Assembly (NCBI RefSeq): GCF_020832325.1
Contig: NZ_JAFIEU010000011.1
Coordinates: forward strand, 1-64,000
Direction of reading: 5' to 3'
Source: Lunatimonas sp.
GTDB taxonomy: Bacteria > Bacteroidota > Bacteroidia > Cytophagales > Cyclobacteriaceae
DNA: 64,000 nucleotides
The position numbers were made by a program, and so were the translations under genes. Of the stretch, positions 1-64,000 are shown piece by piece (within the stretch, counting starts at the first letter, position 1; every line of letters starts with the position of its first letter). The notes beneath the pieces are model-generated. The model saw nothing but the letters and a program-made list of their open reading frames with translations. It did not search any database and had not been told where the DNA came from.

Positions 1-284
1 GGTATGCCCAATTGCCGGTTCTGACCGTTGTCCTTGGGTATCTCTACCCTGCGAACAGGATTGGGGCGGTACTCGCCCCGCAATATGGTTGTTATTAGTT
101 CATCCTTATGGGAAACAAGATAGTCCTTAAGAGATTCGACTTCCATCTTGTCAACTCCGCCAACCCCTTTATTGCGCTTAACTTGTAAATAAGCTCTGTT
201 AAGGTTCGATGGTGATAGGATGTACTCCAACATACCATATCCTAATTGGTTATAATCCGTGAGCTTGTTTTCAGTTATCCACAT
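1..284 (-). CDS. ltrA: Group II intron reverse transcriptase/maturase, N-terminal fragment
   Basis: About 94 codons of the N-terminus of an LtrA-type intron-encoded protein are visible before the window ends. The start chosen is ATG at 284-282 (MWITENKL...). A GGGAGG Shine-Dalgarno-like run lies about 9 bases upstream, unusual for this genome and in keeping with a mobile gene. Recognisable RT0/RT1 text includes NLNRAYLQVKRNKGVGGVD and the YRPNPVRRVEIPKDNG...RQLGIP motif, which precedes the fingers of the RT domain. The protein would bind and splice its own intron RNA and copy it at the target site. An internal ATG at 233 is also possible. The remainder, including the catalytic YADD box, is outside the window. 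Confidence 0.88.
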   Translation of the reverse strand, partial: MWITENKLTDYNQLGYGMLEYILSPSNLNRAYLQVKRNKGVGGVDKMEVESLKDYLVSHKDELITTILRGEYRPNPVRRVEIPKDNGQNRQLGI

Positions 285-788
285 GAAAGTCTGCCCTCCC
301 ACATTACCTTCGGATGCCGTCCTATTCTTTTGCGGGCAGGTCTTTTCTTCAAAGATATTCTGCTCTCTATCCTTCATGCGGTAACATTCATTCAGTTCTC
401 ACTACTTAAAGTTCAGCCCTTCCCAAATATAGTCGGTATCTGGTACTATGGCCTCGGCTGACTTCTCATGGCTAGCTTTACTCCGTGCTTCTTACTCCGT
501 TTCCGCACGTCCATGAGACCTCCCGTGGTAAGACAACTCACTTTCACTCCATGTCCCCGCCTCATTTACACTCCAAGGTCCGTGTAATCTTTGGACTTCG
601 ACTTGTTTAGCAGTCTCATCCCATTGGATATGCCTGATGTGGTTCGTGTTCCTCGGGGCAGAGTTTTGCCGCCTGCTTCCTTCAGATTCCACCTCACGAT
701 GGACACCCTTGCTATTGGCTAGTGGTTGGCGATTACAAACCCCCACAGTGGACTTTCACCACCTAGTTAGTTACCATGCACGGCACAC
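1..788 (-). mobile_element. Group II intron, 5' part (cut by window edge)
   Basis: The segment reads on the minus strand as a bacterial group II intron. The RNA begins with GTGTG at 788-784, matching the GUGYG 5' consensus, and structured non-coding RNA runs to about 285. The intron-encoded reverse transcriptase starts at 284 and leaves the window. The upstream exon ends in a hairpin (791-822) followed by TATTTTTA, so the insertion point lies just after an intrinsic terminator, the target class favoured by group IIC introns. The 3' end (domains V and VI) lies outside the window, so integrity cannot be judged. The identity rests on the RT N-terminus, the 5' motif and the ~500-nt leader. The subclass is an inference. 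Confidence 0.85.
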
Positions 789-790
789 TA

Positions 791-822
791 AAAATAGCCA
801 GGCAACTTGCCCGGCTATTTCT
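791..822 (-). terminator. Intrinsic terminator used as intron target
   Basis: On the minus strand the sequence AAATAGCC-GGGCAAGTTGCC-TGGCTATT folds into a strong stem and is followed by TTTTTA. The group II intron begins within two bases of the end of this T-rich tail. The hairpin follows a duplicated tRNA-Ser 3' end (825-841), so it was probably the terminator of a tRNA transcript before the intron arrived. Confidence 0.7.
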
Positions 823-824
823 GT

Positions 825-841
825 GCAGAGGAGGAGGGATT
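825..841. repeat. 17-bp copy of tRNA-Ser 3' end
   Basis: GCAGAGGAGGAGGGATT is identical to 991-1007, the 3' acceptor and T-arm end of the adjacent tRNA-Ser. The match stops abruptly on the inner side. It resembles either a relic of a second tRNA-Ser gene or an attachment-site duplication left by an integrative element. Confidence 0.7.
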
Positions 842-869
842 GACTACATCGATCCCGTTTTGGGGGAGT

Positions 870-991
870 TGCAAAAGAAAAGCCTACTTACTCCGTTCGT
901 TTGGACTTTTTTGCTTTTTACGAAGCTCAAGCGAGCTTGGCTTCATAAAAAGCAAAAAGCCCTTCCGCTATGCGGAAAGGCTTTTCTTTTG
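870..991. repeat. Inverted repeat flanking tRNA-Ser terminator
   Basis: GCAAAAGAAAAGCCT at 870-884 is the exact inverse of AGGCTTTTCTTTTGC at 977-991. Between them lie further palindromic sequences: TTTTGCTTTTTACGAAGC pairs imperfectly with GGCTTCATAAAAAGCAAAA. The region looks like rearranged copies of tRNA-terminator sequence. No gene is visible in it. Confidence 0.55.
954..985 (-). terminator. Terminator of tRNA-Ser
   Basis: On the minus strand, just after the tRNA, AAAAGCCTTTCCGC-ATA-GCGGAAGGGCTTTTT forms a long stem with a T-run. It is nearly symmetric, so it could also stop transcription from the other side. Confidence 0.75.
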
Positions 992-1076
992 CAGAGGAGG
1001 AGGGATTCGAACCCCCGGAACCTCTCGGTTCAACGGTTTTCAAGACCGCCGCGATCGACCACTCTGCCACTCCTCT
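992..1076 (-). tRNA. tRNA-Ser(TGA)
   Basis: The minus strand gives a complete class II tRNA of 85 nt. The acceptor AGAGGAG pairs with CTCCTCT, followed by U8/G9, a D-arm GCAGAGTGGTCGA, and an anticodon stem-loop GCGGTCTTGAAAACCGT with anticodon TGA (serine). A long variable arm (AACCGAGAGGTT) and a T-arm GGGGGTTCGAATCCCTC follow. The discriminator base is G, and the CCA end is not encoded. The long variable arm confirms serine. Its 3' end is the source of the 17-bp repeat at 825-841. Confidence 0.95.
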
Positions 1077-1341
1077 ATTATTCCAGTCGAATTTCCCCAA
1101 AAGCTTTTTACTCCTTTTGGGAATGCAAAGGTAATCCCATTCTTTGATTTTTCAAATGAAGGCCACTGTATTTTTTTTGATCTCAACTGGTTTTCATCCA
1201 CTACAATCCAGCTCTTTGATTTTCAGAGATAAAGAAAACCTGTTACTGACTCCAACAAAAAAAATCTGAGTTTTCTGCCACTACCGAAATCCAAACGTGC
1301 AACACAGATCGTACATGCCCCAAACCAAACAAATTTCTATC

Positions 1342-2874
1342 ATGATTACAAACCACTTTTCAAAAAACCTCTTGGGCGTACTTGCCCTAGCTGCGAGCCT
1401 AAGCCTAGCGGCCTGCAACGACGAGATGATGCCAACTGTAGAAAACCCCGATGGGGAAATGGGGATCGCACCTGACCGTATGTTTACTGCTCTTACCAAC
1501 GACAACCGCATCGTTCAGTACCATGCCCGAAACCTGACCGATCCCATGGATATCCGTAGCATTACCGGACTGCCCAACGGCGAGATGATCATCAGCATAG
1601 ACTACCGACCCGCCACCGGCCAGCTCTATGCACTCGGCAGCAGCAGCCGACTCTACCTAATCAACGAAAATTCCGGCATGGCCACACCACTCGGGGAAGG
1701 CCCCTTCTCCCCAACCATTATGGGCGAAAACGCCTCCATCGACTTTAACCCCACCGTGGACCGCATCCGATTGGTTACCGCCTCGGGTCAAAATCTGCGC
1801 CTTCATCCCGAACTGGGAACTGTCGTGGCCACCGACGGTAACATCAGCGGTGGCAACAACCCCCAAATCGGTGCCGTGGCCTATACCAATAGCATGGCAG
1901 GTGCTTCCTCCACCCTACTCTACGATATTGACTTCGCCACTGACAAGCTCTACATCCAGAATCCCCCAAATGACGGTGGCTTGGAAGAAGTAGGTGATCT
2001 AGGGATTGACTTTATGGGCATGGGCAATTTTGACATCAGCCCGGACAATGCTGCGGCGCTGGCCGTCACCCAGCATGAAGATGAATCCAGACTCTACACC
2101 ATCAACCTCTCCTCCGGAAAGGCCGAATGGGTGGGGAAATTCGCCCTCCCGGTGGTAGGCATCGCTTTCAAGACCAACCCAGTGGCCTACGCAACCACCG
2201 CAGACAACAAACTACACCGTTTTGATCCCACCTCCCCATCCATAAATACAGTGGACATTACCGGATTAATGGACGGCGAGTGGATTGCGGGACTTGATTT
2301 TAGACCAGCTAACGGAGCGCTATACGCCATCAGTAGTGAAAGTAGGTTGCTGACGGTAAATACCGCCAATGGTTCTGTAATGGAAATTGGAAGCGGACTC
2401 TATCCAAGTCTGATGGGAGACAGCTTTGGTTTTGATTTCAACCCCACCGTGGACCGCATCCGACTGGTTAGCAACACCGGCCAAAACCTAAGACTTCACC
2501 CGGATCTCGGTACAGTAGTGGCTACAGACGGAGACCTTAACCCTGGTACCCCAAGGGTAAACGGCGCCGCCTACACCAACAACTTTGCAGGAGCCTCCAG
2601 CACCCTACTCTATGTGATCGACTCGGAAACCAACATGCTGTATACGCAGGACCCGCCAAACGACGGAGTACTGGTACCTGTAGGTGCATTGGGATTGGAT
2701 ATAAACGAAGACAATGGATTTGACATTGGAGGAGATTCTAACACTGGCTTTGCCCTGCTAAAAGTAGGCAATGCAACAGCCGTGTACACGATTAACCTCT
2801 CTACCGGCATGGCCACCAAGGTCGCTGACTTCGCTATCGAGCCTACAGCGATGGCTATAGGGTTAGGGTTTTAA
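1342..2874 (+). CDS. Tandem DUF4394 lipoprotein
   Basis: A lipoprotein of about 510 residues built from two copies of the DUF4394 domain. The start is set at ATG 1342 (MITNHFSKNLLGVL...) because it gives a clean type II signal peptide ending in the lipobox LAAC. The upstream ATG at 1297 would add a hydrophilic tail. Each half carries the same blocks: a NxLHRF/NRIVQY opening, IDYRP or LDFRPANGxLYA, DFNPTVDRIRLV and GQNLRLHPxLGTVVATDG. These are typical of DUF4394, a beta-propeller-like family of unknown function found in secreted and lipidated proteins. The protein probably sits on the outer membrane. It stands alone, followed by a hairpin at 2894-2936. Confidence 0.85.
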   Translation: MITNHFSKNLLGVLALAASLSLAACNDEMMPTVENPDGEMGIAPDRMFTALTNDNRIVQYHARNLTDPMDIRSITGLPNGEMIISIDYRPATGQLYALGSSSRLYLINENSGMATPLGEGPFSPTIMGENASIDFNPTVDRIRLVTASGQNLRLHPELGTVVATDGNISGGNNPQIGAVAYTNSMAGASSTLLYDIDFATDKLYIQNPPNDGGLEEVGDLGIDFMGMGNFDISPDNAAALAVTQHEDESRLYTINLSSGKAEWVGKFALPVVGIAFKTNPVAYATTADNKLHRFDPTSPSINTVDITGLMDGEWIAGLDFRPANGALYAISSESRLLTVNTANGSVMEIGSGLYPSLMGDSFGFDFNPTVDRIRLVSNTGQNLRLHPDLGTVVATDGDLNPGTPRVNGAAYTNNFAGASSTLLYVIDSETNMLYTQDPPNDGVLVPVGALGLDINEDNGFDIGGDSNTGFALLKVGNATAVYTINLSTGMATKVADFAIEPTAMAIGLGF

Positions 2875-2893
2875 CAACCGCTAAACCAGTAAG

Positions 2894-2936
2894 AATCCGC
2901 ATGGCCCATGGACACCGCATTGGAGCCATGCGGATT
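2894..2936. terminator. Hairpin between convergent genes
   Basis: AATCCGCATGG (2894-2904) pairs perfectly with CCATGCGGATT (2926-2936), giving an 11-bp stem followed by GTTTAG. It lies between the stops of the DUF4394 gene and ackA. The T-tract is weak, so termination efficiency is uncertain. Confidence 0.6.
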
Positions 2937-2949
2937 GTTTAGAAGGTCC

Positions 2950-4149
2950 CTATCCTTCCTGTACCAACGCATGGGTTTGAAGTCCAATTTCCAACTCCTC
3001 GTTTGTGGGAACCACCAGCACCTTTACCGGGGAAGAACCTTCCTGGATCTCTCTTAATCCACTACCCTGCCGGTTTTTTGACTGGTCTAGGCGAATACCC
3101 AAGTAATCCATGTCTGCACAGACGGCCTCCCGCATGTCGGGATCGTTTTCGCCTACCCCGGCCGTAAAAATCAACGCGTCTAGTCCATTGAGCGCTGCAC
3201 AGTAAGCCCCCACGTATTTCTTAATGCGATAGGCATACAGTTCGTACGCGAGGCGGGCATCCTCTTCTCCTGCTGCTATGGCTTTTTTCACATCCCGCAT
3301 ATCGCTATAGCCACACAGACCCAAAAGCCCACTTTTCTTGTTGAACACCTCGTTCACCTCCTTGACGGAAAAACCCCTTTCCCGGATTAAATGAAAAATA
3401 ACGGAGGGATCAATATCTCCGCACCGGGTACCCATCACCAAGCCCCCCATAGGACCTAGCCCCATGCTATGATCCATAGAAATGCCGCCGGCAATTGCGG
3501 TAATGCTGCATCCATTGCCCAAGTGGACAGTTATGAGCTTAGCATCGGGTTTACCCAACACAGCCTGTGCCCTTTTGGCTACGTACTGATGGGAGGTACC
3601 GTGAAAGCCATATGCACGAATTCCCTGATCGGAATAGAGATCCTGAGGAATCGCATAACGATAGGCTCTGGGCGGCATCGATTGATGAAAGGCCGTATCA
3701 AAAACTGCTACTTGTTTTGCCTCTGGAAATAATTCCTCTGCCACCTCTATTCCCAAAAGGTTTGGTGGGTTATGCAGGGGCGCTAGGGAAATCAGTTCCT
3801 GTATTTTGGACTTTACCGCTTCGGTGACCAGGGTGGTAGCAGCAAATTCCTCTCCCCCGTGTACTACCCGATGGCCAATGGCGGAAACCTCTTCCAAGCC
3901 TGCTACCACCCCGGCATCCCTATCGATCAGCATACCCGTGACCTTCAGCAAGGCAGATTTATGGTCCGGAATGGGTACCTCTACCCGAAATACCAATTCC
4001 TGACCATCCCGATGCACGGTATGGGTAAGCGAAGAATTCGCCAACCCTATTCGATCTACCAACCCCACGCAGAGGGGGTATTCGGAAGGCATATCAAAAA
4101 GTTGGTATTTGAGCGAGGAGCTCCCTGAATTAATTACAAGTATCTTCAT
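2950..4149 (-). CDS. ackA: Acetate kinase
   Basis: Acetate kinase makes ATP and acetate from acetyl phosphate and ADP, the second step of the Pta-AckA overflow and fermentation route in the cytoplasm. The 399-residue length is standard for the family. Visible signatures are the N-terminal INSGSSSLKYQLF with the Mg-binding Asn7, GHRVVHGGE near residue 90, HLGNGCSI near 205, and the substrate/phosphate loop MGTRCGDIDPS near 240. It lies 27 bp downstream of pta on the same strand, so the two probably form an operon. It is convergent with the DUF4394 gene. Confidence 0.97.
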   Translation of the reverse strand: MKILVINSGSSSLKYQLFDMPSEYPLCVGLVDRIGLANSSLTHTVHRDGQELVFRVEVPIPDHKSALLKVTGMLIDRDAGVVAGLEEVSAIGHRVVHGGEEFAATTLVTEAVKSKIQELISLAPLHNPPNLLGIEVAEELFPEAKQVAVFDTAFHQSMPPRAYRYAIPQDLYSDQGIRAYGFHGTSHQYVAKRAQAVLGKPDAKLITVHLGNGCSITAIAGGISMDHSMGLGPMGGLVMGTRCGDIDPSVIFHLIRERGFSVKEVNEVFNKKSGLLGLCGYSDMRDVKKAIAAGEEDARLAYELYAYRIKKYVGAYCAALNGLDALIFTAGVGENDPDMREAVCADMDYLGIRLDQSKNRQGSGLREIQEGSSPVKVLVVPTNEELEIGLQTHALVQEG

Positions 4150-4176
4150 CCTGTTTGTTCTTTATACCGAAAAGCC

Positions 4177-6273
4177 CTATTCCTGTGCTTGAATGGCAGT
4201 AATAACCACCGTATTGAACACATCGTCTACCGTACAGCCTCGGCTTAGGTCGTTTACCGGTTTGTTCAATCCCTGCAAAATCGGGCCTATCGCCATGGCT
4301 CCGGACTCCCGCTGTACAGCTTTGTAGGTGTTGTTGCCTGTATTTAGGTCTGGAAAAATGAGCACCGACGCATTGCCCGCCACCTCGGAGTCCGGCATCT
4401 TTTGCTTTCCAGTTGCTGGATCCACTGCGGCGTCGTACTGAATGGGCCCTTCAATCTGAATCTCAGGATGCGAAGCTTTCACAATTGCCGTAGCCCTCCG
4501 TACCGTCTCCACGTCGTCCCCTGTTCCGGAAGCCCCAGAAGAATAGGAAAGCATGGCCACCCGGGGCTCTATGCCAAACTTCTTGCTGGTATCCACCGAA
4601 GAAATGGCGATTTCTGATAGCTCCTCGGCAGAGGGGTTGATATTGATCGCACAATCTCCAAAAACGGTGACCCGGTCGGGTAAACACATAAAAAAGACCG
4701 AAGAAACCAGTGAAATGCCTGGCTTGGTTTTGATAATTTGCAGGGCAGGACGGATCGTGTGGGCGGTGGTATGAATCGCACCGGATACCATTCCGTCAGC
4801 GTGCCCTTTGTACACCATCATGGTCCCGTAATAGGCCACATCACTCATGAGATCCCTGGCCACGCTGAGTGTCATGTTTTTTGCTTTTCGGAGCTCATAC
4901 AGGGTATTCACATAATCCTCAAAGTACACCGCCTCCACCGGATTGATGATCTGGCAGTTATGCCTGTCCAAGCCCAACCCGAGTCGATTGATAGTCCCTA
5001 GGACTTCCTCGGGATCACCCAACAGCGTGATATTGACCACACCCTGTCGCACCAACCGGTCTGCGGCTTTTAGAATGCGCTCGTCCTTGCCCTCGGGCAA
5101 GACTATGTGCCGCTTACGCTGCTTCGCCCGGTTCACTAACTGGTATTGAAACATTCGGGGAGTAACCCCTGTCGGCTTAAAGGTGGCTATCTCCCGCTCT
5201 AGGCGCTCTACATCTATGTATTTCCGGAAGGTACTGACTGCATGGTGGATTTTTTCTACATCATCGGGCAGGATGCGGGAGTGTATACCTGCTACTTTGG
5301 TGGCTGCATAAAATGACGGTTCCTTCACGGCCAAAATGGGCAGGGTATGCTCGGAACCCTCAATTAACCGCATTACAGATTCAGGAAGCTCAAACCCACC
5401 TGTCAGAACCACTCCGCCTATTTTGGGGTAATTTTTCGACAAATCTGCCTGCATGGTTGCCAAAACAATATCGGATCGGTCCCCGGGCGTTACGACGAGC
5501 ACGTTACGTTTGATGTGCTGTAAGAAATTTGGCACTTGCATGGCTCCGAAGATGAAGTGATCGGCTCGGTTCGCCAAGTGGCGCTCGCCAAAAAGCACGT
5601 TGGCACCTAGGTAATTTTTCACTTCTTGCATGGTAGGGCTCTTAAGCTCTTGGATCTTGGGGATTACGGCCAGCAGTATCGAAGGATCTAGCTGGGCCTG
5701 AAGCGTGGTCTGGATTTCGTCCAGTGCCAGTTCATCTACTTTATTGACCACGATTGCGACCACCTTTACCTTTCGGTCGATAAAATTCCGCAGTGTGACC
5801 ATGGCGGCACTTGATATCTGAGAAACGGATTTTTCATCCCCGGAAAGTACAATGACAACAGGGGTTCCCAGATTCTTTGCAATGGTGACGTTGGCATCAA
5901 ACTCAAACGCTGTCCCTTCTCCTAGGAAGTCGCTCCCTTCAATCACGGTGAAATCATACTTGGCTTCTATGGCCTTTTGGCGACTGATAATCGTATCGAT
6001 GATCTCATCCTGATGACCGGATTCGATCAAGAGGTCGGCTTCGTTTTTGGTATAAGCGTAAGAACTATCGTAATCTATCGGAAGTTTAAAATGTTGGATC
6101 AACGTGTCGATATGAGGGTCCCTTTTTAAATCTGGGTGATGATTCACGATGGGCTTAAAATACCCCACCCGTTGCGCTTTGGCGAGAAGCATATCTACCA
6201 AGCCCAATGCAATCACAGACTTCCCGCTGAATGGCTGGGTGGTGGCAATAAAAATACTTTTGTTAGGCTGCAT
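4177..6273 (-). CDS. pta: Phosphate acetyltransferase (class II)
   Basis: Pta interconverts acetyl-CoA and acetyl phosphate. The 698-residue length and layout match class II enzymes. An N-terminal P-loop/BioD-like domain (TQPFSGKS around residues 12-19) is followed by a DRTGG-type regulatory domain in the middle and a C-terminal PTA_PTB catalytic domain from about residue 370. The catalytic part contains VLPEGKDERILKAA, DGMVSGAIHTTAHTIRPAL, SGASGTGDDVETVR and FPDLNTGNNTYKAVQR. It is the first gene of the pta-ackA operon. The N-terminal domain usually mediates allosteric control and oligomerisation in this class. Confidence 0.96.
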   Translation of the reverse strand: MQPNKSIFIATTQPFSGKSVIALGLVDMLLAKAQRVGYFKPIVNHHPDLKRDPHIDTLIQHFKLPIDYDSSYAYTKNEADLLIESGHQDEIIDTIISRQKAIEAKYDFTVIEGSDFLGEGTAFEFDANVTIAKNLGTPVVIVLSGDEKSVSQISSAAMVTLRNFIDRKVKVVAIVVNKVDELALDEIQTTLQAQLDPSILLAVIPKIQELKSPTMQEVKNYLGANVLFGERHLANRADHFIFGAMQVPNFLQHIKRNVLVVTPGDRSDIVLATMQADLSKNYPKIGGVVLTGGFELPESVMRLIEGSEHTLPILAVKEPSFYAATKVAGIHSRILPDDVEKIHHAVSTFRKYIDVERLEREIATFKPTGVTPRMFQYQLVNRAKQRKRHIVLPEGKDERILKAADRLVRQGVVNITLLGDPEEVLGTINRLGLGLDRHNCQIINPVEAVYFEDYVNTLYELRKAKNMTLSVARDLMSDVAYYGTMMVYKGHADGMVSGAIHTTAHTIRPALQIIKTKPGISLVSSVFFMCLPDRVTVFGDCAININPSAEELSEIAISSVDTSKKFGIEPRVAMLSYSSGASGTGDDVETVRRATAIVKASHPEIQIEGPIQYDAAVDPATGKQKMPDSEVAGNASVLIFPDLNTGNNTYKAVQRESGAMAIGPILQGLNKPVNDLSRGCTVDDVFNTVVITAIQAQE

Positions 6274-6390
6274 GAATTACGTCGGTTTTAAAATCAAAGT
6301 TATTTTTTACACATCCCCTCCCGACCAACTACACATTCAAATTTACTGTATTTTGGCCAATCCCCCACAGTCAATCTTTGGATGAACGGA

Positions 6391-7332
6391 CTAAATCCGG
6401 GGTATTCGTCGCTTTCGCCGGTTGGCCGCCTTATCCAAACTGACATTGATCTCAAATCCCACTAAGATGATGATGGAAGTTATCCAAAGCCAAAGCATCA
6501 GCGCGATCATCGTGCCTATAGAGCCATACAGCTTGTTGTAGCTAGCAAAATTGTTCAAGTAAAAGGTGAAGGCGTAAAAGCTCAGGTTAATTAGCAATGC
6601 TGCCACGATGGATCCGGTTGAAAAAAACCTCCACTTATCGTGTACAACCGGGGCAAATCGAAAGATGTAGGCCGTGGCAATCAAAAACAGTAACAACAAC
6701 ACCAAAAACTTCAAGGTGGACAGCGAGTAATAATACAGGGTATTATTGACAAACTCGTAGGTGGAAAGTCGATACAACATGCCACTGCCAATAATCATCA
6801 CCAAGACGGCCACGCATATGCTCAGTACCAACACCATGATGATACTGACCGCAATGGCCCGGGTGTAAAAAAAACCACGGCTTTCCTTGGTCTTGTAGAC
6901 GGCATTAAAGGCATTCATCAGCGAAATCACCCCGTTGGTGGCAAGATACAGTGCCAAAAAAAAGCCCAGTGACAAGAGGCTTTGCCTGGGTTTGCTCACG
7001 ATATCCATGATAGTGGCCTCAGCCTCCTGGTAGAGGGAAATCGGCATAAACTCTTGGATAAAAAGCAGGATATTCTCGGTGGTAACCGCCGCTACGAAGA
7101 ATTGCACGTACGGGATGACGTTTAGCAAAAATAGAATCAGAGGAAACAACGCAATGGTAAAGTTAAAAGCCATCGCACTCGCCCGCTCAAAAATCTCATC
7201 CTTCTGTAGCTGCCGAAGAAAAATCTTTCCTACATCGTATACGTTTTGGTCCGGATTACCAAAATGGACCGTGCGCAACTTGATAGCTTGCTGATGGAGT
7301 TTGACGGCGATATCGTGGAGTGGCTTTCTCAA
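6391..7332 (-). CDS. YihY/BrkB family membrane protein
   Basis: A 313-residue integral membrane protein of the YihY/UPF0761 (formerly BrkB) family, function not established. Six hydrophobic helices are visible between residues ~55 and ~295, starting with ASAMAFNFTIALFPLILFLLNVIPY, a family hallmark. The C-terminus is basic (KAANRRKRRIPRI). It is the last gene of a tight three-gene minus-strand set with mltG and a thioesterase, 10 bp after the latter. The name 'ribonuclease BN' sometimes attached to this family is an old mis-annotation and should not be used. Confidence 0.88.
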   Translation of the reverse strand: MRKPLHDIAVKLHQQAIKLRTVHFGNPDQNVYDVGKIFLRQLQKDEIFERASAMAFNFTIALFPLILFLLNVIPYVQFFVAAVTTENILLFIQEFMPISLYQEAEATIMDIVSKPRQSLLSLGFFLALYLATNGVISLMNAFNAVYKTKESRGFFYTRAIAVSIIMVLVLSICVAVLVMIIGSGMLYRLSTYEFVNNTLYYYSLSTLKFLVLLLLFLIATAYIFRFAPVVHDKWRFFSTGSIVAALLINLSFYAFTFYLNNFASYNKLYGSIGTMIALMLWLWITSIIILVGFEINVSLDKAANRRKRRIPRI

Positions 7333-7342
7333 GGTGGCTGAT

Positions 7343-7762
7343 TCACGAGGATTCCTTTTCGAAATACGGACGCAGTAGATCCAATAGATCCTTGGGCGGC
7401 CTACAGGGCTTATGGTCGGCAGTTCGCAAAAAGGTAAGCAGGGTCTCCCCTTGGTTGATCAAACGCCCCGCCTCGTTGTACACGTCGTAATGAAAACGGA
7501 TACGCATGCCCGGCATTTCCTTGATGTGGGTTTGTATGGTGAGCATCTCATCGTATCTCCCCGGCCAGAGGAATCGGGTGTGGTTTTCCAGCACAGGCAT
7601 CATAATGCCTTCCTCCTCCATTTGGCTATAAGAGAAACCTATGTTTCGCATGGCCTCCACGCGGCCCACTTCGTAGTACATGGCGTAGTTTCCATAATAC
7701 ACATACCCCATTTGGTCTGTTTCTGCATACCGTACTCTCAGGCTTGTCTCTGATGAAAACAT
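7343..7762 (-). CDS. Acyl-CoA thioesterase, 4HBT/YbgC family
   Basis: A 139-residue hotdog-fold thioesterase that should hydrolyse acyl-CoA or acyl-ACP thioesters in the cytoplasm. The signature VRYAETDQMGYVYYGNYAMYYEVGR at residues ~10-35 contains the catalytic Asp of the YbgC/FcbC type, where D is followed by QMG and YYGNY. The length is normal. It sits 7 bp downstream of mltG and 10 bp upstream of the YihY gene, so the three are probably co-transcribed. YbgC-type enzymes often associate with envelope functions, which suits the neighbours. The true substrate is unknown. Confidence 0.9.
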   Translation of the reverse strand: MFSSETSLRVRYAETDQMGYVYYGNYAMYYEVGRVEAMRNIGFSYSQMEEEGIMMPVLENHTRFLWPGRYDEMLTIQTHIKEMPGMRIRFHYDVYNEAGRLINQGETLLTFLRTADHKPCRPPKDLLDLLRPYFEKESS

Positions 7763-7769
7763 GGCTTTT

Positions 7770-8816
7770 TTACTTATATATCTTAGACCTGTTCAATGCA
7801 TTTTGATACCTCCGCGCATTATTCATGTGGTCCCTTAGGTTGGTTGCAAAGGCATGATACCCAGAGAAATCATCTTTGGCACAGAAATACAGATACCCAT
7901 GGCTTTCGGGATTAAGCACCGCATCAAGCGCCGAAATCTCGGGTAAGTTAATAGGGCCGGGAGGAAGACCTACATGTTTGTAGGTATTGTAGGGACTGTC
8001 TATCTCCTTGTGCACATTCAATACCCGCTTGATCTCAAAATCTCCCAACGCAAACACCAAGGTAGGGTCCGCCTGTAGAGCCATGTTTATCCGCAACCGG
8101 TTAATATATACCCCCGCAACCCTAGGCCTTTCATCGGCTTTTGCGGTTTCCGCTTGCACGATAGAAGCCAGTGTGGATACTTCCTTTTGACTCATCCCCA
8201 GGGTGGCGGCTTTTGCCTTTCTTTCGTCGGTCCAAAACCGCTCGTACTCCTTGTACATTCTATCAAACAACCCCTCCGGACTCACATTCCAAAAAACCTG
8301 ATAGGTATTGGGAATAAAAATGGAAAGAATGGTTTCCTTTTCAAATCCATAACGCGAGATCAACACCGTATCCCGCAACAGGTCCAGAAAGTCCTCCTCC
8401 TCCATTTCCAGATTTCGGGTGATCTTTTCGGCCAGATCGGTATCCACTCGCACATTATTAAATGTAACGTTTACTGCGGTCTGCCTACCGGAACGTAGCA
8501 AGGTCACCAGCTCCCGGTTAGAGAGGCGTGGGGGGATTCGGTAATGCCCGGGCAGCACGCGTTCTTGGTACTTCATGACTTTGGCCACAAAACTGAAGGT
8601 TAGCAGATCCTGCACTATTCCCTGATTGACCAGTTCGTCCCGTACGGTCTCAAAATCCGATCCCGTGCGGATGTAAAAACTGACCGGGGTGTCAGCCTCC
8701 ACCAGCGTGTTGGGAGAAAAAAAAGCCTGATAAAAATAAAAGGAAAGGGAGGCAAACAGCACAGAGAATGCCACAATCCCTACCATAATGTATTTACTTC
8801 TTTTTTCTGACACCAT
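7770..8816 (-). CDS. mltG: Endolytic peptidoglycan transglycosylase MltG
   Basis: MltG cleaves nascent glycan strands inside the chain and helps set their length, acting at the outer face of the inner membrane. One N-terminal transmembrane helix (residues ~10-31, VGIVAFSVLFASLSFYFYQAF) is followed by a LysM-like region (PGHYRI) and the YceG domain. The catalytic glutamate lies in LASIVQAETAK. The conserved block YNTYKHVGLPPGPINLP and the terminal YLYFCAKDDFSGYHAFA are clear. At 348 residues it has the usual length. It leads the mltG-thioesterase-YihY operon and faces a non-coding gap of about 340 bp. Confidence 0.95.
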   Translation of the reverse strand: MVSEKRSKYIMVGIVAFSVLFASLSFYFYQAFFSPNTLVEADTPVSFYIRTGSDFETVRDELVNQGIVQDLLTFSFVAKVMKYQERVLPGHYRIPPRLSNRELVTLLRSGRQTAVNVTFNNVRVDTDLAEKITRNLEMEEEDFLDLLRDTVLISRYGFEKETILSIFIPNTYQVFWNVSPEGLFDRMYKEYERFWTDERKAKAATLGMSQKEVSTLASIVQAETAKADERPRVAGVYINRLRINMALQADPTLVFALGDFEIKRVLNVHKEIDSPYNTYKHVGLPPGPINLPEISALDAVLNPESHGYLYFCAKDDFSGYHAFATNLRDHMNNARRYQNALNRSKIYK

Positions 8817-9154
8817 ATGCTAATAGCCCGATATATTATGGATTTCCCTGTCGGTTATCGCTCCGCACAACTCTTGGGATACCCCGTGGATAGGGCACAA
8901 ATATAACACGAAAAACCAACATTGAGCCCGGTGGCACAGGGGATGTGGTGGACGGGCCGCCAATTCGCCCTGCTGAACCTCCCAGATAAATGCTCCGCAA
9001 ATCCGAACACAATCAGACAATTAGGCATAGAAATTGTATTTTCATAAGCGATCAAGGGTAGATGCTTTTATTTGACAAATAAAAATTCTACTTTTCGCTA
9101 ATTATATAGTCCTTTTGCATTACCTGCGGAGAGACTGACAAACCGAGCCGATAC
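8817..9154. other. Intergenic region between divergent genes
   Basis: This 338-bp gap separates mltG (minus) from the YciO-type gene (plus). It must hold both promoters, but I see no clean TAnnTTTG element with a well-spaced -33 box. Short open frames here have no family resemblance. The 3' part (9060-9115) is AT-rich, as expected for a promoter. Confidence 0.5.
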
Positions 9155-9784
9155 ATGCCTGCTGAATATATCAAACTTTATCCGGAGAACCCTGACCCCA
9201 GGCGGGTGAGAAAAATCGTCGAAACACTCGAAGCCGGTGGGGTAATCATCTACCCAACGGATACGGTATATGGCTTGGGTTGTGCCATTTTCAATCAAAA
9301 AGCTATACAGCGTGTAGCACAAATCAAGGGGGTAAAACCCGAAAAGCACGACTTCTCTTTTATCTGCTATGACTTGAGTGACATCTCCGAATATACTCGG
9401 GCCCTTGGAAACAAGGTATTTAAACTGATGAAAAAATCTCTACCAGGTCCCTTTACGTTTATTCTGGAGGCGAGCAACAAAGTCCCCAAGCTGCTGAACA
9501 ACAAAAAGAAAACCGTGGGTATCCGTGTACCGGACCATGCCATCCCCCGCCTTTTGGTCAAAGAGCTCGGACAGCCCATTCTGACCACGTCCATCCGGGA
9601 TGAAGACGACGTGATCGAATACAGCACGGATCCCGAATTGATTTATGAAAAATACAAAGACCTGGTAGATATCATCATCGACGGTGGGTATGGCAACAAT
9701 GTAGCCTCTACCGTGGTGGATTGCACCAACGATGAAATAACCATCATCCGACAAGGATTGGGTGAAATAGACGAGTACCTTTAA
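9155..9784 (+). CDS. L-threonylcarbamoyladenylate synthase-like protein (YciO/Sua5/YrdC)
   Basis: A 209-residue member of the YrdC fold. Family members condense threonine, bicarbonate and ATP to threonylcarbamoyl-AMP for the t6A modification of tRNA. Conserved text includes GGVIIYPTDTVYGLGCAI (residues ~29-46), KxPxxHDFSFIC, the SLPGPFTFIL segment and TVGIRVPDH. The KPEKHDFSFIC variant and the overall length resemble the YciO branch more than TsaC/TsaC2, so the t6A role is likely but not certain. The start ATG at 9155 fits the domain's first strand. It precedes a WbqC-like gene by about 50 bp. Confidence 0.85.
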   Translation: MPAEYIKLYPENPDPRRVRKIVETLEAGGVIIYPTDTVYGLGCAIFNQKAIQRVAQIKGVKPEKHDFSFICYDLSDISEYTRALGNKVFKLMKKSLPGPFTFILEASNKVPKLLNNKKKTVGIRVPDHAIPRLLVKELGQPILTTSIRDEDDVIEYSTDPELIYEKYKDLVDIIIDGGYGNNVASTVVDCTNDEITIIRQGLGEIDEYL

Positions 9785-9837
9785 CTTGCCGTTTGGAGCT
9801 AGCGAACCGGAGGAAAGATCGCAAACAAAATAAAAGC

Positions 9838-10473
9838 ATGAACATTGTCCACACCGATCTTTTTTACTTGCCAAATCTGGAATATTTTTGTTTAGTAAAA
9901 GATTTCGGAGAAATTCGTATCCACCTGGAAGACAGATACGTAAAACAAACATATCGAAACCGTTGTGAAATTCTTCTCGCAAATAAAGTTGAAAAATTAA
10001 GCGTCCCGGTGAAGGAAGGAAAAAAAAACAAGCCTTTCCGGACCATGGAGATCGATTACGCCCAAAAATGGCTGCATGTACATCTGCGGGGAATACAAAG
10101 TGCCTATGGAAAGGCGCCTTACTTTGAGTACCTTTACCCCGAGCTTGAGGCTGTTTTTAAAAAATATCACCGGTTCCTTTGGGAACTTAACTTGGATTTA
10201 CTGACAATTTGTCTTAGATTTCTAAACGCTCGCGCCAAATTGGTAATGCACGATGTCTCACTGCCAGAAAACGGCGAAGTAGACCTTAGAGGGGCCTTGG
10301 ACGCGAAAACGGAGGAGTTGGAGCGTGAATTTTACTGCATAGCACCTTATACGCAGGTCTTTGGCGTAGACTTTGTTCCTAACCTGAGCGTTATCGACTT
10401 GTTGTTTTGTCAAGGTCCCGAAGCGAAATACATACTGGACCGATCGATAAAAAAGAAATTGAACAATACATAA
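9838..10473 (+). CDS. WbqC-like family protein
   Basis: A 211-residue protein resembling the WbqC-like family (PF08889), found next to O-antigen or other biosynthetic genes and of unproven function. Start chosen at ATG 9838 (MNIVHTDLFYLPNLEYF) because the family begins here; the upstream ATG at 9793 would add a lysine-rich tail. Family-like features are the N-terminal YLPNLEYFCLV, YRNRCEILLANKVEKLSVPV and the KWLHVHLRGIQSAYGKAPYFEYLYPEL block. The LPN in place of the more usual YFP motif is a family variation. Weak hydrophobicity suggests a cytosolic protein. Confidence 0.8.
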   Translation: MNIVHTDLFYLPNLEYFCLVKDFGEIRIHLEDRYVKQTYRNRCEILLANKVEKLSVPVKEGKKNKPFRTMEIDYAQKWLHVHLRGIQSAYGKAPYFEYLYPELEAVFKKYHRFLWELNLDLLTICLRFLNARAKLVMHDVSLPENGEVDLRGALDAKTEELEREFYCIAPYTQVFGVDFVPNLSVIDLLFCQGPEAKYILDRSIKKKLNNT

Positions 10474-10546
10474 AAGTATTGTGTTTTTAAAACAAATTCG
10501 ATAGTATTAAACAAAGAATTGAAAAGCTGATAAGATAAGGACATAA

Positions 10547-13075
10547 ATGGAAGCAAAATTTTCAAACAGAGTCAAAGAGGTAATCTCCCTCAGTAGAGAG
10601 GAAGCATTGCGTCTAGGTCACGATTACATTGGCACGGAACACCTCCTGCTGGGTATGATTCGTGAAGGAGAAGGTGTAGCTGTTTCCATTCTTAAAAAAC
10701 TGGGCGTAAACCTGGATGAGTTAAGAAACGCCGTGGAAAGAGCCGTGAAAGGCACTGCAAACAATACGGTTAAAAATCTAGCCAACATACCGTTGACACG
10801 GCAGTCTGAGAAAGTATTGAAGATTACCTACCTGGAAGCTAAGATTTTCAAAAGTCAGCTTATTGGAACGGAACATTTATTGCTTTCTATCCTTCGGGAT
10901 GAAGACAATATAGCCACCCAAATACTTCAAAAATTTGATGCCAACTACGATTCAGTAAAAGAGATGTTGGAATTTCAAACCGATCAGTCTCCACGTTCTG
11001 GCACCGAAGCCGATGACTCAGATGACGAAGGATCCAAGTTATTCGGATCTTCCGGGGGATCTTCTTCTGGAGCAAAATCCGGAACAGCAGAAAAATCTCG
11101 GACACCAGTTCTCGACAATTTTGGCCGAGACCTAACCCGCATGGCGGAGGAGGACAAACTCGACCCCATCATTGGCCGTGAAAAGGAAATCGAGCGGGTA
11201 GCTCAGATACTTTCCAGAAGAAAGAAAAACAACCCCATTCTAATCGGTGAACCAGGTGTGGGTAAAACAGCCATTGCAGAAGGACTTGCCTTACGAATCA
11301 TTCAAAAGAAAGTTTCCCGCGTGCTGTTTAACAAACGGGTAGTTACGTTGGATTTGGCGTCACTCGTGGCAGGTACCAAGTATCGGGGTCAATTTGAGGA
11401 GCGCATGAAGGCCGTGATGAACGAATTGGAAAAATCCCCCAACGTAATCCTATTTATCGACGAACTGCATACCATCGTAGGCGCAGGCGGGGCGAGTGGT
11501 TCCCTCGATGCGTCCAATATGTTCAAACCGGCATTGGCCCGGGGTGAAATTCAATGCATTGGAGCCACCACGCTAGACGAATACCGACAGTATATTGAAA
11601 AAGATGGTGCATTGGCGCGTCGTTTCCAAATGGTGATGGTAGATGCTACCTCGCCAGAGGAAACCGTCCAAATACTCCAAAACATCAAAGATAAGTACGA
11701 AGATCACCACAACGTGATCTATACCCCAGAAGCCATTCAGGCATGTGTGAATCTGTCAGACAGGTATATCTCGGACAGATTTCTTCCTGACAAAGCCATT
11801 GACATCTTGGACGAAGCCGGTGCACGGGTACACATCAATAACATCCACGTACCGGAAAATATCCTGAGCCTAGAGGAGGAAGTGGAAAAAATCAAGGTGG
11901 AGAAAAACCGCGTGGTAAAATCGCAGAAATACGAGGAAGCCGCCCAACTCCGGGACCGTGAGAAAAAGCTGCTAGAGCAACTGGAAAATGCCAAGGCAAA
12001 ATGGGAAGAGGAGAGCAAAACCAAACGTTACGTCGTCGAAGAAGACAATGTGGCAGAGGTAATCGCCATGATGACTGGGATTCCTGCGAAAAGGATCGCC
12101 CAAAATGAGGGTGTAAAGCTCCTTAATATGGGCACCGAGCTCAAAAATAAAGTGGTAGGCCAGGAAAATGCAATCATAAAGCTTACCAAGGCTATTCAGC
12201 GAACGCGGGTCGGCCTAAAGGATCCCAAGAAGCCTATAGGATCCTTTATATTCCTAGGTCCAACCGGTGTAGGAAAGACCGAGTTAGCCAAAATGCTGGC
12301 CACCTACCTGTTTGCAAAAGACGATGCACTGATACGCATTGACATGTCTGAATACATGGAAAAATTCAGTGTGTCCCGTCTAGTAGGAGCACCTCCCGGC
12401 TATGTGGGTTATGAAGAAGGTGGACAACTCACCGAGAAAGTCCGTAGAAAGCCTTACTCTGTGGTGCTGCTCGACGAGATCGAAAAAGCCCACCCTGACG
12501 TGTTCAATATCCTTTTGCAGGTGTTGGATGACGGTATCCTAACCGACGGACTGGGGCGCAGGGTAGACTTCCGAAACACCATCATCATCATGACCTCTAA
12601 TATAGGGGTAAGGGATCTGAAAGATTTCGGAGCAGGCATTGGATTTTCATCCAAGGCCAAAGAGGAAAACTTGGATGACGTCATGAAATCGACGATTCAG
12701 AGTGCGCTGAAAAAAGCCTTTAGTCCTGAATTTTTGAACAGACTGGATGACGTAGTTATCTTTAACAGTCTGAGCAAAGATCATATCCATCAGATTATTG
12801 ACATTAACCTGGCCAAGCTATTTAAGCGCATTACAGACCTCGGATATGCCATTAAGCTGACGGACAAGGCAAAAGATTTCCTTTCAGAAAAAGGGTATGA
12901 CAAGCAGTACGGAGCACGGCCGCTGAACCGCGCCATACAGAAATACCTAGAAGATGCGATCGCCGAAGAAATCTTAAAAGGTGAACTTTCGGAGGGAGAT
13001 ATCATCATGGCTGATTATTCCGGTGAAGGAGACGAATTGTCTATCAGCGTAGAACGAAAAGAAAAAGCCGACTAA
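10547..13075 (+). CDS. clpC: ATP-dependent Clp protease ATP-binding subunit ClpC
   Basis: An 842-residue Hsp100 unfoldase that threads proteins into ClpP. Two N-terminal Clp repeats (about 1-75 and 80-145) are followed by a Ser/Gly-rich linker (150-180). AAA1 has Walker A GEPGVGKT (~234-241) and Walker [11 protein letters not shown] middle domain with a UVR motif ([15 protein letters not shown]) follows. AAA2 has Walker A GPTGVGKT and [11 protein letters not shown], then a D2-small domain with [15 protein letters not shown]. The UVR motif and short M-domain distinguish ClpC from ClpA and ClpB. It appears monocistronic, with a strong terminator directly after it. Confidence 0.97.
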
Positions 13076-13096
13076 AAAATCTGGCTAACACCATGG

Positions 13097-13128
13097 AAAG
13101 CGGAACTTAATGGTTCCGCTTTTTTTTT
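13097..13128 (+). terminator. Intrinsic terminator of clpC
   Basis: AAAGCGGAAC (13097-13106) and GTTCCGCTTT (13113-13122) form a perfect stem with a 6-nt loop, followed by a run of T. It starts about 20 bp after the clpC stop. Confidence 0.93.
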
Positions 13129-13205
13129 ACAAACTAAATCGAGCCTGCTTACCGGACAGGCAGGCACCTAGCCGCACATAGAGCGATGCGCCGATGGCTA
13201 TCGGG

Positions 13206-13305
13206 GAAAACAATTATAGACACATGAAATCGAGCATGACGTAACCGTCACACACTGGGATGCCCCGATAGCTATCGGGGCAAACATGCGAGATTCCATC
13301 TGACC
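13206..13305 (+). repeat. Structured ~100-bp leader element, copy 1
   Basis: Nearly identical to 55273-55373 (three substitutions and one A-run indel). It contains, in order: the leader motif CAATTATAGACACATG; a six-codon minigene at 13224-13244 (M-K-S-S-M-T-stop); a small hairpin TGACGTAACCGTCA; and a perfect palindrome GCCCCGATAGCTATCGGGGC (13262-13281). The arm CATGCGAGATTCCAT (13285-13299) is an imperfect inverse (12 of 15) of the ATGAAATCGAGCATG that opens the minigene. It lies 22 bp before the ATG of the next gene, whose own leader (13315-13330) repeats the motif. It may be a 5'-UTR regulatory element or a REP/MITE-like repeat. Confidence 0.8.
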
Positions 13306-13327
13306 ATTAAAAATCAATTATAGACAG

Positions 13328-14251
13328 ATGAAATTCTACATCGAGCTAATTTGGAAGCTGTTTTTTGCCTTGTCGATTTTTCCCTTTCTGCTTGCCGAAA
13401 AATTGCAAGAGAAGTACGAAGTACGTATCGACCCTCAGGTCGTTGATACGCTTTTTTCACAACCTATCGCCGTAGGAAAACTCGAAAACAAAGACATCGA
13501 CGAAGCAAGCGGCCTCGCCGCCTCCTGGCAACACCCAAACCTATTATACACCCACAACGACAGTGGTGGCGAACCTCATCTTTATTTGATGGACTATCAG
13601 GGAAAAAACCGAGGCAAAATAAAACTCCAGGGAGTAAAAAACAGGGATTGGGAAGATATAGCCATCGGTCCAGGCCCAACAGCAAATAAATCCTACGTCT
13701 ATGTGGGGGAAATCGGCGACAACCAAGGAAAATACCCACACATTAGCCTATTTCGGTTTCCAGAACCCACGGATATACAGAGCGAAATGGAGGTAACACC
13801 GGAAACCTTTCACCTGACTTACCCCGACGGCCCCAAGGATGCCGAAACCCTTATGATAGATCCGATCAGCGGGGATATCTTTATCTTGTCCAAACGAGAT
13901 TCGAGCAATACGCTATATACCTTACCTGCCGACAAACTGCGGCATGATGGACAGCCACTGGAATTGGAAAAAATACGCAAACTCCCCATCACCATGTCAG
14001 TAGCCGGGGACATATCCAAAGACGGCCGCCACATCGCGATAAAAAATTACTGGGTGATCTACTACTGGCCGAGGTTGGAAAACGAAAGCATCGCGCAAGC
14101 CCTCGCCAAAGATCCCGTATTACTTCCCTATAAACCGGAACCGCAAGGGGAAGCCATTGCATTCCTACCTGACGGTTCCGGCTATTTTACACTGAGTGAA
14201 AAACGGATGAAAATTGATCCGGTACTCTACCGTTACAACCGACTACCCTAG
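13328..14251 (+). CDS. Secreted beta-propeller-like protein of unknown function
   Basis: I do not recognise a named family. The 307-residue product begins with a hydrophobic signal (FALSIFPFLLA). It shows repeated propeller-like strands with Asp-rich turns: EASGLAASWQHPNLLYTHNDSGG, RDWEDIAIGPGP, YVGEIGDNQGKYP, DAETLMIDPISGDIFILSKRD and PQGEAIAFLPDGSGYFTLSE. Such spacing is seen in phytase-like/esterase-like secreted six-bladed propellers. The ATG at 13328 follows the CAATTATAGACAG leader motif and the structured repeat (13206-13305), which may regulate it. It converges with the SulP gene, the stops lying only 11 bp apart. Confidence 0.7.
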   Translation: MKFYIELIWKLFFALSIFPFLLAEKLQEKYEVRIDPQVVDTLFSQPIAVGKLENKDIDEASGLAASWQHPNLLYTHNDSGGEPHLYLMDYQGKNRGKIKLQGVKNRDWEDIAIGPGPTANKSYVYVGEIGDNQGKYPHISLFRFPEPTDIQSEMEVTPETFHLTYPDGPKDAETLMIDPISGDIFILSKRDSSNTLYTLPADKLRHDGQPLELEKIRKLPITMSVAGDISKDGRHIAIKNYWVIYYWPRLENESIAQALAKDPVLLPYKPEPQGEAIAFLPDGSGYFTLSEKRMKIDPVLYRYNRLP

Positions 14252-14262
14252 TACCAAAACGT

Positions 14263-15828
14263 TTAGTGAAGTGATTTGGTGACTACCGATTGGATATCGA
14301 TGGTTTCTACCTCAATACTTCGCTCCAACGCATTGGTTCTAAAGTTTTCGATCACCTCTAACACATCGTAGTCGATCACTTTGGAATTTGATCCATCAAT
14401 GATGACCTTGGAATCGTTAGGGATTTTATTTAGAGCAGAAATCAATGCTCCTTTATTCAGGAAGCTTACTTCTTCAGAAAGGACGATGTGGTACACCTCC
14501 GAATCCAAATCCTTGGTTTCCTTATAGAAGTAGGCATTTTTGTAATTTCTCATTAGGATATACACTACCCCAATCGCCATGCCAATACCGATACCTTTTA
14601 GCAGGTCAAACAGGATGATGCCGAGTATAGTAGCAAAAAATGGTAAAAACTGATCCCAGCCGAGCTTATACATCGTCTTGAAGAGAGATATCTTTGCCAG
14701 TTTGTAGCCTACCAACAAAAGAATCGCAGCAAGACTCGCCAATGGAATCAGATTTAACAAATTGGGAATAATCAACACACTCAACAGCAATAGCAGTCCG
14801 TGAAAAACCGCCGACATCTTGGATTTGGCTCCGGAACTGACATTGGCAGAACTGCGCACAATTACGGCAGTTACCGGTAGCCCGCCGATCATCCCGTTCA
14901 CCATGTTACCTACCCCCTGCGCAAACAACTCCCTATTAGGCGGCGAAATCCGCTTGTAAGGATCGATTTTATCCGCAGCCTCCAAGCTTAATAACGTCTC
15001 CAAACTGGCGATAATGCCTATTGTAATGGCCACCATCCACACCTCTGCATTCAGGAAACCACTGGGATTCAAAAACATCAACTGATCCACCAAACTACTG
15101 AATCCGGAGATTTCCGGTAATTTGACTTTGTCTTCCGTCGTGATGTAAAGCCCTTCTACGAAAAACTTAAAGAACTTATTCAGGCCGATACTGGCCAATA
15201 CGGCTACCAATGCCCCGGGCAATAGCTTTAACACCTTGTTTTGTTGAATCATCGGCTTCTCCCAAAGCAACAGGATTCCTAAGGACATCAAAGCGACAAT
15301 CAGAGATCCATATTCAATCACATTGGTCAATAGCAACTTCAGGGACAAAACTGCATCTAAGTCGTTAACGAAAGGTGCATACTCCAAGAGTGTGCTGGTA
15401 TCCGCAACCCCAAAAGCATAGGGTATCTGCTTAATAATCAAAATAATCCCTATACCTGCAAGCATACCCTTAATCACCGAAGTGGGGAAGTAATAGCCTA
15501 TCACACCCGCCTTGGCCACTCCTAACCCTACCTGTATAGCGCCGGCGAGGAACACCGCGGTCAAAAACAAATCAAAGGCGCCCAAGTCGGTAATTGCATT
15601 CAAAACAATCACGGTTAGGCCCGCTGCCGGACCGGATACGGAGGTGTGTGATCCAGACAAAAAGCCAACCACAATCCCCCCGACTATCCCGGCAATTACC
15701 CCGGAAAACAATGGAGCACCCGAAGACAGCGCGATTCCCAAACATAAAGGAAGCGCAACCAAAAACACTACCAAACCGGCTGGCAAATCCGAACCAAGAT
15801 TGGCAAATAAACCCTTTCTATTAGGCAT
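14263..15828 (-). CDS. SulP family anion transporter
   Basis: A 521-residue inner-membrane SLC26/SulP transporter. The transport domain holds the usual 10-14 helices, starting with LVVFLVALPLCLGIALSSGAP and the signature GSHTSVSGPAAGLTVIV in helix 3. A C-terminal STAS-like domain (about 440-521, VSFLNKGALISALNKIPNDSKVIIDGS) faces the cytoplasm. Bacterial members carry bicarbonate, sulfate or dicarboxylates. Bicarbonate is plausible for this short-STAS subtype, but no carbonic anhydrase gene is adjacent, so the substrate is open. A ~225-bp gap upstream holds an ATCCTTT/AAAGGAT hairpin and probably the promoter. Confidence 0.92.
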   Translation of the reverse strand: MPNRKGLFANLGSDLPAGLVVFLVALPLCLGIALSSGAPLFSGVIAGIVGGIVVGFLSGSHTSVSGPAAGLTVIVLNAITDLGAFDLFLTAVFLAGAIQVGLGVAKAGVIGYYFPTSVIKGMLAGIGIILIIKQIPYAFGVADTSTLLEYAPFVNDLDAVLSLKLLLTNVIEYGSLIVALMSLGILLLWEKPMIQQNKVLKLLPGALVAVLASIGLNKFFKFFVEGLYITTEDKVKLPEISGFSSLVDQLMFLNPSGFLNAEVWMVAITIGIIASLETLLSLEAADKIDPYKRISPPNRELFAQGVGNMVNGMIGGLPVTAVIVRSSANVSSGAKSKMSAVFHGLLLLLSVLIIPNLLNLIPLASLAAILLLVGYKLAKISLFKTMYKLGWDQFLPFFATILGIILFDLLKGIGIGMAIGVVYILMRNYKNAYFYKETKDLDSEVYHIVLSEEVSFLNKGALISALNKIPNDSKVIIDGSNSKVIDYDVLEVIENFRTNALERSIEVETIDIQSVVTKSLH

Positions 15829-16053
15829 TATAATTTGAGTTAATCGTTGAATAGAATGATTAAGATATTAGTGACTATCCTTTCACACGCAAAAAGGATA
15901 ATTTTATCCCAAAATTAAGTGGTTTTAACGCAATATACCTAACCAGCCAAATAAAAATAGCATGTTAGCGCATATCCCAAAATGACATTCGTAATTTGAA
16001 ATAAACTAAAGCTAACGGTAATTCTACTGGCAACGTTGCGCCTTTCGTGTAAT

Positions 16054-17397
16054 TTATTTTCCGGTGTAATTGAAAGGGCTGATTTTCAAAAGTTCAGCCT
16101 TCACCTCAGGCCCTATGGAAAGGGATTGAATAAACGCCTTAATGCGCTCCTCAGTGATGGGTGTATTGGTTCTCGTAAGGTCTTTCAGTGCCTCGTATGG
16201 CTTGGGGTACCCCTCCCTTCTCAACACCGTCTGTATTGCTTCTGCCACTACTGCCCAGTTATCTTCCAAGTCTGCATCCAAGGCTGATTGATTAAGCTCT
16301 AACTTGTCCAAACCCTTGATCAGCGATTGAAAGGATATGCTCATGTGTGCAAGCGGAACCCCAATCACGCGTAACACTGTGCTGTCCGTCAAATCCCGCT
16401 GCAGCCTGCTTATCGGCAACTTTGCCGAAAGGTGTTCAAGCAGCGCATTGGCAATGCCAAGATTTCCTTCTGCATTCTCAAAATCTATGGGGTTTACCTT
16501 ATGTGGCATGGCGGAGGATCCTACTTCTCCTTCCTTGATCTTTTGCTTAAAATAATTCATGGCCACATATTGCCATACATCCTTCGAAAGGTCTAACAAA
16601 ATGGTATTGATCCGCTTGAGGCCATCAAAAAATGCTGCCAGATGGTCGTAATGCTCGATCTGAGTGGTAGGATAACTGCGGTGCAAGCCTAGGTACGATG
16701 CAACAAAACTATCGGCAAATCCATGCCAGTCGTATTCCGGGTACGCTACGAAATGCGCGTTCATATTTCCCGTGGCACCACCAAATTTACCTGAAAACGG
16801 AACCTGAGAAATCAGCTCAAGCTGCTGCTCCAGCCGGCTTACAAACACGGTAATTTCCTTGCCCAACCGCGTGGGAGAGGCTGGCTGACCATGGGTCTTG
16901 GCCAACATGGGAATAGCCGACCACTCTGCCGCCCTTGCTTGAAGCGCCTCCAACACCGAATTCAACTCCACCAGGATCGTATCTCTCCACCCATCCCGCA
17001 GCATCATAGGGATCGCCGTATTATTGATATCTTGGGAGGTTAGCCCAAAATGAATAAATTCCAGATAGTTCCCCAACCCAAGACCTTCAAATTTCGACTT
17101 CAAAAAGTACTCAACAGCCTTCACATCGTGATTGGTCGTCTTTTCAATATCCTTGATATAATTTGCGTCGGTTTCGGAAAAATCAGCTGCCAACTTTCTC
17201 AACTGAGGGAACACAGCGTGATTCACCCCCTGTAATTGGGGTAGTGGCATTTCGCAGAGGGCAATAAAATATTCGATTTCAACCTTAACCCTGTACTTGA
17301 TCAGGGCAAACTCCGAAAAATACCCTCTCAATGAGACGGTTTTGCTCCCATACCTTCCGTCGATAGACGAAATTGCAGTCAAATGATTTAGTTCCAT
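16054..17397 (-). CDS. purB: Adenylosuccinate lyase
   Basis: PurB removes fumarate from SAICAR and from adenylosuccinate, two steps of purine synthesis, in the cytoplasm. At 447 residues it belongs to the longer, E. coli-like branch of the fumarase/aspartase superfamily. Visible motifs are SIDGRYGSKT at the N-terminus, TNHDVKAVEYFLK, the catalytic-His segment HFGLTSQDINNTA, LAKTHGQPASPT, and the superfamily signature GSSAMPHKVNPIDFENAEGN. It is a single gene with no nearby purine genes. Confidence 0.97.
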   Translation of the reverse strand: MELNHLTAISSIDGRYGSKTVSLRGYFSEFALIKYRVKVEIEYFIALCEMPLPQLQGVNHAVFPQLRKLAADFSETDANYIKDIEKTTNHDVKAVEYFLKSKFEGLGLGNYLEFIHFGLTSQDINNTAIPMMLRDGWRDTILVELNSVLEALQARAAEWSAIPMLAKTHGQPASPTRLGKEITVFVSRLEQQLELISQVPFSGKFGGATGNMNAHFVAYPEYDWHGFADSFVASYLGLHRSYPTTQIEHYDHLAAFFDGLKRINTILLDLSKDVWQYVAMNYFKQKIKEGEVGSSAMPHKVNPIDFENAEGNLGIANALLEHLSAKLPISRLQRDLTDSTVLRVIGVPLAHMSISFQSLIKGLDKLELNQSALDADLEDNWAVVAEAIQTVLRREGYPKPYEALKDLTRTNTPITEERIKAFIQSLSIGPEVKAELLKISPFNYTGK

Positions 17398-17526
17398 GAT
17401 TCAGCCGTTGCTTCCCGTAAGTTAACAGAACGCAAAAATACGCTTTTATTCCGAATTTACCGGCCAAATGTCGGGATTACACCTCCTGACTCCCTCTCAT
17501 TCGGCTAGTAACGGCTGCCTGTCTGC

Positions 17527-17577
17527 AAAAAAAAGCAACCCTTGAAGGATTCTTTGCCATCCATCCAAAGGTTGCTT
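17527..17577 (-). terminator. Terminator after DUF4397 gene
   Basis: On the minus strand AAAGCAACCT...AGGGTTGCTTT forms a stem around a ~30-nt loop and is followed by a run of eight or nine T. It lies 40 bp after the stop of the DUF4397 gene and so separates it from purB. Confidence 0.75.
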
Positions 17578-17618
17578 TGAAGCGGCAGTCTGCAAAAACC
17601 CCACTTGTCACCTAGTTA

Positions 17619-18353
17619 CTAGTAATTCGGGTAATTTCTGAGCAGCTGAAGGCTAAGTCTGTTCTCCGTACCAGAGGTGTTTTCTTTGTAGCCTCGAAGC
17701 ACCAGTGTATAAATTCTTCCAGCAAGGATCGAAATATCATTGGCCGAGACCAGTTCCTCTTCTCCGGATTCCGCGTCCAGAATTTTAAGTGCAAAACGCC
17801 CCGCATCTATGGCCTTGTACGCGCTAACTTCTCCAAACGCCTGGTCTTTCAGCACAGGTTCCACTGCCGTACCCACCCTAAGGTGTACCTCCGGTGAATC
17901 AGGGGATAGATGAGCCAGTCGAAGCAGCGCCTTACCCTGACCGGGATTCTCAAGCTGATCTTTGACAATTATCGGCTCAAACAAATCCTCGTGTTCCGCA
18001 ATAAAAAAAGAATAAGCCTCACTGGCCTTCAGGGTGACGACCGTATCCAGCAAGCTGCTGGAAGCTCCAGGATTCCGAAAGGAAAAACTCCTTTGTCCCG
18101 TGTAAAAATTACCGTATTCGAAGTAATTGCCGTACCCAAAAGGGTTGGAATTGTACACTCGGTTATCGACGGTAATCGTAATGGGGTCGGTCTGCGGCGA
18201 ACCGTGGTAAAAGGAAACAAACGCAATGGGAGTCGCCTCGGGCACAGACTGCTCGTCTAGACAAGAACTCGCACCAAAGGCCAAAAGTAGCCACGCTAAT
18301 ACCTTCAACCCATTTATTTTCAGGGTTTTCGAGCTATTCATAGATTCAATCAT
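17619..18353 (-). CDS. DUF4397 lipoprotein
   Basis: A 244-residue predicted lipoprotein. The signal is LKVLAWLLLAFGASSC, with Cys as the lipidation site. The body matches DUF4397, a secreted immunoglobulin-like or beta-sandwich family of unknown role in Bacteroidota: AFVSFYHGSPQTDPITITVDNRVYN, then ALLRLAHLSPDSPEVHLRVG, then LVSANDISILAGRIYTLVLRGY. Two such halves are visible. Translation may start at the ATG at 18353 or the one at 18341 (MNSSKTL); both keep the signal intact. It has its own downstream terminator and no obvious operon partner. Confidence 0.82.
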   Translation of the reverse strand: MIESMNSSKTLKINGLKVLAWLLLAFGASSCLDEQSVPEATPIAFVSFYHGSPQTDPITITVDNRVYNSNPFGYGNYFEYGNFYTGQRSFSFRNPGASSSLLDTVVTLKASEAYSFFIAEHEDLFEPIIVKDQLENPGQGKALLRLAHLSPDSPEVHLRVGTAVEPVLKDQAFGEVSAYKAIDAGRFALKILDAESGEEELVSANDISILAGRIYTLVLRGYKENTSGTENRLSLQLLRNYPNY

Positions 18354-18524
18354 CGTTGGATTTAATTAGTTTTCAGCGCCAATACGTACAAACTCACGAA
18401 AACGCTACAACAAAAGCAGAAAAATATAAATTTTTACTAGAACCTTTGAATGTCTACCGTGGTTTACATGATGAAAAACTATTAATGAATGCCTGCGGAA
18501 ATTCCTAATCCTGTAAATAACCCG

Positions 18525-18532
18525 TAGGTTTG
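18525..18532 (+). promoter_or_regulatory. Candidate Bacteroidota -7 element (TAGGTTTG)
   Basis: TAGGTTTG matches the TAnnTTTG consensus and sits about 40 bp before the oxidoreductase start. No convincing TTTG -33 box is present. Confidence 0.45.
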
Positions 18533-18571
18533 TGTAAAAATTAGCGTTGATCACCCTAACATACAGAAGGA

Positions 18572-19672
18572 ATGCTTTTCAATTTATTTTCTAAAAACCC
18601 CAAAAACAATACTGACTCCTCTCCCTACCTTACCCTGAAAGTAAGGGAAATCATAAAAGAAACCCCGGATGCTACCACCATCTATTTCGAGCAGCCGGAA
18701 CCCCACCTAGATTACAAGCCGGGACAGTTCCTCACCGTGATCGTGGATATCAACGGAAAAGAAGAACGTAGGTCCTATAGCCTCAGCACGTCACCGTTCG
18801 TCGATCCCTTCCCGGGAATTACGGTAAAACGGCTAGCCGGAGGCCTGGTATCCAATTACCTAAATGACCAAATAAGGCCCGGAAAGAAAATCACTGTGAT
18901 GAAGCCTCTGGGTAACTTTACTTGTGACTACCATTCCAAGCACCAAAGAACATACGGAATGATCGTAGCAGGAAGCGGAATCACGCCGGTGATGGGATTA
19001 GCCAAATCTATCCTGGTCAATGAACCCGAATCGAAAGTAAGTCTCCTGTACGGTAGTAGGTCCGAAGAACAAATTATCTTCAGGGACCGGTTAACAGCGC
19101 TCAGTCACCAATTTCCTGGGCGCTTGGAAATTATACACCAACTTAGCCGACCTGCGGACTCCTGGACCGGTAGAAAGGGAAGAATTGCTGGAGAGACAGT
19201 ACGTACGTTTGCAGAAAGTCTACTGCGTGATCGCCCATCGGATGCACGTTTTTTTCTGTGCGGACCCAATGAGTTGATGGAAACTGCAACCAACGTACTA
19301 CTGGCCTTGGGGGTAGATAAAGAATCCATCGTTTCGGAAAACTTCTACAAAGAACCTGAGGTTATAGAAGAATTGCACGCACAGGAAGCCGCCCCAATTC
19401 ACAAGCAGGTCACCATTGTATTGGAAGGAGAAACTCATACCTACGAAGTAGCTCCTGGAAAAACGATCTTGGAAGCCGGTCTGGATGAGAACATTGACAT
19501 GCCCTATTCTTGCCAAAGCGGGCTGTGTACTGCATGCAGAGGGCGTCTACTATCTGGAGAAGTCAGCATGACAGAAGACGCTGGCTTGAGCGAAAATGAA
19601 ATCGCTCAGGGCTATATCTTATGCTGTTCATCCAAACCGAAGGCCGGTGACATAAAAATTAACATCGAATAA
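18572..19672 (+). CDS. Ferredoxin-NADP reductase-type oxidoreductase with C-terminal 2Fe-2S domain
   Basis: A 366-residue electron-transfer flavoprotein of the PaaE/phenol-hydroxylase-reductase type. The FAD domain (about 20-120) has RSYSLSTSP. The NAD(P) domain (~125-250) has GMIVAGSGITPVMGLAKS and FFLCGPNELME. The C-terminal plant-type ferredoxin domain (~275-366) has the cluster ligands in SCQSGLCTACRGR (C-x4-C-x2-C) plus a later Cys in YILCC. It would pass electrons from NAD(P)H to a partner oxygenase or desaturase, but no such partner is adjacent, so the acceptor is unknown. A small membrane protein follows after 9 bp. Confidence 0.9.
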   Translation: MLFNLFSKNPKNNTDSSPYLTLKVREIIKETPDATTIYFEQPEPHLDYKPGQFLTVIVDINGKEERRSYSLSTSPFVDPFPGITVKRLAGGLVSNYLNDQIRPGKKITVMKPLGNFTCDYHSKHQRTYGMIVAGSGITPVMGLAKSILVNEPESKVSLLYGSRSEEQIIFRDRLTALSHQFPGRLEIIHQLSRPADSWTGRKGRIAGETVRTFAESLLRDRPSDARFFLCGPNELMETATNVLLALGVDKESIVSENFYKEPEVIEELHAQEAAPIHKQVTIVLEGETHTYEVAPGKTILEAGLDENIDMPYSCQSGLCTACRGRLLSGEVSMTEDAGLSENEIAQGYILCCSSKPKAGDIKINIE

Positions 19673-19681
19673 ACATCGCTC

Positions 19682-20179
19682 ATGAATTCCCCCAATCCAT
19701 TGAAAAAAGAATTTAGGGTGCTGGAGCGAAACGTTCTGATACTGACGGCGGTACCACTCCCGCCGTTTGCCTTTGCCTATTTGTACACAACAGGTGGATC
19801 CATGAGTCTCGATCTACCGGAATTACCTACCTACTTAAGTTCTGGTATGTTGGGCGCCGCCATTGGATTGTTGGTGTGGCAAGTCCTTGCCTTTAACCAA
19901 CAAGTACGTAGGATACGCATGCAAGAAACATCGATCCTCACTAGGTTACGGGCATATTCGACTGCCTCCATCCATCGGTTTTGGATGTTATTTGCTGTAG
20001 GCTTTCTCTCAGCCGTTGGGCTGCTGTTTTCGGAAAGGCCGGGCTTCACGATTACCTATGCCGTTTGTCTGCTCTTTGTATCGCTGGGAAAACCAACCCC
20101 CGACCGCATCGCAAAGGGACTTAGGCTGAAGGGAGAGGATAAAGAGCAGGTGTATGACATCAATCGCAGGGATCCGTAA
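19682..20179 (+). CDS. Small four-helix membrane protein, unknown
   Basis: Not recognised. The 165-residue product shows four hydrophobic stretches: LILTAVPLPPFAFAYLY, a helix around GMLGAAIGLLVWQVLAF, RFWMLFAVGFLSAVGLLF and ITYAVCLLFVSLG. The cytoplasmic ends are charged. It starts 9 bp after the oxidoreductase stop, so the two are probably one transcript and the protein could anchor or serve that enzyme. It converges with the DUF4097 gene. Confidence 0.65.
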   Translation: MNSPNPLKKEFRVLERNVLILTAVPLPPFAFAYLYTTGGSMSLDLPELPTYLSSGMLGAAIGLLVWQVLAFNQQVRRIRMQETSILTRLRAYSTASIHRFWMLFAVGFLSAVGLLFSERPGFTITYAVCLLFVSLGKPTPDRIAKGLRLKGEDKEQVYDINRRDP

Positions 20180-20197
20180 TCATACACCCCCCAGGAC

Positions 20198-21112
20198 TTA
20201 ATGGTTGATTCGAAGGGAACCTGAGCGCATAGCTCCCCGAATGGTGGTGGCTGATCCGTTATCTATCTGCAGGGATTTTGCGTTTGACACATTGCCAACT
20301 CGCAGCGAACCACTACTTGCACTGAGGTCAAAATTGAAGGCCTGCAAATCCGACACCGTCCCGACTTCAATATTTCCGGAGGAGCCTTGAAATTGTGTCT
20401 CCGATCCTAGACCTACCTTGCTGATCTTTACATTACCGGAAGATACTGTTACATTGCCCAGTTCACCGACCTGATCCAACCGGACATTGCCCGAAGAAAT
20501 TTTCACGTGCACCAAGCCGGTAAGTGCCTTGCCTTTCAAGGATCCACTATTCGCACTGAGGCTGACATCCCCGGACACATCCGAGAGATCTGCCTCTCCA
20601 GACGTCAGGGTACAGGTCACGCCACCGTTTACTTGTTGTACCTCAATTTTGCCTGAATTCGCTTTTACAATTAGGCCACCCGAAATCTGCTGCGCTCGAA
20701 TTATGCCGGAATTTACGGATAATTTAGTCTCTGCTGAGCGAACATTCCTGATAGACAGCAAGCCGGAGGAGTTTTTACCGTTAATGCGGATATCTTCCGG
20801 GCCTTCGATGTGAATAAAACGCTTCTCTTGAGAAGGATTCGGTTTTGCAGGGCTTTTATAAGAGATTTTAAGCGTGTTGCCCAAGGTTACCATAAAGAAA
20901 TTCCGCGCACCGTCTTCGGCTTTGCCAAACAAAGCACTCAGACTAACATCCTCTTTACCTGGCACACCGGTGTACACAAGGTCCACTCCCCCGATATCCA
21001 TCTCCATAACTTCAATCCCAGTAAAGGTTTTTTCGATCAATTCCTGCCCGAAAACCGGCACACCCAAGGCAAAAATCGCCCCCATAACAAACATTACAAC
21101 TATCTTATTCAT
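20198..21112 (-). CDS. Exported DUF4097-type beta-helix protein
   Basis: A 304-residue protein with an N-terminal signal peptide (MNKIVVMFVMGAIFALGVPVFGQ). A long repetitive part follows, rich in SG(N/S/K)(I/V/L) turns: VNSGIIRAQQISGGL, SGKIEVQQVNGG, SGEADLSDVSGDV, SGSLKGKALTG, SGNVRLDQVG. This is the DUF4097/DUF2807 right-handed beta-solenoid pattern. Such proteins often end ECF-sigma operons in Bacteroidota, as here. The ATG at 21112 is preceded by the CAGTTATAGACAC leader motif shared with other genes in the window. Its role is unknown, with envelope stress sensing or adhesion as possibilities. Confidence 0.82.
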   Translation of the reverse strand: MNKIVVMFVMGAIFALGVPVFGQELIEKTFTGIEVMEMDIGGVDLVYTGVPGKEDVSLSALFGKAEDGARNFFMVTLGNTLKISYKSPAKPNPSQEKRFIHIEGPEDIRINGKNSSGLLSIRNVRSAETKLSVNSGIIRAQQISGGLIVKANSGKIEVQQVNGGVTCTLTSGEADLSDVSGDVSLSANSGSLKGKALTGLVHVKISSGNVRLDQVGELGNVTVSSGNVKISKVGLGSETQFQGSSGNIEVGTVSDLQAFNFDLSASSGSLRVGNVSNAKSLQIDNGSATTIRGAMRSGSLRINH

Positions 21113-21181
21113 GTGTCTATAACTGTTTTTTAGCGGTCACCTACCTTGCTTATCTTTTGGACAAATACTTGTAACCTGAAG

Positions 21182-22207
21182 TTAAAACGTGATACCAAAT
21201 GCCATAGGTCTAACCTCTGGACCCAGGCCTGGGTGAAACAATTGGCTAAAATCGTAGGTAGTAAAAAATGTTACACTACGAAAACCTACTTCACCGCGAA
21301 TTCCCGCCCGGAAATTGTTCAGGTACGGCCCTGCTCCTTCTTTTATCTTTCTTCGGCCAGAGCCCTCCAGTTCCCGATAGACAAACTTACTCCTTCCGCC
21401 AAGCCGATAACCGGCATAGGGACCAATACCTACCCGAAGGCCCTCCCTACCCTTATCATACTTCTTGCCAAAATCGTATTTCAGCAGTGTCATGGCCGTT
21501 AGGTAAGACGCAGAGATTTTATTCTTAAATCCGTTCACATCGGGCCTCGGTAGAAAATCCACGCCAAATTCTGTAGCTCGCGGCTGAAATTGGGTATTGT
21601 TGAACTTAAAATTGTACCAGTGTACCCCAAGTCCAAAATCCAAATAAGCTCCTTGAGCGATTTTCTGACTAGCCATCCAATTTAGATTCACATTCCAGCT
21701 TCCCCAGCCCTTTACAGAATAAGGCGCTGAGGGCGATGGAATCGATCCTTCCTCAAAATACGTATTGATACCTAGGTCCGTGGTGAAATAGGTCCGAAAT
21801 GCAGGATCTTTGCGAACTTTGGGATCAGACTCAAACTTCACCTTGGTTTTTGAACCCGATTCATCTACAATCAGCCGGTAACGCCCTACCGTCACCTCCG
21901 TTTCACCGGGTCCTTCATACACCCTGACAATTTCCTTTTTGCCGTCTCGGTACTTAATTTCTACCACCGTCTGATCACCCTCGGTCTCGGGCGGCGTGAG
22001 CTCCAACTCCCGGATGATCTGATTCACATCCATCTGTTGTAGCCGCTCAAAGTCTTTTGGGTTATCGATGACAAACACCAGCTTACCAGACCGGCCAAAC
22101 TGAACAATGATACTATCACTCATCACTTTGTCCGTAGCCTCTCCCTGGAAAGCGAACAACTGCTGGTACAATACCATCAAAATAATCGCGATTAGATACT
22201 TTTTCAT
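21182..22207 (-). CDS. Outer-membrane beta-barrel-like protein of ECF operon
   Basis: A 341-residue secreted protein without a family name I can give. The start is placed at ATG 22207 (MKKYLIAIILMVLYQQLFAFQG), giving a signal peptide and following the leader CAATTATAAACAG; the frame is open further upstream without a signal. After a globular part (residues ~25-130) come amphipathic strands with aromatic ends typical of a small barrel: GWGSWNVNLNWMASQKIAQGAYLDFGLGVHWYNFKF, GLRVGIGPYAGYRLGGRSKFVY and GIRGEVGFRSVTFFTTYDFSQLF. The C-terminal GITF ends on an aromatic residue, as barrels do. It is the third gene of the sigma-factor operon. Confidence 0.72.
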   Translation of the reverse strand: MKKYLIAIILMVLYQQLFAFQGEATDKVMSDSIIVQFGRSGKLVFVIDNPKDFERLQQMDVNQIIRELELTPPETEGDQTVVEIKYRDGKKEIVRVYEGPGETEVTVGRYRLIVDESGSKTKVKFESDPKVRKDPAFRTYFTTDLGINTYFEEGSIPSPSAPYSVKGWGSWNVNLNWMASQKIAQGAYLDFGLGVHWYNFKFNNTQFQPRATEFGVDFLPRPDVNGFKNKISASYLTAMTLLKYDFGKKYDKGREGLRVGIGPYAGYRLGGRSKFVYRELEGSGRRKIKEGAGPYLNNFRAGIRGEVGFRSVTFFTTYDFSQLFHPGLGPEVRPMAFGITF

Positions 22208-22294
22208 CTGTTTATAATTGTTTTTAATCGATTCTATTGTGTCCCTTACCAATGGTCAGGATGTCGGCCTTTGGAGGACTCGATTTCATGGAAT

Positions 22295-23038
22295 TCATTT
22301 ATCAGGTTTTTCTTTTCGATCCCTTTTTTGCGAAATCACCGATGCGAAAAAGTTATTTTTCACGTCTTGGAAGTCCGAAAAACCTTTATCCACCTTGGCC
22401 ATAAGCCCGCCAAGTTTATCAAGCCCACCTTCTATCCCCTCGATGAGGTCCGGCTTATCCGTTACAAACGCGTGGCCATTGGAGACAATCCTAACTGTTA
22501 TTTCGTTATTTTCCATTACTATCTCACTACGCTGATCCATCACCGACCCAAATTGCTCGGGCCATTCGGCTTGTACCTCGGCCAAAAGATCTATGGTTTG
22601 TGCAAGCTCAAAGGGTTCCACCAACTCAATACTTGAGACATCGGAACGGACATTCGTTTCTTTAGGCAATTCCGCTACCTGATTGGTAGCTTTCGGAACC
22701 CGTTGATTCACTGACGGTGCTTTGCTGGCGGCCAAGGAATTCTCAACCTCCCGCGGCCCCTGTTCAAAGTCCATCGTGATATCCGGTAATTCAAATAGCT
22801 GCTCGGTAAGGTGCGTGACCAGTGGTGGCTGAGACCCACCTTCTGATTGCAGTAATTCCCTAGCCACAAAAACAGACCCTAACACCAATGCGAGAGATGC
22901 CACGTATCGCAACCACACCAAACGCTTTGGCTTAGATTCCATCTTGGATGCCAAACGCTCCCAGGCCTCCACACTGGGCTTCACCTCGTAATTTGATAAT
23001 TTCTGTCTAAACAGACTGTCCAATTGCTTATCGTCCAT
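22295..23038 (-). CDS. Anti-sigma-factor-like membrane protein
   Basis: A 247-residue protein following the ECF sigma gene with an 11-bp overlap. The start is ATG 23038 (MDDKQLDSLFRQKLSNYEV); a start at 23056 would lengthen the overlap. The N-terminal ~40 residues resemble the short cytoplasmic sigma-binding segment of Bacteroidota anti-sigma proteins (LFRQKLSNYEVKPSVEAWERLASKM). One transmembrane helix follows (WLRYVASLALVLGSVFVAREL), then a periplasmic, acidic, low-complexity domain. Function is inferred from gene order. Sequence conservation alone is weak. Confidence 0.7.
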   Translation of the reverse strand: MDDKQLDSLFRQKLSNYEVKPSVEAWERLASKMESKPKRLVWLRYVASLALVLGSVFVARELLQSEGGSQPPLVTHLTEQLFELPDITMDFEQGPREVENSLAASKAPSVNQRVPKATNQVAELPKETNVRSDVSSIELVEPFELAQTIDLLAEVQAEWPEQFGSVMDQRSEIVMENNEITVRIVSNGHAFVTDKPDLIEGIEGGLDKLGGLMAKVDKGFSDFQDVKNNFFASVISQKRDRKEKPDK

Positions 23039-23591
23039 GACTTTTCTCCTTTTCATACGCTGCCTTGAGGCGATCGCGCAATGTAGCCCTCGCCCTACTC
23101 AATTGTGACTTTGAAGTACTCTCCGATATACCCAGTAGTTCCTGGATTTCCTTGTGCGAATATCCCTCTATTGCATACAAGTTGAAAACCATTCGATAGC
23201 CAAGTGGCAATTCATCGATCAACCTCAACAAATCCTCGCTCTCCAGATTTTCCGTTGATTCGATATATCCTCCGTTTTCGCCTTCATCTAGCGGCACCTC
23301 CAACTGAAGTGCCCGGTTGTTCCGGATATGCAACAGGGACTGGGTAACCATTATCTTCCGCATCCACCCCTCAAAGCTACCGGTCGCACGGTATTGAGGA
23401 AGGTGTTCAAAGATCTTCATGAATCCTTCGATCATAATATCCTCCGCCGACCCGGAATCTTTCACATACCGCCGGCACACTGCCAGAAATTTCCCGGAAT
23501 ATAACTCGTATAGCGTGCGTTGGGCTTTGCGATCTCCCCCAAGGCATTTTTTAATCAAGTCTGCTTCCGAGTAAATCTTTCTGACAAACAT
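23028..23591 (-). CDS. ECF-type RNA polymerase sigma factor
   Basis: A 187-residue sigma-70 family factor with only regions 2 and 4. Region 2 (about 10-80) includes LIKKCLGGDRKAQRTLYELYSGKFLAVCRRYV and the -10 recognition helix around FMKIFEHLPQYRATGSFEGWMRKI. Region 4 (~130-180) contains LPLGYRMVFNLYAIEGYSHKEIQELLGISESTSKSQLSRARATLRDRL, a typical helix-turn-helix. It leads a four-gene operon with an anti-sigma-like protein, a barrel-like protein and a DUF4097 protein. These downstream genes are the likely regulators or targets. Confidence 0.94.
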   Translation of the reverse strand: MFVRKIYSEADLIKKCLGGDRKAQRTLYELYSGKFLAVCRRYVKDSGSAEDIMIEGFMKIFEHLPQYRATGSFEGWMRKIMVTQSLLHIRNNRALQLEVPLDEGENGGYIESTENLESEDLLRLIDELPLGYRMVFNLYAIEGYSHKEIQELLGISESTSKSQLSRARATLRDRLKAAYEKEKSHGR

Positions 23592-23690
23592 TACAGTGAC
23601 GATTCTAACCCTATAGATACAGGTTCAGCCAAATAGGTTGCATGCATCCAAGCTTTTTTTTAGGAAATATACTGGAAAAAGCGTAACAGC

Positions 23691-24158
23691 TTAATATACA
23701 GCTCGATAATTGATTACTATTTCCAAAAAACTCCACTCTCCCACGTTTACTTCAACTGGATTGATATGGTTTTGCTGATCAAAAATATTGGCAAAATAGC
23801 CTTCTTCCTCTACCGTAAACACAGAATACCTCCCGGCTGGCAATTCGATGTGAAAGGATCCGTCGGATTCCGTCTCGACTTCCGCCACCTGCTCGGTTTG
23901 GATTGAACCAATCAAAAAATCCCCCAGACTTACCTGATCCAATGTGGTAAGGGCATGAATCCTTAGGATCCTTTTTGCGCCCCGTTTTGCCTGTGCCTCC
24001 CCGGGCGCCGCCGAACCATCCTCTGATACCTGTGGCATCAGGTTCCCCTCCACCCAGAACACCTGCCCACGCAAACCCTGAGTAATAGGCTTGATTGGCT
24101 TGCAGCTAGCTACCACCAGCAGCAATACCACCCCTAACCAAATCTGTGGCATTTTCAT
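23691..24158 (-). CDS. Lipoprotein with carboxypeptidase-regulatory-like domain
   Basis: A 155-residue lipoprotein. The signal IWLGVVLLLVVASC ends in a lipobox Cys near residue 19. The C-terminal half has the beta-sandwich pattern of carboxypeptidase-regulatory-like domains (VEVETESDGSFHIELPAGRYSVFTVEEEGYFAN...VEVNVGEWSFLEIVINY). Its role is unknown. It lies 21 bp downstream of the beta-CASP gene on the same strand and may be co-transcribed. Confidence 0.7.
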   Translation of the reverse strand: MKMPQIWLGVVLLLVVASCKPIKPITQGLRGQVFWVEGNLMPQVSEDGSAAPGEAQAKRGAKRILRIHALTTLDQVSLGDFLIGSIQTEQVAEVETESDGSFHIELPAGRYSVFTVEEEGYFANIFDQQNHINPVEVNVGEWSFLEIVINYRAVY

Positions 24159-24179
24159 GTCTCCTGGGCGTTTAGTGTT

Positions 24180-25580
24180 TTATATACCGGAAAAAAGCTC
24201 AAACGACTCCATATACGTCGGAATGATGGGATTCCACTGACGCTGACTTCGTAGTAAATCTGCCAGTGCTTGTGTGGATTCTGCTTCTCCGTGTACCAAA
24301 AAGGTTACCTTCGGCTTGTGAATAAATCCCTCGCTCCACTCCAGCAGCTCCTTTTGGTCTGCATGTGCGGACAATCCCTCAATAAAATGTACCGAAGCCT
24401 TCACCGGAACATCCACACCGTATATCCTACAGGTCTTTTCCCCATCTAGCAGCTTCCTACCTCGCGTACCCTCTGGCTGGTACCCCACAAAAATCACGCT
24501 GTCATCTTCGTTCGGAAGACGGTTGTACAGGTGATGCAGTATCCTACCACCAGTGGCCATTCCGCTGGCTGAAATGATAATGGCATCACCTCGTAAATGA
24601 TTTAATGTCATGGACGAATCCTGTGTTTTGTAGTAATGCAGGTTCTTGTGCAGAAATGGATTCGCATCTGATTCATCCAAAAAAGGACCCAAATGGTGGT
24701 AGTGCCCAAAATTCTTATACAATTGTGTCACATCAATGGCCATGGGGCTGTCCACGTAGATAGGGATATCCGGAATGGTTCCTAATTTTTGCATGCGGTG
24801 CAGCAGGTAGAGAATCATCTGTGTGCGCCCAACCGCAAAGGAAGGAATGACAGACACGCCCCCTTTCATATACGTCTCCTTGATAATTTTCGCCAACTGA
24901 CCGCTCACTTTGGCATTTTCATTCACTCGATTCCCGTAGGTAGACTCCATAAACAGGACATCTCCAAACGGAATATCCGCTGGTGGATTCAGGATGGGAT
25001 CGTGATAACGCCCCAGATCACCTGAAAAAACGATTTTCTTTTCTTGGTTTTCTCCTTTAATCTTAAGCTTAAGAATGGCCGCCCCCAGGATATGGCCGGC
25101 GTTGTATGCAGTTACCCGGAGCGATTCATGAAGGGAATATTCCTCCTCAAAACGGAGCGGTTGAAGCAATGGAAACACCCGCTCGGCGTCCTTCATACTG
25201 AAAAGCGGCTCAGGCTTTTCGTGTTTGGAATACCCCTTCTTTTGGGCATATGCAGCCTCTTCTTCCTGCAACTTGCCTGCATCCAGCAACAGGATCTTCA
25301 CCAATTCCAAGGTGGGCTCCGTACAATAAATCGGACCGGAAAATCCTTCCTTTACCAACTTGGGCAAGTAACCGGAATGATCTATATGCGCATGGGTCAG
25401 AAGTACCATGTCAATACCAGCAGGATCCACAGGAAAAGGCTCCCAGTTTCGCAACCGGTAATCTTTCATCCCTTGAAACAACCCACAATCTACAAGCACC
25501 TTCAGAAATCCAATTTCCAACAAAAATCTTGAACCGGTCACGGTACCGGCACCTCCCAAAAACTTCACCCTTACGTTCAT
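24180..25580 (-). CDS. Beta-CASP metallo-beta-lactamase-fold ribonuclease
   Basis: A 466-residue MBL-fold hydrolase with the RNA-specificity (RMMBL) C-terminus, related to CPSF73/Ysh1-type exonucleases. The zinc motif HAHIDHSGYLP (near residue 60) is followed by the second His in AYNAGHILGAA. Next come the FSGDLGRYHDPIL Asp, the beta-CASP segment (VIPSFAVGRTQMILYLLHRM, VDSPMAIDVTQLY, ISASGMATGGRILHHL) and the late His of SVHFIEGLSAHADQKELL. It probably cuts or trims RNA, although DNA-acting homologues exist. The stand-alone form with no KH domain is the common bacterial type. Confidence 0.92.
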   Translation of the reverse strand: MNVRVKFLGGAGTVTGSRFLLEIGFLKVLVDCGLFQGMKDYRLRNWEPFPVDPAGIDMVLLTHAHIDHSGYLPKLVKEGFSGPIYCTEPTLELVKILLLDAGKLQEEEAAYAQKKGYSKHEKPEPLFSMKDAERVFPLLQPLRFEEEYSLHESLRVTAYNAGHILGAAILKLKIKGENQEKKIVFSGDLGRYHDPILNPPADIPFGDVLFMESTYGNRVNENAKVSGQLAKIIKETYMKGGVSVIPSFAVGRTQMILYLLHRMQKLGTIPDIPIYVDSPMAIDVTQLYKNFGHYHHLGPFLDESDANPFLHKNLHYYKTQDSSMTLNHLRGDAIIISASGMATGGRILHHLYNRLPNEDDSVIFVGYQPEGTRGRKLLDGEKTCRIYGVDVPVKASVHFIEGLSAHADQKELLEWSEGFIHKPKVTFLVHGEAESTQALADLLRSQRQWNPIIPTYMESFELFSGI

Positions 25581-25733
25581 TTCTTTACCTTTTTATTGTA
25601 GGCTCCTGTCTAATCCCGGAAAAGGGAGGAGCTCTCACGATACGATTGACACCTATCGGAGGGCTGCTCTTACCCTAGCCGATGGCAGCTTTTCCAGTCA
25701 CTTACATCAAATATACGGGTTATAGTTCAGAGC

Positions 25734-27629
25734 CTAAGGTTGCATGAAGTATTTATCCCGAAATTTAGCACGACTCAGGCTATCGGATTCAGACTGCCTC
25801 TGATCATTGGCACAGGTCAGGCAGAGCAAACCATCCTCGTTAAACACCCAATAATTCCTTCCATTAATATCCCTGTTTTTATAGCCATTTACACTAACGG
25901 TGTTGCGAAGAATAGGTATTAGTGTCCTGTCCATCACAAACGGATAATCATAGGGAATTAACAAGGTCTGCCGCAAGAATTGTCCCCGATATTTAGATAG
26001 GTCAGGAAATCCCAGTTGATTCCCGAAGGTCAAAACGCTATCTTCCAGCACGTATTCGTAGGTGACTTCCTCGGCATTTTCCATTGCTTCGATCTCCGTT
26101 CGCCCCTTGGACGTAAAGATTTGCTCCAGCAGTGCCGCATTTCCAGGATGGCCTTTCAGGGTCAAAGCAACACTCCCAACCCCACTGTCGGAAGTTGTGC
26201 GCCCAGTTGACTTGATAACCAAGGTCTCGTCAGGAAGTGGCACGCGGTGATCGAATTCCACACTAGCCTGTTCCTTGAACTGACTGATCAGCCTTGGAAA
26301 CTGAAAGGCGCTGAAAAGGATGCTCAATACCCATACCCCAAATATCACCAAGCCAAACTTCGCATCAATCAGACTTCGCTTGACCAGTACACTAATCCCC
26401 AACAGCGTGATAACCAAACCAGGAACAATTACCACCACCGCGGTGGAAATCGCCAACCAAAGCGGAAAAACTTCAACAATGGCCTCTATAGGAACCCCGT
26501 CAAATACATATCCCCAGTCGTTGTCTGTCAGCACCTCGGTATAAATCCCCAAAAAAACCAGTGGAGTAACGGTAATCAACATACCTAAAAAGAAGATCAA
26601 CAGTCCAAAAATCACCCGAACGAAGTCTAATAGAAATCTCCCAAAGGGTCCCAAAGCACGGCCCAGTCCATTTAATACATGGCCAATAATCCGAAATGGC
26701 AGGAGTATTACACGCTTTAGCGCGGACTCCTCCTTTTGCTCCTCCGGCTTGATGTTTTGCTGAATAGTGTTTTCAATATTAGATAGCGTTATAGCGCCCC
26801 CTTTCATTTCGATCCGCTCTGTGATGGACTTTGCCATAGGGGTTATGATCCAAAGAATCAGATAAAGTACTACTCCAGCTCCGCCCGCAAAGACCATGGC
26901 GACAAACGCCAACCGAATCCAGATCACGTCAATATTAAAATAAGCTGCCAAGCCACTACCCACACCTCCCAATACCCTATCATCGGGGTTTCGATAAAGC
27001 TTTTTTATGTTCTTATCCTCAGGTTTCTCGTAGGAAACAGGCAGGATCGCCCAAAGCAGCCCATATGCGACCACCGTCCACCAGCCCAAGGAAATGTGAA
27101 AATTGAAAGGATCGCCAAATAGCCCAAAAGGAAGCTTTCCAAACCGCACTCCTCCGCTAAACAGCAACAAAATGGCTACCAAACGGGTCCAGAGAGGGTC
27201 AATAGAGAAATAATGGGCAAAGCCCGCGCATACCCCACCTAGGATTTTACTGTTATGGAAACGCGTCAACTTTTTGTAGGCCTTGTTGGCCTGCTGATCG
27301 TTTGGCGTGATGTATTTGTAAAAATCGTTGTCTCCATCGGTCTGTTCTTCTGGGGCGTTTTCCTCCACCGCCTCAAAATCCGCAATCGTGCCCATCTTTT
27401 CGATCAAATTGCTTACGTCATCCGCAGTAATGACCTGCTTGTTGTTTTTTAGATTGCTAAGAAAAATCTCCGCAATTCGGCTTTCAATGTCGGTGATTAT
27501 CTCGTGATTATCCTCGTAGTGTGAGAAATGCTCGTTAATGGCATCTAAATATTTCTTCAAGGTGGTGTACCCATCTTCCTCTATGTGAAACAGGATACCG
27601 CTTATATTTATACTAATAGTCTTCTTCAT
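25734..27629 (-). CDS. PspC-domain membrane protein (two PspC domains)
   Basis: A 631-residue inner-membrane protein. Residues 1-110 form a soluble N-terminal part (ISINISGILFHIEEDGYTTLKKYL...). Two PspC domains follow, each with the RxLGGVxxGxAxYFxIDxxWxRL motif (KILGGVCAGFAHYFSIDPLWTRL and RVLGGVGSGLAAYFNIDVIWIRL). Several helices follow at 310-460, then a large C-terminal domain. PspC proteins sense envelope stress in other phyla. This long architecture is characteristic of Bacteroidota and is normally paired with a PadR repressor, as here (27 bp upstream gene). No phage-shock PspA is present in the window. Confidence 0.9.
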   Translation of the reverse strand: MKKTISINISGILFHIEEDGYTTLKKYLDAINEHFSHYEDNHEIITDIESRIAEIFLSNLKNNKQVITADDVSNLIEKMGTIADFEAVEENAPEEQTDGDNDFYKYITPNDQQANKAYKKLTRFHNSKILGGVCAGFAHYFSIDPLWTRLVAILLLFSGGVRFGKLPFGLFGDPFNFHISLGWWTVVAYGLLWAILPVSYEKPEDKNIKKLYRNPDDRVLGGVGSGLAAYFNIDVIWIRLAFVAMVFAGGAGVVLYLILWIITPMAKSITERIEMKGGAITLSNIENTIQQNIKPEEQKEESALKRVILLPFRIIGHVLNGLGRALGPFGRFLLDFVRVIFGLLIFFLGMLITVTPLVFLGIYTEVLTDNDWGYVFDGVPIEAIVEVFPLWLAISTAVVVIVPGLVITLLGISVLVKRSLIDAKFGLVIFGVWVLSILFSAFQFPRLISQFKEQASVEFDHRVPLPDETLVIKSTGRTTSDSGVGSVALTLKGHPGNAALLEQIFTSKGRTEIEAMENAEEVTYEYVLEDSVLTFGNQLGFPDLSKYRGQFLRQTLLIPYDYPFVMDRTLIPILRNTVSVNGYKNRDINGRNYWVFNEDGLLCLTCANDQRQSESDSLSRAKFRDKYFMQP

Positions 27630-27656
27630 CGGAGTGAAAATTTTTTAATCCTAGGT

Positions 27657-28013
27657 TTACTTATCAGAGGTTTGGCTTTTGGAGGCATGAATGGCCAAAA
27701 TAGAATTTACCGAAACATGCAGCTTTTCCCAGGTATCGGCCAGCGCTGCTAAAAAGCCCTCGCCGGCATCGGTAATAATATAGTACTTTCGCGGTGGCCC
27801 TGCGTCCGACTCGACCCACCGGTAGGTGACTAAACCGGCATTCTTGAGCCTGTTTAGCAGGGGGTATAAAGTCCCCTCCACAATGATAAGGTTTGCACCC
27901 TTTAGTTCCTCCATCAAGTCACTGGCATATACCTCGCCTCTTGAAATGATATGCAGGATGCAGCATTCCAATATTCCTTTCCTCATTTGGACCTGAGTGT
28001 TTGACACGTTCAT
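27657..28013 (-). CDS. PadR-family transcriptional regulator
   Basis: A 118-residue winged-helix regulator. The start is ATG 28013 (MNVSNTQVQMRKGILECC), the family's usual first residues; the frame is open 90 bp further but without homology. Family-like segments are GILECCILHIISRGEVYASDLMEEL, IIVEGTLYPLLNRLKNAGLVTYRW and GPPRKYYIITDAGEGFLAAL. PadR repressors bind inverted repeats near their own promoter, and CAGTAC-N14-GTACTG at 28129-28154 is a candidate. It is immediately upstream of the PspC gene and likely controls that operon. Confidence 0.92.
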   Translation of the reverse strand: MNVSNTQVQMRKGILECCILHIISRGEVYASDLMEELKGANLIIVEGTLYPLLNRLKNAGLVTYRWVESDAGPPRKYYIITDAGEGFLAALADTWEKLHVSVNSILAIHASKSQTSDK

Positions 28014-28128
28014 AATTTCATCTTTTAATAGTTGCTTTCGGCGGCCATTTTCATGCGTATGAAATAGCAGGTCTAACTTGGCAATTAGACCAAATTCGGC
28101 CACCCACGCTCCATTATTCTATGAAAAA

Positions 28129-28154
28129 CAGTACCAACTTTGCACGGAGTACTG
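28129..28154. promoter_or_regulatory. Candidate PadR operator (CAGTAC-N14-GTACTG)
   Basis: A perfect 6-bp inverted repeat with a 14-bp spacer lies 116 bp upstream of the padR start, in the gap between divergent genes. Autoregulation through such a site is common for PadR proteins. The six-base arms could also arise by chance. Confidence 0.35.
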
Positions 28155-28439
28155 TGTATTGCCGAATACATAAACATTACCCATTACCTGTCAATCCAAA
28201 AATACGCTTCCAAGGCCTATTTAGCACGGTTTTTTACCAGAGTTCCTCCAAAAAAAATATTTTTCGAACCATGTAGATACCCCGCTCAGAGTACCAGTGA
28301 GGACTTTTGTTGTATTGGCAATGAACACAATTATGTCCGAAATCGATCACTAGTTCAAATAATTGAAATTATTTCCCATAGAATATATATCAAAACCTAA
28401 ATTCCTCTTATTTTGCATCTTGGGAAGTGAATTAATCAG
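28155..28439. other. Non-coding gap upstream of porV2
   Basis: AT-rich intergenic DNA with no gene-like frame. It must contain the porV2 promoter. TTATTTTG around 28408-28415 differs from TAnnTTTG at one position and is a weak candidate. Nothing else is recognisable. Confidence 0.4.
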
Positions 28440-29564
28440 ATGATTATCAGGGGGTATTTTTGTGTATTGATTTTTGCCACATTAGTTTTTCAAACATATG
28501 GTCAGGGTATTGCCCCAAAATATTCCAATGAGTTTCTCAATATTGGCGTAGGCGCCCGTGCACTGGGCATGGGAGGTGCTCAAGCCGCGATCGTCCGCGA
28601 CGTGACAGCAGCATATTGGAATCCGGCGGGTCTCATTGGCGTCCAACACGAGCAGGAATTTTCACTAATGCATGCAGAGTATTTTGCAGGCATTGCAAAG
28701 TATGACTACGCAGCATTTACCACCAACATACAGGAAGACAATCAAATCGCTCTATCCATCGTACGCTTTGGCGTGGACGACATACCAGACACACGTTTTC
28801 TATACGATGCCAATGGTGCATTGAATTACAATAATATCCAGTTTTTCAACGCAGCGGACTATGCGCTTATCCTTTCGTACGCAAGGGATATCAGCGACCG
28901 GTTTAAGCTGGGCGTAAACACTAAACTGATCCACCGAAACGTGGGCAAGTTTGCCAACGCCTGGGGTTTCGGCCTCGACGTAGGTGGGATCTACCTGCAC
29001 AATTCTTGGCGCTTTGGCTTGATGCTACGGGATATCACTACTACCTTTAATGCGTGGTTTCACAATGCCGATTTAGTACGGGATATCTACAATCAGACCA
29101 ACAACGAAATACCGGTCAACAGCATCGAACTGACGCTACCCCGAGCCATCTGGAGCGTTGGCAAGCACTTGGAAATCAATGACCTTTTGGACATGGTGGC
29201 GGTACTCGACCTGGACATGACCTTCGATGGAAGGAGGAATGCGATTTTGGCCACCGACCTGCTCAGTGTAGACCCGAAGTTGGGATTGGAGTTGAACTAC
29301 AAGAAAACCGCATCCCTTCGACTGGGTGCAGGCAATATGCAGCGAGTGCGGGATTTTGACCAATCCACCTATACTTCCCTTCAACCAAGCTTTGGACTGG
29401 GTTTTTTGGTAAACAGCAAGGTGCAAGTGGACTATGCGCTAACCGACATTGGAAGTATTTCCGAAACACCCTTTTCACACGTTTTCAGCGTAAAAGTAAG
29501 CTTGAACCCACTGAAATCGAATTTTAGGCTAAATAAAGGTTGGGATACCGTCGTAGACAGATGA
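28440..29564 (+). CDS. porV2: PorV/PorQ-family outer membrane protein (PorV2-like)
   Basis: A 374-residue outer-membrane beta-barrel. The signal peptide (MIIRGYFCVLIFATLVFQTYG) is followed by the family opening NEFLNIGVGARALGMGGAQAAIVRDVTAAYWNPAGL. The barrel strands alternate as in FadL/PorV folds, for example FGLGFLVNSKVQVDYALTDI near the end. PorV shuttles type IX cargo from the translocon to the PorU sortase. Here the next gene is a PorU-like protease overlapping by four bases (ATGA), so this pair probably acts as the PorV2/PorU2 module. It differs from canonical PorV, which opens with a DARSGAMGD-type motif, hence the PorV2 call. Confidence 0.8.
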   Translation: MIIRGYFCVLIFATLVFQTYGQGIAPKYSNEFLNIGVGARALGMGGAQAAIVRDVTAAYWNPAGLIGVQHEQEFSLMHAEYFAGIAKYDYAAFTTNIQEDNQIALSIVRFGVDDIPDTRFLYDANGALNYNNIQFFNAADYALILSYARDISDRFKLGVNTKLIHRNVGKFANAWGFGLDVGGIYLHNSWRFGLMLRDITTTFNAWFHNADLVRDIYNQTNNEIPVNSIELTLPRAIWSVGKHLEINDLLDMVAVLDLDMTFDGRRNAILATDLLSVDPKLGLELNYKKTASLRLGAGNMQRVRDFDQSTYTSLQPSFGLGFLVNSKVQVDYALTDIGSISETPFSHVFSVKVSLNPLKSNFRLNKGWDTVVDR

Positions 29565-32500
29565 AGACGCTACCGTTCATAGTACTTTTATCCTTGTGGA
29601 TCACGGGAGTCCATGGCCAAAACAATCAATGGATCAACTACGGCCTAGATTATTACAAGATTCCTACAGCCTCCAACGGCATCTACCGGCTGAGCTACAC
29701 CACCCTGTCGGCTTCTGGAATAAATGTGAACACCCTGGACCCACGGGATATCCGGGTATACCACCGGGGACAGGAGGTGGCCATAGAGCTCGATGGTCAG
29801 GAGGATGGCCGATTCGATCCAAACGACTACATCCAGTTTTTCGGTCGAAAGAGCGACGGAACGCTGGACCGTCAGCTTTATACCAACCCAGATGACCTGC
29901 CAAACCCCTATTTCAATACCCACAACGACACCACCGCTTTCTTTCTGACTGTTACACCGGGAGTTAGGGGCAAAAGAATGCAAACCCGTAGCGTACCTGG
30001 AAACCAAATACCGCTGACATCCACCTACCTACGCGAAGATATCCTTGACTTTTCAGAAAATTACTTTCTGGGGAAAACCTACTTCCCCGGCGTACGGCTT
30101 TCCAAATACGACGAGGGCCAAGGTTGGACCAGCTCAAACATCGCTAGAGGAAACAACCGGGTGGTCAATTTAAACAACTTGGGAGCATTGGATCCTACCA
30201 ATACGCCCTCGCTGGAAATAAGCCTGTTGGGACGATCCGAAACGATGCATCGCACCTCGGTGCAAGTAGGACCGTCCCTTGCGGCCCTGAGGCCCTTGGG
30301 TACTTACGAGTATGAAAATTTCGAAATCCTTCGGCGCACGGAACCCTTACAATTATCTGATTTTGGCTCAGAAGGCAATTTGGTAGTGCGCATAGCCTCC
30401 ATGGGTGTAGACGGGCAGATAGATAACATTTCCATCAACTTCCTCAAAGTAACTGCGGGTGTCTCCATACCGTCCGGGGATTTTATGCAGCGACGCCTAC
30501 ATTTTAACCCCGTCGCTTCTCGAATTTCCATACCCGGAATTTCGAGAAATTACCTCGCCTACGAAGTATCGGACGTTTACAATGTGGTTCGGCATGAAGT
30601 CCGAAGAAGCGGTAACCTGTTGGAAACCGCAGCTGGCGTAGTCGGAAAACGAAACGCCCTGCACATCCAACAAACAGAAACCATCATCGAACCGAATGTG
30701 TTGGAACGCGTGCGGTTTCGAAACCTGCTGGGCCAATCGGCAGACTACCTGATCATTTCGCACGAGCGCCTCACCCGACCGGCCAGTTCATATGGAAATC
30801 CGGTGGAAGCCTACGCCGCCCACCGGGCAGGACCTGCAGGCGGCGGGTTTGACACCCTTACGGTAAATGTAGATCAATTGTACAATCAGTTTTCCTATGG
30901 CGAAAAGTCCCCATTGGCAATCCGCGAGTTTCTGAAAGCATATTTCCCCCTGCACCAACCCGAACACCTGCTATTAATTGGACGGGCATTTGGCATCTAT
31001 AACACCCAACGGTCCGGCGGCGTAAACTACTTTTACAGGAACAATCCGGCCATCTTTTCCATTCAGGATCTGGTGCCTGTATTCGGATATCCCTATTCCG
31101 ACAATCAATACGCATTGGGATTGGAACCTGGTTCGCCCCTGCGTCAGGATATCGCTGTAGGCCGCCTTCCTGCCAGAGTACCCGAAGATGTAGCCAATTA
31201 CCTGGATAAGATCAAAGAAAAAGATGCTTTGGGTGTACAAGAACCCTGGCAAAAAAATTTGGTGCATCTAAGCGGGGGTCGGTCAGCGTTTGAACTGGAC
31301 CGGTTCTTCAATTTCCTTTCCGGATTTAGAGCAGTAGCGGAAGATATTTACCTTGGAGGAAGTGTATTCACCTTTCGAAAACGCTCCAATGCGACCGTTG
31401 AACTCATCAACATTTCAGATCAAATCAACGAAGGTGTTTCCTTGGTGACTTTCTTCGGCCATGCTGCCCCCTCAAGTACCGATATTGACATTGGCTTTGC
31501 AGGGATTGATGAGATGGGTTACCGCAACAAAGGGAAATATCCCGTGCTGCTACTGAACGGGTGCGATGCAGGAAATGCCTTTGGCGCAGCCTATACCTTT
31601 GGCGAAGATTGGATCAATACACCGGATCGGGGAGCATCAAATTTTCTGGCGCATTCGGACATTGGCATTGACGTGTACCTGAGAAGGTATAGCGAATCCT
31701 TTTATGCCAAAGCCTTTGCCGACTCCTCCCTGATACACCAAAGCGTGGGAAAAGTCAAAATTGAATCAGACAAGCTCCTCTATGATCGATACGGCACCTC
31801 CGAAGTAAACCAGAGCCACGCCAACCAAATGATTATGCTGGGAGACCCTGCGGCCAGAATATTTCCCGCCAGTAAGGCGGATTACGCCCTGAATGCAGAA
31901 GAAGTCTGGCTAGACGGATTTAATGGGGACCCGTTAAGCTCCCTATTAGACTCCGTACAGCTTTCCATTGTGGTACGGAACCTGGGCATTGTAAACCTTG
32001 ACTCCATCGAAATCAACGTGTCACGCCAACTGCCGGACGGAAGCTCAGTAATATACGATACACGTCATTTTGAGCCGATCTTCCGTAAGGACACGGTGTT
32101 TTTGAGCATAAGCAACACCGGAATCAATGCCTTTGGAGACAATTTGTTCACCATAGAAGTAAACAGAAGACGCCATATTCCGGAACTTACCTACGCCAAC
32201 AACACGATCATGGTCAGTAAATACATCCCCATGAGTGGAACACTGAATTTATTCCCTATCGACTATGCGATCGTAAACAGCAGAAACTTGGAAATCATCG
32301 CCCAGATTCCGGGAAAATCGGTCGAAGAACGGAATATAGTGGTGCAACTGGATACCGCTGCAGACTTTTCCAGCGCATGGCGTCGGGAAACCCGCATCAC
32401 CACTGCCGCCCTAGCTCGCTGGCAGGTAGACCTGTTCCAACAAATCCCTCCGAGAGACTCGCTGACCTACTACTGGCGTACCCGATTCTTAGAACCTAAA

Positions 32501-34591
32501 CCCGGAGAAAATGCATCCTGGACGGCTGCCAGCTTTTCGTTCATCCGAAACGGACCCGAGGGCTGGACCCAGCGGGAACTCCCCCAATTTGAAGGTGCCC
32601 AACTGCAAAACATCGAAATTGATAAACTGAAGCGGGCCTGGAAATTTGAAGACAAACAACTGGCTGTCGACCTCTTTACCTTTGGTCCGGAAACGGAGGG
32701 CATGGACCCTACCAATATCCAATTGGTCATCAATGGGGTCTCCTATATATTAGACCAAGCCGGCAGGGTGTGTTTCCCCGGATCACTGGGGCTTTTGGCA
32801 TTCCAGGACAAAACGTTGGAACCCTATCTTCCTGTCCCACTCACCACGGCGGAGATTCTTGACCCCAAAGCTTGTGGTAGATCTCCGCAGATTATCCAAA
32901 ATATCCGAAACCAATGGATCACTGGAGCCGGACAGACGATGCTCCTTGATTATATCAACACCTTGGCGCAGGACGATTACGTGATCATTTTCTCCATCGG
33001 AAATGTCACTTTCTCAGATTGGTCGGAGGAGGTGATCATGAAGATGAAAGAAATCGGAGCCAATGAAGCGACTATTCGAAACCTCCGGACGGGGGATCCC
33101 TATATTCTCTTTGGCAGGAAGGGTATGAGACCCGGCGATGCCATTGAATTGGTGCCCAATGACGAGCGAGAGGAGCCCGCAAATGCACAGACCCTAAGTT
33201 TTGACACGGTGCTGAAGGGTTACTCGCCTTTTGCCACCATCATCTCACCCCTAATCGGGCCATCCTCCCATTGGGTGTCTTTCTTTAACAACGTATTGGA
33301 ACGGGATTATTTCAACTCCACACTTTCTAAATTTGATTTGGTAGGCATCACCCCCGAGGGTGGCGAAATTACGCTATATCCAAACCTCCAAACCAGTCAG
33401 CTTGACCTAAATGGCATAGACCCTGCGGAATATCCTTACCTACGGCTTAAATTTGCGATGGAAGATCCGGATGCTGAACTTCCGGAGCACCTCGATAAGT
33501 GGCAGGTGAACTATACGGGGGTGCCGGAGGGCGTGCTGATACTAAAAACCCGCCAAGATCAAATCAACCTGTTCGAGGGGCAAGAGTCTGAAGTTTCGTT
33601 TGAGTTTGTAAACATATCCAAATTTGACTTCCCGGACTCACTTACCGTGGAATACACCTTTAACAACCTGGATCAACGGCGCATCGAACGGTTTAGCATG
33701 AAAATTCCCGCAGTGAAGGGCGGGCAAAGCCATACCTTTTCACTTCCTTTTGATTCTCGAGGAAAAGCCGGCAAAAACTCCGTTAACGTGTCTGTCAACC
33801 CGAGAATATTCATGGAGCAACGCTTCCGAAACAACCTCATGGACCTACCGGAGTATTTCTTGGTAGCCGGCGATGATCTCAACCCCATCCTGGATGTACA
33901 TTTTGACGGGGTCTATATCATGGACGGAGACATCGTATCTCCCACTGTCGTGATTTCAACCTTGGTAAAAGATGAGAACCGCTTTTCGTTGAAAAAAGAT
34001 ACGGTTGGACTGGAACTTATGCTGCGAAGACCCTGTGAGGGCTGTGAATTTCAGCGCATCAGTTTTAGTAACCCCCAAGTTCGGTGGTTCGAAGCCACGG
34101 AAAACAGCGACTTCAAAATCGAATTTCAACCTGGTCCTTTGGAAGACGGCATTTACACCCTGCGGGTCAACGCCAGCGACGTGGCCGGCAATATGGCTGG
34201 AGAGCAACCCTACGAAGTATCCTTCGAAGTGATCAACGAAAGCCAGATCACCAATTTCTACCCCTACCCCAATCCGTTTAGCAGTAGTGTACGCTTTGTC
34301 TTTACCGTCACGGGCGCTGAGGTTCCGGATGAAATAAAAATTCAAATCATGACCGTAACCGGAAAAATCGTTCGCGAAATTTTCCAAGATGAACTCGGGC
34401 CCATCCGTATTGGCAATAACCTTTCGGAATTTGCCTGGGATGGCAAAGACGAATTTGGTGACCAACTGGCAAACGGGGTGTATATCTATCGGGTTTTGGT
34501 GCGAAAAAACGGGCAGTTTATGGAACACCGGGCCACTGCCGGTGACAAAGCCTTCAAGCGAGGCTATGGTAAAATGTACCTACTCCGCTAA
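29561..34591 (+). CDS. porU2: Putative type IX secretion sortase PorU2 (C25 peptidase family)
   Basis: A 1676-residue secreted protein of the gingipain-like C25 peptidase family. Start ATG 29561 (MKTLPFIVLLSLWITGVHGQ) gives a signal peptide and overlaps the porV2 stop as ATGA. The peptidase domain spans about 400-760. The catalytic His is His634 in FFGHAAPSSTDIDIG and the catalytic Cys is Cys668 in LLLNGCDAGNAFG. Long beta-sandwich regions follow, and the C-terminus ends in a FlgD-like/T9SS sorting-type domain (YPYPNPFSSSVRFVFTVTG...GKDEFGDQLANGVYIYRVLV). PorU removes C-terminal signals from type IX cargo and attaches the cargo to lipid. The length and FlgD-like tail suit the PorU2 subgroup, whose cargo is not defined. 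Confidence 0.88.
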   Translation: MKTLPFIVLLSLWITGVHGQNNQWINYGLDYYKIPTASNGIYRLSYTTLSASGINVNTLDPRDIRVYHRGQEVAIELDGQEDGRFDPNDYIQFFGRKSDGTLDRQLYTNPDDLPNPYFNTHNDTTAFFLTVTPGVRGKRMQTRSVPGNQIPLTSTYLREDILDFSENYFLGKTYFPGVRLSKYDEGQGWTSSNIARGNNRVVNLNNLGALDPTNTPSLEISLLGRSETMHRTSVQVGPSLAALRPLGTYEYENFEILRRTEPLQLSDFGSEGNLVVRIASMGVDGQIDNISINFLKVTAGVSIPSGDFMQRRLHFNPVASRISIPGISRNYLAYEVSDVYNVVRHEVRRSGNLLETAAGVVGKRNALHIQQTETIIEPNVLERVRFRNLLGQSADYLIISHERLTRPASSYGNPVEAYAAHRAGPAGGGFDTLTVNVDQLYNQFSYGEKSPLAIREFLKAYFPLHQPEHLLLIGRAFGIYNTQRSGGVNYFYRNNPAIFSIQDLVPVFGYPYSDNQYALGLEPGSPLRQDIAVGRLPARVPEDVANYLDKIKEKDALGVQEPWQKNLVHLSGGRSAFELDRFFNFLSGFRAVAEDIYLGGSVFTFRKRSNATVELINISDQINEGVSLVTFFGHAAPSSTDIDIGFAGIDEMGYRNKGKYPVLLLNGCDAGNAFGAAYTFGEDWINTPDRGASNFLAHSDIGIDVYLRRYSESFYAKAFADSSLIHQSVGKVKIESDKLLYDRYGTSEVNQSHANQMIMLGDPAARIFPASKADYALNAEEVWLDGFNGDPLSSLLDSVQLSIVVRNLGIVNLDSIEINVSRQLPDGSSVIYDTRHFEPIFRKDTVFLSISNTGINAFGDNLFTIEVNRRRHIPELTYANNTIMVSKYIPMSGTLNLFPIDYAIVNSRNLEIIAQIPGKSVEERNIVVQLDTAADFSSAWRRETRITTAALARWQVDLFQQIPPRDSLTYYWRTRFLEPKPGENASWTAASFSFIRNGPEGWTQRELPQFEGAQLQNIEIDKLKRAWKFEDKQLAVDLFTFGPETEGMDPTNIQLVINGVSYILDQAGRVCFPGSLGLLAFQDKTLEPYLPVPLTTAEILDPKACGRSPQIIQNIRNQWITGAGQTMLLDYINTLAQDDYVIIFSIGNVTFSDWSEEVIMKMKEIGANEATIRNLRTGDPYILFGRKGMRPGDAIELVPNDEREEPANAQTLSFDTVLKGYSPFATIISPLIGPSSHWVSFFNNVLERDYFNSTLSKFDLVGITPEGGEITLYPNLQTSQLDLNGIDPAEYPYLRLKFAMEDPDAELPEHLDKWQVNYTGVPEGVLILKTRQDQINLFEGQESEVSFEFVNISKFDFPDSLTVEYTFNNLDQRRIERFSMKIPAVKGGQSHTFSLPFDSRGKAGKNSVNVSVNPRIFMEQRFRNNLMDLPEYFLVAGDDLNPILDVHFDGVYIMDGDIVSPTVVISTLVKDENRFSLKKDTVGLELMLRRPCEGCEFQRISFSNPQVRWFEATENSDFKIEFQPGPLEDGIYTLRVNASDVAGNMAGEQPYEVSFEVINESQITNFYPYPNPFSSSVRFVFTVTGAEVPDEIKIQIMTVTGKIVREIFQDELGPIRIGNNLSEFAWDGKDEFGDQLANGVYIYRVLVRKNGQFMEHRATAGDKAFKRGYGKMYLLR

Positions 34592-34713
34592 CTGACTCTC
34601 AGACAGCTTAAGGGTCCAACTACTGACAGGCTCCTGAACCCCTATCAGTGGATGGTTCCATCTGCCTGAAAGGACATCAAGCACTCACGCATAGATTTAT
34701 CTATGGTGCATTT

Positions 34714-35634
34714 TCAATGAAACATAAACGGATCCCCTGAAGGCACGTGTGCCACCGGAATACCGGCGATTCGCTCGCCGATCCACTGAGCGGCATAGGC
34801 CATGCCTGCGTCTTCACTTACTTCGTGTCCCAGCACCACCAAGGAAGTATTGGCACCCAATGCCCTCCCATCTCTTACCCGCTCTACAGTCTCCCATTCG
34901 CGGGTTTCACCGCTGAGTATAAGATCGGGTTGATACTGCCGTATAGCAGCGATTTGCATCTTGCTATCCATAAATCCAAATGCCAAGTAAATAGATTGAC
35001 AAGGCTGCTCCAGGTCGCCGATTACCCGCACTTGTTGGGCACGCATTCCTTTCTTGACATGCGCCACCAACGTTCCTAGAGGAATGGATTTCGGAAATTT
35101 AATCAGCCTAGGCCTATCTGGATTGTAGTACCTGTCCCAACCAAGCCGTATCAGATTGCCCAAGATGATTCCATCGGGTCTTGCCCGGTGCCAATAGTCG
35201 TGAAACCTCCATATGGCAATCTTGTACTCCTTCAGTAGGCGTACTTTCTCTTGGTAGACTGGATCGTCTTGAAGCCAATCTGTCGCATCTTGGTGATTGT
35301 AAAAGGGGGTTTCGTGTGCAATGATCAGATTCGCGCCGGCACTTGCTGTGGCGCGGATCACCTCGATGGTAGGGAACATGGTAGTCACAATCCCCGTGAC
35401 CGGCTGATCACCGGAACCGGCAACCAGAACATCAACGGTCTTTGCAAAGGGAGCGTCGGGAATGTATCTAAGTATGTTGTCAATGACCTCTTGCACGGTA
35501 CCTACCGGAGTTGCCAGCTGAAGAGGCATGGCCGCAGATAAGGGGGCGATCAATAATGCACCCACACCCTTTCCTGTTGAAGAAATAAATTCCCTTCGCC
35601 CGAGGATCTCTCTCGAGCCAATTCGCTTATTCAT
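34714..35634 (-). CDS. Nif3-like protein with Tat-type signal
   Basis: A 306-residue protein resembling the Nif3/YbgI dinuclear-metal family. The start at ATG 35634 gives MNKRIGSREILGRREFISSTGKGVG, a twin-arginine signal (RREFIS). Family-like blocks are VQEVIDNILRYIP, VTGIVTTMFPTIEVIRATASAGANLIIAHETPFYNHQD and VARVIGD-like text (QVRVIGDLEQPCQSIYLAFG). The end is LVVLGHEVSEDAGMAYAAQWI, with His residues in HETPF and GHEVSE as probable metal ligands. Nif3 homologues are normally cytosolic, so an exported version is unusual. The reaction is unknown. Confidence 0.75.
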   Translation of the reverse strand: MNKRIGSREILGRREFISSTGKGVGALLIAPLSAAMPLQLATPVGTVQEVIDNILRYIPDAPFAKTVDVLVAGSGDQPVTGIVTTMFPTIEVIRATASAGANLIIAHETPFYNHQDATDWLQDDPVYQEKVRLLKEYKIAIWRFHDYWHRARPDGIILGNLIRLGWDRYYNPDRPRLIKFPKSIPLGTLVAHVKKGMRAQQVRVIGDLEQPCQSIYLAFGFMDSKMQIAAIRQYQPDLILSGETREWETVERVRDGRALGANTSLVVLGHEVSEDAGMAYAAQWIGERIAGIPVAHVPSGDPFMFH

Positions 35635-35705
35635 CGATTTAGGTTTAATAGGTTTGGTGGATTGAAAATCCAAAAAAATCCCCTAATTCCCAAACCTACC
35701 GGCAA

Positions 35706-36233
35706 TTAGTTTATGGATTGTACCCATTTGACGGTCACGAGCAACTGCCCCACATGGCGCTGCAAGTGCTCCGCAGTGTGGACAAACAGCCCAATTTGAG
35801 TAGTAGGGATGCGCTGCCGGCCCAGGAACCTGGCGTCCGTTAGTTGGTTTTCATCTACCTGGCGAAGCACGTCCACCGCCGCCCCAACTTGCCACTCCAA
35901 ATGGCGTATGTGGTCTGTTACCGTTTCGAAGCCCATACGGGTAGTCCCCTCCAGTTTTAGATAGGCGAGCTGTTCTTCCCGGAGGGGCTGTCCATTGGCA
36001 TAGGTAAACAGGCGATCCACCACTCCGGCCATGTGCTGCATATGAAACCCCACGGAGGCCATACCGGCCGGTCGTTCCCAAAGCAGGCGGTCATCCACGT
36101 CCTGCAGGTACTTGTTAGCTTCCTCCACGGTCTGCAACAGAGCGTGGGCCACGGGTTGTAACAGGGGAGGTACCCCTTCTACAGGGCCGCGTTGCCATAC
36201 TTCTAGATTTGGAGAGGTGGGTTTATTTTGCAT
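35706..36233 (-). CDS. DinB-family four-helix protein
   Basis: A 175-residue member of the DinB/YfiT metal-binding superfamily. The helical pattern and probable metal-binding histidines are visible in ASVGFHMQHMAGVVDRLFTYANG (around residue 65) and QIGLFVHTAEHLQRHVGQLLVTVKW (around 155). These proteins act in thiol-dependent or stress-related reactions, but the substrate of this one is unknown. It is 70 bp upstream of the Nif3-like gene on the same strand. Confidence 0.88.
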   Translation of the reverse strand: MQNKPTSPNLEVWQRGPVEGVPPLLQPVAHALLQTVEEANKYLQDVDDRLLWERPAGMASVGFHMQHMAGVVDRLFTYANGQPLREEQLAYLKLEGTTRMGFETVTDHIRHLEWQVGAAVDVLRQVDENQLTDARFLGRQRIPTTQIGLFVHTAEHLQRHVGQLLVTVKWVQSIN

Positions 36234-36628
36234 GGTTAAATGGGTTTATCAGTTCCCGTAATGATCGCAATATACAATACAACTGCTGCGTTCAAAGGTC
36301 AGAAAGAGCACAAGGTATTTCGCAGTTGAAGACAATTACCCCTCTTTACCGAAAAATCCTCCCCAAAAATATAGCAAGCATTCCATTTATTCAACAAGCA
36401 TCAAACCAATGGAACCAGCATCTATCAACGCTGCTTTTCAATTCGTTCGACTGGACCAATATAGATAACGGAAATTGAATCCTCCAGACAGTATATAACC
36501 CCACGCCTTCGAAAATCAACTACCAATCATAACTTCCATTGGATTAATTTTCCAAATATCCTTCACTTAACTGCGTCTATCGTTTATCTTTAGGGGGTAG
36601 AAGTTTAGTACTACTCGAACACAAGCCG
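36234..36628. other. Intergenic region between divergent genes
   Basis: A 395-bp gap with no gene-like frame on either strand. Near its right end TATCTTTA (36585-36592) matches TAnnTTTG at seven of eight positions and may be the -7 element for the isomerase gene. The rest is featureless AT-rich DNA. Confidence 0.45.
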
Positions 36629-37546
36629 ATGAATCAACGACGCAATATCCTAAAAGGTCTCACCCTATTGCCTGCCATGACCGTATTACCTCAGGTGTCA
36701 AAAGCATCCCCAAAAAGAAAAAGCAACTTCCGGTACTGTCTGAACACCAGCACCATTCGGGGACAGAATCCAGGCATCGTCAAATACATCGAAATAGCCG
36801 CCAAAGCCGGATACGACGGGATAGAGCTCTGGGTAGAAGACATCAAAAAGTTCGTTGATGAACAGGGAGCACCTGCTCTTCGCAAGCTACTGGAAACCAA
36901 TCGAATCACAGCGGAAAATGCCATTGGCTTTGCTCCATGGATGGCGATGGACGAGGCGCGAAGTGCAGCCGGGTTCCAGCAAATGGAAGAAGAAATGAAC
37001 ATGCTTGCAGCCATTGGTTGTAGGCGAATCGCTGCTCCGGCCATTGGAAACGACGGACCGATTGATCTGCTTGCCGCGGGTGAAAAATACAAGCGCCTGC
37101 TCGTGCTGGGCAGAAAAACCGGTGTTAGACCCCAATTGGAGTTTTGGGGGGCCTTCAAGCCCTTTCACCATTTGGGACAAACTCTGGCGGTTGCCGCTGC
37201 AGCGAATGACCCAGATGCTCGAATACTTGCAGATGTATACCACCTCTTCCGCGGAGGGTCAGGCTACGACGGCTTAAAATTACTCAACGGTCAAGCAATC
37301 GAGATCTTTCACATGAACGACTACGTGGATTCCATTCCACGGGAACAGCAGGAGGATAAAGACCGCGTCTACCCCGGTGACGGGGCGGCACCGATGAAGC
37401 AGATTTTGACAGATCTTCGTAATATGGGAGGAGAAAAGGTGCTTTCCCTGGAACTGTTTAATCGGACTTACTGGGAACAAGACCCGATGGAGGTGGCCAA
37501 AACCGGACTTGCCAAAATGAAAGCGGCAGTCAAATCAATAGGCTAA
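36629..37546 (+). CDS. Tat-exported sugar phosphate isomerase/epimerase-like protein
   Basis: A 305-residue AP-endonuclease-2/xylose-isomerase-like TIM-barrel protein. The N-terminus MNQRRNILKGLTLLPAMTVLPQVSKA is a twin-arginine signal. The barrel carries YCLNTSTIRGQ, YIEIAAKAGYDGIELW, the metal-ligand-like E of LEFWGAF, ILADVYHLFRGGSGYDGL with Asp/His ligands, EIFHMNDY and YPGDGAAPMKQILTDL, and ends LSLELFNRTYW. This order of Glu, Asp-His and Glu ligands is typical of the fold. Such exported members occur with sugar-processing genes in Bacteroidota; the substrate is unknown. Confidence 0.86.
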   Translation: MNQRRNILKGLTLLPAMTVLPQVSKASPKRKSNFRYCLNTSTIRGQNPGIVKYIEIAAKAGYDGIELWVEDIKKFVDEQGAPALRKLLETNRITAENAIGFAPWMAMDEARSAAGFQQMEEEMNMLAAIGCRRIAAPAIGNDGPIDLLAAGEKYKRLLVLGRKTGVRPQLEFWGAFKPFHHLGQTLAVAAAANDPDARILADVYHLFRGGSGYDGLKLLNGQAIEIFHMNDYVDSIPREQQEDKDRVYPGDGAAPMKQILTDLRNMGGEKVLSLELFNRTYWEQDPMEVAKTGLAKMKAAVKSIG

Positions 37547-37559
37547 ACTATTTTCTCTA

Positions 37560-38477
37560 TTAAGGGCAGTTTGGGCCATACCCGTTGGGATCACCTGCCG
37601 GAATCCGTAGGTACCTTCTTCCGTTGAGTAAGGTATGCTCCTCTGCGTTGGTGGTGAGCTCAAACTCCCATGTGTCGCCATCGGTAAATTGCAGGAGTAG
37701 CTTTGCGCCGCCCTGATTGGTAGCCGTAACCTCCCAAGTACCCGAACCGTTTCGTTTTCCAGATGATCCTCCAGACACTCCGCCCACATCGATGGACACA
37801 GAGGATTGAGAGGAATACTGAAAATCTCCATTCGGACATAGGTCTATCCGTGTTCGGGCGCTACTCCCGCCGGATAACCCGCTGGAATAAGATTCCAGGT
37901 AATGTAAGCTGCTTTGTGTCAACCTTTCTCTCCATGCTCCGACCAGGCCAACATCCACGGTATTTACCGTCGTAAACTCAAAACTACGGGCAAGTGTCAC
38001 CGCGATCTCTTTAAAGGAATCACCAAAGGCGGAAGCATTCGTGGCTGCTAGGATATTGACGCCAAAGCCATCGCGGTGAAAAATCGCCATGCCATAAGCC
38101 TTGGCGGCATCTCCCTCGATTACTCCCTCAAAAATAGCTCCGAATAAGTTGGTGCCAATTTCCTCCACTCGCCCAATGGGGTGAAGCGAAATCACGTCCC
38201 CCTCCTGTATGCCCTGCGACATCTCCAGCTCAAGGTCCTCCACCGACTCATAGGAGTTCAGAGACAGGTAGATAAACCCGGCAACATCCTCGGACACCAA
38301 CACCAATCCATCCTCTACCTCCTGACCCATCCACCTTTCCGGTATGGTAAAGGATATCCCGTATTCCTCGAGATCGACCCGGCCGCTGAGCTGGGCTTGC
38401 ACCGAAAAATACATCAAGAAAAGCAACAAAGTCATTGCGATTCGTTGCCGACAGAAGTGGGTTATTTTGGATTTCAT
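37560..38477 (-). CDS. Exported protein of unknown function
   Basis: Not recognised. The start is ATG 38477 (MKSKITHFCRQRIAMTLLLFLMYFSVQAQ), giving a signal peptide. Residues ~30-170 look like a PsbP/YrpE-type domain of the 'GISFTIPERWMGQEVEDGLVLVS' kind. A Ser/Gly-rich linker (YSSGLSGGSSARTR) and a lipocalin-like C-terminal part follow (CPNGDFQYSSQSSVSIDVGG...GTWEVTATNQGGAKLLLQFTDGD), resembling domains that report a mean response or 'scale' in Bacteroidota exported proteins. It follows the DASS transporter by 60 bp on the same strand. Confidence 0.65.
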   Translation of the reverse strand: MKSKITHFCRQRIAMTLLLFLMYFSVQAQLSGRVDLEEYGISFTIPERWMGQEVEDGLVLVSEDVAGFIYLSLNSYESVEDLELEMSQGIQEGDVISLHPIGRVEEIGTNLFGAIFEGVIEGDAAKAYGMAIFHRDGFGVNILAATNASAFGDSFKEIAVTLARSFEFTTVNTVDVGLVGAWRERLTQSSLHYLESYSSGLSGGSSARTRIDLCPNGDFQYSSQSSVSIDVGGVSGGSSGKRNGSGTWEVTATNQGGAKLLLQFTDGDTWEFELTTNAEEHTLLNGRRYLRIPAGDPNGYGPNCP

Positions 38478-38537
38478 GTAGGGGCTGCCAAAGTGGAAGC
38501 AAAGATACACATTAACGGTTAATGGGTCATTATTTGG

Positions 38538-39956
38538 CTAGATGTAAAACAAAACCCATACCATCACCGTGAGAAATGCCAAGATAGGCCCTACAAATAA
38601 AAAAAACACGCCCCCCAACCTAAAATCCTTTTGCTCCACCAATCCGGTGCTATAGGAAATGGCATTTGATGGTGTTGAGACTGGTAGCAAGAGTGCGCAG
38701 GAACAGCTGATGGCCACCATTACAGGCACTGCAATACCATAGGACCCTGGTAAAGATGCCCCTAGTGGCACCAGAATTGACGCCGCAGCCGTGTTACTCA
38801 TCACATTGGACACCAATACGGCAATGATACAAAAGATAATGGTCACTCCTATGATATGGATGGGCAAGTCGTTTACCTTTTCCATGACAATATCTGCCAA
38901 ACCCACTTTTACCAATCCTATCCCCAAGGCCAAGCCCCCCGCAACCAACATCAAGGTATCCCAAGGCAGGGTGCGCACTTGATCGGCATGAATCACTTGG
39001 GTCATGGTTAGCAACACAATGGGGATGGCAGAAGTAGCGGCCACCGGTATTCCATGAAAGGGCTCTGTCAACCACATACCAATGGTAATCAACAAAGTAA
39101 AAATTACCGCATACCGCTTAGCGGGATCCACCTTTCCTTCCCTTTTGGGCAATTTCCCCAGATCCAGCACCACAGCAGAAAAATCGTAGCGCTTGCACAA
39201 GAACTTCCAAAACAGCCAAACCAAGAAAAGTCCTGTAGGAAAACCAACCGCCATCCACTCAATAAACGTAAGTGAAATGCCTTTCTCCTGCAGCGCACCT
39301 ACTGCGATCGCATTGGGCGTGCTGCCGATAATAGTCCCTATACCTCCTACTGAGGCAGACGCGGGAATCGCAGTGAGCAGGGCTTTGGAATAAGGTGAAG
39401 CTTTTCCTAATAGGTGTACAAGGGGTATGATTGAAGAAACCATCATCGCGGTAGTAGCGGTGTTAGACATGACCATACTGGCGAGTGCTGTCATCATCAT
39501 CAGGCCAAGCAGCAGTCTTTCCGGTTTGCTACCAAACTTCTTCACGGTGAAGCGAAACAACTGCCGATCCAGCTCCACCATACTCATCCCTTCTGCGAGG
39601 AAAAACCCTCCCAAAAGCAACCATATCACGTTGGAGGTCCAAGTGTCCAAAAACAACTCAGGGGAAGCCGACTTTTCAATCACATAATCGGTGCTAAAAC
39701 CAACCAACATCATGGCAATAATAAAAATCCCAACTGCGAAGGGTGGGATGGCCTCTGTCACCCACAATCCGATGGCCAATACAGTGATAAAAAAAACGTA
39801 ATTGACTTCTACCCCGTACTCCAATTGACTAAAAAAGGAGGTAACCAGTAGTGCAATCACAAAATTCCCTAAAAATGTCGACGTGTTGAAAATCCAATTC
39901 AACCGAAGTCTCCTGTACCACTTGATCGCTGCGTACCTGGAATCGCTATCTGGCAT
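38538..39956 (-). CDS. SLC13/DASS-family anion symporter
   Basis: A 472-residue inner-membrane transporter with about 12 helices. The family's SNT motifs are present twice: TALASMVMSNTATTAMMVSSIIPL in the first half and VSNVMSNTAAASILVPLGASLPG in the second. Also visible are GIGTIIGSTPNAIAVGAL and the STPSNAISYSTG loop. It should co-transport Na+ with dicarboxylates, citrate, sulfate or another anion, but the motifs do not fix the substrate. It starts 5 bp after the esterase stop, so both are probably in one operon. Confidence 0.93.
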   Translation of the reverse strand: MPDSDSRYAAIKWYRRLRLNWIFNTSTFLGNFVIALLVTSFFSQLEYGVEVNYVFFITVLAIGLWVTEAIPPFAVGIFIIAMMLVGFSTDYVIEKSASPELFLDTWTSNVIWLLLGGFFLAEGMSMVELDRQLFRFTVKKFGSKPERLLLGLMMMTALASMVMSNTATTAMMVSSIIPLVHLLGKASPYSKALLTAIPASASVGGIGTIIGSTPNAIAVGALQEKGISLTFIEWMAVGFPTGLFLVWLFWKFLCKRYDFSAVVLDLGKLPKREGKVDPAKRYAVIFTLLITIGMWLTEPFHGIPVAATSAIPIVLLTMTQVIHADQVRTLPWDTLMLVAGGLALGIGLVKVGLADIVMEKVNDLPIHIIGVTIIFCIIAVLVSNVMSNTAAASILVPLGASLPGSYGIAVPVMVAISCSCALLLPVSTPSNAISYSTGLVEQKDFRLGGVFFLFVGPILAFLTVMVWVLFYI

Positions 39957-39961
39957 ACTCT

Positions 39962-41629
39962 CTATTTTAGGGTGATTACCTCTATGTTTCTTAATTCATC
40001 CCTTTCGCGATCTGCGAACTGCCAACGGGTGTCGAAGAAACCCTCCGCCAACACCTCGTCGGGATTACCTTTGTAAACTTTAAAATCCTTAAATCCAGGA
40101 AGCTTTTGATGCACCTCACTGACAAAGGTAAATCCAGCAGGCCTACTTCCCCCCCACCAGGGCAATCCGGAATTGACCACCACGTACCTATCATTATGAG
40201 GATAAATGTACAACAACCCATGATCTGTATCAGCAGGATCCAGATGCACGGGCAACTGGTTCTCCATGTTTCGAATAATGGAATTGGTTTCCTTGAAACC
40301 AAACAAAATCAGGTTGCTGGAAGCCAGATCACTGGTCCGCACCTCCTTATCAGCCAAAATCCGGGGGAAAAACATAACTCTCCCAAGAAATTCACCCCGA
40401 TAGGCCGACCAATTTGCCGCTTCGTAGGCCTGTAGTCGTCGGCGTTCCAGCTCCTCCGCCGAAGGGTTGTCCGCAGTGCCGTAAACATAGATGTGACGAT
40501 CCGCGAAGCCGGCAAATACGGGCCCAGATTGTCCCGGCCGTTTGATTATTCCGCCGGCCTGTACCAGGCTTCCCACTCTCCAGGCAGATCCGTCTTTGTA
40601 AAAGGTCAGTTCAGAATCGGGCAAAACCCTTAGCCCCCTGCCATCTATGGAGATATTTAGTGGGAGATCGGTGTCAATAGCCGGGTGATCCTTGAGGTGC
40701 AGGGTAAACTCCAATACAGCTTTGGTGTCAACCGAAATCTTTTGCCCGGACTGAATGGATGCCTCGATGGAGGCCAGACTACCTGGCACAAGTTGATTTA
40801 GCGCTACCCAGTAGGCCCGGTGATGGGTCAGGGTATGTGTAGTGAACGAGACGGTTTCAGGAAACGGATTCCGCTTGTACTGCGAAAACCACTCAAAAAT
40901 ACGCCCTCCGGCATAGGCATTCACCCAGCTGTCATGCTTCACCCCCTCGTATTCTTCGGATAGCACCAATATGCCTTTCCGCTGCATTTCCTCTACCATG
41001 GCTCTTGTCCCTTCGATGGGTACCACCGGATCAGCATCTCCGTGAAAAAAATGTACCGGCAGGTGAAGCGCATTTCCGAGCAGATCAGCGGTGCCAGTAG
41101 GTGGTGCAGGGCATACCGGTGCGATGGCCGCCCAGATATCCGGTCGCGTCAAGCCTAGCCAGAGAGTGCCGCCCCCTCCCATGGAGAGGCCGGTAAGGTA
41201 TATCCTATCACTATCGATGTGAAATCGCTCTTTTACGTCCTCCAGTACCGCATATACATCCTGCTCTACTATTCCCTGATAGCCAGCTGTTCCGCGGGCA
41301 AAAGGTGCCGCTACGATATAATCTACATCGTCCCACTCCGGAAAATATCGGCTGGCCTCCACGTCGGTTTCACCCTCTCCATTGCTTTTTCCGAATACAC
41401 GTCTTAAGGCCAAACGGTGGTTGGATCCCGCTCCATGAAGCATGATTACCAGCGGGTAGGCCACATCCTCCTGAAAATTTGAGGGCAGATAAAGTGCATA
41501 CGGCTGTTCGGTGTCATCTGCCACACTGTGGAAGGTCAGCACTTGGGGCCCGGATTTTAGCTTTTGGGCCAGCCCATCCCAACTCGCCGCCATGAAAACC
41601 AAAACGAGAATACGTACACATGCTTTCAT
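39962..41629 (-). CDS. Secreted alpha/beta-hydrolase (esterase/peptidase-like)
   Basis: A 555-residue exported hydrolase. A signal peptide (VRILVLVFMAASWDGLAQ) is followed by an alpha/beta-hydrolase domain at about 30-290. The oxyanion region is VIMLHGAGSNHRL, the nucleophile elbow is GLSMGGGG (Ser), the acid is in FFHGDADPVVPI, and the His is in EGVKHDSWVNA. This resembles polyhydroxybutyrate-depolymerase/feruloyl-esterase-type enzymes. The C-terminal ~260 residues form an extra, partly beta domain ending in YVVVNSGLPWWGG and are shared by carbohydrate-linked esterases. The natural substrate is not known. It precedes a DASS transporter by 5 bp. Confidence 0.85.
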   Translation of the reverse strand: MKACVRILVLVFMAASWDGLAQKLKSGPQVLTFHSVADDTEQPYALYLPSNFQEDVAYPLVIMLHGAGSNHRLALRRVFGKSNGEGETDVEASRYFPEWDDVDYIVAAPFARGTAGYQGIVEQDVYAVLEDVKERFHIDSDRIYLTGLSMGGGGTLWLGLTRPDIWAAIAPVCPAPPTGTADLLGNALHLPVHFFHGDADPVVPIEGTRAMVEEMQRKGILVLSEEYEGVKHDSWVNAYAGGRIFEWFSQYKRNPFPETVSFTTHTLTHHRAYWVALNQLVPGSLASIEASIQSGQKISVDTKAVLEFTLHLKDHPAIDTDLPLNISIDGRGLRVLPDSELTFYKDGSAWRVGSLVQAGGIIKRPGQSGPVFAGFADRHIYVYGTADNPSAEELERRRLQAYEAANWSAYRGEFLGRVMFFPRILADKEVRTSDLASSNLILFGFKETNSIIRNMENQLPVHLDPADTDHGLLYIYPHNDRYVVVNSGLPWWGGSRPAGFTFVSEVHQKLPGFKDFKVYKGNPDEVLAEGFFDTRWQFADRERDELRNIEVITLK

Positions 41630-41770
41630 ATCCGTTGCAAATTAGTCCCAATTTGATCCTGGTGTTTCAAATTTCGTGAATTTAAGTTTAAGTTGAAACC
41701 CTCTCCCGTAGTAAATTGGATATAGTCCATTTAAATGTGTCGCATGAGGGCGATTTTCAGGAGGGTTTCC

Positions 41771-41778
41771 TAATTTTG
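41771..41778 (+). promoter_or_regulatory. -7-type element (TAATTTTG) directly before truncated hemoglobin ATG
   Basis: TAATTTTG matches TAnnTTTG exactly and ends only four bases before the ATG at 41783. If it is functional, transcription would begin at or beyond the start codon, giving a leaderless mRNA. Confidence 0.5.
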
Positions 41779-41782
41779 CCCC

Positions 41783-42154
41783 ATGAACGGGGAAATCACG
41801 ATTTTCGAAGCACTGGGTAAAGAAAAAATAAAAATGCTGGCAGCGAACTTTTACATGGAGGTTGAAAAAGTAGAACAGCTGCGGAACCTGTATCCGAAAG
41901 ACCTAAAACCTGCGGAAGAAAGACTCTTCTGGTTTTTACTACATGTATTTGGCGGTCCTTCACCCTATCTGGAAAAACGGGGACACCCTATGCTACGAAA
42001 GCGCCACTTCCAATGGCCGATAGATGGAAACATGCGCAATATATGGCTTAGCTGCATGTTTCGGGCGATCGACTCCGTCCCCATGGAACAAGAAACCAAA
42101 GATGCGCTATTAGCCTATTTCGTGAACGCTGCGAACCATCTGGTAAATAGGTGA
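41783..42154 (+). CDS. Truncated hemoglobin, group II
   Basis: A 123-residue globin of the trHb2 type that binds heme and small ligands such as O2 or NO in the cytoplasm. Expected residues are present: B10-like Tyr24 in ANFYMEVEK, the conserved GGPSPYLEKRGHPMLRKRHF block, proximal His75 in KRHFQWPI, and G8 Trp88 in NIWLSCMFRAID. The length is normal. The -7-type element TAATTTTG lies four bases upstream of the ATG, so the message may be leaderless. It is divergent from the esterase gene. Confidence 0.92.
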   Translation: MNGEITIFEALGKEKIKMLAANFYMEVEKVEQLRNLYPKDLKPAEERLFWFLLHVFGGPSPYLEKRGHPMLRKRHFQWPIDGNMRNIWLSCMFRAIDSVPMEQETKDALLAYFVNAANHLVNR

Positions 42155-42321
42155 CAAACTGGGTTTTTTTCCTAAAAAAACCATTGCTTTTTCTGCATTA
42201 ATTACCGATATTTCCTTTCTATTTTTAAAAGATTTTCAATTTGTATATTCAATATCCCCATCCTATTACAGGGGTGGAACATAAACCAGGTATTCACAAT
42301 ACGGCAAACTTCTTTCAGCTT

Positions 42322-42984
42322 ATGAAGAATTTCAATCCCATCTTAGTAGCTGCAATCCTGCTTTTAGGAATCTGCAATGGCTGTTCTCTCTTTGAAGGCC
42401 CAGAAGGTGCCCAAGGAGAACGAGGTGTTCAAGGGGAACAAGGGCCGGTAGGACCGCAGGGCGAACAAGGGCCGCAAGGAGAAACTGGACCTCAGGGTGA
42501 AGCGGGCCCACAGGGTCCGAGAGGTGCACAGGGTCCGCAGGGACAACCCGGACCTCAAGGACCTCAAGGCGAACAGGGACCACAAGGGCCTCAAGGTGAA
42601 CCCGGTGCTTTCAATGCTACTATTTACACCTACCCTTCCCACAACTTCAATACGTCCGCAAGCAGATTCATTGACATTCCGGGAATCGGGTCCCAAGTCA
42701 GTAACCTAATGTTTTTTGTGTACCTAGTAGATGTTAATACCAATCTCTATTACCCCCTACCAGGACCAGGCGCAGCGGCAACTAGTATGTATAGGGTTTG
42801 GTGGCTCCAAATAGGCACCGCTGCCAGTGTCCGTATTAACCGCTACTCTGGACCGGGAGAATCCTACGGACAAATTCGCATACTAACCATTCCAATTACC
42901 CAAGCCCCTGGCGCAAGGCAGGCCTTACCCGAGATAGATTTCACCAATTTTGAGGAAGTAAAAAACTACTACGGCTTCCACTGA
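42322..42984 (+). CDS. Collagen-like lipoprotein
   Basis: A 220-residue lipoprotein. The start ATG 42322 ([21 protein letters not shown]) places a lipobox Cys near residue 21; the longer frame from 42241 would hide it. About 23 consecutive Gly-X-Y triplets follow (GPE GAQ GER ... GPQ GEP), rich in Gln and Pro, able to form a collagen-like triple helix. The C-terminal ~110 residues ([22 protein letters not shown]...) look like a compact beta head domain and carry no family name I know. The repeat DNA at about 42392-42600 is internally repetitive and could expand or contract. Confidence 0.85.
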
Positions 42985-43091
42985 GCACTATCAACAGTTC
43001 TCTGTAACGGATATCACAGTCTCTCGCCAGAAACAGGCGTATACTTGTCGTTGAATCGAAAATTATCTTTTTAACGTAAAGAAACCGAGTA

Positions 43092-43667
43092 ATGGATTGG
43101 AAAAAAGAAGCAAAAAGCTGGGGCATCGTCTTAGGTACTTTCGCACTCCTGTATTTCACAGGATTGATCACACCGATCATGGGCGGACTACAGTCCTTGA
43201 TACTTAGTACAGGACTCAAAAAACCTAAAGTCACCCTAGAAAACAAGGAGCAGCAGTCATTCGATTTTTCGGGACAGTTTCTGGACACTGATGGAGACCG
43301 GGTAGGTCTCTCGCAGTACCGAGGCAAAACACTTTTCATCAACCTGTGGGCAACTTGGTGCCCTCCCTGTAGGGCAGAGATGCCCCACATTTCGGAGCTA
43401 TATAAAAAAGTCAGTGGAGACGATGTGGCATTTCTGATGATCGCTTTGGACGACGACTTTGAGAAAAGTAAAAAGTTCGTTTCAGAGAAAGGCTATGCGT
43501 TCCCCATTGTTCACGCTGCCTATGGTCTAAACCCCTCGCTGACCAGTCAGGCTATTCCTACCACCTTGGTTGTCAGTCCCGAGGGGAAGGTTGTCTTTTA
43601 CCAAGAGGGCATGAGTAATTTCGACACAAAGGAATTCAGAGATTTTCTCACGGGTAAATTCGAATAA
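43092..43667 (+). CDS. TlpA-family thiol-disulfide oxidoreductase
   Basis: A 191-residue membrane-anchored thioredoxin-fold protein. An N-terminal helix (WGIVLGTFALLYFTGLITPIMGG) anchors it. The active site WCPPC holds Cys90 and Cys93 in INLWATWCPPCRAEMP, and the cis-Pro loop is SQAIPTTLVVSPEG. It probably reduces disulfides in the periplasm, for example during cytochrome maturation or peroxide defence. It is monocistronic in this context. Confidence 0.92.
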   Translation: MDWKKEAKSWGIVLGTFALLYFTGLITPIMGGLQSLILSTGLKKPKVTLENKEQQSFDFSGQFLDTDGDRVGLSQYRGKTLFINLWATWCPPCRAEMPHISELYKKVSGDDVAFLMIALDDDFEKSKKFVSEKGYAFPIVHAAYGLNPSLTSQAIPTTLVVSPEGKVVFYQEGMSNFDTKEFRDFLTGKFE

Positions 43668-44022
43668 TTTTCGAATTCTACCTGATTGGTCCATCCACCG
43701 AGGCTAGCAAGGAGGTTTGGTCTATTCTGTGGGAACTAGAAGGTAATCCTACAAGCCCTTAGGGGCGGCGAGCCGTCCAAAGAGGAAATCGATGGGCTGA
43801 AAACATAAGAGAATCGCTTTAAACCCTGCCCCATTTTGTTTTGCCAAACCACTTGGTACAGTTTTTGAATTCGCATGGTGATACTGTCAATCTGCTAGGG
43901 AACACCCCCACCAATACGGGGTAAGGAGCAAAGCCAAGTAGCGTATTTTGCTCTGCCGAGACTAGCAAACCAGACCCTTGTGACGGGGCGAGGTGCGACT
44001 TTCAACATACTATGAAAATCCG
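43668..44022. other. Non-coding stretch, possibly decayed
   Basis: This 355-bp gap has no gene-like frame. CCGAGGCTAGCAA (43698-43710) and CCGAGACTAGCAA (43956-43968) are near-identical direct repeats 258 bp apart. The area also has short hairpins such as GGGGCGGCGAGCC. It may be the remnant of a small lost element, but I cannot name it. Confidence 0.4.
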
Positions 44023-44796
44023 ATGAACAAACCATTTCTATTGTTTATTCCCCTGCTAGCACTTGGTATCTTTGCCTGTGAAACAGACGACGATCCAAGA
44101 CCTATTGATTCCGAAAATAACCGGGCAGTTTTTATTCTAATTGACGAAGAAAGTATCGATAACGGCAATGAGCCCAATAATTTTTCAGCGCAAGACGTTA
44201 ACGATCAGTTGGCCGATGTGGGCCTTCGTACCACCCTTCGGTATTTTGAAAGCAACGTGGGCAGAGAAATCACACTGTACACCGGGCAGGTGGGTGACGA
44301 AGGATGGTTCGCCCTAAAAACCATCCCAACCTCTTGGATTGAGGCAGGCCCTACCGACAATGGGCTAAGAAACTACTTGGCCCCCGGACCTGGCTTAGGG
44401 GCTTCGGTGCCCGATGATGACCGCGAGGTCCTATTGGATGAAGTGCCCAACGTAACACCACTCCGTGCTACTGGTTTGGCAATGCTGGTAGGTCAGACGG
44501 TATTTGCGGTAGTGTACGACAGTGATATCAGCATCAATTATTCCCCGCTCGAAGGTAACTTACAGGGTGCCAACCTGGGCGTAGTTGCCTTTGATGTATT
44601 GGAAGTCCGTGAACGTACAGATGGCTCGTCCTCTTCCCTGCCGAGGGTTACCATTCGGATACAAGATGCCGATCGGGTTAGAGAGTTACCGCTACATCTA
44701 TTCGTGAATGCACCTGTACCCAGTTCCTCCTCTGAACCCATGGATATACGTCCTCCATCGAGTGTACCTGCGTTAGAATTTTCCGATCCGAATTAG
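44023..44796 (+). CDS. Predicted lipoprotein, unknown function
   Basis: A 257-residue protein. The start ATG 44023 (MNKPFLLFIPLLALGIFAC) gives a lipobox Cys followed by an Asp-rich spacer (ETDDDPRP). No family is recognised. The mature part alternates short strands (RAVFILIDEESIDNG, VGREITLYTGQVGDEGWFALKTIP, NYSPLEGNLQGANLGVVAFDVLEV) and ends in a Ser/Pro-rich tail. Similar small Bacteroidota lipoproteins are surface-exposed. The Asp-Asp-Asp after Cys is compatible with outer-membrane sorting. Confidence 0.72.
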   Translation: MNKPFLLFIPLLALGIFACETDDDPRPIDSENNRAVFILIDEESIDNGNEPNNFSAQDVNDQLADVGLRTTLRYFESNVGREITLYTGQVGDEGWFALKTIPTSWIEAGPTDNGLRNYLAPGPGLGASVPDDDREVLLDEVPNVTPLRATGLAMLVGQTVFAVVYDSDISINYSPLEGNLQGANLGVVAFDVLEVRERTDGSSSSLPRVTIRIQDADRVRELPLHLFVNAPVPSSSSEPMDIRPPSSVPALEFSDPN

Positions 44797-44926
44797 CCTA
44801 CCTTCCTCTGGCTTCGTAAATCGGTATATCTGAAGTACAAAACGCACAAAAAAAGTACCCTTGATATCCTAGGAATAGCCTTATTGCCTGAAAATCCGGT
44901 AATGTCTGTACTGTCATCACCTTCCT

Positions 44927-46240
44927 ATGCATGTACTAACGCGAATTTCCAGATTTTTGATAACCCTTTCAAAATGGCTGTTGCTTATCGTCTTCCTCGC
45001 AACAGCCTATTATTTGACACCTTCACTTTGGAACCGGTGGGTAGTTTACCCACGCTTGGACCGGGAAATCGAGGCACTCAAACAGCAATACCGTCAACCT
45101 CCACAGATAATTTCCCTTCCTAGCTATCAGGGTGCATTGCATGCCCACACCTATTGGTCGCACGACAGCCGCGGTGTACTGGATGAAATTTTGCCGGCCG
45201 CAAAAGAGGCTAAGCTTGACTTCGTTTTTTTTTCCGATCACAAACGGCATGCGTTGGATTCTTTTCCCCGATCCATACGAGGTTTCCATGACGGGATCCT
45301 TTTTGAGCCGGGTACAGAGTCTAACCTCCTGATGGTCTCTCCACTTAGAGAGACTGTGTTGGACTGGGGAAGCCACCAAGATTCCCTGATTAAAGAGATT
45401 ACCGAAAATGGCGGCCTAGTCCTGTACTTACATACCGAACAGGATCACGACTGGGGAAACCCCCATTATCAAGGGATGGAAATCTACAACATACACACTG
45501 ACCTACTTGATGAGAAGGGCCTGTTCCCTTTTTTGCTAAACAGCGCCGTTAACGGAAGAAATCACAAACACTGGACCTATCGGGAAATATTTGACGAGCA
45601 GACCGATATCTTGGCTCTTTGGGACTCCCTGAACCAACACCGAAAGATTATCGGATACGGCGCCCCGGACGTACATAATAATCAAAGCCTTCGTGCCCGA
45701 TACTTGGAAGATGGAAACGTAGAATGGGTAGGACCAAATGCCAAAACCATCCGTGTAGCGACTCCCGGTTGGAAAGAAAAATGGCTGCTGGGCGAGCCCG
45801 ATTTGGCCGGTTGGTCATTCAAATGGGAGTTGGACACCTATTTTCACTCCTTTAAGTACGTACAAACCCATGTTTTCGCCCAAGAACTTAGCAGCCGCGC
45901 AATCAAGGAAGGCCTGGAGGCTGGTAACGCATTTGTATCCTTTGAAAGCCTACTGGAAGCAACAGGCTTTCAATACGTTGCTGTTGGAAAAGACCTGGGA
46001 ATTGCAGGAATCATGGGAGATTCCATTCCCTTGGGCCAGGTTTCCCAGCTTAGAGCGGTTTCTCCTTACCCGGTACATTTTCAACTTGTTAAAAACGGTG
46101 AACTAATTGACAGCAGTGAAAGCAGTTACCAGTATGAACAGAGCATATCAGAACCAGGTAATTACCGTATAGTCTGCCGCATCACACTAAATGGAAACTC
46201 CGTGCCCTGGGTGTACACCAACCCACTATATGTCTATTGA
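44927..46240 (+). CDS. Membrane-anchored PHP-domain phosphoesterase-like protein
   Basis: A 437-residue protein with one N-terminal helix (LSKWLLLIVFLATAYYLTP). A PHP-type metal-binding domain follows with HAHTYWSHDSRGVLDEILPAAKEAKLDFVFFSDH near residue 70, LYLHTEQDHDW near 170 and YGAPDVHNNQS near 250. PHP proteins hydrolyse phosphoesters using several metal ions. In outer parts the protein has an Ig-like C-terminal end (FQLVKNGELIDSSESSYQYEQSISEPGNYRIVCRITL). Its location is probably periplasmic. The substrate is unknown. It converges with the VF530 gene. Confidence 0.85.
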   Translation: MHVLTRISRFLITLSKWLLLIVFLATAYYLTPSLWNRWVVYPRLDREIEALKQQYRQPPQIISLPSYQGALHAHTYWSHDSRGVLDEILPAAKEAKLDFVFFSDHKRHALDSFPRSIRGFHDGILFEPGTESNLLMVSPLRETVLDWGSHQDSLIKEITENGGLVLYLHTEQDHDWGNPHYQGMEIYNIHTDLLDEKGLFPFLLNSAVNGRNHKHWTYREIFDEQTDILALWDSLNQHRKIIGYGAPDVHNNQSLRARYLEDGNVEWVGPNAKTIRVATPGWKEKWLLGEPDLAGWSFKWELDTYFHSFKYVQTHVFAQELSSRAIKEGLEAGNAFVSFESLLEATGFQYVAVGKDLGIAGIMGDSIPLGQVSQLRAVSPYPVHFQLVKNGELIDSSESSYQYEQSISEPGNYRIVCRITLNGNSVPWVYTNPLYVY

Positions 46241-46241
46241 C

Positions 46242-46490
46242 CTAGTTTCGTTTACGTGTCTTAAGCGAGTACAAATAGAGGTCTTCGACCTTCTTTCTGG
46301 CCCATTCCGTCTTCCGAAGGAACTTTAGGCTGGATTGTATCGAGGGATCGTGCGTGAAGCAGCGTATCTGTATTCGTTGCCCCAGGCCCTCCCACCCGTA
46401 TACCTCCAGAAGGTGCTCCACAATTGCCTTTAACGTGATACCATGCAGTGGATTATTGGCCTGCTCTTGGGGTGCTTTCGGATTTTCCAT
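46242..46490 (-). CDS. VF530 family DNA-binding protein
   Basis: An 82-residue protein matching the VF530/DUF2132 family, a small DNA-binding fold. The signature [62 protein letters not shown] is almost the whole protein (residues ~13-75). The start is set at ATG 46490 (MENPKAPQE); ATG 46505 is possible. It is convergent with the PHP gene and divergent from the GNAT gene. Confidence 0.94.
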
Positions 46491-46637
46491 ATCCAAAATT
46501 AACAAAAAATGCAGCGCTAAAGCCTACGCTCCGGCCCAAGGTGAAAAAATGCGCCAAATCCCCTCGTGAGCCACACCGATTACGTATTTTTGAGGCAAAG
46601 GTTGACCGATCATCATACAAAAATAACAGGTACGAAA

Positions 46638-47144
46638 ATGCAGCGCATTCGAACAGCCACGTTGGCAGATATCCCCTCTATTCAGTCCATCGCACACAGG
46701 ACCTGGCCGGTGACATTTGATAAGATCCTTTCTCCAGATCAAATTACGTATATGCTGGAGATGATGTATGGAAGGGAAACGCTCGCCGAACTAATCAAAG
46801 CAAAACAAACCATTTTTCTACTCGGCTTGGACGAGACCCAAACTCCCGTCGGCTTTGCTGCCTATGAATGTCGATGTAAAGGCAAAAAAAACACCAAAAT
46901 CAACAAGTTATATGTACTCCCAAGCGCACAAGGCCTCGGCGTGGGTCGCGCACTTTGCAGCGAAATCAGCCTAAGGGCATTAGTAGCCGGCGACGAAAGC
47001 CTCACCCTAAATGTGAACAAATTCAACCAGCCTGCGATGGCATTCTACCAAAAAGCCGGTTTCCAAGTAGTCGCAGAGGAGACAATACCCATCGGCAAAG
47101 GCTATCTGATGGAAGACTTTGTGATGGAAAAACCCCTAATTTAA
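46638..47144 (+). CDS. GNAT-family N-acetyltransferase
   Basis: A 168-residue GNAT acetyltransferase. The start ATG 46638 (MQRIRTATLADIPSIQSIAHRTW) fits the fold; the upstream ATG at 46566 would add a tail without similarity. Acetyl-CoA motif A is INKLYVLPSAQGLGVGRALC, and motif B is LTLNVNKFNQPAMAFYQKAGFQVVAEE. Its substrate (an amine of a protein, peptide or small molecule) is unknown. Its stop overlaps that of the response regulator gene by 4 bp. Confidence 0.92.
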   Translation: MQRIRTATLADIPSIQSIAHRTWPVTFDKILSPDQITYMLEMMYGRETLAELIKAKQTIFLLGLDETQTPVGFAAYECRCKGKKNTKINKLYVLPSAQGLGVGRALCSEISLRALVAGDESLTLNVNKFNQPAMAFYQKAGFQVVAEETIPIGKGYLMEDFVMEKPLI

Positions 47145-47572
47145 TGTCGGGACGGCAGTCGGGCTAAATTCAACCAGAAATCCTCTACCAGCTCCATCAC
47201 CCGATTCAAGTCGTTTTCTGAACTCGACTTGGTTACATAACTGCTAGCATAGTTTTGATAGGCCGCCAGTACATCCTCCGGTGCAGACGAAGTCGTCAAC
47301 ATGATTACCGGGATATGCCTAAGCGCATCATGAGATTTAATAAACCGCAACACTTCGTGCCCGCTTTTTTTGGGCAGATTGATATCCAACAAGATCAAGT
47401 CAGGTAGATTTCTTGGCGTAAGCTGAACCAGTTCCGAAAGGTATTCTACCGCAAGCTGACCATCTCGTTGATTTACCAACTTTACAGGAACCGACAAATT
47501 TTCCAACGCCTCAGAAACCATGAAGATATCTCCCTCATTATCCTCGACTAATAAAATATTAAGCTCATTCAT
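47141..47572 (-). CDS. Single-domain response regulator (CheY/Rcp1-like)
   Basis: A 143-residue receiver domain with no output domain. The acidic pocket is LLVEDNEGDIFMV (residues 7-19), the phosphoacceptor Asp63 lies in DLILLDINLPKKSG, the switch Thr is in IMLTTSSAPEDV, and Lys115 is in YVTKSSS. The NEGD/S-like insert and the helix before it are typical of Rcp1-like regulators that work with bacteriophytochrome-type or hybrid kinases. No kinase is adjacent, so it may be served by a kinase elsewhere. Confidence 0.94.
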   Translation of the reverse strand: MNELNILLVEDNEGDIFMVSEALENLSVPVKLVNQRDGQLAVEYLSELVQLTPRNLPDLILLDINLPKKSGHEVLRFIKSHDALRHIPVIMLTTSSAPEDVLAAYQNYASSYVTKSSSENDLNRVMELVEDFWLNLARLPSRH

Positions 47573-47864
47573 CGTTCACCAAATATATGAATAATAAAGA
47601 GTATATACACTCAAAAAGCAACTAATATTATTAGTAAATCTAAATTTAAGCAAATTATTTAATAGAAAAACAATTCTCTTGAGGTTTTTAAAACGAAATA
47701 TTAAGTTTCTCCTAAGGCGAACATTCCTAAAACCAAATATAAATCAGCAAGTTAAATTATCTCTCCAGTCTCACTCGCGCAGAAAAAAGTTCACCATTTA
47801 AAAAGGGCTTAAAAATCATCCCGTTATATGACATTTATCACCAATTGAAGGACGTCCCACGACC
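47573..47864. other. AT-rich intergenic stretch
   Basis: No gene is visible. The DNA is very AT-rich (47580-47760) and probably contains the response regulator promoter. Confidence 0.5.
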
Positions 47865-47872
47865 TATCTTTG
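47865..47872 (+). promoter_or_regulatory. Candidate promoter of small RNA (TATCTTTG)
   Basis: TATCTTTG matches TAnnTTTG exactly. A TTGA at 47845-47848 lies 16 bp upstream as a possible -33-like box. Transcription would start near 47880. Confidence 0.5.
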
Positions 47873-47879
47873 CCGTATA

Positions 47880-48034
47880 ATAAGGTGAAGACAAAAAAGA
47901 ACAGATGCCCGAAAGGGTTTAAAACATAAAAAATGCCGAGCGGCGGTACACTCCGTCGGGAGGCGACTCAGGTAATTAAAGTTGGTTAGGTTTGTAGAGG
48001 AAAGGCTCCGGTCTATTGGCCGGGGCTTTTTTTT
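47880..48034 (+). ncRNA. Candidate structured small RNA of about 155 nt
   Basis: Between a perfect TAnnTTTG element and a strong terminator there is no reading frame but clear secondary structure: CCC-GAAA-GGG around 47908-47917, CCGAGCGG (47936-47943) with CCGTCGG (47953-47959), then the terminator hairpin. It is not SRP RNA (no GGAAGGAAGC core), tmRNA, RNase P or 6S by anything I can see. It could instead be a 5'-leader of the nucleotidylyltransferase gene with early termination. Confidence 0.5.
48005..48034 (+). terminator. Intrinsic terminator
   Basis: GCTCCGG (48005-48011) pairs with CCGGGGC (48020-48026), including one G-T pair, and is followed by eight T. It ends the candidate small RNA and lies 178 bp before the next gene's ATG. 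Confidence 0.85.
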
Positions 48035-48211
48035 GTTTATTCATCTGGAAAAATATAGGAATATCCTTTTATCTTTACTTTTAGCGCACGAAATGTTAAT
48101 CCAAAAAAGGTATGATCCGAATGGCTTTTTCTCTGATTTTGGTGATCTATTTTTTCGATCCAATTAGGAGACAGCAAGCTTTGAAGATTACTAGAAAAAT
48201 CTGAAACTCCT

Positions 48212-49573
48212 ATGCCTACCGCCCTAATTCTAACCGCTGGAAAAGGTACCAAAATATGGCCTTACGATACTTACCGCCCAAAATGCCTTCTGCCGATCGC
48301 CAACCAACCCCTCCTGGTGCACCAAGTAAACACACTGAAAGAATTGGGGATGACACGGATTATCGTTGCTACCCATAGAGATAGCCCAACCATTATGCAG
48401 CTCTTCATCAGAGACCCGACGGTGGAAGTACACCCGGTAGGTGAAACTAGCGGAACAGCGGAGAGCCTAGCGAAAGCCTTTCCCAAGGAGGAAGAAGAAC
48501 CGGTCTTGGTTATCTATGGGGATTGCTGGATCGACAGGGTTGATCTGGCACAACTACTGGGGGTGGGAACAGCCGCCGCGTTGCTTACCAAACATGTAGA
48601 GCCCTCGCGCAACCACATCGGCGCTTGCATCCAAGACGGCTTTTTAAGCTATGTGGCTGCGCATTCCCGGGACAAAACCACCCACCACTTTTTGGCATTT
48701 TTGCTGCATGCTGACTATCTTCCTTTTATTTTGACCGCGCCATCCCGATTTCCTCAGGTAGACGTAGGCATGATGGCACCTAAAGAAAACTTTCTGGAAG
48801 CAGGCCTAATCCAAATGCTTGATGCGGGCGTTCCCGTTAAAGCGATGGAAGCCCAACGCTTTGCAATGGATATCGACAAACCTTGGCACTTGCTAGAGGC
48901 TAACCGGACGGTTGCCCGTCAGCGTTGCCGGGAGATTTTGACAAACACTTTACTCGATGGAGCAGTCATTGATCCCACTGCCAGCATACAAGGAAAGGTC
49001 CGGCTGGGAAAAAACTCCAAAATAGGCAGGCAGGTGATCGTCGAAGGCAACCTGTGGGTGGGCGACAATACCATCATAGACAACGGAGCCTTTATCCGCG
49101 GCGAGTCGGTCATCGGTGATCAGTGCGAGATCGGCTACGGCTGCTACATCGATACGGAAAGTGTCGTAGGAAACCGGTGCAAGGTACTGCATGGCGCAGA
49201 GCTCTCGGGTGTGATTTTCCCGAATGTATATTTATACCACTACATGGAAATTGCCGGTATGGTGGGAGAAAATTCAGACATCGGCGCGGGTACGGTTTGC
49301 GGATCTCTGCGCTTTGACGATGCCCTCAGCACGCAGCGAGTAAAAGGACGACGGGAATTCCTTACAAACCCAGATTGGGCAAATGCCTGTTATATTGGTG
49401 ATCAGTGCCGAACAGGGGTCAATTCGATTTTGCTCCCAGGTGTTAAAATGGGAAGTGAAAGCATCCTTGGCCCGGGAGTCATCCTTTCGGAAGATCTGGA
49501 ATCCGGTAAGCTGCTCCTTTTGAAACAGGAACTGCTGAAAAAAGACTGGAATACCGACAAATACGGATGGTAG
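48212..49573 (+). CDS. Sugar-1-phosphate nucleotidylyltransferase with left-handed beta-helix
   Basis: A 453-residue GlmU/RmlA-like protein. The N-terminal nucleotidyltransferase domain (about 1-230) contains ALILTAGKGTKIWPYDTYRPKCLLPIANQPLL and GDCW at the metal-binding Asp. The C-terminal half (about 240-430) has hexapeptide repeats (VIDPTASIQGKVRLGKNSKIGRQVIVEGNLWVGDNTIID), a beta-helix domain that often carries acetyltransferase activity. It probably activates a sugar phosphate for envelope glycans. It is not clearly GlmU because the GlmU-typical active-site residues cannot all be traced. The 3' end meets a decayed MATE gene. Confidence 0.86.
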   Translation: MPTALILTAGKGTKIWPYDTYRPKCLLPIANQPLLVHQVNTLKELGMTRIIVATHRDSPTIMQLFIRDPTVEVHPVGETSGTAESLAKAFPKEEEEPVLVIYGDCWIDRVDLAQLLGVGTAAALLTKHVEPSRNHIGACIQDGFLSYVAAHSRDKTTHHFLAFLLHADYLPFILTAPSRFPQVDVGMMAPKENFLEAGLIQMLDAGVPVKAMEAQRFAMDIDKPWHLLEANRTVARQRCREILTNTLLDGAVIDPTASIQGKVRLGKNSKIGRQVIVEGNLWVGDNTIIDNGAFIRGESVIGDQCEIGYGCYIDTESVVGNRCKVLHGAELSGVIFPNVYLYHYMEIAGMVGENSDIGAGTVCGSLRFDDALSTQRVKGRREFLTNPDWANACYIGDQCRTGVNSILLPGVKMGSESILGPGVILSEDLESGKLLLLKQELLKKDWNTDKYGW

Positions 49574-49576
49574 CTA

Positions 49577-50462
49577 CTAGAGCGCCCCTTCTCCTTTTTT
49601 CAAGTAGAAATAGGAAATAGCTGCTGCCCCGGTATCTGCCAAAGGAAAGGCATACCATACCCCTTCCAACCCAAAGGCCATTCAGAACAATAGCAAGTAC
49701 GCTTACGGTGCCCTGTCTGGCGAGTGTCACCGAACCCAGAGAGGTTATTTCCCGCATGATCTGAAAATTAGGCTTCAGGTACTTGAATGAAATCTGCATG
49801 GAGGATTTCCCATACACGAAAAACCAAAGTGTATAACCCGCACTGGCCATATAAGATAGGGTAGTCGCCCATGCAGCCCCAGCTAGTCCCATATCTAGGA
49901 CAACGATAAAAATGGGGTCTAGCACGATATTGTATACAGCGGGAACAATCAACGTGTACATGGCCACCTTTGGGTATCCCTCGGCACGAATTACATTATT
50001 GCTCATCATGGCCCAGGCCAAAAACGGAACCCCGTACAACGTGATGGTGAAAAATTCTTTGGCAGCAGTAAGCACGTCTCCCTTGCCCCCGAAAAGCTGT
50101 ACGATCGGCTCTTGAAAATACATTCCAAACGCCACCACGAGCACTCCCAGGAATAACGTCATGCCCAGTTGATTCCCGAAGGTGCTATAGGCCTTTTCGG
50201 TGTTTCTATCTCCAAAAGCACGGGAAATGATAGAGGCACCCCCAACACCAATCGCCATTCCTATACTGGATATCAAGAACGAAATGGGCAACACGACCGT
50301 AATCGCCGCAATAGCCAGAGAACCCACAAATCGACCTACAAAAATAGTATCCACAATCCCGTAGATGGATAGAACCAATATCCCCACTGCAGCCGGAACC
50401 GCCTGTTGAAACAACAGCGAACCAATGGGATCTGACCCGAATTGCGTATTCCTTTCCTTCAT
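49577..50462 (-). pseudogene. MATE efflux transporter with internal deletion
   Basis: Residues 1-261 of a normal MATE transporter are intact (FQQAVPAAVGILVLSIYGIVDTIFVGRFVG..., RAEGYPKVAMYTLIVP..., ARQGTVSVLAIVLN). The sequence then jumps near 49679 to the family's last ~34 residues in a different frame: MAFGLEGVWYAFPLADTGAA and AISYFYLKKGEGAL, ending with a stop at 49577-49579. About 150 codons of the second half are missing, and the join shifts the frame, so translation continues out of frame to 49479 and over the 3' end of the neighbouring gene. The truncated product is unlikely to transport drugs or metabolites. Confidence 0.88.
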
Positions 50463-50554
50463 ACGAATACCTGACGAAGCAAACGATCGTCTTAGTTTGA
50501 ACAGCGAAGCTAGTAAATTATGAGCGGGTAGGAAATCAAAATAGTCCCAACGGT

Positions 50555-52009
50555 TTAAAAGGACTTGGTAAATTCAATCTTAATTCTTAATTGAAGGTCT
50601 CCAATCACCTTGAAGATCTCCTTGATGGTCACCTGCTGTACCTTTGTTAGCCCGGAAATTTCAATGTAATTCTGCGGATCCCTTCCTTCTTTGATGATCT
50701 GTGCCGCCTGACACTCCAACCTCAACGCCATCAGGTAATAATAGGCATTATACCATTCCGTGTAGGTTTTGCCGTCGATGACTCCCTTCTCCTGGAGCAG
50801 CTTCAATCGCTTTCCCGTATTGGTCTCAAAGATCCCTTCACTAAGTGCATAGATCCGAATGGCCTCTACCATGGGACTCATTGCCCGCTTAATGTCAAAC
50901 ACCTCAGCTCTGCCTACTTTAAACGTCTTTATATTGTTAAACCAAGTGAGCTGAGGGTTAAACTGAAGCGCATTAAGCGTCATGTTGTAGAAAAAACGCT
51001 CAAGGGGGTTTTCTAGTTGCTCGGCCATAAACGCTTTCAGATCCTCCAATAGCGAAAACTCACCGTATAGTGGGCGACAATCGAAAAACAACGCGTACTT
51101 CATCACGGTCTCGGGAGAGGACTCCAAAAACCAACCCTCATAATTTTTCTTCCAATGCGACAGCGAATGGGTCCATTTGGGATTCTGGGCCATATAACCT
51201 CCCTGACAAAAGGCAAACCCAATAAAATCCAGTCGCAAGGAAAGCTCCTTGGCAAACCCCAAAAAATAGTCCCTCACGATTTCCCGCTGCAAGTTCCCCT
51301 TGTCTTCGTAAATGATGGCATTATCTTGGTCGGTTTTCAACGTCTGCTCCATCCTCCCCTCGCTACCTACCGTAAAAAAGACGAACTTCGCTGGAGGGGG
51401 ACCGATTTCCTTGAGCACATTCTCGATCACCCGTATGATAATGGTGTCGGCTATGGTGGAAATGATTTGATTGACTATCTCTGCCCTTACTCCGCGTTGG
51501 ATCAGCTTGAACACAATCTTTGGAACCTTTTCCCACTTCCTTTTTAACTCCTCTTTGTAGACTGCCTGCTTGACAGACTGAATAAACAGAAAGGGAGACT
51601 TGGACGGCTCAGTGAGAATTTTGTTTCTGCTGATTAGCCCCACGTAGCCGCCGGCATGTCGGACCAACAGGTAACGAGTCTTTGTTCTGAACATCAACAA
51701 GAGCGCTTCATAGACGTAGCTTTCATGATCTATAGCCACCAGGTTGCGGTCCATCACCTCACCTGCGGGGATCGCTGGAGGCAGATTCATGGCTAAGACG
51801 CGGTCACGAAGGGTGATGTCTGTGATAAACCCCGAGAGTTCTTGCGTGCCCTTACCTATAAATACACAACTAATTTTTTCCGAAGCCATGTGCCTGGCCA
51901 CCTCGTGTACCGGCATTTCAGACGGAAATACCCGCAATTCGCGGAGACGCAATTCACTGATCTTCTTGGAATAAAAATCGTCTATTCCGGGTGAGGTACT
52001 ATGGGACAT
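50555..52009 (-). CDS. CBS-domain/DUF294 nucleotidyltransferase-like protein
   Basis: A 484-residue cytosolic protein. Two CBS repeats (~20-130, LRLRELRVFPSEMPVHEVARHM...GFITDITLRDRVLA and VMDRNLVAIDHESYVYEALLLMFRTKTRYLLV) are followed by a GlnD-like nucleotidyltransferase domain (~215-300) with the key GSEGRMEQTLKTDQDNAI motif. A helical DUF294 C-terminal domain follows. The start ATG 52009 (MSHSTSPGIDDFY) is preferred; ATG 52027 is possible. No cyclic-nucleotide-binding domain is seen. CBS domains usually bind adenine nucleotides. Such proteins commonly partner transporters or DNA polymerase III epsilon-like exonucleases, but neither is adjacent. Confidence 0.87.
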   Translation of the reverse strand: MSHSTSPGIDDFYSKKISELRLRELRVFPSEMPVHEVARHMASEKISCVFIGKGTQELSGFITDITLRDRVLAMNLPPAIPAGEVMDRNLVAIDHESYVYEALLLMFRTKTRYLLVRHAGGYVGLISRNKILTEPSKSPFLFIQSVKQAVYKEELKRKWEKVPKIVFKLIQRGVRAEIVNQIISTIADTIIIRVIENVLKEIGPPPAKFVFFTVGSEGRMEQTLKTDQDNAIIYEDKGNLQREIVRDYFLGFAKELSLRLDFIGFAFCQGGYMAQNPKWTHSLSHWKKNYEGWFLESSPETVMKYALFFDCRPLYGEFSLLEDLKAFMAEQLENPLERFFYNMTLNALQFNPQLTWFNNIKTFKVGRAEVFDIKRAMSPMVEAIRIYALSEGIFETNTGKRLKLLQEKGVIDGKTYTEWYNAYYYLMALRLECQAAQIIKEGRDPQNYIEISGLTKVQQVTIKEIFKVIGDLQLRIKIEFTKSF

Positions 52010-52108
52010 GTGCAGGAAATAAAACATCAAATTAATCACTTACTGTCCAAAAATCAATTTAAAATATGCTTTTTTATTTAAAGTATTGGTATTTAAAAAA
52101 TCTTATTT

Positions 52109-52116
52109 TACCTTTG
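52109..52116 (+). promoter_or_regulatory. Candidate tRNA promoter (TACCTTTG)
   Basis: TACCTTTG matches TAnnTTTG exactly. TTGG (52086-52089) lies 19 bp upstream and is close to TTTG. It precedes tRNA-Arg by about 130 bp. Confidence 0.5.
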
Positions 52117-52244
52117 CAACACCTTTCGAAAAAGGGGTTATTTTGGGTGCGAATATCTCTGATTTACCCCTAAAGCATCTACAAATACCGGCTGCTGTAT
52201 AGAATTTTGAAAAGTAAAAAGCCTTTATTTGTTCAGAGAATCAG

Positions 52245-52321
52245 GGTCCTGTAGCTCAACTGGATAGAGCAACTGCCTTCTAAGCAGTAGGTTTCAGGTT
52301 CGAGTCCTGACAGGATCACCA
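52245..52321 (+). tRNA. tRNA-Arg(TCT)
   Basis: The acceptor GGTCCTG pairs with CAGGATC (one G-T). The D-arm is GCTCAACTGGATAGAGC, the anticodon stem ACTGC/GCAGT encloses loop CTTCTAA (anticodon TCT, arginine), and the T-arm is TCAGGTTCGAGTCCTGA. The discriminator is A, and CCA is encoded (52319-52321). It is followed by a terminator and then tRNA-Lys. Confidence 0.96.
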
Positions 52322-52366
52322 TAAAATGCCGGAACGCCGGCTATGTTAGGTAGTGAAAGGCACCAG

Positions 52367-52387
52367 AAACCGATCCCATCGGTTTTT
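52367..52387 (+). terminator. Short hairpin between tRNAs
   Basis: AAACCGA-TCCCA-TCGGTTTTT forms a 7-bp stem ending in a T-run between tRNA-Arg and tRNA-Lys. It may end the first tRNA transcript. Confidence 0.65.
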
Positions 52388-52398
52388 CTATTTTATAT

Positions 52399-52471
52399 GA
52401 TTCCGTAGCTCAGCTGGTAGAGCATAACACTTTTAATGTTAGGGTCCTGGGTTCGAGCCCCAGCGGGATCA
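52399..52471 (+). tRNA. tRNA-Lys(TTT)
   Basis: The acceptor GATTCCG pairs with CGGGATC (one T-G). The D-arm is GCTCAGCTGGTAGAGC, the anticodon stem TAACA/TGTTA encloses loop CTTTTAA (anticodon TTT, lysine), and the T-arm is CTGGGTTCGAGCCCCAG. The discriminator is A; CCA is not encoded. Confidence 0.96.
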
Positions 52472-52489
52472 CTTTAAGTTACGTCGGAG

Positions 52490-52520
52490 AGAACTGTTCT
52501 AAGTAGGGCAGTTCTTTCGT
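52490..52520 (+). terminator. Terminator after tRNA-Lys
   Basis: AGAACTG (52490-52496) pairs with CAGTTCT (52509-52515), followed by TTCGTGTTTT. It is a plausible but modest terminator. Confidence 0.55.
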
Positions 52521-52983
52521 GTTTTACAGTAAACAACCAGGATATGGAAATAGGTACCGGTAAAAACACCAAAACCAAGAAATCCTACCTACTAGATAAA
52601 CAAACGCAAATCCCTTTTTCTATATTAGCTTACTTAGCCTTTTTAAAGATTTTTTAGTAAATTTGAACAGAACAAAAAGCACACTATTAAGGAATTGCGG
52701 TGTGTTTCTACTTCAAAAAATACTTTATATAACCTTACCAAAAATTAGATTTATTTAATTTCATACAGATAATTGCCTGATAATTACAAATACACCTGTT
52801 CACACACCTGAATCAGTAGTATCGTAACTTACGATTTTTAAATGAAATGAAAGATATTCTTAATGATATCTTCATAAATCTGTAAAAAAAAAAACGAATG
52901 ATCAGCCAAAACTCGCTAAATTGCAAGGACCTATTGCGAGTGATCAGTGCTGAAGAGGATTTTGCGCAAATTTCAAGTATCAA
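52521..52983. other. AT-rich non-coding gap upstream of histidine kinase
   Basis: No gene is visible. The DNA is strongly AT-rich with poly-A runs (52885-52895). It should carry the kinase promoter, but I cannot pick one element with confidence. Confidence 0.5.
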
Positions 52984-55122
52984 ATGCTGATAGACAAATT
53001 AGACCAATTTTTTTTTCACCAAGAAGCAAAGCCTTCGGCTGCTTTGGCTGTTTTTTGTGGTCTAAGCATAGCCTTTTTGACCGTATTCCTACCCCCCTTT
53101 GCATACACCCAAACCGAAACTGCAACACAGCTTAGGCAGCAGTTGAAAGTCCTAGAGAAGGCTACTTCCACTGAAAAGGCTGACCTGCTAAATCGACTTT
53201 CGCAAGAGCTATATAACTATTATCCCGACTCCACACGCCATTATGCCTTTGCCGCATTGTCACTCAGTAAATCCATTGGCTATCAAATTGGGATCATTGA
53301 TGCTTATAGAAACCTAGGTGGCTTTTACAATCGAGTCTCCAAATACGACAGTGCACGTTTCTATTTGGACATGGGACTTCTGGTGAACAAGGACGTGGAC
53401 TACCCCAAAGGACAAGCAAACCTTTTGTCCACAAAAGCCCGCACCTTTGAAGACCTAGGATATTATTCCTCTTCGGTAGAATATTACCTACGGGCTTTAC
53501 GAATCAAAGAAGAAAACGAGCTGACATCGGAACTACCAAGCACCCTAAACAATCTGGGCCTGCTTGCTTCAGTGATTGGAGAAAATGAAAGAGCTCTGGC
53601 TTTTTTTCAACGTGCGCTACAGATACGGGAGCAACTGGGACAAACCGAAAACCTTGAGTCCCTACTTACCAATATTGCATTGGTGTACAAAGGCCAAAAA
53701 AAATACGATGAAGCTTCTAAGCTGCTAGAGAATTTAAAGGAGGCTGCAGAAAAATCCAACAACAATTATCTTCTTTCTATTGTACATCATAATTTAGGTC
53801 AAATTGCTATTGCCGAAGAAGATTTCCCTGCAAGTATCGAGCACTTCAAGGTGTCGTTGGAATTGGACCGGGAAATGGAAGACTACGAGGGTATCAGTGC
53901 AGATTTGGTAGGTTTGGCACGGGCACATTTAGGCATGTCAAATACGAACCAAGCCTTTCCCTACCTGCAAGAAGCACTTTATATAGCTGAAAGTAACGAT
54001 ATCCGTCTCCGACAAGGTGAAATACACGAACTAATCAGCCAGGTATACGAGCTGCGCAACGAGGGCATGCAGGCCCTGCACCACTACAAACTATTCAAAG
54101 AATTCTATGTCTCGGCGTTTAATTCCGATTCCTTGAGAGTTCGTAAAGACTTGGAAGAACGATACAAACTCGAAAGAGAAGAAGCCGATTTCATGCAACA
54201 GCAACGAGAGCGGGAGTTAGCCAGAAATAACGAAACCGCTCGAGTAGTCAGAAACGGGATCATTGCGCTTTTGATCATGATGACTCTTGCGTTGGCCGTG
54301 TCGGTGCGATCCGTCAAAATCCACCGTAAAGCACGATTACAGGTAACCAAACAAAAGGACGAACTGGAAAGGCTATACCAAGAGACCACCGCACAAAAGG
54401 AAAAAATAGAGACCATTGCCAAAAACCTAGAAGAAGTAAATAAAACAAAGGATAAATTGTTTTCGATTGTTAGCCACGACCTCCGAAGTCCTATCAACTC
54501 GCTCAACAGCCTGATGCAATACACGCTGGATGAAAACCTCTCCCAGGATGAGTTTTTACAGGTCTCCCACAAACTTAAACACGAGGTGGAGCACGTGCAT
54601 TTCACCCTGCTCAATCTACTACAATGGGCCAAAACCCAAATGAAAGGAATCACTACAGAGCCTTCTGAGATCCAGATTAACGATTTGATTACGGATAATT
54701 TGGATCTCTATCGACCGATTGCCCAAAGCAAATTGATCCACATTGACAACCAAATACCCCCTCAAACAACGTGTTGGGCCGATAAAGACCAGATCAATCT
54801 GGTCATCCGAAATCTGCTTAACAATGCCTTAAAATTCACCCATAAAGGCGGAAAAGTGACCATCATCAGAGAAGAAGACGCGCCCAATAGCTGGAGGTTT
54901 TCGGTAAAGGACACTGGCATAGGTATGGACACAGATACCCTTCAGAAGTTATTTAAGCCAAATTTTCAAAACAAACGATACGGCACCGCAGGAGAAAAAG
55001 GCACCGGCCTAGGACTCATACTCGTGAAGGATTTTTTGGAGAAAAATCGCGGAGAACTTTCTGTAGAAAGTAAGCTGGGTGTCGGAAGTACCTTTAGCTT
55101 TACCCTACCGAAAAGGAAATAA
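52984..55122 (+). CDS. TPR-containing sensor histidine kinase
   Basis: A 712-residue Bacteroidota-type sensor kinase. A signal or anchor at residues ~17-42 is followed by about six TPR units (~60-370; e.g. PSTLNNLGLLASVIGENERALAFFQRALQI). One transmembrane helix follows (GIIALLIMMTLALAVSVRSV, ~420), then a coiled coil and the kinase core. The phosphoacceptor is His498 in FSIVSHDLRSPIN. N, G1 and G2 boxes are NLVIRNLLNNALKFTH, DTGIGMD and GEKGTGLGLILVKDFL. The TPRs probably receive a signal outside the membrane. No response regulator is adjacent. The next gene is an unusual membrane sensor. Confidence 0.94.
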   Translation: MLIDKLDQFFFHQEAKPSAALAVFCGLSIAFLTVFLPPFAYTQTETATQLRQQLKVLEKATSTEKADLLNRLSQELYNYYPDSTRHYAFAALSLSKSIGYQIGIIDAYRNLGGFYNRVSKYDSARFYLDMGLLVNKDVDYPKGQANLLSTKARTFEDLGYYSSSVEYYLRALRIKEENELTSELPSTLNNLGLLASVIGENERALAFFQRALQIREQLGQTENLESLLTNIALVYKGQKKYDEASKLLENLKEAAEKSNNNYLLSIVHHNLGQIAIAEEDFPASIEHFKVSLELDREMEDYEGISADLVGLARAHLGMSNTNQAFPYLQEALYIAESNDIRLRQGEIHELISQVYELRNEGMQALHHYKLFKEFYVSAFNSDSLRVRKDLEERYKLEREEADFMQQQRERELARNNETARVVRNGIIALLIMMTLALAVSVRSVKIHRKARLQVTKQKDELERLYQETTAQKEKIETIAKNLEEVNKTKDKLFSIVSHDLRSPINSLNSLMQYTLDENLSQDEFLQVSHKLKHEVEHVHFTLLNLLQWAKTQMKGITTEPSEIQINDLITDNLDLYRPIAQSKLIHIDNQIPPQTTCWADKDQINLVIRNLLNNALKFTHKGGKVTIIREEDAPNSWRFSVKDTGIGMDTDTLQKLFKPNFQNKRYGTAGEKGTGLGLILVKDFLEKNRGELSVESKLGVGSTFSFTLPKRK

Positions 55123-55272
55123 AGGGTTCTTTCATGGATATCATTCATTTCGTATAAATATTTTTATATATTGTCCACAGAATTAGCCGTCGGCTTATAC
55201 TGCCTTGATTTGAGATAGGGCCTGTAGGAAAGGCATGGAACAAGCGAGACACGGGGACAAATCGTTATCGCT

Positions 55273-55373
55273 GAAAAACAATTATAGACACATGAAATCG
55301 AGCATGACGTAGCCGTCACACATTGGAATGCCCCGATAGCTATCGGGGCAAACATGCGAGATTCCATCTGACC
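55273..55373 (+). repeat. Structured ~100-bp leader element, copy 2
   Basis: The second copy of the element at 13206-13305. It has the same leader motif (CAATTATAGACACATG), the minigene ATGAAATCGAGCATGACG followed by TAG (55292-55312), the TGACGTAGCCGTCA hairpin, the 20-base palindrome, and the arm CATGCGAGATTCCAT. It again lies before a gene in the same orientation, with 23 bp between its end and the ATG at 55397. The stop TAA of copy 1 is TAG here, so the minigene length is kept despite the change. Confidence 0.8.
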
Positions 55374-55396
55374 TTTGAAAAACAAAAAATAAACAC

Positions 55397-56056
55397 ATGA
55401 AAGAAAGTGCATTTATTCGGTTTAAAATAAAAATGGCCATTGCGTTGAGTGCGGTCCTTTTTTTGATCTTTATCAAAAGTATCATTGACAAACAGAACGT
55501 CGCTGAACTGGAAGAGGCATTTATATCTGTGTATGACGACAGGCTAGTCGTTCAAGAACACATTTTTTCTATTACGGAGATGGTTTTTCGGATGCGACTG
55601 CTTGTGTCTGAGTGTGCATCGATGGAAGAATACTTGGCTGTAAAAGATGAAGTGATCGACTACCATAACCGAATATTGTCTGTAATCGAAGACTTTGAAA
55701 CCACCAAATTGACTCCCAAAGAAGCTGAGTACTTGGCTGAATTCAAAGACCTGATTACCAATAAACTGGAAATCCAAACCTACTTTGACACCGACCAAAC
55801 TGCAAACCATGATTTCGAAGTCTCTGTGGACCGCTTCAACGCGGATTTTGAAAGGGTCTTGACCGACCTGAGAGAGCTCTCAAACATCCAACTGGAAGAG
55901 GGTGCTAAACTGACCGTTAGGTCTTATGAAATCAAAGCCCGATCAGATATTTGGTTAAATTTTGAGTACGCCGTGTTGTTTATCCTCCTGGTGCTGATCG
56001 TTATCCTGGCATTTACCTCGAAATCGATCAAGAAAAAAAGCAAAACTCATTCCTGA
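55397..56056 (+). CDS. Four-helix-bundle membrane sensor without output domain
   Basis: A 219-residue inner-membrane protein. Two transmembrane helices (MAIALSAVLFLIFIKSIID at the N-terminus and YAVLFILLVLIVILAFTSKSI near residue 200) flank a ~160-residue helical periplasmic part with heptad spacing. This resembles the 4HB_MCP ligand-binding domain of chemoreceptors and kinases. No HAMP, kinase, cyclase or MCP signalling domain follows; the protein ends in SIKKKSKTHS. It could be an accessory subunit for the kinase 270 bp upstream. The ATG lies behind the structured leader element. Its stop overlaps the symporter gene by 10 bp. Confidence 0.75.
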   Translation: MKESAFIRFKIKMAIALSAVLFLIFIKSIIDKQNVAELEEAFISVYDDRLVVQEHIFSITEMVFRMRLLVSECASMEEYLAVKDEVIDYHNRILSVIEDFETTKLTPKEAEYLAEFKDLITNKLEIQTYFDTDQTANHDFEVSVDRFNADFERVLTDLRELSNIQLEEGAKLTVRSYEIKARSDIWLNFEYAVLFILLVLIVILAFTSKSIKKKSKTHS

Positions 56057-57546
56057 ACCTTGCTTTTTCTATGCGCCAATGCGGTTCCCAAAAATCCAAC
56101 CAGGAAAATAACCACGGTTCCAAACACTATGGTGAGGTTGGCATGAAAAGGACTTCGAAACGATACCCAGCCGCTTCCATCGGAAATAAGTGGTGATAGG
56201 CTCATCCATCCGATAATCAGAACACCCAACGCCACGCCAATCGCTGCATATTTTTGTCGGATGTTCTTACCTACATAGGCGAGCAGAAACAGCCCCAAAA
56301 TACCTCCACTGAAGATTGCCGAAAGAGCCCACCAAGCATCTAGGGCACTCGTCACGCCGTTAAAGGCAAGGGCCACCAGGATACTTAGTAATCCCATGAT
56401 CAATGAGGCCACCACTAACGTGGTTACTTCTCCTTTTTCACTGACCTGAGGGTTCAGGTATTTTTTGACATGGTCTGTAAGGATCACAGTTGCCGAGCTG
56501 TTTACGCTGGTAGACACGGTACTCATCCCCGCGGCAAAAATTGAAGCTATCAGCAATCCGGTCATACCTTTTGGTAGACCGTTCACGATAAAATAAGGAA
56601 AAATCTTATCCGCATTTTCACTCGCAGAAAGATCCCCCGGAAGCATGTCTGGCACCGCCTGATAATAGGCAAACAACGCAGTACCGATAAAAAAAAACAG
56701 CAGGGAAACCGGCACATACAGCAAACTGCCCATGAGGGTGGACTTAACTGCCTCGGCTTCGTTTTTTGCACTCAAATAGCGCTGCACGTAATTTTGGTCG
56801 ACGCCAAAATTCTGTACATTTATAAATAGACCATAAATAAGAATCAACCAAAACGTGGATTCGGAAAAGCTAAGCCGGAAACTCCCCAGACTGAATTTCT
56901 CCTGCGCCTTGGCAATTTCGAATACCTGACCCGGACCCTCTGGCATGGAAAATAGCAGGATACCCGCACAGGCAAGGGCACCGGTAATCAGGATGATCCC
57001 CTGAATGGCATCCGTCCAAATTACCGCCTCAAACCCGCCCATGATGGAATAAATAAGCACGCTAATGCCCGTAACCACGATAATGACAGGTATACTCCAC
57101 CCAAACAGGGCATTCATGGGGAGTGCCAGCAGGTACATAATAGCTCCCATTCTGGCTAGCTGCGTCAGCAGGTAACAAATGGACGCATACACCCTGGCCC
57201 AAGATCCAAATTTCGTTTCCAGGAAATAGTACGCCGAGGGGCTTTTGATGCCCCGATACAAAGGCACGAAAAATTTTACTGCCAACCAGGCAGCAAAAGG
57301 AATGGACAAACTGAATACAAAGCCGTTCCAGTTGCTCAGGTATGCATTTCCCGGTAGTGCTAGGAAGCTGATACTACTGACAAAGGTGGCAAAAATAGAC
57401 ATGCCGATTGCCCAAGAGGGTAGTTTGCCACCTCCGGTAATGAAATCGTTTGCAGAACGCTTTTTGTAATAAAACGATGCCCCAAAGAGCACAATCGCAA
57501 GCATGTAAATCAAAAATACGGCTAAATCAATCAGTGGTAAATCCAT
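56047..57546 (-). CDS. Sodium:solute symporter (SSS family)
   Basis: A 499-residue inner-membrane SSF transporter with about 13 helices. Visible family blocks are FGASFYYKKRSANDFITGGGKLPSWAIGMSIFATFVSSISFLALPG near the N-terminus, GGFEAVIWTDAIQGIILITGALA and GMSTVSTSVNSSATVILTDHV. It would use Na+ to take up a sugar, sialic acid or related solute. It is the last gene of the minus-strand carbohydrate cluster, 27 bp after the aldolase gene. Its 3' end overlaps the four-helix sensor gene by 10 bp. Confidence 0.93.
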   Translation of the reverse strand: MDLPLIDLAVFLIYMLAIVLFGASFYYKKRSANDFITGGGKLPSWAIGMSIFATFVSSISFLALPGNAYLSNWNGFVFSLSIPFAAWLAVKFFVPLYRGIKSPSAYYFLETKFGSWARVYASICYLLTQLARMGAIMYLLALPMNALFGWSIPVIIVVTGISVLIYSIMGGFEAVIWTDAIQGIILITGALACAGILLFSMPEGPGQVFEIAKAQEKFSLGSFRLSFSESTFWLILIYGLFINVQNFGVDQNYVQRYLSAKNEAEAVKSTLMGSLLYVPVSLLFFFIGTALFAYYQAVPDMLPGDLSASENADKIFPYFIVNGLPKGMTGLLIASIFAAGMSTVSTSVNSSATVILTDHVKKYLNPQVSEKGEVTTLVVASLIMGLLSILVALAFNGVTSALDAWWALSAIFSGGILGLFLLAYVGKNIRQKYAAIGVALGVLIIGWMSLSPLISDGSGWVSFRSPFHANLTIVFGTVVIFLVGFLGTALAHRKSKVQE

Positions 57547-57573
57547 TCCTATTCCCTGCTGTTTTTGTGTCGT

Positions 57574-58494
57574 TTATACTCCTTCTATGCTCTTCAAATT
57601 TAACTCGAGTTTTTCCATCTCTGCAGGCCCAAAGGCTGTGTGAGGCGCAGCCAGTACATTTTGGCAGAGTCCCAGCAAAGACATAGCTCCTTTAAGCCCC
57701 TTTAGGTAACTGGACCCGTAGGTTCCTAGGGCATACACTTTCTCCGACACCTCCATCACCTTTGACTGAAGGCGCAGCATGGTCTCCCTGTCGTTTGCCT
57801 TGGCTGCATGATAAAGGTCCACATACAACCTCGGGAACATATTTGCCCCGCCACTGACACCCCCATGTGCTCCCATAAGCACGGAGGAGGCCATCATCTC
57901 CTCGGGTCCCACGAAAATCGAAAACTCCGGCTGATCCCTGAAAGCATAGATCAGCGCATGCAAGTACCCAGCGTTCGCCGAACTGTCCTTAAAGCCCACC
58001 ACGTTGGAGTGCTTGGCCAGTTGCACCACGGTATCCAGGCTAATCATGGTCTTGGTGTGCGAAGGCATATTATACAGAAAGAGCGGTAACGAAAGCCTGT
58101 CTGCCAGGCGCTCAAAGTAGGTCACCAATTCTGGTTGGGATAGACCAAAATAATACGGCGGCGCAGCGACTACGGCCGCGGCACCCGCCTGCTTGGCAAA
58201 ATCGGTCAAAGCGACGCTTTCATCCGGAGCCGTATCGGTGATCCCAACCAATACGGGCACCTGCCCAGACACCAAGGTACAGACAGCCGATATAAGCTGA
58301 CGCCGGAGTTCATAGGAGAGACTGGTGCATTCCCCGGTAGTACCCAACACAAATAGACCGTGAACACCCGCGTCCAACATCCTATTGACGAGTTTCTTCA
58401 GCGCAACTAGGTCAAGGGTTTGATCGTCCAGAAGTGGGGTCGCCAAGGGAGGCACAATCCCTTCCAAAGGCATGGTAAATGATTTTTCAGACAT
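57574..58494 (-). CDS. DHDPS/N-acetylneuraminate-lyase family aldolase
   Basis: A 306-residue class I aldolase TIM barrel. Pyruvate-binding GTTGE (51-55), the Schiff-base Lys169 in VVGFKDSS and catalytic Tyr141 in LFLYNMPS are present. The family includes DapA, NanA and KDG-type aldolases. Next to a sialidase-fold protein and a symporter it may cleave a sugar acid such as sialic acid, but I see no decisive specificity residue. DapA is less likely because it usually sits elsewhere in a lysine context. Confidence 0.9.
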   Translation of the reverse strand: MSEKSFTMPLEGIVPPLATPLLDDQTLDLVALKKLVNRMLDAGVHGLFVLGTTGECTSLSYELRRQLISAVCTLVSGQVPVLVGITDTAPDESVALTDFAKQAGAAAVVAAPPYYFGLSQPELVTYFERLADRLSLPLFLYNMPSHTKTMISLDTVVQLAKHSNVVGFKDSSANAGYLHALIYAFRDQPEFSIFVGPEEMMASSVLMGAHGGVSGGANMFPRLYVDLYHAAKANDRETMLRLQSKVMEVSEKVYALGTYGSSYLKGLKGAMSLLGLCQNVLAAPHTAFGPAEMEKLELNLKSIEGV

Positions 58495-58556
58495 GAATAT
58501 GTAGTAGAATAATGATGGATAGATTCATTTAAATCGCCGTAAATTTCTCCGGACAA

Positions 58557-59717
58557 CTAAAGCTTTGTGGGGTCTATGACCACGTACTTGACTCCCTCCC
58601 TATTGTAGGTGTAGGTGATATGGACCAACCCATCCGATGATTGGATGATGGCGGGGTAGGCGTATCCCGCCCGTATAGGCTCGTTTTCCAGGGTCATGAC
58701 GGGTTGCCATTCTTCCCCGTCAGACGACAAGGCCAGGTTTAGAATATTCCGTGCTTTTGGCTCCTCACCTTCTCTTGTACTGTGGTTATAAATGAGCAAA
58801 TGACGCCCATCCGCCAAAGTGACGGCATCCGTTCCGGAGCTCGGGTTTGGCAGGGAAGTCGCGGCCATCTCGGACCAAGTACGTCCCTGATCTTTGGAAT
58901 AACTGGTGGAGATCACCCCCTGCCGCGTGCGGCACAAGATTTGAAGGGTGCCGTCCCGGTGCGTCAGAATACTGGCTTGAATGGCGTCGAATACCTCCCC
59001 GTCATTGATCGGTCCAATGACTTCCCAAGTAGCCCCATTGTCTCTGCTGACCTCAAAATGGGTCATCCATTTCACATCCTCTCCATCCACCAGCTCTACG
59101 CTGGAAGGGTTGATAATCGTACCGTCTTCCAGTTGAATTGGCTTGTTTTTGATGGGGCCCAGCAGGTGCCCGATTTTGGGATCTTCGCCCAACTTGGTCG
59201 GGCTGGACCACGTCTTCCCGTCGTCCTCCGAAGTCATCAGCATTCCCCACCAATCCATGGGACTAGGACCTACTTTGTAAAACAACATCAGTGGACCCTC
59301 TTTGGGCAAAAATAGCACGGGATTCCAGCAGGGATACCGAAGCGTATCGTTTTCTATGCCGTTCGCCACTTCTTCCGGCCAAGTCCACGCACCGTCCTCC
59401 AGCCTGGAAACACGTATACCTACGTCGGGGTGTTTTTCGTGCGTACCGGCAAAAAAGGCTGTCACCATTCCAGATGGCGTTTCTACGATGGTAGAGGCAT
59501 GTACCTGCGGTGTAGGCTTATTATCAAGCCTGTAAATCAATTCTCCACTAAGGTAGCCCGATTCACCCGGGGTTACGAGGGGGGGAAGGTAAAAATTGCC
59601 CGTAATGTCATTGGCAGCAGGCGATTCCAAACGTTCATCGCCAGCCTGCTGACCTGAACCGCAGGAAAACTGCAGCGAAACCGCTGCCAGCATCCAGCCT
59701 ATGGTTAAATTCTTCAT
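58557..59717 (-). CDS. Sialidase-fold (BNR/Asp-box) lipoprotein
   Basis: A 386-residue six-bladed propeller exo-sialidase-like protein. The signal MKNLTIGWMLAAVSLQFSC points to a lipoprotein. Three Asp boxes are clear (SEDDGKTW, SRDNGATW, SKDQGRTW) with a degenerate fourth (SSDGEEW). The HASTIVETPSGMVTAFFAGTHE opening and IRVSRLEDGAWTWP fit the BNR_2 family rather than classic GH33, whose arginine triad I cannot confirm. It probably removes or binds an acidic sugar at the cell surface. It is 62 bp from the aldolase gene. Confidence 0.86.
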   Translation of the reverse strand: MKNLTIGWMLAAVSLQFSCGSGQQAGDERLESPAANDITGNFYLPPLVTPGESGYLSGELIYRLDNKPTPQVHASTIVETPSGMVTAFFAGTHEKHPDVGIRVSRLEDGAWTWPEEVANGIENDTLRYPCWNPVLFLPKEGPLMLFYKVGPSPMDWWGMLMTSEDDGKTWSSPTKLGEDPKIGHLLGPIKNKPIQLEDGTIINPSSVELVDGEDVKWMTHFEVSRDNGATWEVIGPINDGEVFDAIQASILTHRDGTLQILCRTRQGVISTSYSKDQGRTWSEMAATSLPNPSSGTDAVTLADGRHLLIYNHSTREGEEPKARNILNLALSSDGEEWQPVMTLENEPIRAGYAYPAIIQSSDGLVHITYTYNREGVKYVVIDPTKL

Positions 59718-59846
59718 ATACATATAGTCTTCGATTTAGGTCAAGGTCTCTTCTTTAACAAAGCGAAACGGCAATGAACACGTGGTTCCTAATCAATCCA
59801 GCGGATGATGGGAAGGCACTTACCCATATACAGTGTACCCGTGGAG

Positions 59847-61445
59847 CTAGATGCCGCAAAGGGATACCCGGATTCCGAGCTCTTGAAGTGCGGCGGCCTT
59901 CACCTGACAAGCTTCCAATGCTTTCTCTTTGGTGTCAGCATAAACCACATGGATGTGATTGGCTTTGTGTTGTGCCATCATTTGATTTTGGGAAACTCCT
60001 TCCAAACGGCCATGCATGATAGGCCATTGCGGCGTAGTCATGTTCCAACGGCGCTGTGTTTCTTCTTCCGGTAATGCCACCACCTCGCCAACTCCCAAGT
60101 CAGCATGAAGTGCATCGTCCATTACGTACACCCGGCTCCAAACAATATGTCCGGGACGGCTTATGCCCTTGAGGCTTCCACCACCCAGTCTGAAATACAT
60201 GGCTGGCTGCCGCTCGCTTGAAGCCCCTTGGTAACCACCTACAAAATGGGAAGGCGGCGCAGCGCCGGATATTAAAAACACCCAGATAAAGTCATCTACG
60301 CCATCTCCCGAAAAATACTCCCCCCAGCGGAGATCGTGCAGGGTATTGTCTCCCACCATTCCCAATTCATCCCAAAGCTTGTAGGTTATCAGGCTGTCAA
60401 GTCCCGCACACTCGTCTACCTCGTTGAAATGGGGCAAGGCTTTGCCCGGGAAAAGCTCTCTTCCTGTAGGATCAAACGCCGGTGGCCGATGCGTATTATT
60501 CAACAATCCCTCGGTCAGATCACTGGCCGGCACTAGGTCCTTAAGGCCCTGTTGGTATTGGATGCCAATGGTGTCGCAGCCAAATTCATCGGCTAGCCGG
60601 AGGGCAGCGATATACATCTTGCACTGCTCCAGGGTTTGTTCCTTGGTAAATTCGGCATCTCCCTGTCCCCATTGAAACGTCATACCCTCCCGCAGTAACC
60701 AAGCCAACACCTGTTCAGCTTCCTCATCCTTCACCTCCCGCATGGCTGCAAACAACGTGGACTGGCTTAACCGCTCTTTAAATATCCCGGTAGGGTGTAA
60801 CAAATGATCTGGAATGATGGCATTGAACATGCCCATACAGCCCTCGTCGAAAACACCCATGATCGCCTTGTTCTGCCTAAACCGCCGGGCAAACTCTGCC
60901 CCTTTCTTCGCTATTTCCGGAGAAATGGAAGCTGCATCAAATGCCCGGACATGGCTCACATCGTGTGTGATCTCACCCGTTTCGAGCCATTGCGACAGCT
61001 TTTCCATGAAGAAGGCATCGTCAAAGTCCTTGCTCCAAAGCGTAGAATATTTGACGCCAGCCTTGGTCAGCGAGCCGTTCAAATTGAGCATGCCTACTAA
61101 ACCCGGCCATTGCCCGCTCCAGTTGGCCAAGGTAAGTATGGGTCCCTGATGGGTCGTCAAGCCCGGCAGGACATGATGTGAATATTGCCATACGCTTTCG
61201 GCCACGATCAACGGTTTGGTAGGGTCTAGCTTTTTGAAAACCTCGATGCCCATTCGCTGAGAATCGATGAAACCGTGACCCTTGTCTTCGTCAAAGGCAT
61301 GACCTCTAACCACGGAAAAGCCCATGGATGTCAGTACCTTTCCCAATCTGCTTTCCATGTCCGCCTGTGCTTGCCAACAGGTACGATTGGCCGCTAGTCT
61401 CAAATCCCCGCTCGCTACCAGGTATATCTCTTTTGTTATGCTCAT
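59847..61445 (-). CDS. L-fucose/L-arabinose isomerase-family protein
   Basis: A 532-residue protein resembling the fucose isomerase family, which interconverts aldose and ketose sugars with a divalent metal. The N-terminal Rossmann-like parts ([54 protein letters not shown]), a central [21 protein letters not shown], and the [16 protein letters not shown] and [24 protein letters not shown] blocks fit this family. Classic FucI metal-site residues cannot all be assigned by eye, so it may be a divergent isomerase. It lies between the sialidase-fold and FG-GAP genes on the same strand. Confidence 0.78.
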
Positions 61446-61551
61446 TGGTTGGTTAATTTCCTTTTGTATGCCGATTCGTTTAGGTAGTAATACGCTTCAA
61501 ACTGTAAAAAGTACCCCCCGGAGGAACAAGGATTTTTTGTCTGATCTGGCC

Positions 61552-62772
61552 TTAACGAAGTGGGTTTTCGTACCAGATGATACCCAGACCCTGCTTGCTG
61601 CCATCGCCTCCAGTTTCCTCACAGGTCAGTACATCCAAGTCTCCATCGCCGTCCATATCCAACAAGACCACAAAATCGTACTTGATGCCTTCCGTTCCAC
61701 TAATATCCACAAAGGCTGGCTGATCGCTCAGAAATGCGGTAACCGCCAGTACACCGGACCGATCCCGAGCCCCTTCAAAGGAAGCCACAAAATCGCTGAC
61801 TCCGTCCTCATTGATATCTGCGACCGCCACTGATTTGCCCCTGCTTCCACTGAAGGTGGGATAGGACATAAACTCCCGGTGCCAGGTTCCATCCTCCCGG
61901 TAAAAAAACTCCCAACCGTTGGTCAGGTCCGGAACAATGATTCCTGGAATTCCATCTTTAACCCATTCGTCCACAGCCGCAAATCCCAAAAACATGGGCT
62001 CACCATCCCGCAAGCCTATGTAGTGGTTTTCCCATTCTGTGGTGTGATCTCCAGGATTCCCTGGATTTTTGAGCCAACGAAGGCCCCTCATTGCCCCGTA
62101 TCGATCAGTGATCAGTAGATCCCAGGTCCCGTCACCGTCCATATCTAGGGTTTCGATAGACATGATCCAGCCCGCATCACTGATGGGATGGTACTTCCAT
62201 TGCGCCATGTCTCGTGGATTTTCTGGAGCTTCTAACCAACCAATGCGGCCGTTTGGGTCCTTCGACCCTACGATCAGGTCAAGCCCAAAGTTGCCGTCCA
62301 CATCGATGGCGCGACCAAACATCCATCGGGTCATCCCCACAGTGACGGGAATATCCTGACTAATCCATTGGTCGCTTTGGTAATAGGCATCCCAGTCTGC
62401 TGGAGCCCAGTGTATCGTGATCCGTTGATGGGCTCCTTCCGATAGGGTAACCAGATCCATAAAGCCGTCGCCATCCAAATCAACCGCAAATGCATCTTCC
62501 ACATCCGGGGAAGGGACTTCTACATAAGTCCAATCGGCTCCTGATCGACCAGGGTTGATGTATAACCTGCTTACACCTCCTTCCTCCCAGCCAGAGACCA
62601 GATCGGGGAATCCATCTCCGTTGACATCCGCCAACTTAGCCCCGTCGGCTCCCAGCGAAGTGTCGTCGATAACATGCATTTTCCAAGGTTGGCCGTCTGA
62701 AAAAGCCTTCGATTGGGCAAAAATACCACCATAAGGTAGCACTAGCAGCAGGAAAAAAAGGGGGATCATCAT
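61552..62772 (-). CDS. Exported FG-GAP/VCBS repeat protein
   Basis: A 406-residue exported protein. The signal is MMIPLFFLLLVLPYGGIFAQ. The body is made of VCBS/FG-GAP repeats, each with a calcium loop: DVNGDGFPDL, DLDGDGFMDL, DVDGNFGLDL, DMDGDGTWDL, DINEDGVSDF and DMDGDGDLDV. Such beta-propellers bind Ca2+ and often sit with carbohydrate-active enzymes or cytochromes in Bacteroidota. No catalytic domain is attached. It is the first gene of the minus-strand cluster and probably acts at the cell surface. Confidence 0.88.
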   Translation of the reverse strand: MMIPLFFLLLVLPYGGIFAQSKAFSDGQPWKMHVIDDTSLGADGAKLADVNGDGFPDLVSGWEEGGVSRLYINPGRSGADWTYVEVPSPDVEDAFAVDLDGDGFMDLVTLSEGAHQRITIHWAPADWDAYYQSDQWISQDIPVTVGMTRWMFGRAIDVDGNFGLDLIVGSKDPNGRIGWLEAPENPRDMAQWKYHPISDAGWIMSIETLDMDGDGTWDLLITDRYGAMRGLRWLKNPGNPGDHTTEWENHYIGLRDGEPMFLGFAAVDEWVKDGIPGIIVPDLTNGWEFFYREDGTWHREFMSYPTFSGSRGKSVAVADINEDGVSDFVASFEGARDRSGVLAVTAFLSDQPAFVDISGTEGIKYDFVVLLDMDGDGDLDVLTCEETGGDGSKQGLGIIWYENPLR

Positions 62773-62902
62773 GGGTTTATCTCTTTAGACTCGTTTCAAA
62801 GTTAAGCCAATAGATTGACAATAGCCACCATCCAACTTCTTACATACACTCACGACCCGTAATCCCCCTAAGCCGGGACTCTGATACACCGGCTTGGAAT
62901 AC

Positions 62903-62944
62903 AAAAAAAAAGCAGAGAACGACATTTGTTGCCGTGCCTCTGCT
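62903..62944 (-). terminator. Terminator of heme-binding gene pair
   Basis: On the minus strand AGCAGAG (62944-62938) pairs with CTCTGCT (62917-62911) and is followed by nine T. It lies about 40 bp downstream of the heme-binding gene stop at 62982. Confidence 0.85.
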
Positions 62945-62981
62945 GCTGTTTGTACGTAATTTGGACGTGGGGGCTTCGTTA

Positions 62982-63473
62982 TTACTCCGCGTCCTCCTCC
63001 CACTCCTCTTCGTCTTCCTCAACAATAATGTCCATGGCTTCTTCAGCCCAATCGATAATCGCTATGCGCTGCTCATCGCTGAGCTTCGCAGAGGGGTGCA
63101 TCCAAGTATAAATACCCATGGGCATGGTACCTTCTTGCACCTCTATCACCACGTCATCGAGTAAAGCGAGCTTATCAAGCATCTCCAGACTTTCCCAATC
63201 GGAAAAATTGAGTGCTTCACGCCCCTCCCGCACATCTTTAGCCACTAGCCAAGAGGACGGAGCAACATAGGAATACCAAGGGTACTCCGTCTCATTGCTA
63301 TGACAACTGTAACAGGATCTACGGATAAGTTTGCCGACGCTCTCGCTAATCAGGTCACTCTTTAGCAAATCCTGTGGATTCTCAGCCTTCACTGGAGGCA
63401 ACTCATTTGGGATCAACTGAATGACTACAAATACCAGCAAGATCCCGCTGATGATAATGGTGCCAATCTTCAT
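62982..63473 (-). CDS. Haem-binding domain protein (Haem_bd family)
   Basis: A 163-residue protein. The start ATG 63473 (MKIGTIIISGILLVFVVIQL) gives an N-terminal anchor. The Haem_bd domain includes RRSCYSCHSNETEYPWYSYVAPSSWLVAKDVREGREALNFSDWE, with the c-type heme motif CYSCH. The C-terminus is strongly acidic (EEDEEEWEEDAE). It probably binds heme in the periplasm. It starts 5 bp after the stop of the upstream cytochrome gene, so the two form an operon. Confidence 0.92.
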   Translation of the reverse strand: MKIGTIIISGILLVFVVIQLIPNELPPVKAENPQDLLKSDLISESVGKLIRRSCYSCHSNETEYPWYSYVAPSSWLVAKDVREGREALNFSDWESLEMLDKLALLDDVVIEVQEGTMPMGIYTWMHPSAKLSDEQRIAIIDWAEEAMDIIVEEDEEEWEEDAE

Positions 63474-63478
63474 GGACG

Positions 63479-63865
63479 CTATTTCTTCTTTCCGGAGCTC
63501 CAAGTGGTAAGGGTTGCCACATCCGCATCGCTAAGCTTACCTTCGGGGCGGTTTTCCAAGTATTTCTTGGGCGGCATGTCCCCATTTACCACAACTTCGT
63601 TGATTTTCTTCATGACAGCCATTTGCTTGGACTTCTTGGATGCCTCGAAGGCATCCCAATCCAACTTGGCTTTGCCTTTGTCGTTTTTAGATTCGGCGTT
63701 ATGGCAGCCATAACATTTTTGGTCCACTACTGCCTTTACATTGGCAGGCATATCCGGCATGAGAGCCATGGGTGCCGTTTCGACACCGACGGTGGTCTTG
63801 GGAGTGCCCTGAAAGAAAAGAAGGCCCAACATGGCCAAAGCTGGTACTAGGAATACTTTCTTCAT
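63479..63865 (-). CDS. Small c-type cytochrome-like heme-binding protein
   Basis: A 128-residue exported protein. The start ATG 63865 (MKKVFLVPALAMLGLLFFQG) gives a signal peptide; the frame upstream to 63964 is not part of it. A single heme motif CYGCHN lies near residue 50, within VVDQKCYGCHNAESKNDKGKAKLDWDAFEA, and MPPKKYLENRPEGKLSDADVATLTTW is the usual axial-Met region of Haem_bd-type proteins. It is probably the first gene of a two-gene pair with the adjacent Haem_bd protein. The upstream DNA to 64000 may contain its promoter. Confidence 0.88.
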   Translation of the reverse strand: MKKVFLVPALAMLGLLFFQGTPKTTVGVETAPMALMPDMPANVKAVVDQKCYGCHNAESKNDKGKAKLDWDAFEASKKSKQMAVMKKINEVVVNGDMPPKKYLENRPEGKLSDADVATLTTWSSGKKK

Positions 63866-64000
63866 TAGGTGTGTTTTTTGGTTATTACTCGGAATTTCCA
63901 CATTTTTTTCGGTTTGCGCAATGGAAGCGGGTAGAAAAAATTGCTTTTTAAACAGATGATCCATGCAGTATAACCGACCGCGATCTGACCCAACCCTAGA

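Follow-up and report, generated by a model that had tools for sequence, protein, structure and literature searches.

A family of small structured repeats at start codons in Lunatimonas and its relatives, best read as mobile

REP and REPIN sequences served by RAYT transposases, tagged with GTAG or CGTC, are small palindromic high-copy repeats presumably moved in trans; CGTC repeats are also known without a dedicated transposase and from Bacteroidetes (PMC3733652, in the parts available). According to the accessible parts of PMC10969869 and PMC3733652, MITEs such as Correia, RUP, ERIC and BrickBuilt are non-coding, mobile and gene-adjacent and may alter expression, and the Rickettsia palindromic elements, of ~150 bp, are palindromic mobile repeats that invade genes yet keep them usable. 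In the IS200/IS605 family, guide sequences recognise the target by base interactions, and hairpins are found at the ends (PMC6006769, consulted in part).

We analysed a window of 64,000 nucleotides from Lunatimonas sp. (Cyclobacteriaceae), the whole stretch of DNA under study, which harbours a repeat unit that shares these general traits. In contrast with the REP/REPIN-RAYT systems as described in the source, whose CGTC families were compared by description only, the unit is ~92 bp long, has two adjacent helices, forms head-to-tail arrays, lacks a GTAG foot and sits at start codons. Unlike MITEs, it has a GAA(A) target and carries start-codon context, and neither terminal inverted repeats of a parent IS nor variable target duplications were seen. 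The Rickettsia elements are described as lying in-frame within coding sequence, whereas the unit would split and rebuild the start codon. Its guide-target interaction is putative, no Y1 gene was seen inside any copy and its helices close the whole element, unlike those of IS200/IS605. The family behaves like a MITE or a REP, and fully has the features of neither. In the open-licence literature searched, seen in part and with supplements outside the search, we found no description of such an element, which is not a claim of its absence from print.

Two leader copies and their proposed minigene

A sequence-only reading of the window had proposed a duplicated, structured leader of about 100 bp with a conserved minigene. 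Both copies were confirmed, at 13206-13305 and 55273-55373 on the + strand, as were their differences (TAA/TAG, C/T, G/A and one A in the leading A-run). Each lies 22-23 bp before the ATG of an ORF in the same orientation (307 and 219 aa), each encodes MKSSMT and a stop whose third base differs, and both have the structural parts, namely a pair of inverse arms (GAAATCGAGCATG / CATGCGAGATTCC), a small hairpin and a palindrome of 20 bp. The element proper of copy 1 extends from the G of the upstream ATG (13226) to the AT of the gene's ATG (13329). The features are as follows, with the helices P1 and P2 and the hairpin H2 defined in the next section.

13136..13225, +: decayed older unit directly upstream of unit 1, AAATCGAGCCTGC...ATTATAGACACAT, with nested palindromes (sequence reading; missed by the profile at E 1e-4)
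13224..13244, +: MKSSMT-TAA frame, read as a displaced ATG running into the left end of the unit (sequence; empty sites at other loci)
13226..13329, +: intact unit 1, GAAAT...CAGAT, at a start codon, with P1, H2, nested palindrome hairpin and P2 (profile match 13226-13330, BLAST, fold)
13262..13281, +: nested palindrome GCCCCGATAGCTATCGGGGC in place of the ACTAT-type loop of simple units (sequence)
13297..13330, +: right part of unit 1, with the CATCTGACC...CAGATG helix (P2) and an A-rich loop, ending in the gene's ATG (sequence, covariation, fold)
13328..14251, +: gene behind unit 1, 307 aa, without a Pfam family at E≤0.001 (ORF, Pfam)
21110..21145, -: possible relic at a different start codon, right-end-like stretch GTGACCGCTAAAAAACAGTTATAGACACATG (sequence)
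22205..22240, -: possible relic at a different start codon, right-end-like stretch GATTAAAAACAATTATAAACAGATG (sequence)
55292..55312, +: MKSSMT-TAG frame, read as a displaced ATG running into the left end of the unit (sequence)
55294..55398, +: intact unit 2, GAAAT...CACAT, in which a C-C mismatch breaks P2 (CATCTG / CACATG) (BLAST, profile, fold)
55330..55349, +: nested palindrome GCCCCGATAGCTATCGGGGC in unit 2 (sequence, BLAST)
55397..56056, +: downstream gene, 219 aa, 4HB_MCP_1 sensory module at E 4.4e-9 (ORF, Pfam)

Copy 1 is preceded by CAATTATAGACACATG, which resembles the right end of the older, decayed unit. Unit-like right ends without the P1 part were also found at start codons in three fetched loci (L094, L102 and L108). 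These, like the two stretches on the minus strand of the window, are either units that have decayed or native initiation contexts to which the element is similar.

The window has two further features. Matches to two group II intron domains (RF01998 and RF02001, at 416-703 and 991-1076, both on the - strand) lie beside a tRNA-Ser gene, and point to an intron or its remnant near the edge of the window. A 113-bp direct repeat (1741-1853 and 2434-2546, 74% identical, 693 bp apart) lies within a 525-aa ORF.

The conservation of the minigene did not hold up beyond the window. In the genome of origin (5.34 Mb, hereafter G000; other G-numbers denote other genomes and L-numbers fetched loci), a stop at codon 7 was found in only 20 of the 48 units preceded by an ATG. 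The others are read for 12-39 codons: 31 in 15 cases, 28 in six and other lengths in seven, one of the latter being cut by a contig end. In distant subfamilies, other sequences follow ATG AAA. The series ATG AAA TCG AGC ATG ACG TAA/TAG arises because a displaced ATG reads into the left end of the unit; this ATG is either the gene's former start codon, now displaced, or the last part of the unit before it.

Copy number, anatomy and fold

Of the 73 BLAST matches that a 131-bp query gave in G000 at E≤10, 55 reach 56 bp or more and 18 are no longer than 45 bp, several of the latter being the palindrome on the opposite strand. The right-end pattern CAATTATAGACASATGAAA, with up to two mismatches, matched 125 times, and the reversed-pattern control not at all. 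A profile census of 83 stretches (318,193 bases of the 5.34 Mb), drawn from 100 of the 125 right-end matches, yielded at least 105 unit matches in at least 76 arrays. These are lower bounds, and the covariance model adds at least one more unit (C20:162118). The 76 listed arrays comprise 51 single, 21 double and four triple ones.

Units are ~92 bp long and often in head-to-tail tandem, those of the window reaching ~105 bp owing to the nested palindrome. Simple units, mostly 88-93 bp including the G of the next ATG, are ordered as GAAATCGAGCATG, the hairpin H2, ACACAC..GGGATGATTAT, CATGCGAGATTCC and ATSTGACCNNTRAAAAA.CAATTATARACASAT, with GAAAT and CASAT as their ends. The first block pairs with the fourth to form P1, in which the second base is a conserved mismatch. 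P2 is formed by ATSTG and CASAT, so that the start codon pairs with an upstream CAT, and the two helices adjoin at the CCAT segment. Longer units have extra palindromes at recurring places, namely GCCCCGATAGCTATCGGGGC in the loop, as in both window units, CCTGCC..GGCAGG in P1 and CCCGATAAACCGGGACAAGTT before TGACC.

The palindromes CCCCGATAGCTATCGGGG, CCTGCCTACCGGCAGGCAGG and CCCGATAAACCGGGACAAGTT are nested at recurring joints of the fold (13262-13281 in the window; many units in L011, L019, L212 and L220). From their positions, it is as if a second kind of element preferred hairpin junctions.

The proposal that the leader has a conserved fold was borne out by covariation of its helices among distant relatives. 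When copy 1 was folded as RNA (z -4.0), the arms, the hairpin and the palindrome were recovered, together with a second helix over the start codon, which is missing from the fold of copy 2 (z -3.4). The palindrome contributes to both values; z was -4.9 for the unit of L070 and only -1.1 to -1.9 for three simple units, which fold weakly better than shuffles. Folding energy is therefore less telling than covariation. Over 36 units from many genera, 91% of the cells pair, and the covariation score was 0.175 versus 0.074 after shuffling (0 of 500 shuffles) and 0.014-0.035 when the partners were slid by 1-3 columns. Two sets of more distant relatives scored 0.293 versus 0.102 and 0.325 versus 0.079 (0 of 500 in each case), with alignments that were fitted to the covariance model and thus lean towards its structure. 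The structure itself was drawn up manually, on the basis of the sequence and of compensatory changes in outliers, and then counted; an automatic RNAalifold run on a MAFFT alignment recovered P2 alone. As the selection pattern of the 36 units fixed CCAT and ATG, the never-varying end pairs of P2 carry no weight.

P2 swaps C-G, G-C and A-U pairs, with CATCCG/CGGATG in G077. In G000, its middle pair is Watson-Crick in 69 of the 79 right ends scored. Seven of the other ten have C-C and one a T-G wobble, and the second copy of the window is among the ten. Since this pair is broken there and in other right ends, it is not required for the gene. The pairing counts are compatible with RNA or single-stranded DNA alike.

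Insertion at start codons

The suggestion that the leader is mobile was substantiated by unit-free orthologues, which provide empty sites. We compared 28 gene starts behind units with their orthologues in two genomes of the same genus (G001 and G002); one locus had no recognisable left end, which left 27 loci and 49 orthologue rows. An empty site was accepted when, over the 20 bases leading up to the junction, 15 or more matched a unit-free orthologue; such sites could be aligned at eight of the 27 loci (C2:4202, C3:75780, C6:19611, C9:59464, C14:150359, C29:9237, C30:111337 and C45:160492). C6:19611 in G002 and C42:11496 in G001 also reached 15/20 and were excluded, as the match was a right-end-like stretch. 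At the remaining loci the flank was too diverged for judgement. In each of the eight, the junction is the gene's own start codon, AT|GAAA or TT|GAAA. For example, G000 reads ...aaatcaaataat|GAAATCGAGC...gacagat|GAAACTATCC, and the unit-free locus of G001 reads ...aaatcaaataat|GAAATTATCT. One empty-site orthologue starts with TTG; in G000 the TT is kept to the left of the unit and an ATG stands on its right, so that this ATG was brought by the element. By pattern, the unit is present in six of the 49 orthologue rows and absent from 43, at least three of which (L120, L129 and L154) look like diverged or decayed units.

Which of the flanking bases belong to the target is indicated by G409, a genome related at the phylum level only. 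The left end is GAAAC in ten of its 11 fetched loci, and the right side is GAAT or GAAC in six of the 11 (counted by eye). As the right side varies and the left end is nearly constant, the right GAA is the target's and the left GAAA the element's.

The association with start codons exceeds what non-genic ATGAAA sites would give. In a census biased by a right-end pattern that itself contained ATGAAA and by the use of simple ORFs as gene models, ORFs of 70 aa or more begin at the last ATG of the unit in 57 of the 76 listed G000 arrays; one of these (C8:19348) overlaps a longer opposite-strand ORF. In the element-free background, 28 ATGAAA sites lie at or just after a start, 51 between genes and 213 within genes. 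If only genic insertions were purged, ~35% would be expected at starts (28/79), versus the 75% observed (binomial 2.4e-12, Fisher 6e-7). This excess implies either extra targeting or better survival at starts. Among the 19 arrays that open no such ORF, six sit 7-55 bp before a same-strand gene and seven are followed by an opposite-strand gene. Two G000 arrays lie inside opposite-strand ORF models that we judged spurious.

Among 95 arrays from other Cyclobacteriaceae, in loci cut at 8 kb, 63 have an ORF of 70 aa or more starting at their right end and eight lack a right-end ATG; the left flank is AT in 66/73 and codon 2 is AAA in 78/82. In distant Bacteroidota, 14 of 19 fetched loci are at start codons (counted by eye). 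Degenerate RAYT genes of G035 have units inside their coding sequence (L189 1331-1849, - strand; L190 1220-1305, + strand). One site is common to both copies; the other, at AG|GAAAT, is uninterrupted in L190. The enzyme therefore does not need a start codon as such.

We considered and rejected the idea that the unit is cut out of the RNA like an intron. Such removal would restore AU|GAAA and with it an intact message, yet none of the 76 listed arrays was judged to be inside an intact same-strand gene and the right end of the unit supplies its own start context; we give this idea almost no credence.

Could the unit instead be a cis-regulatory RNA, in which translation is set by P2 pairing between the AUG and the CAU upstream of it, the RNA being a switch, thermosensor or ligand sensor whose copies spread by the regulation that they confer? 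The covariation of P2 through C-G, G-C and A-U, the abutting of P1 and P2 and the position at start codons are in keeping with it, as are the few gene types found behind a unit in more than one genus. From their protein starts, we take these types to be hemC-like (G000 and L282), aspartokinase-like (G000 and L069), phosphofructokinase-like (L065 and L261) and of an MKLIRFG type (G000 and L064). Nevertheless, most genes downstream of units are unrelated, 43 of the 49 same-genus rows are without a unit by pattern (with the reservation above for three of them), and the middle pair of P2 is not Watson-Crick in 10 of 79 right ends. The unit also belongs to no described riboswitch or other RNA family of Rfam: it had no match at the gathering threshold in the window or in 14 further loci, and a search up to E 5 around copy 1 gave two chance-level miRNA matches and nothing else. 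We hold this explanation to be rather unlikely as an account of the family, although units may regulate the gene downstream.

Genes that we presume to be hemC-like follow a unit both in G000 (C9:107646) and in Lunatibacter (L282), and two same-genus orthologues have none. This pattern would reflect repeated insertion at one start codon, or losses.

Range, mobilising enzyme and proposed mechanism

By BLAST, 16 of 59 relatives carry the unit, a count that includes the genome of origin; the genera among the matches listed are Algoriphagus, Cyclobacterium, Lunatimonas, Lunatibacter, Pleomorphovibrio, Belliella, Mongoliibacter and Aquiflexum. The covariance model, under strict filters that make the genome counts lower bounds, gave matches in 22 of the 241 genomes of the order, again with the genome of origin counted, and six of the 22 fall in five other families. 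In a phylum sample, it matched 12 of 296, own included, four of which belong to another family of the class and two are related at the phylum level only. Most genomes outside the family had no model match. The relatives found in this manner are mostly at start codons.

The genome-wide copies and the empty sites identify a mobile, dispersed non-coding element, as MITEs are. A mobilising enzyme was sought among Y1 and Y2 transposases. That the unit is a REP-type element moved by a RAYT or an IS200/IS605 Y1 transposase appears unlikely. It is small, palindromic and of high copy, with a guide-like complement of its junction, and Y1 genes occur in 7/7 unit-bearing genomes of the first sets and in 15/16 genomes of a further set at E≤0.01 (14 over the cut-off); by contrast, G113 has nine covariance-model matches and no Y1 match at E≤0.01, and G032 has no match to the G000 RAYT profile at E≤0.001. 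In G032, a unit and a Y1 gene interrupted by a stop codon lie ~1 kb apart (L170). However, among 30 Y1 loci scanned, unit matches were confined to L170, L189 and L190, the last two being the insertions inside degenerate RAYT genes, and 30 further loci gave a single weak match (L428, E 0.046). No RAYT gene flanked by unit copies was found in these 60 loci, the flanks of the three Y1/RAYT genes of G000 are free of units, and a RAYT profile search with further genomes revealed no association. The Bacteroidetes TnpAREP subclass 2.6 is flanked by atypical structures (PMC6006769, in the part consulted), but most RAYT-like genes that we read have other palindromes alongside.

The ends of the unit are GAAAT and CASAT, and no hairpin of 20-40 bp with GTAG or CGTC at its foot was found; the CGTC that many units contain lies within H2 and is not a terminal tag. 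No autonomous copy with a Y1 gene between the ends was found among 286 exact left ends in 1.7 Mb of fetched short loci, overlaps included. For 38 of these left ends, a strict pattern detected no right part within 200 bp; by eye, they are diverged, longer or truncated units or chance matches, with no visible cargo. The REP- or MITE-like repeat that the sequence-only reading had named as its alternative was nearer the mark than its minigene regulator, without a GTAG-tagged REP, a RAYT gene flanked by the unit or a parent IS being found.

IS91/ISCR elements insert next to GAAC and make tandem copies. A rolling-circle element of this kind with a Y2 transposase would account for the one-sided GAAA target, the tandem arrays and the hairpins at the ends. 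We consider it very improbable: PF04986 (Y2) was found in 5/15 unit-bearing genomes and 2/13 genomes without unit matches, which leaves ten unit-bearing genomes without a Y2 gene, and eight Y2 loci had no unit match. No right end common to the unit and a Y2-encoding element was found, the four Y2 downstream ends that we read being unlike the unit. The P1 arms are not at the two ends of the unit, and searches with the Y1 and Y2 profiles found no parent IS. In L347-L350, the IS91-like Y2 transposase genes lie directly behind a stretch that, on reading, we take to be a tyrosine-recombinase gene, and they share the downstream stretch ...GGCTAGATTGCGTTTAAAAC(T/C)CTTT(A/T)CGTTA.

The repeats are best read as a new family of mobile elements, small and structured, whose niche, the start codon, is unusual. 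We think it probable that the unit is a non-autonomous, structured mobile element of ~92 bp that invades start codons, its usual target being GAA(A) after AT, which would correspond to the start codon followed by Lys or Asn as codon 2. Insertion of GAAAT...CASAT would split the start codon, the old AT and the element's G making a useless upstream ATG, and the element's last AT and the target's G would rebuild a start codon behind the element's A-rich initiation region. Such insertions would spare the gene and thus persist and stack in tandem, and those inside genes would be purged. The element may move as folded single-stranded DNA or RNA, with a mobilising enzyme acting in trans. In each unit, an internal TTCCATSTG matches the complement of the junction CASAT|GAAA at every position but one, where the mismatch is conserved; it may serve as a guide, keeping the two ends together and recognising the target.

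The right end would work as a translation initiation region. Initiation in Bacteroidota proceeds without a Shine-Dalgarno sequence, with A favoured at -3, -6, -12 and -13 in Flavobacterium johnsoniae (PMC6847099, in the part available). The right part of the unit carries A at -6 and at -12, with an A-rich run upstream of these and a C at -3; it fits this mode of initiation except for that C. P2 would partly hide the start codon and on this model should lower translation, which counts against our preferred explanation.

More tentatively, and with the balance somewhat against it, the units of several distant Bacteroidota lineages might form a guide-bearing mobile class that reads the start-codon region by TTCCATSTG pairing, splits the start codon, supplies a partly folded start and is moved by a kind of enzyme not yet recognised.

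If mobility of this kind is correct, the niche of the element would be the initiation codon itself, and the selfish replacement of its hosts' translation starts would be a new solution to the problem of harmless insertion. In rich genomes it would have rewritten the 5' leaders of dozens of genes, some apparently housekeeping, such as those that we assume from their protein starts to be hemC-, pth- and aspartokinase-like. It would also mislead the annotation of start codons and predicted small proteins, the MKSSMT-type uORFs among them. The precise target and the covarying fold make the mobilising enzyme directly searchable.
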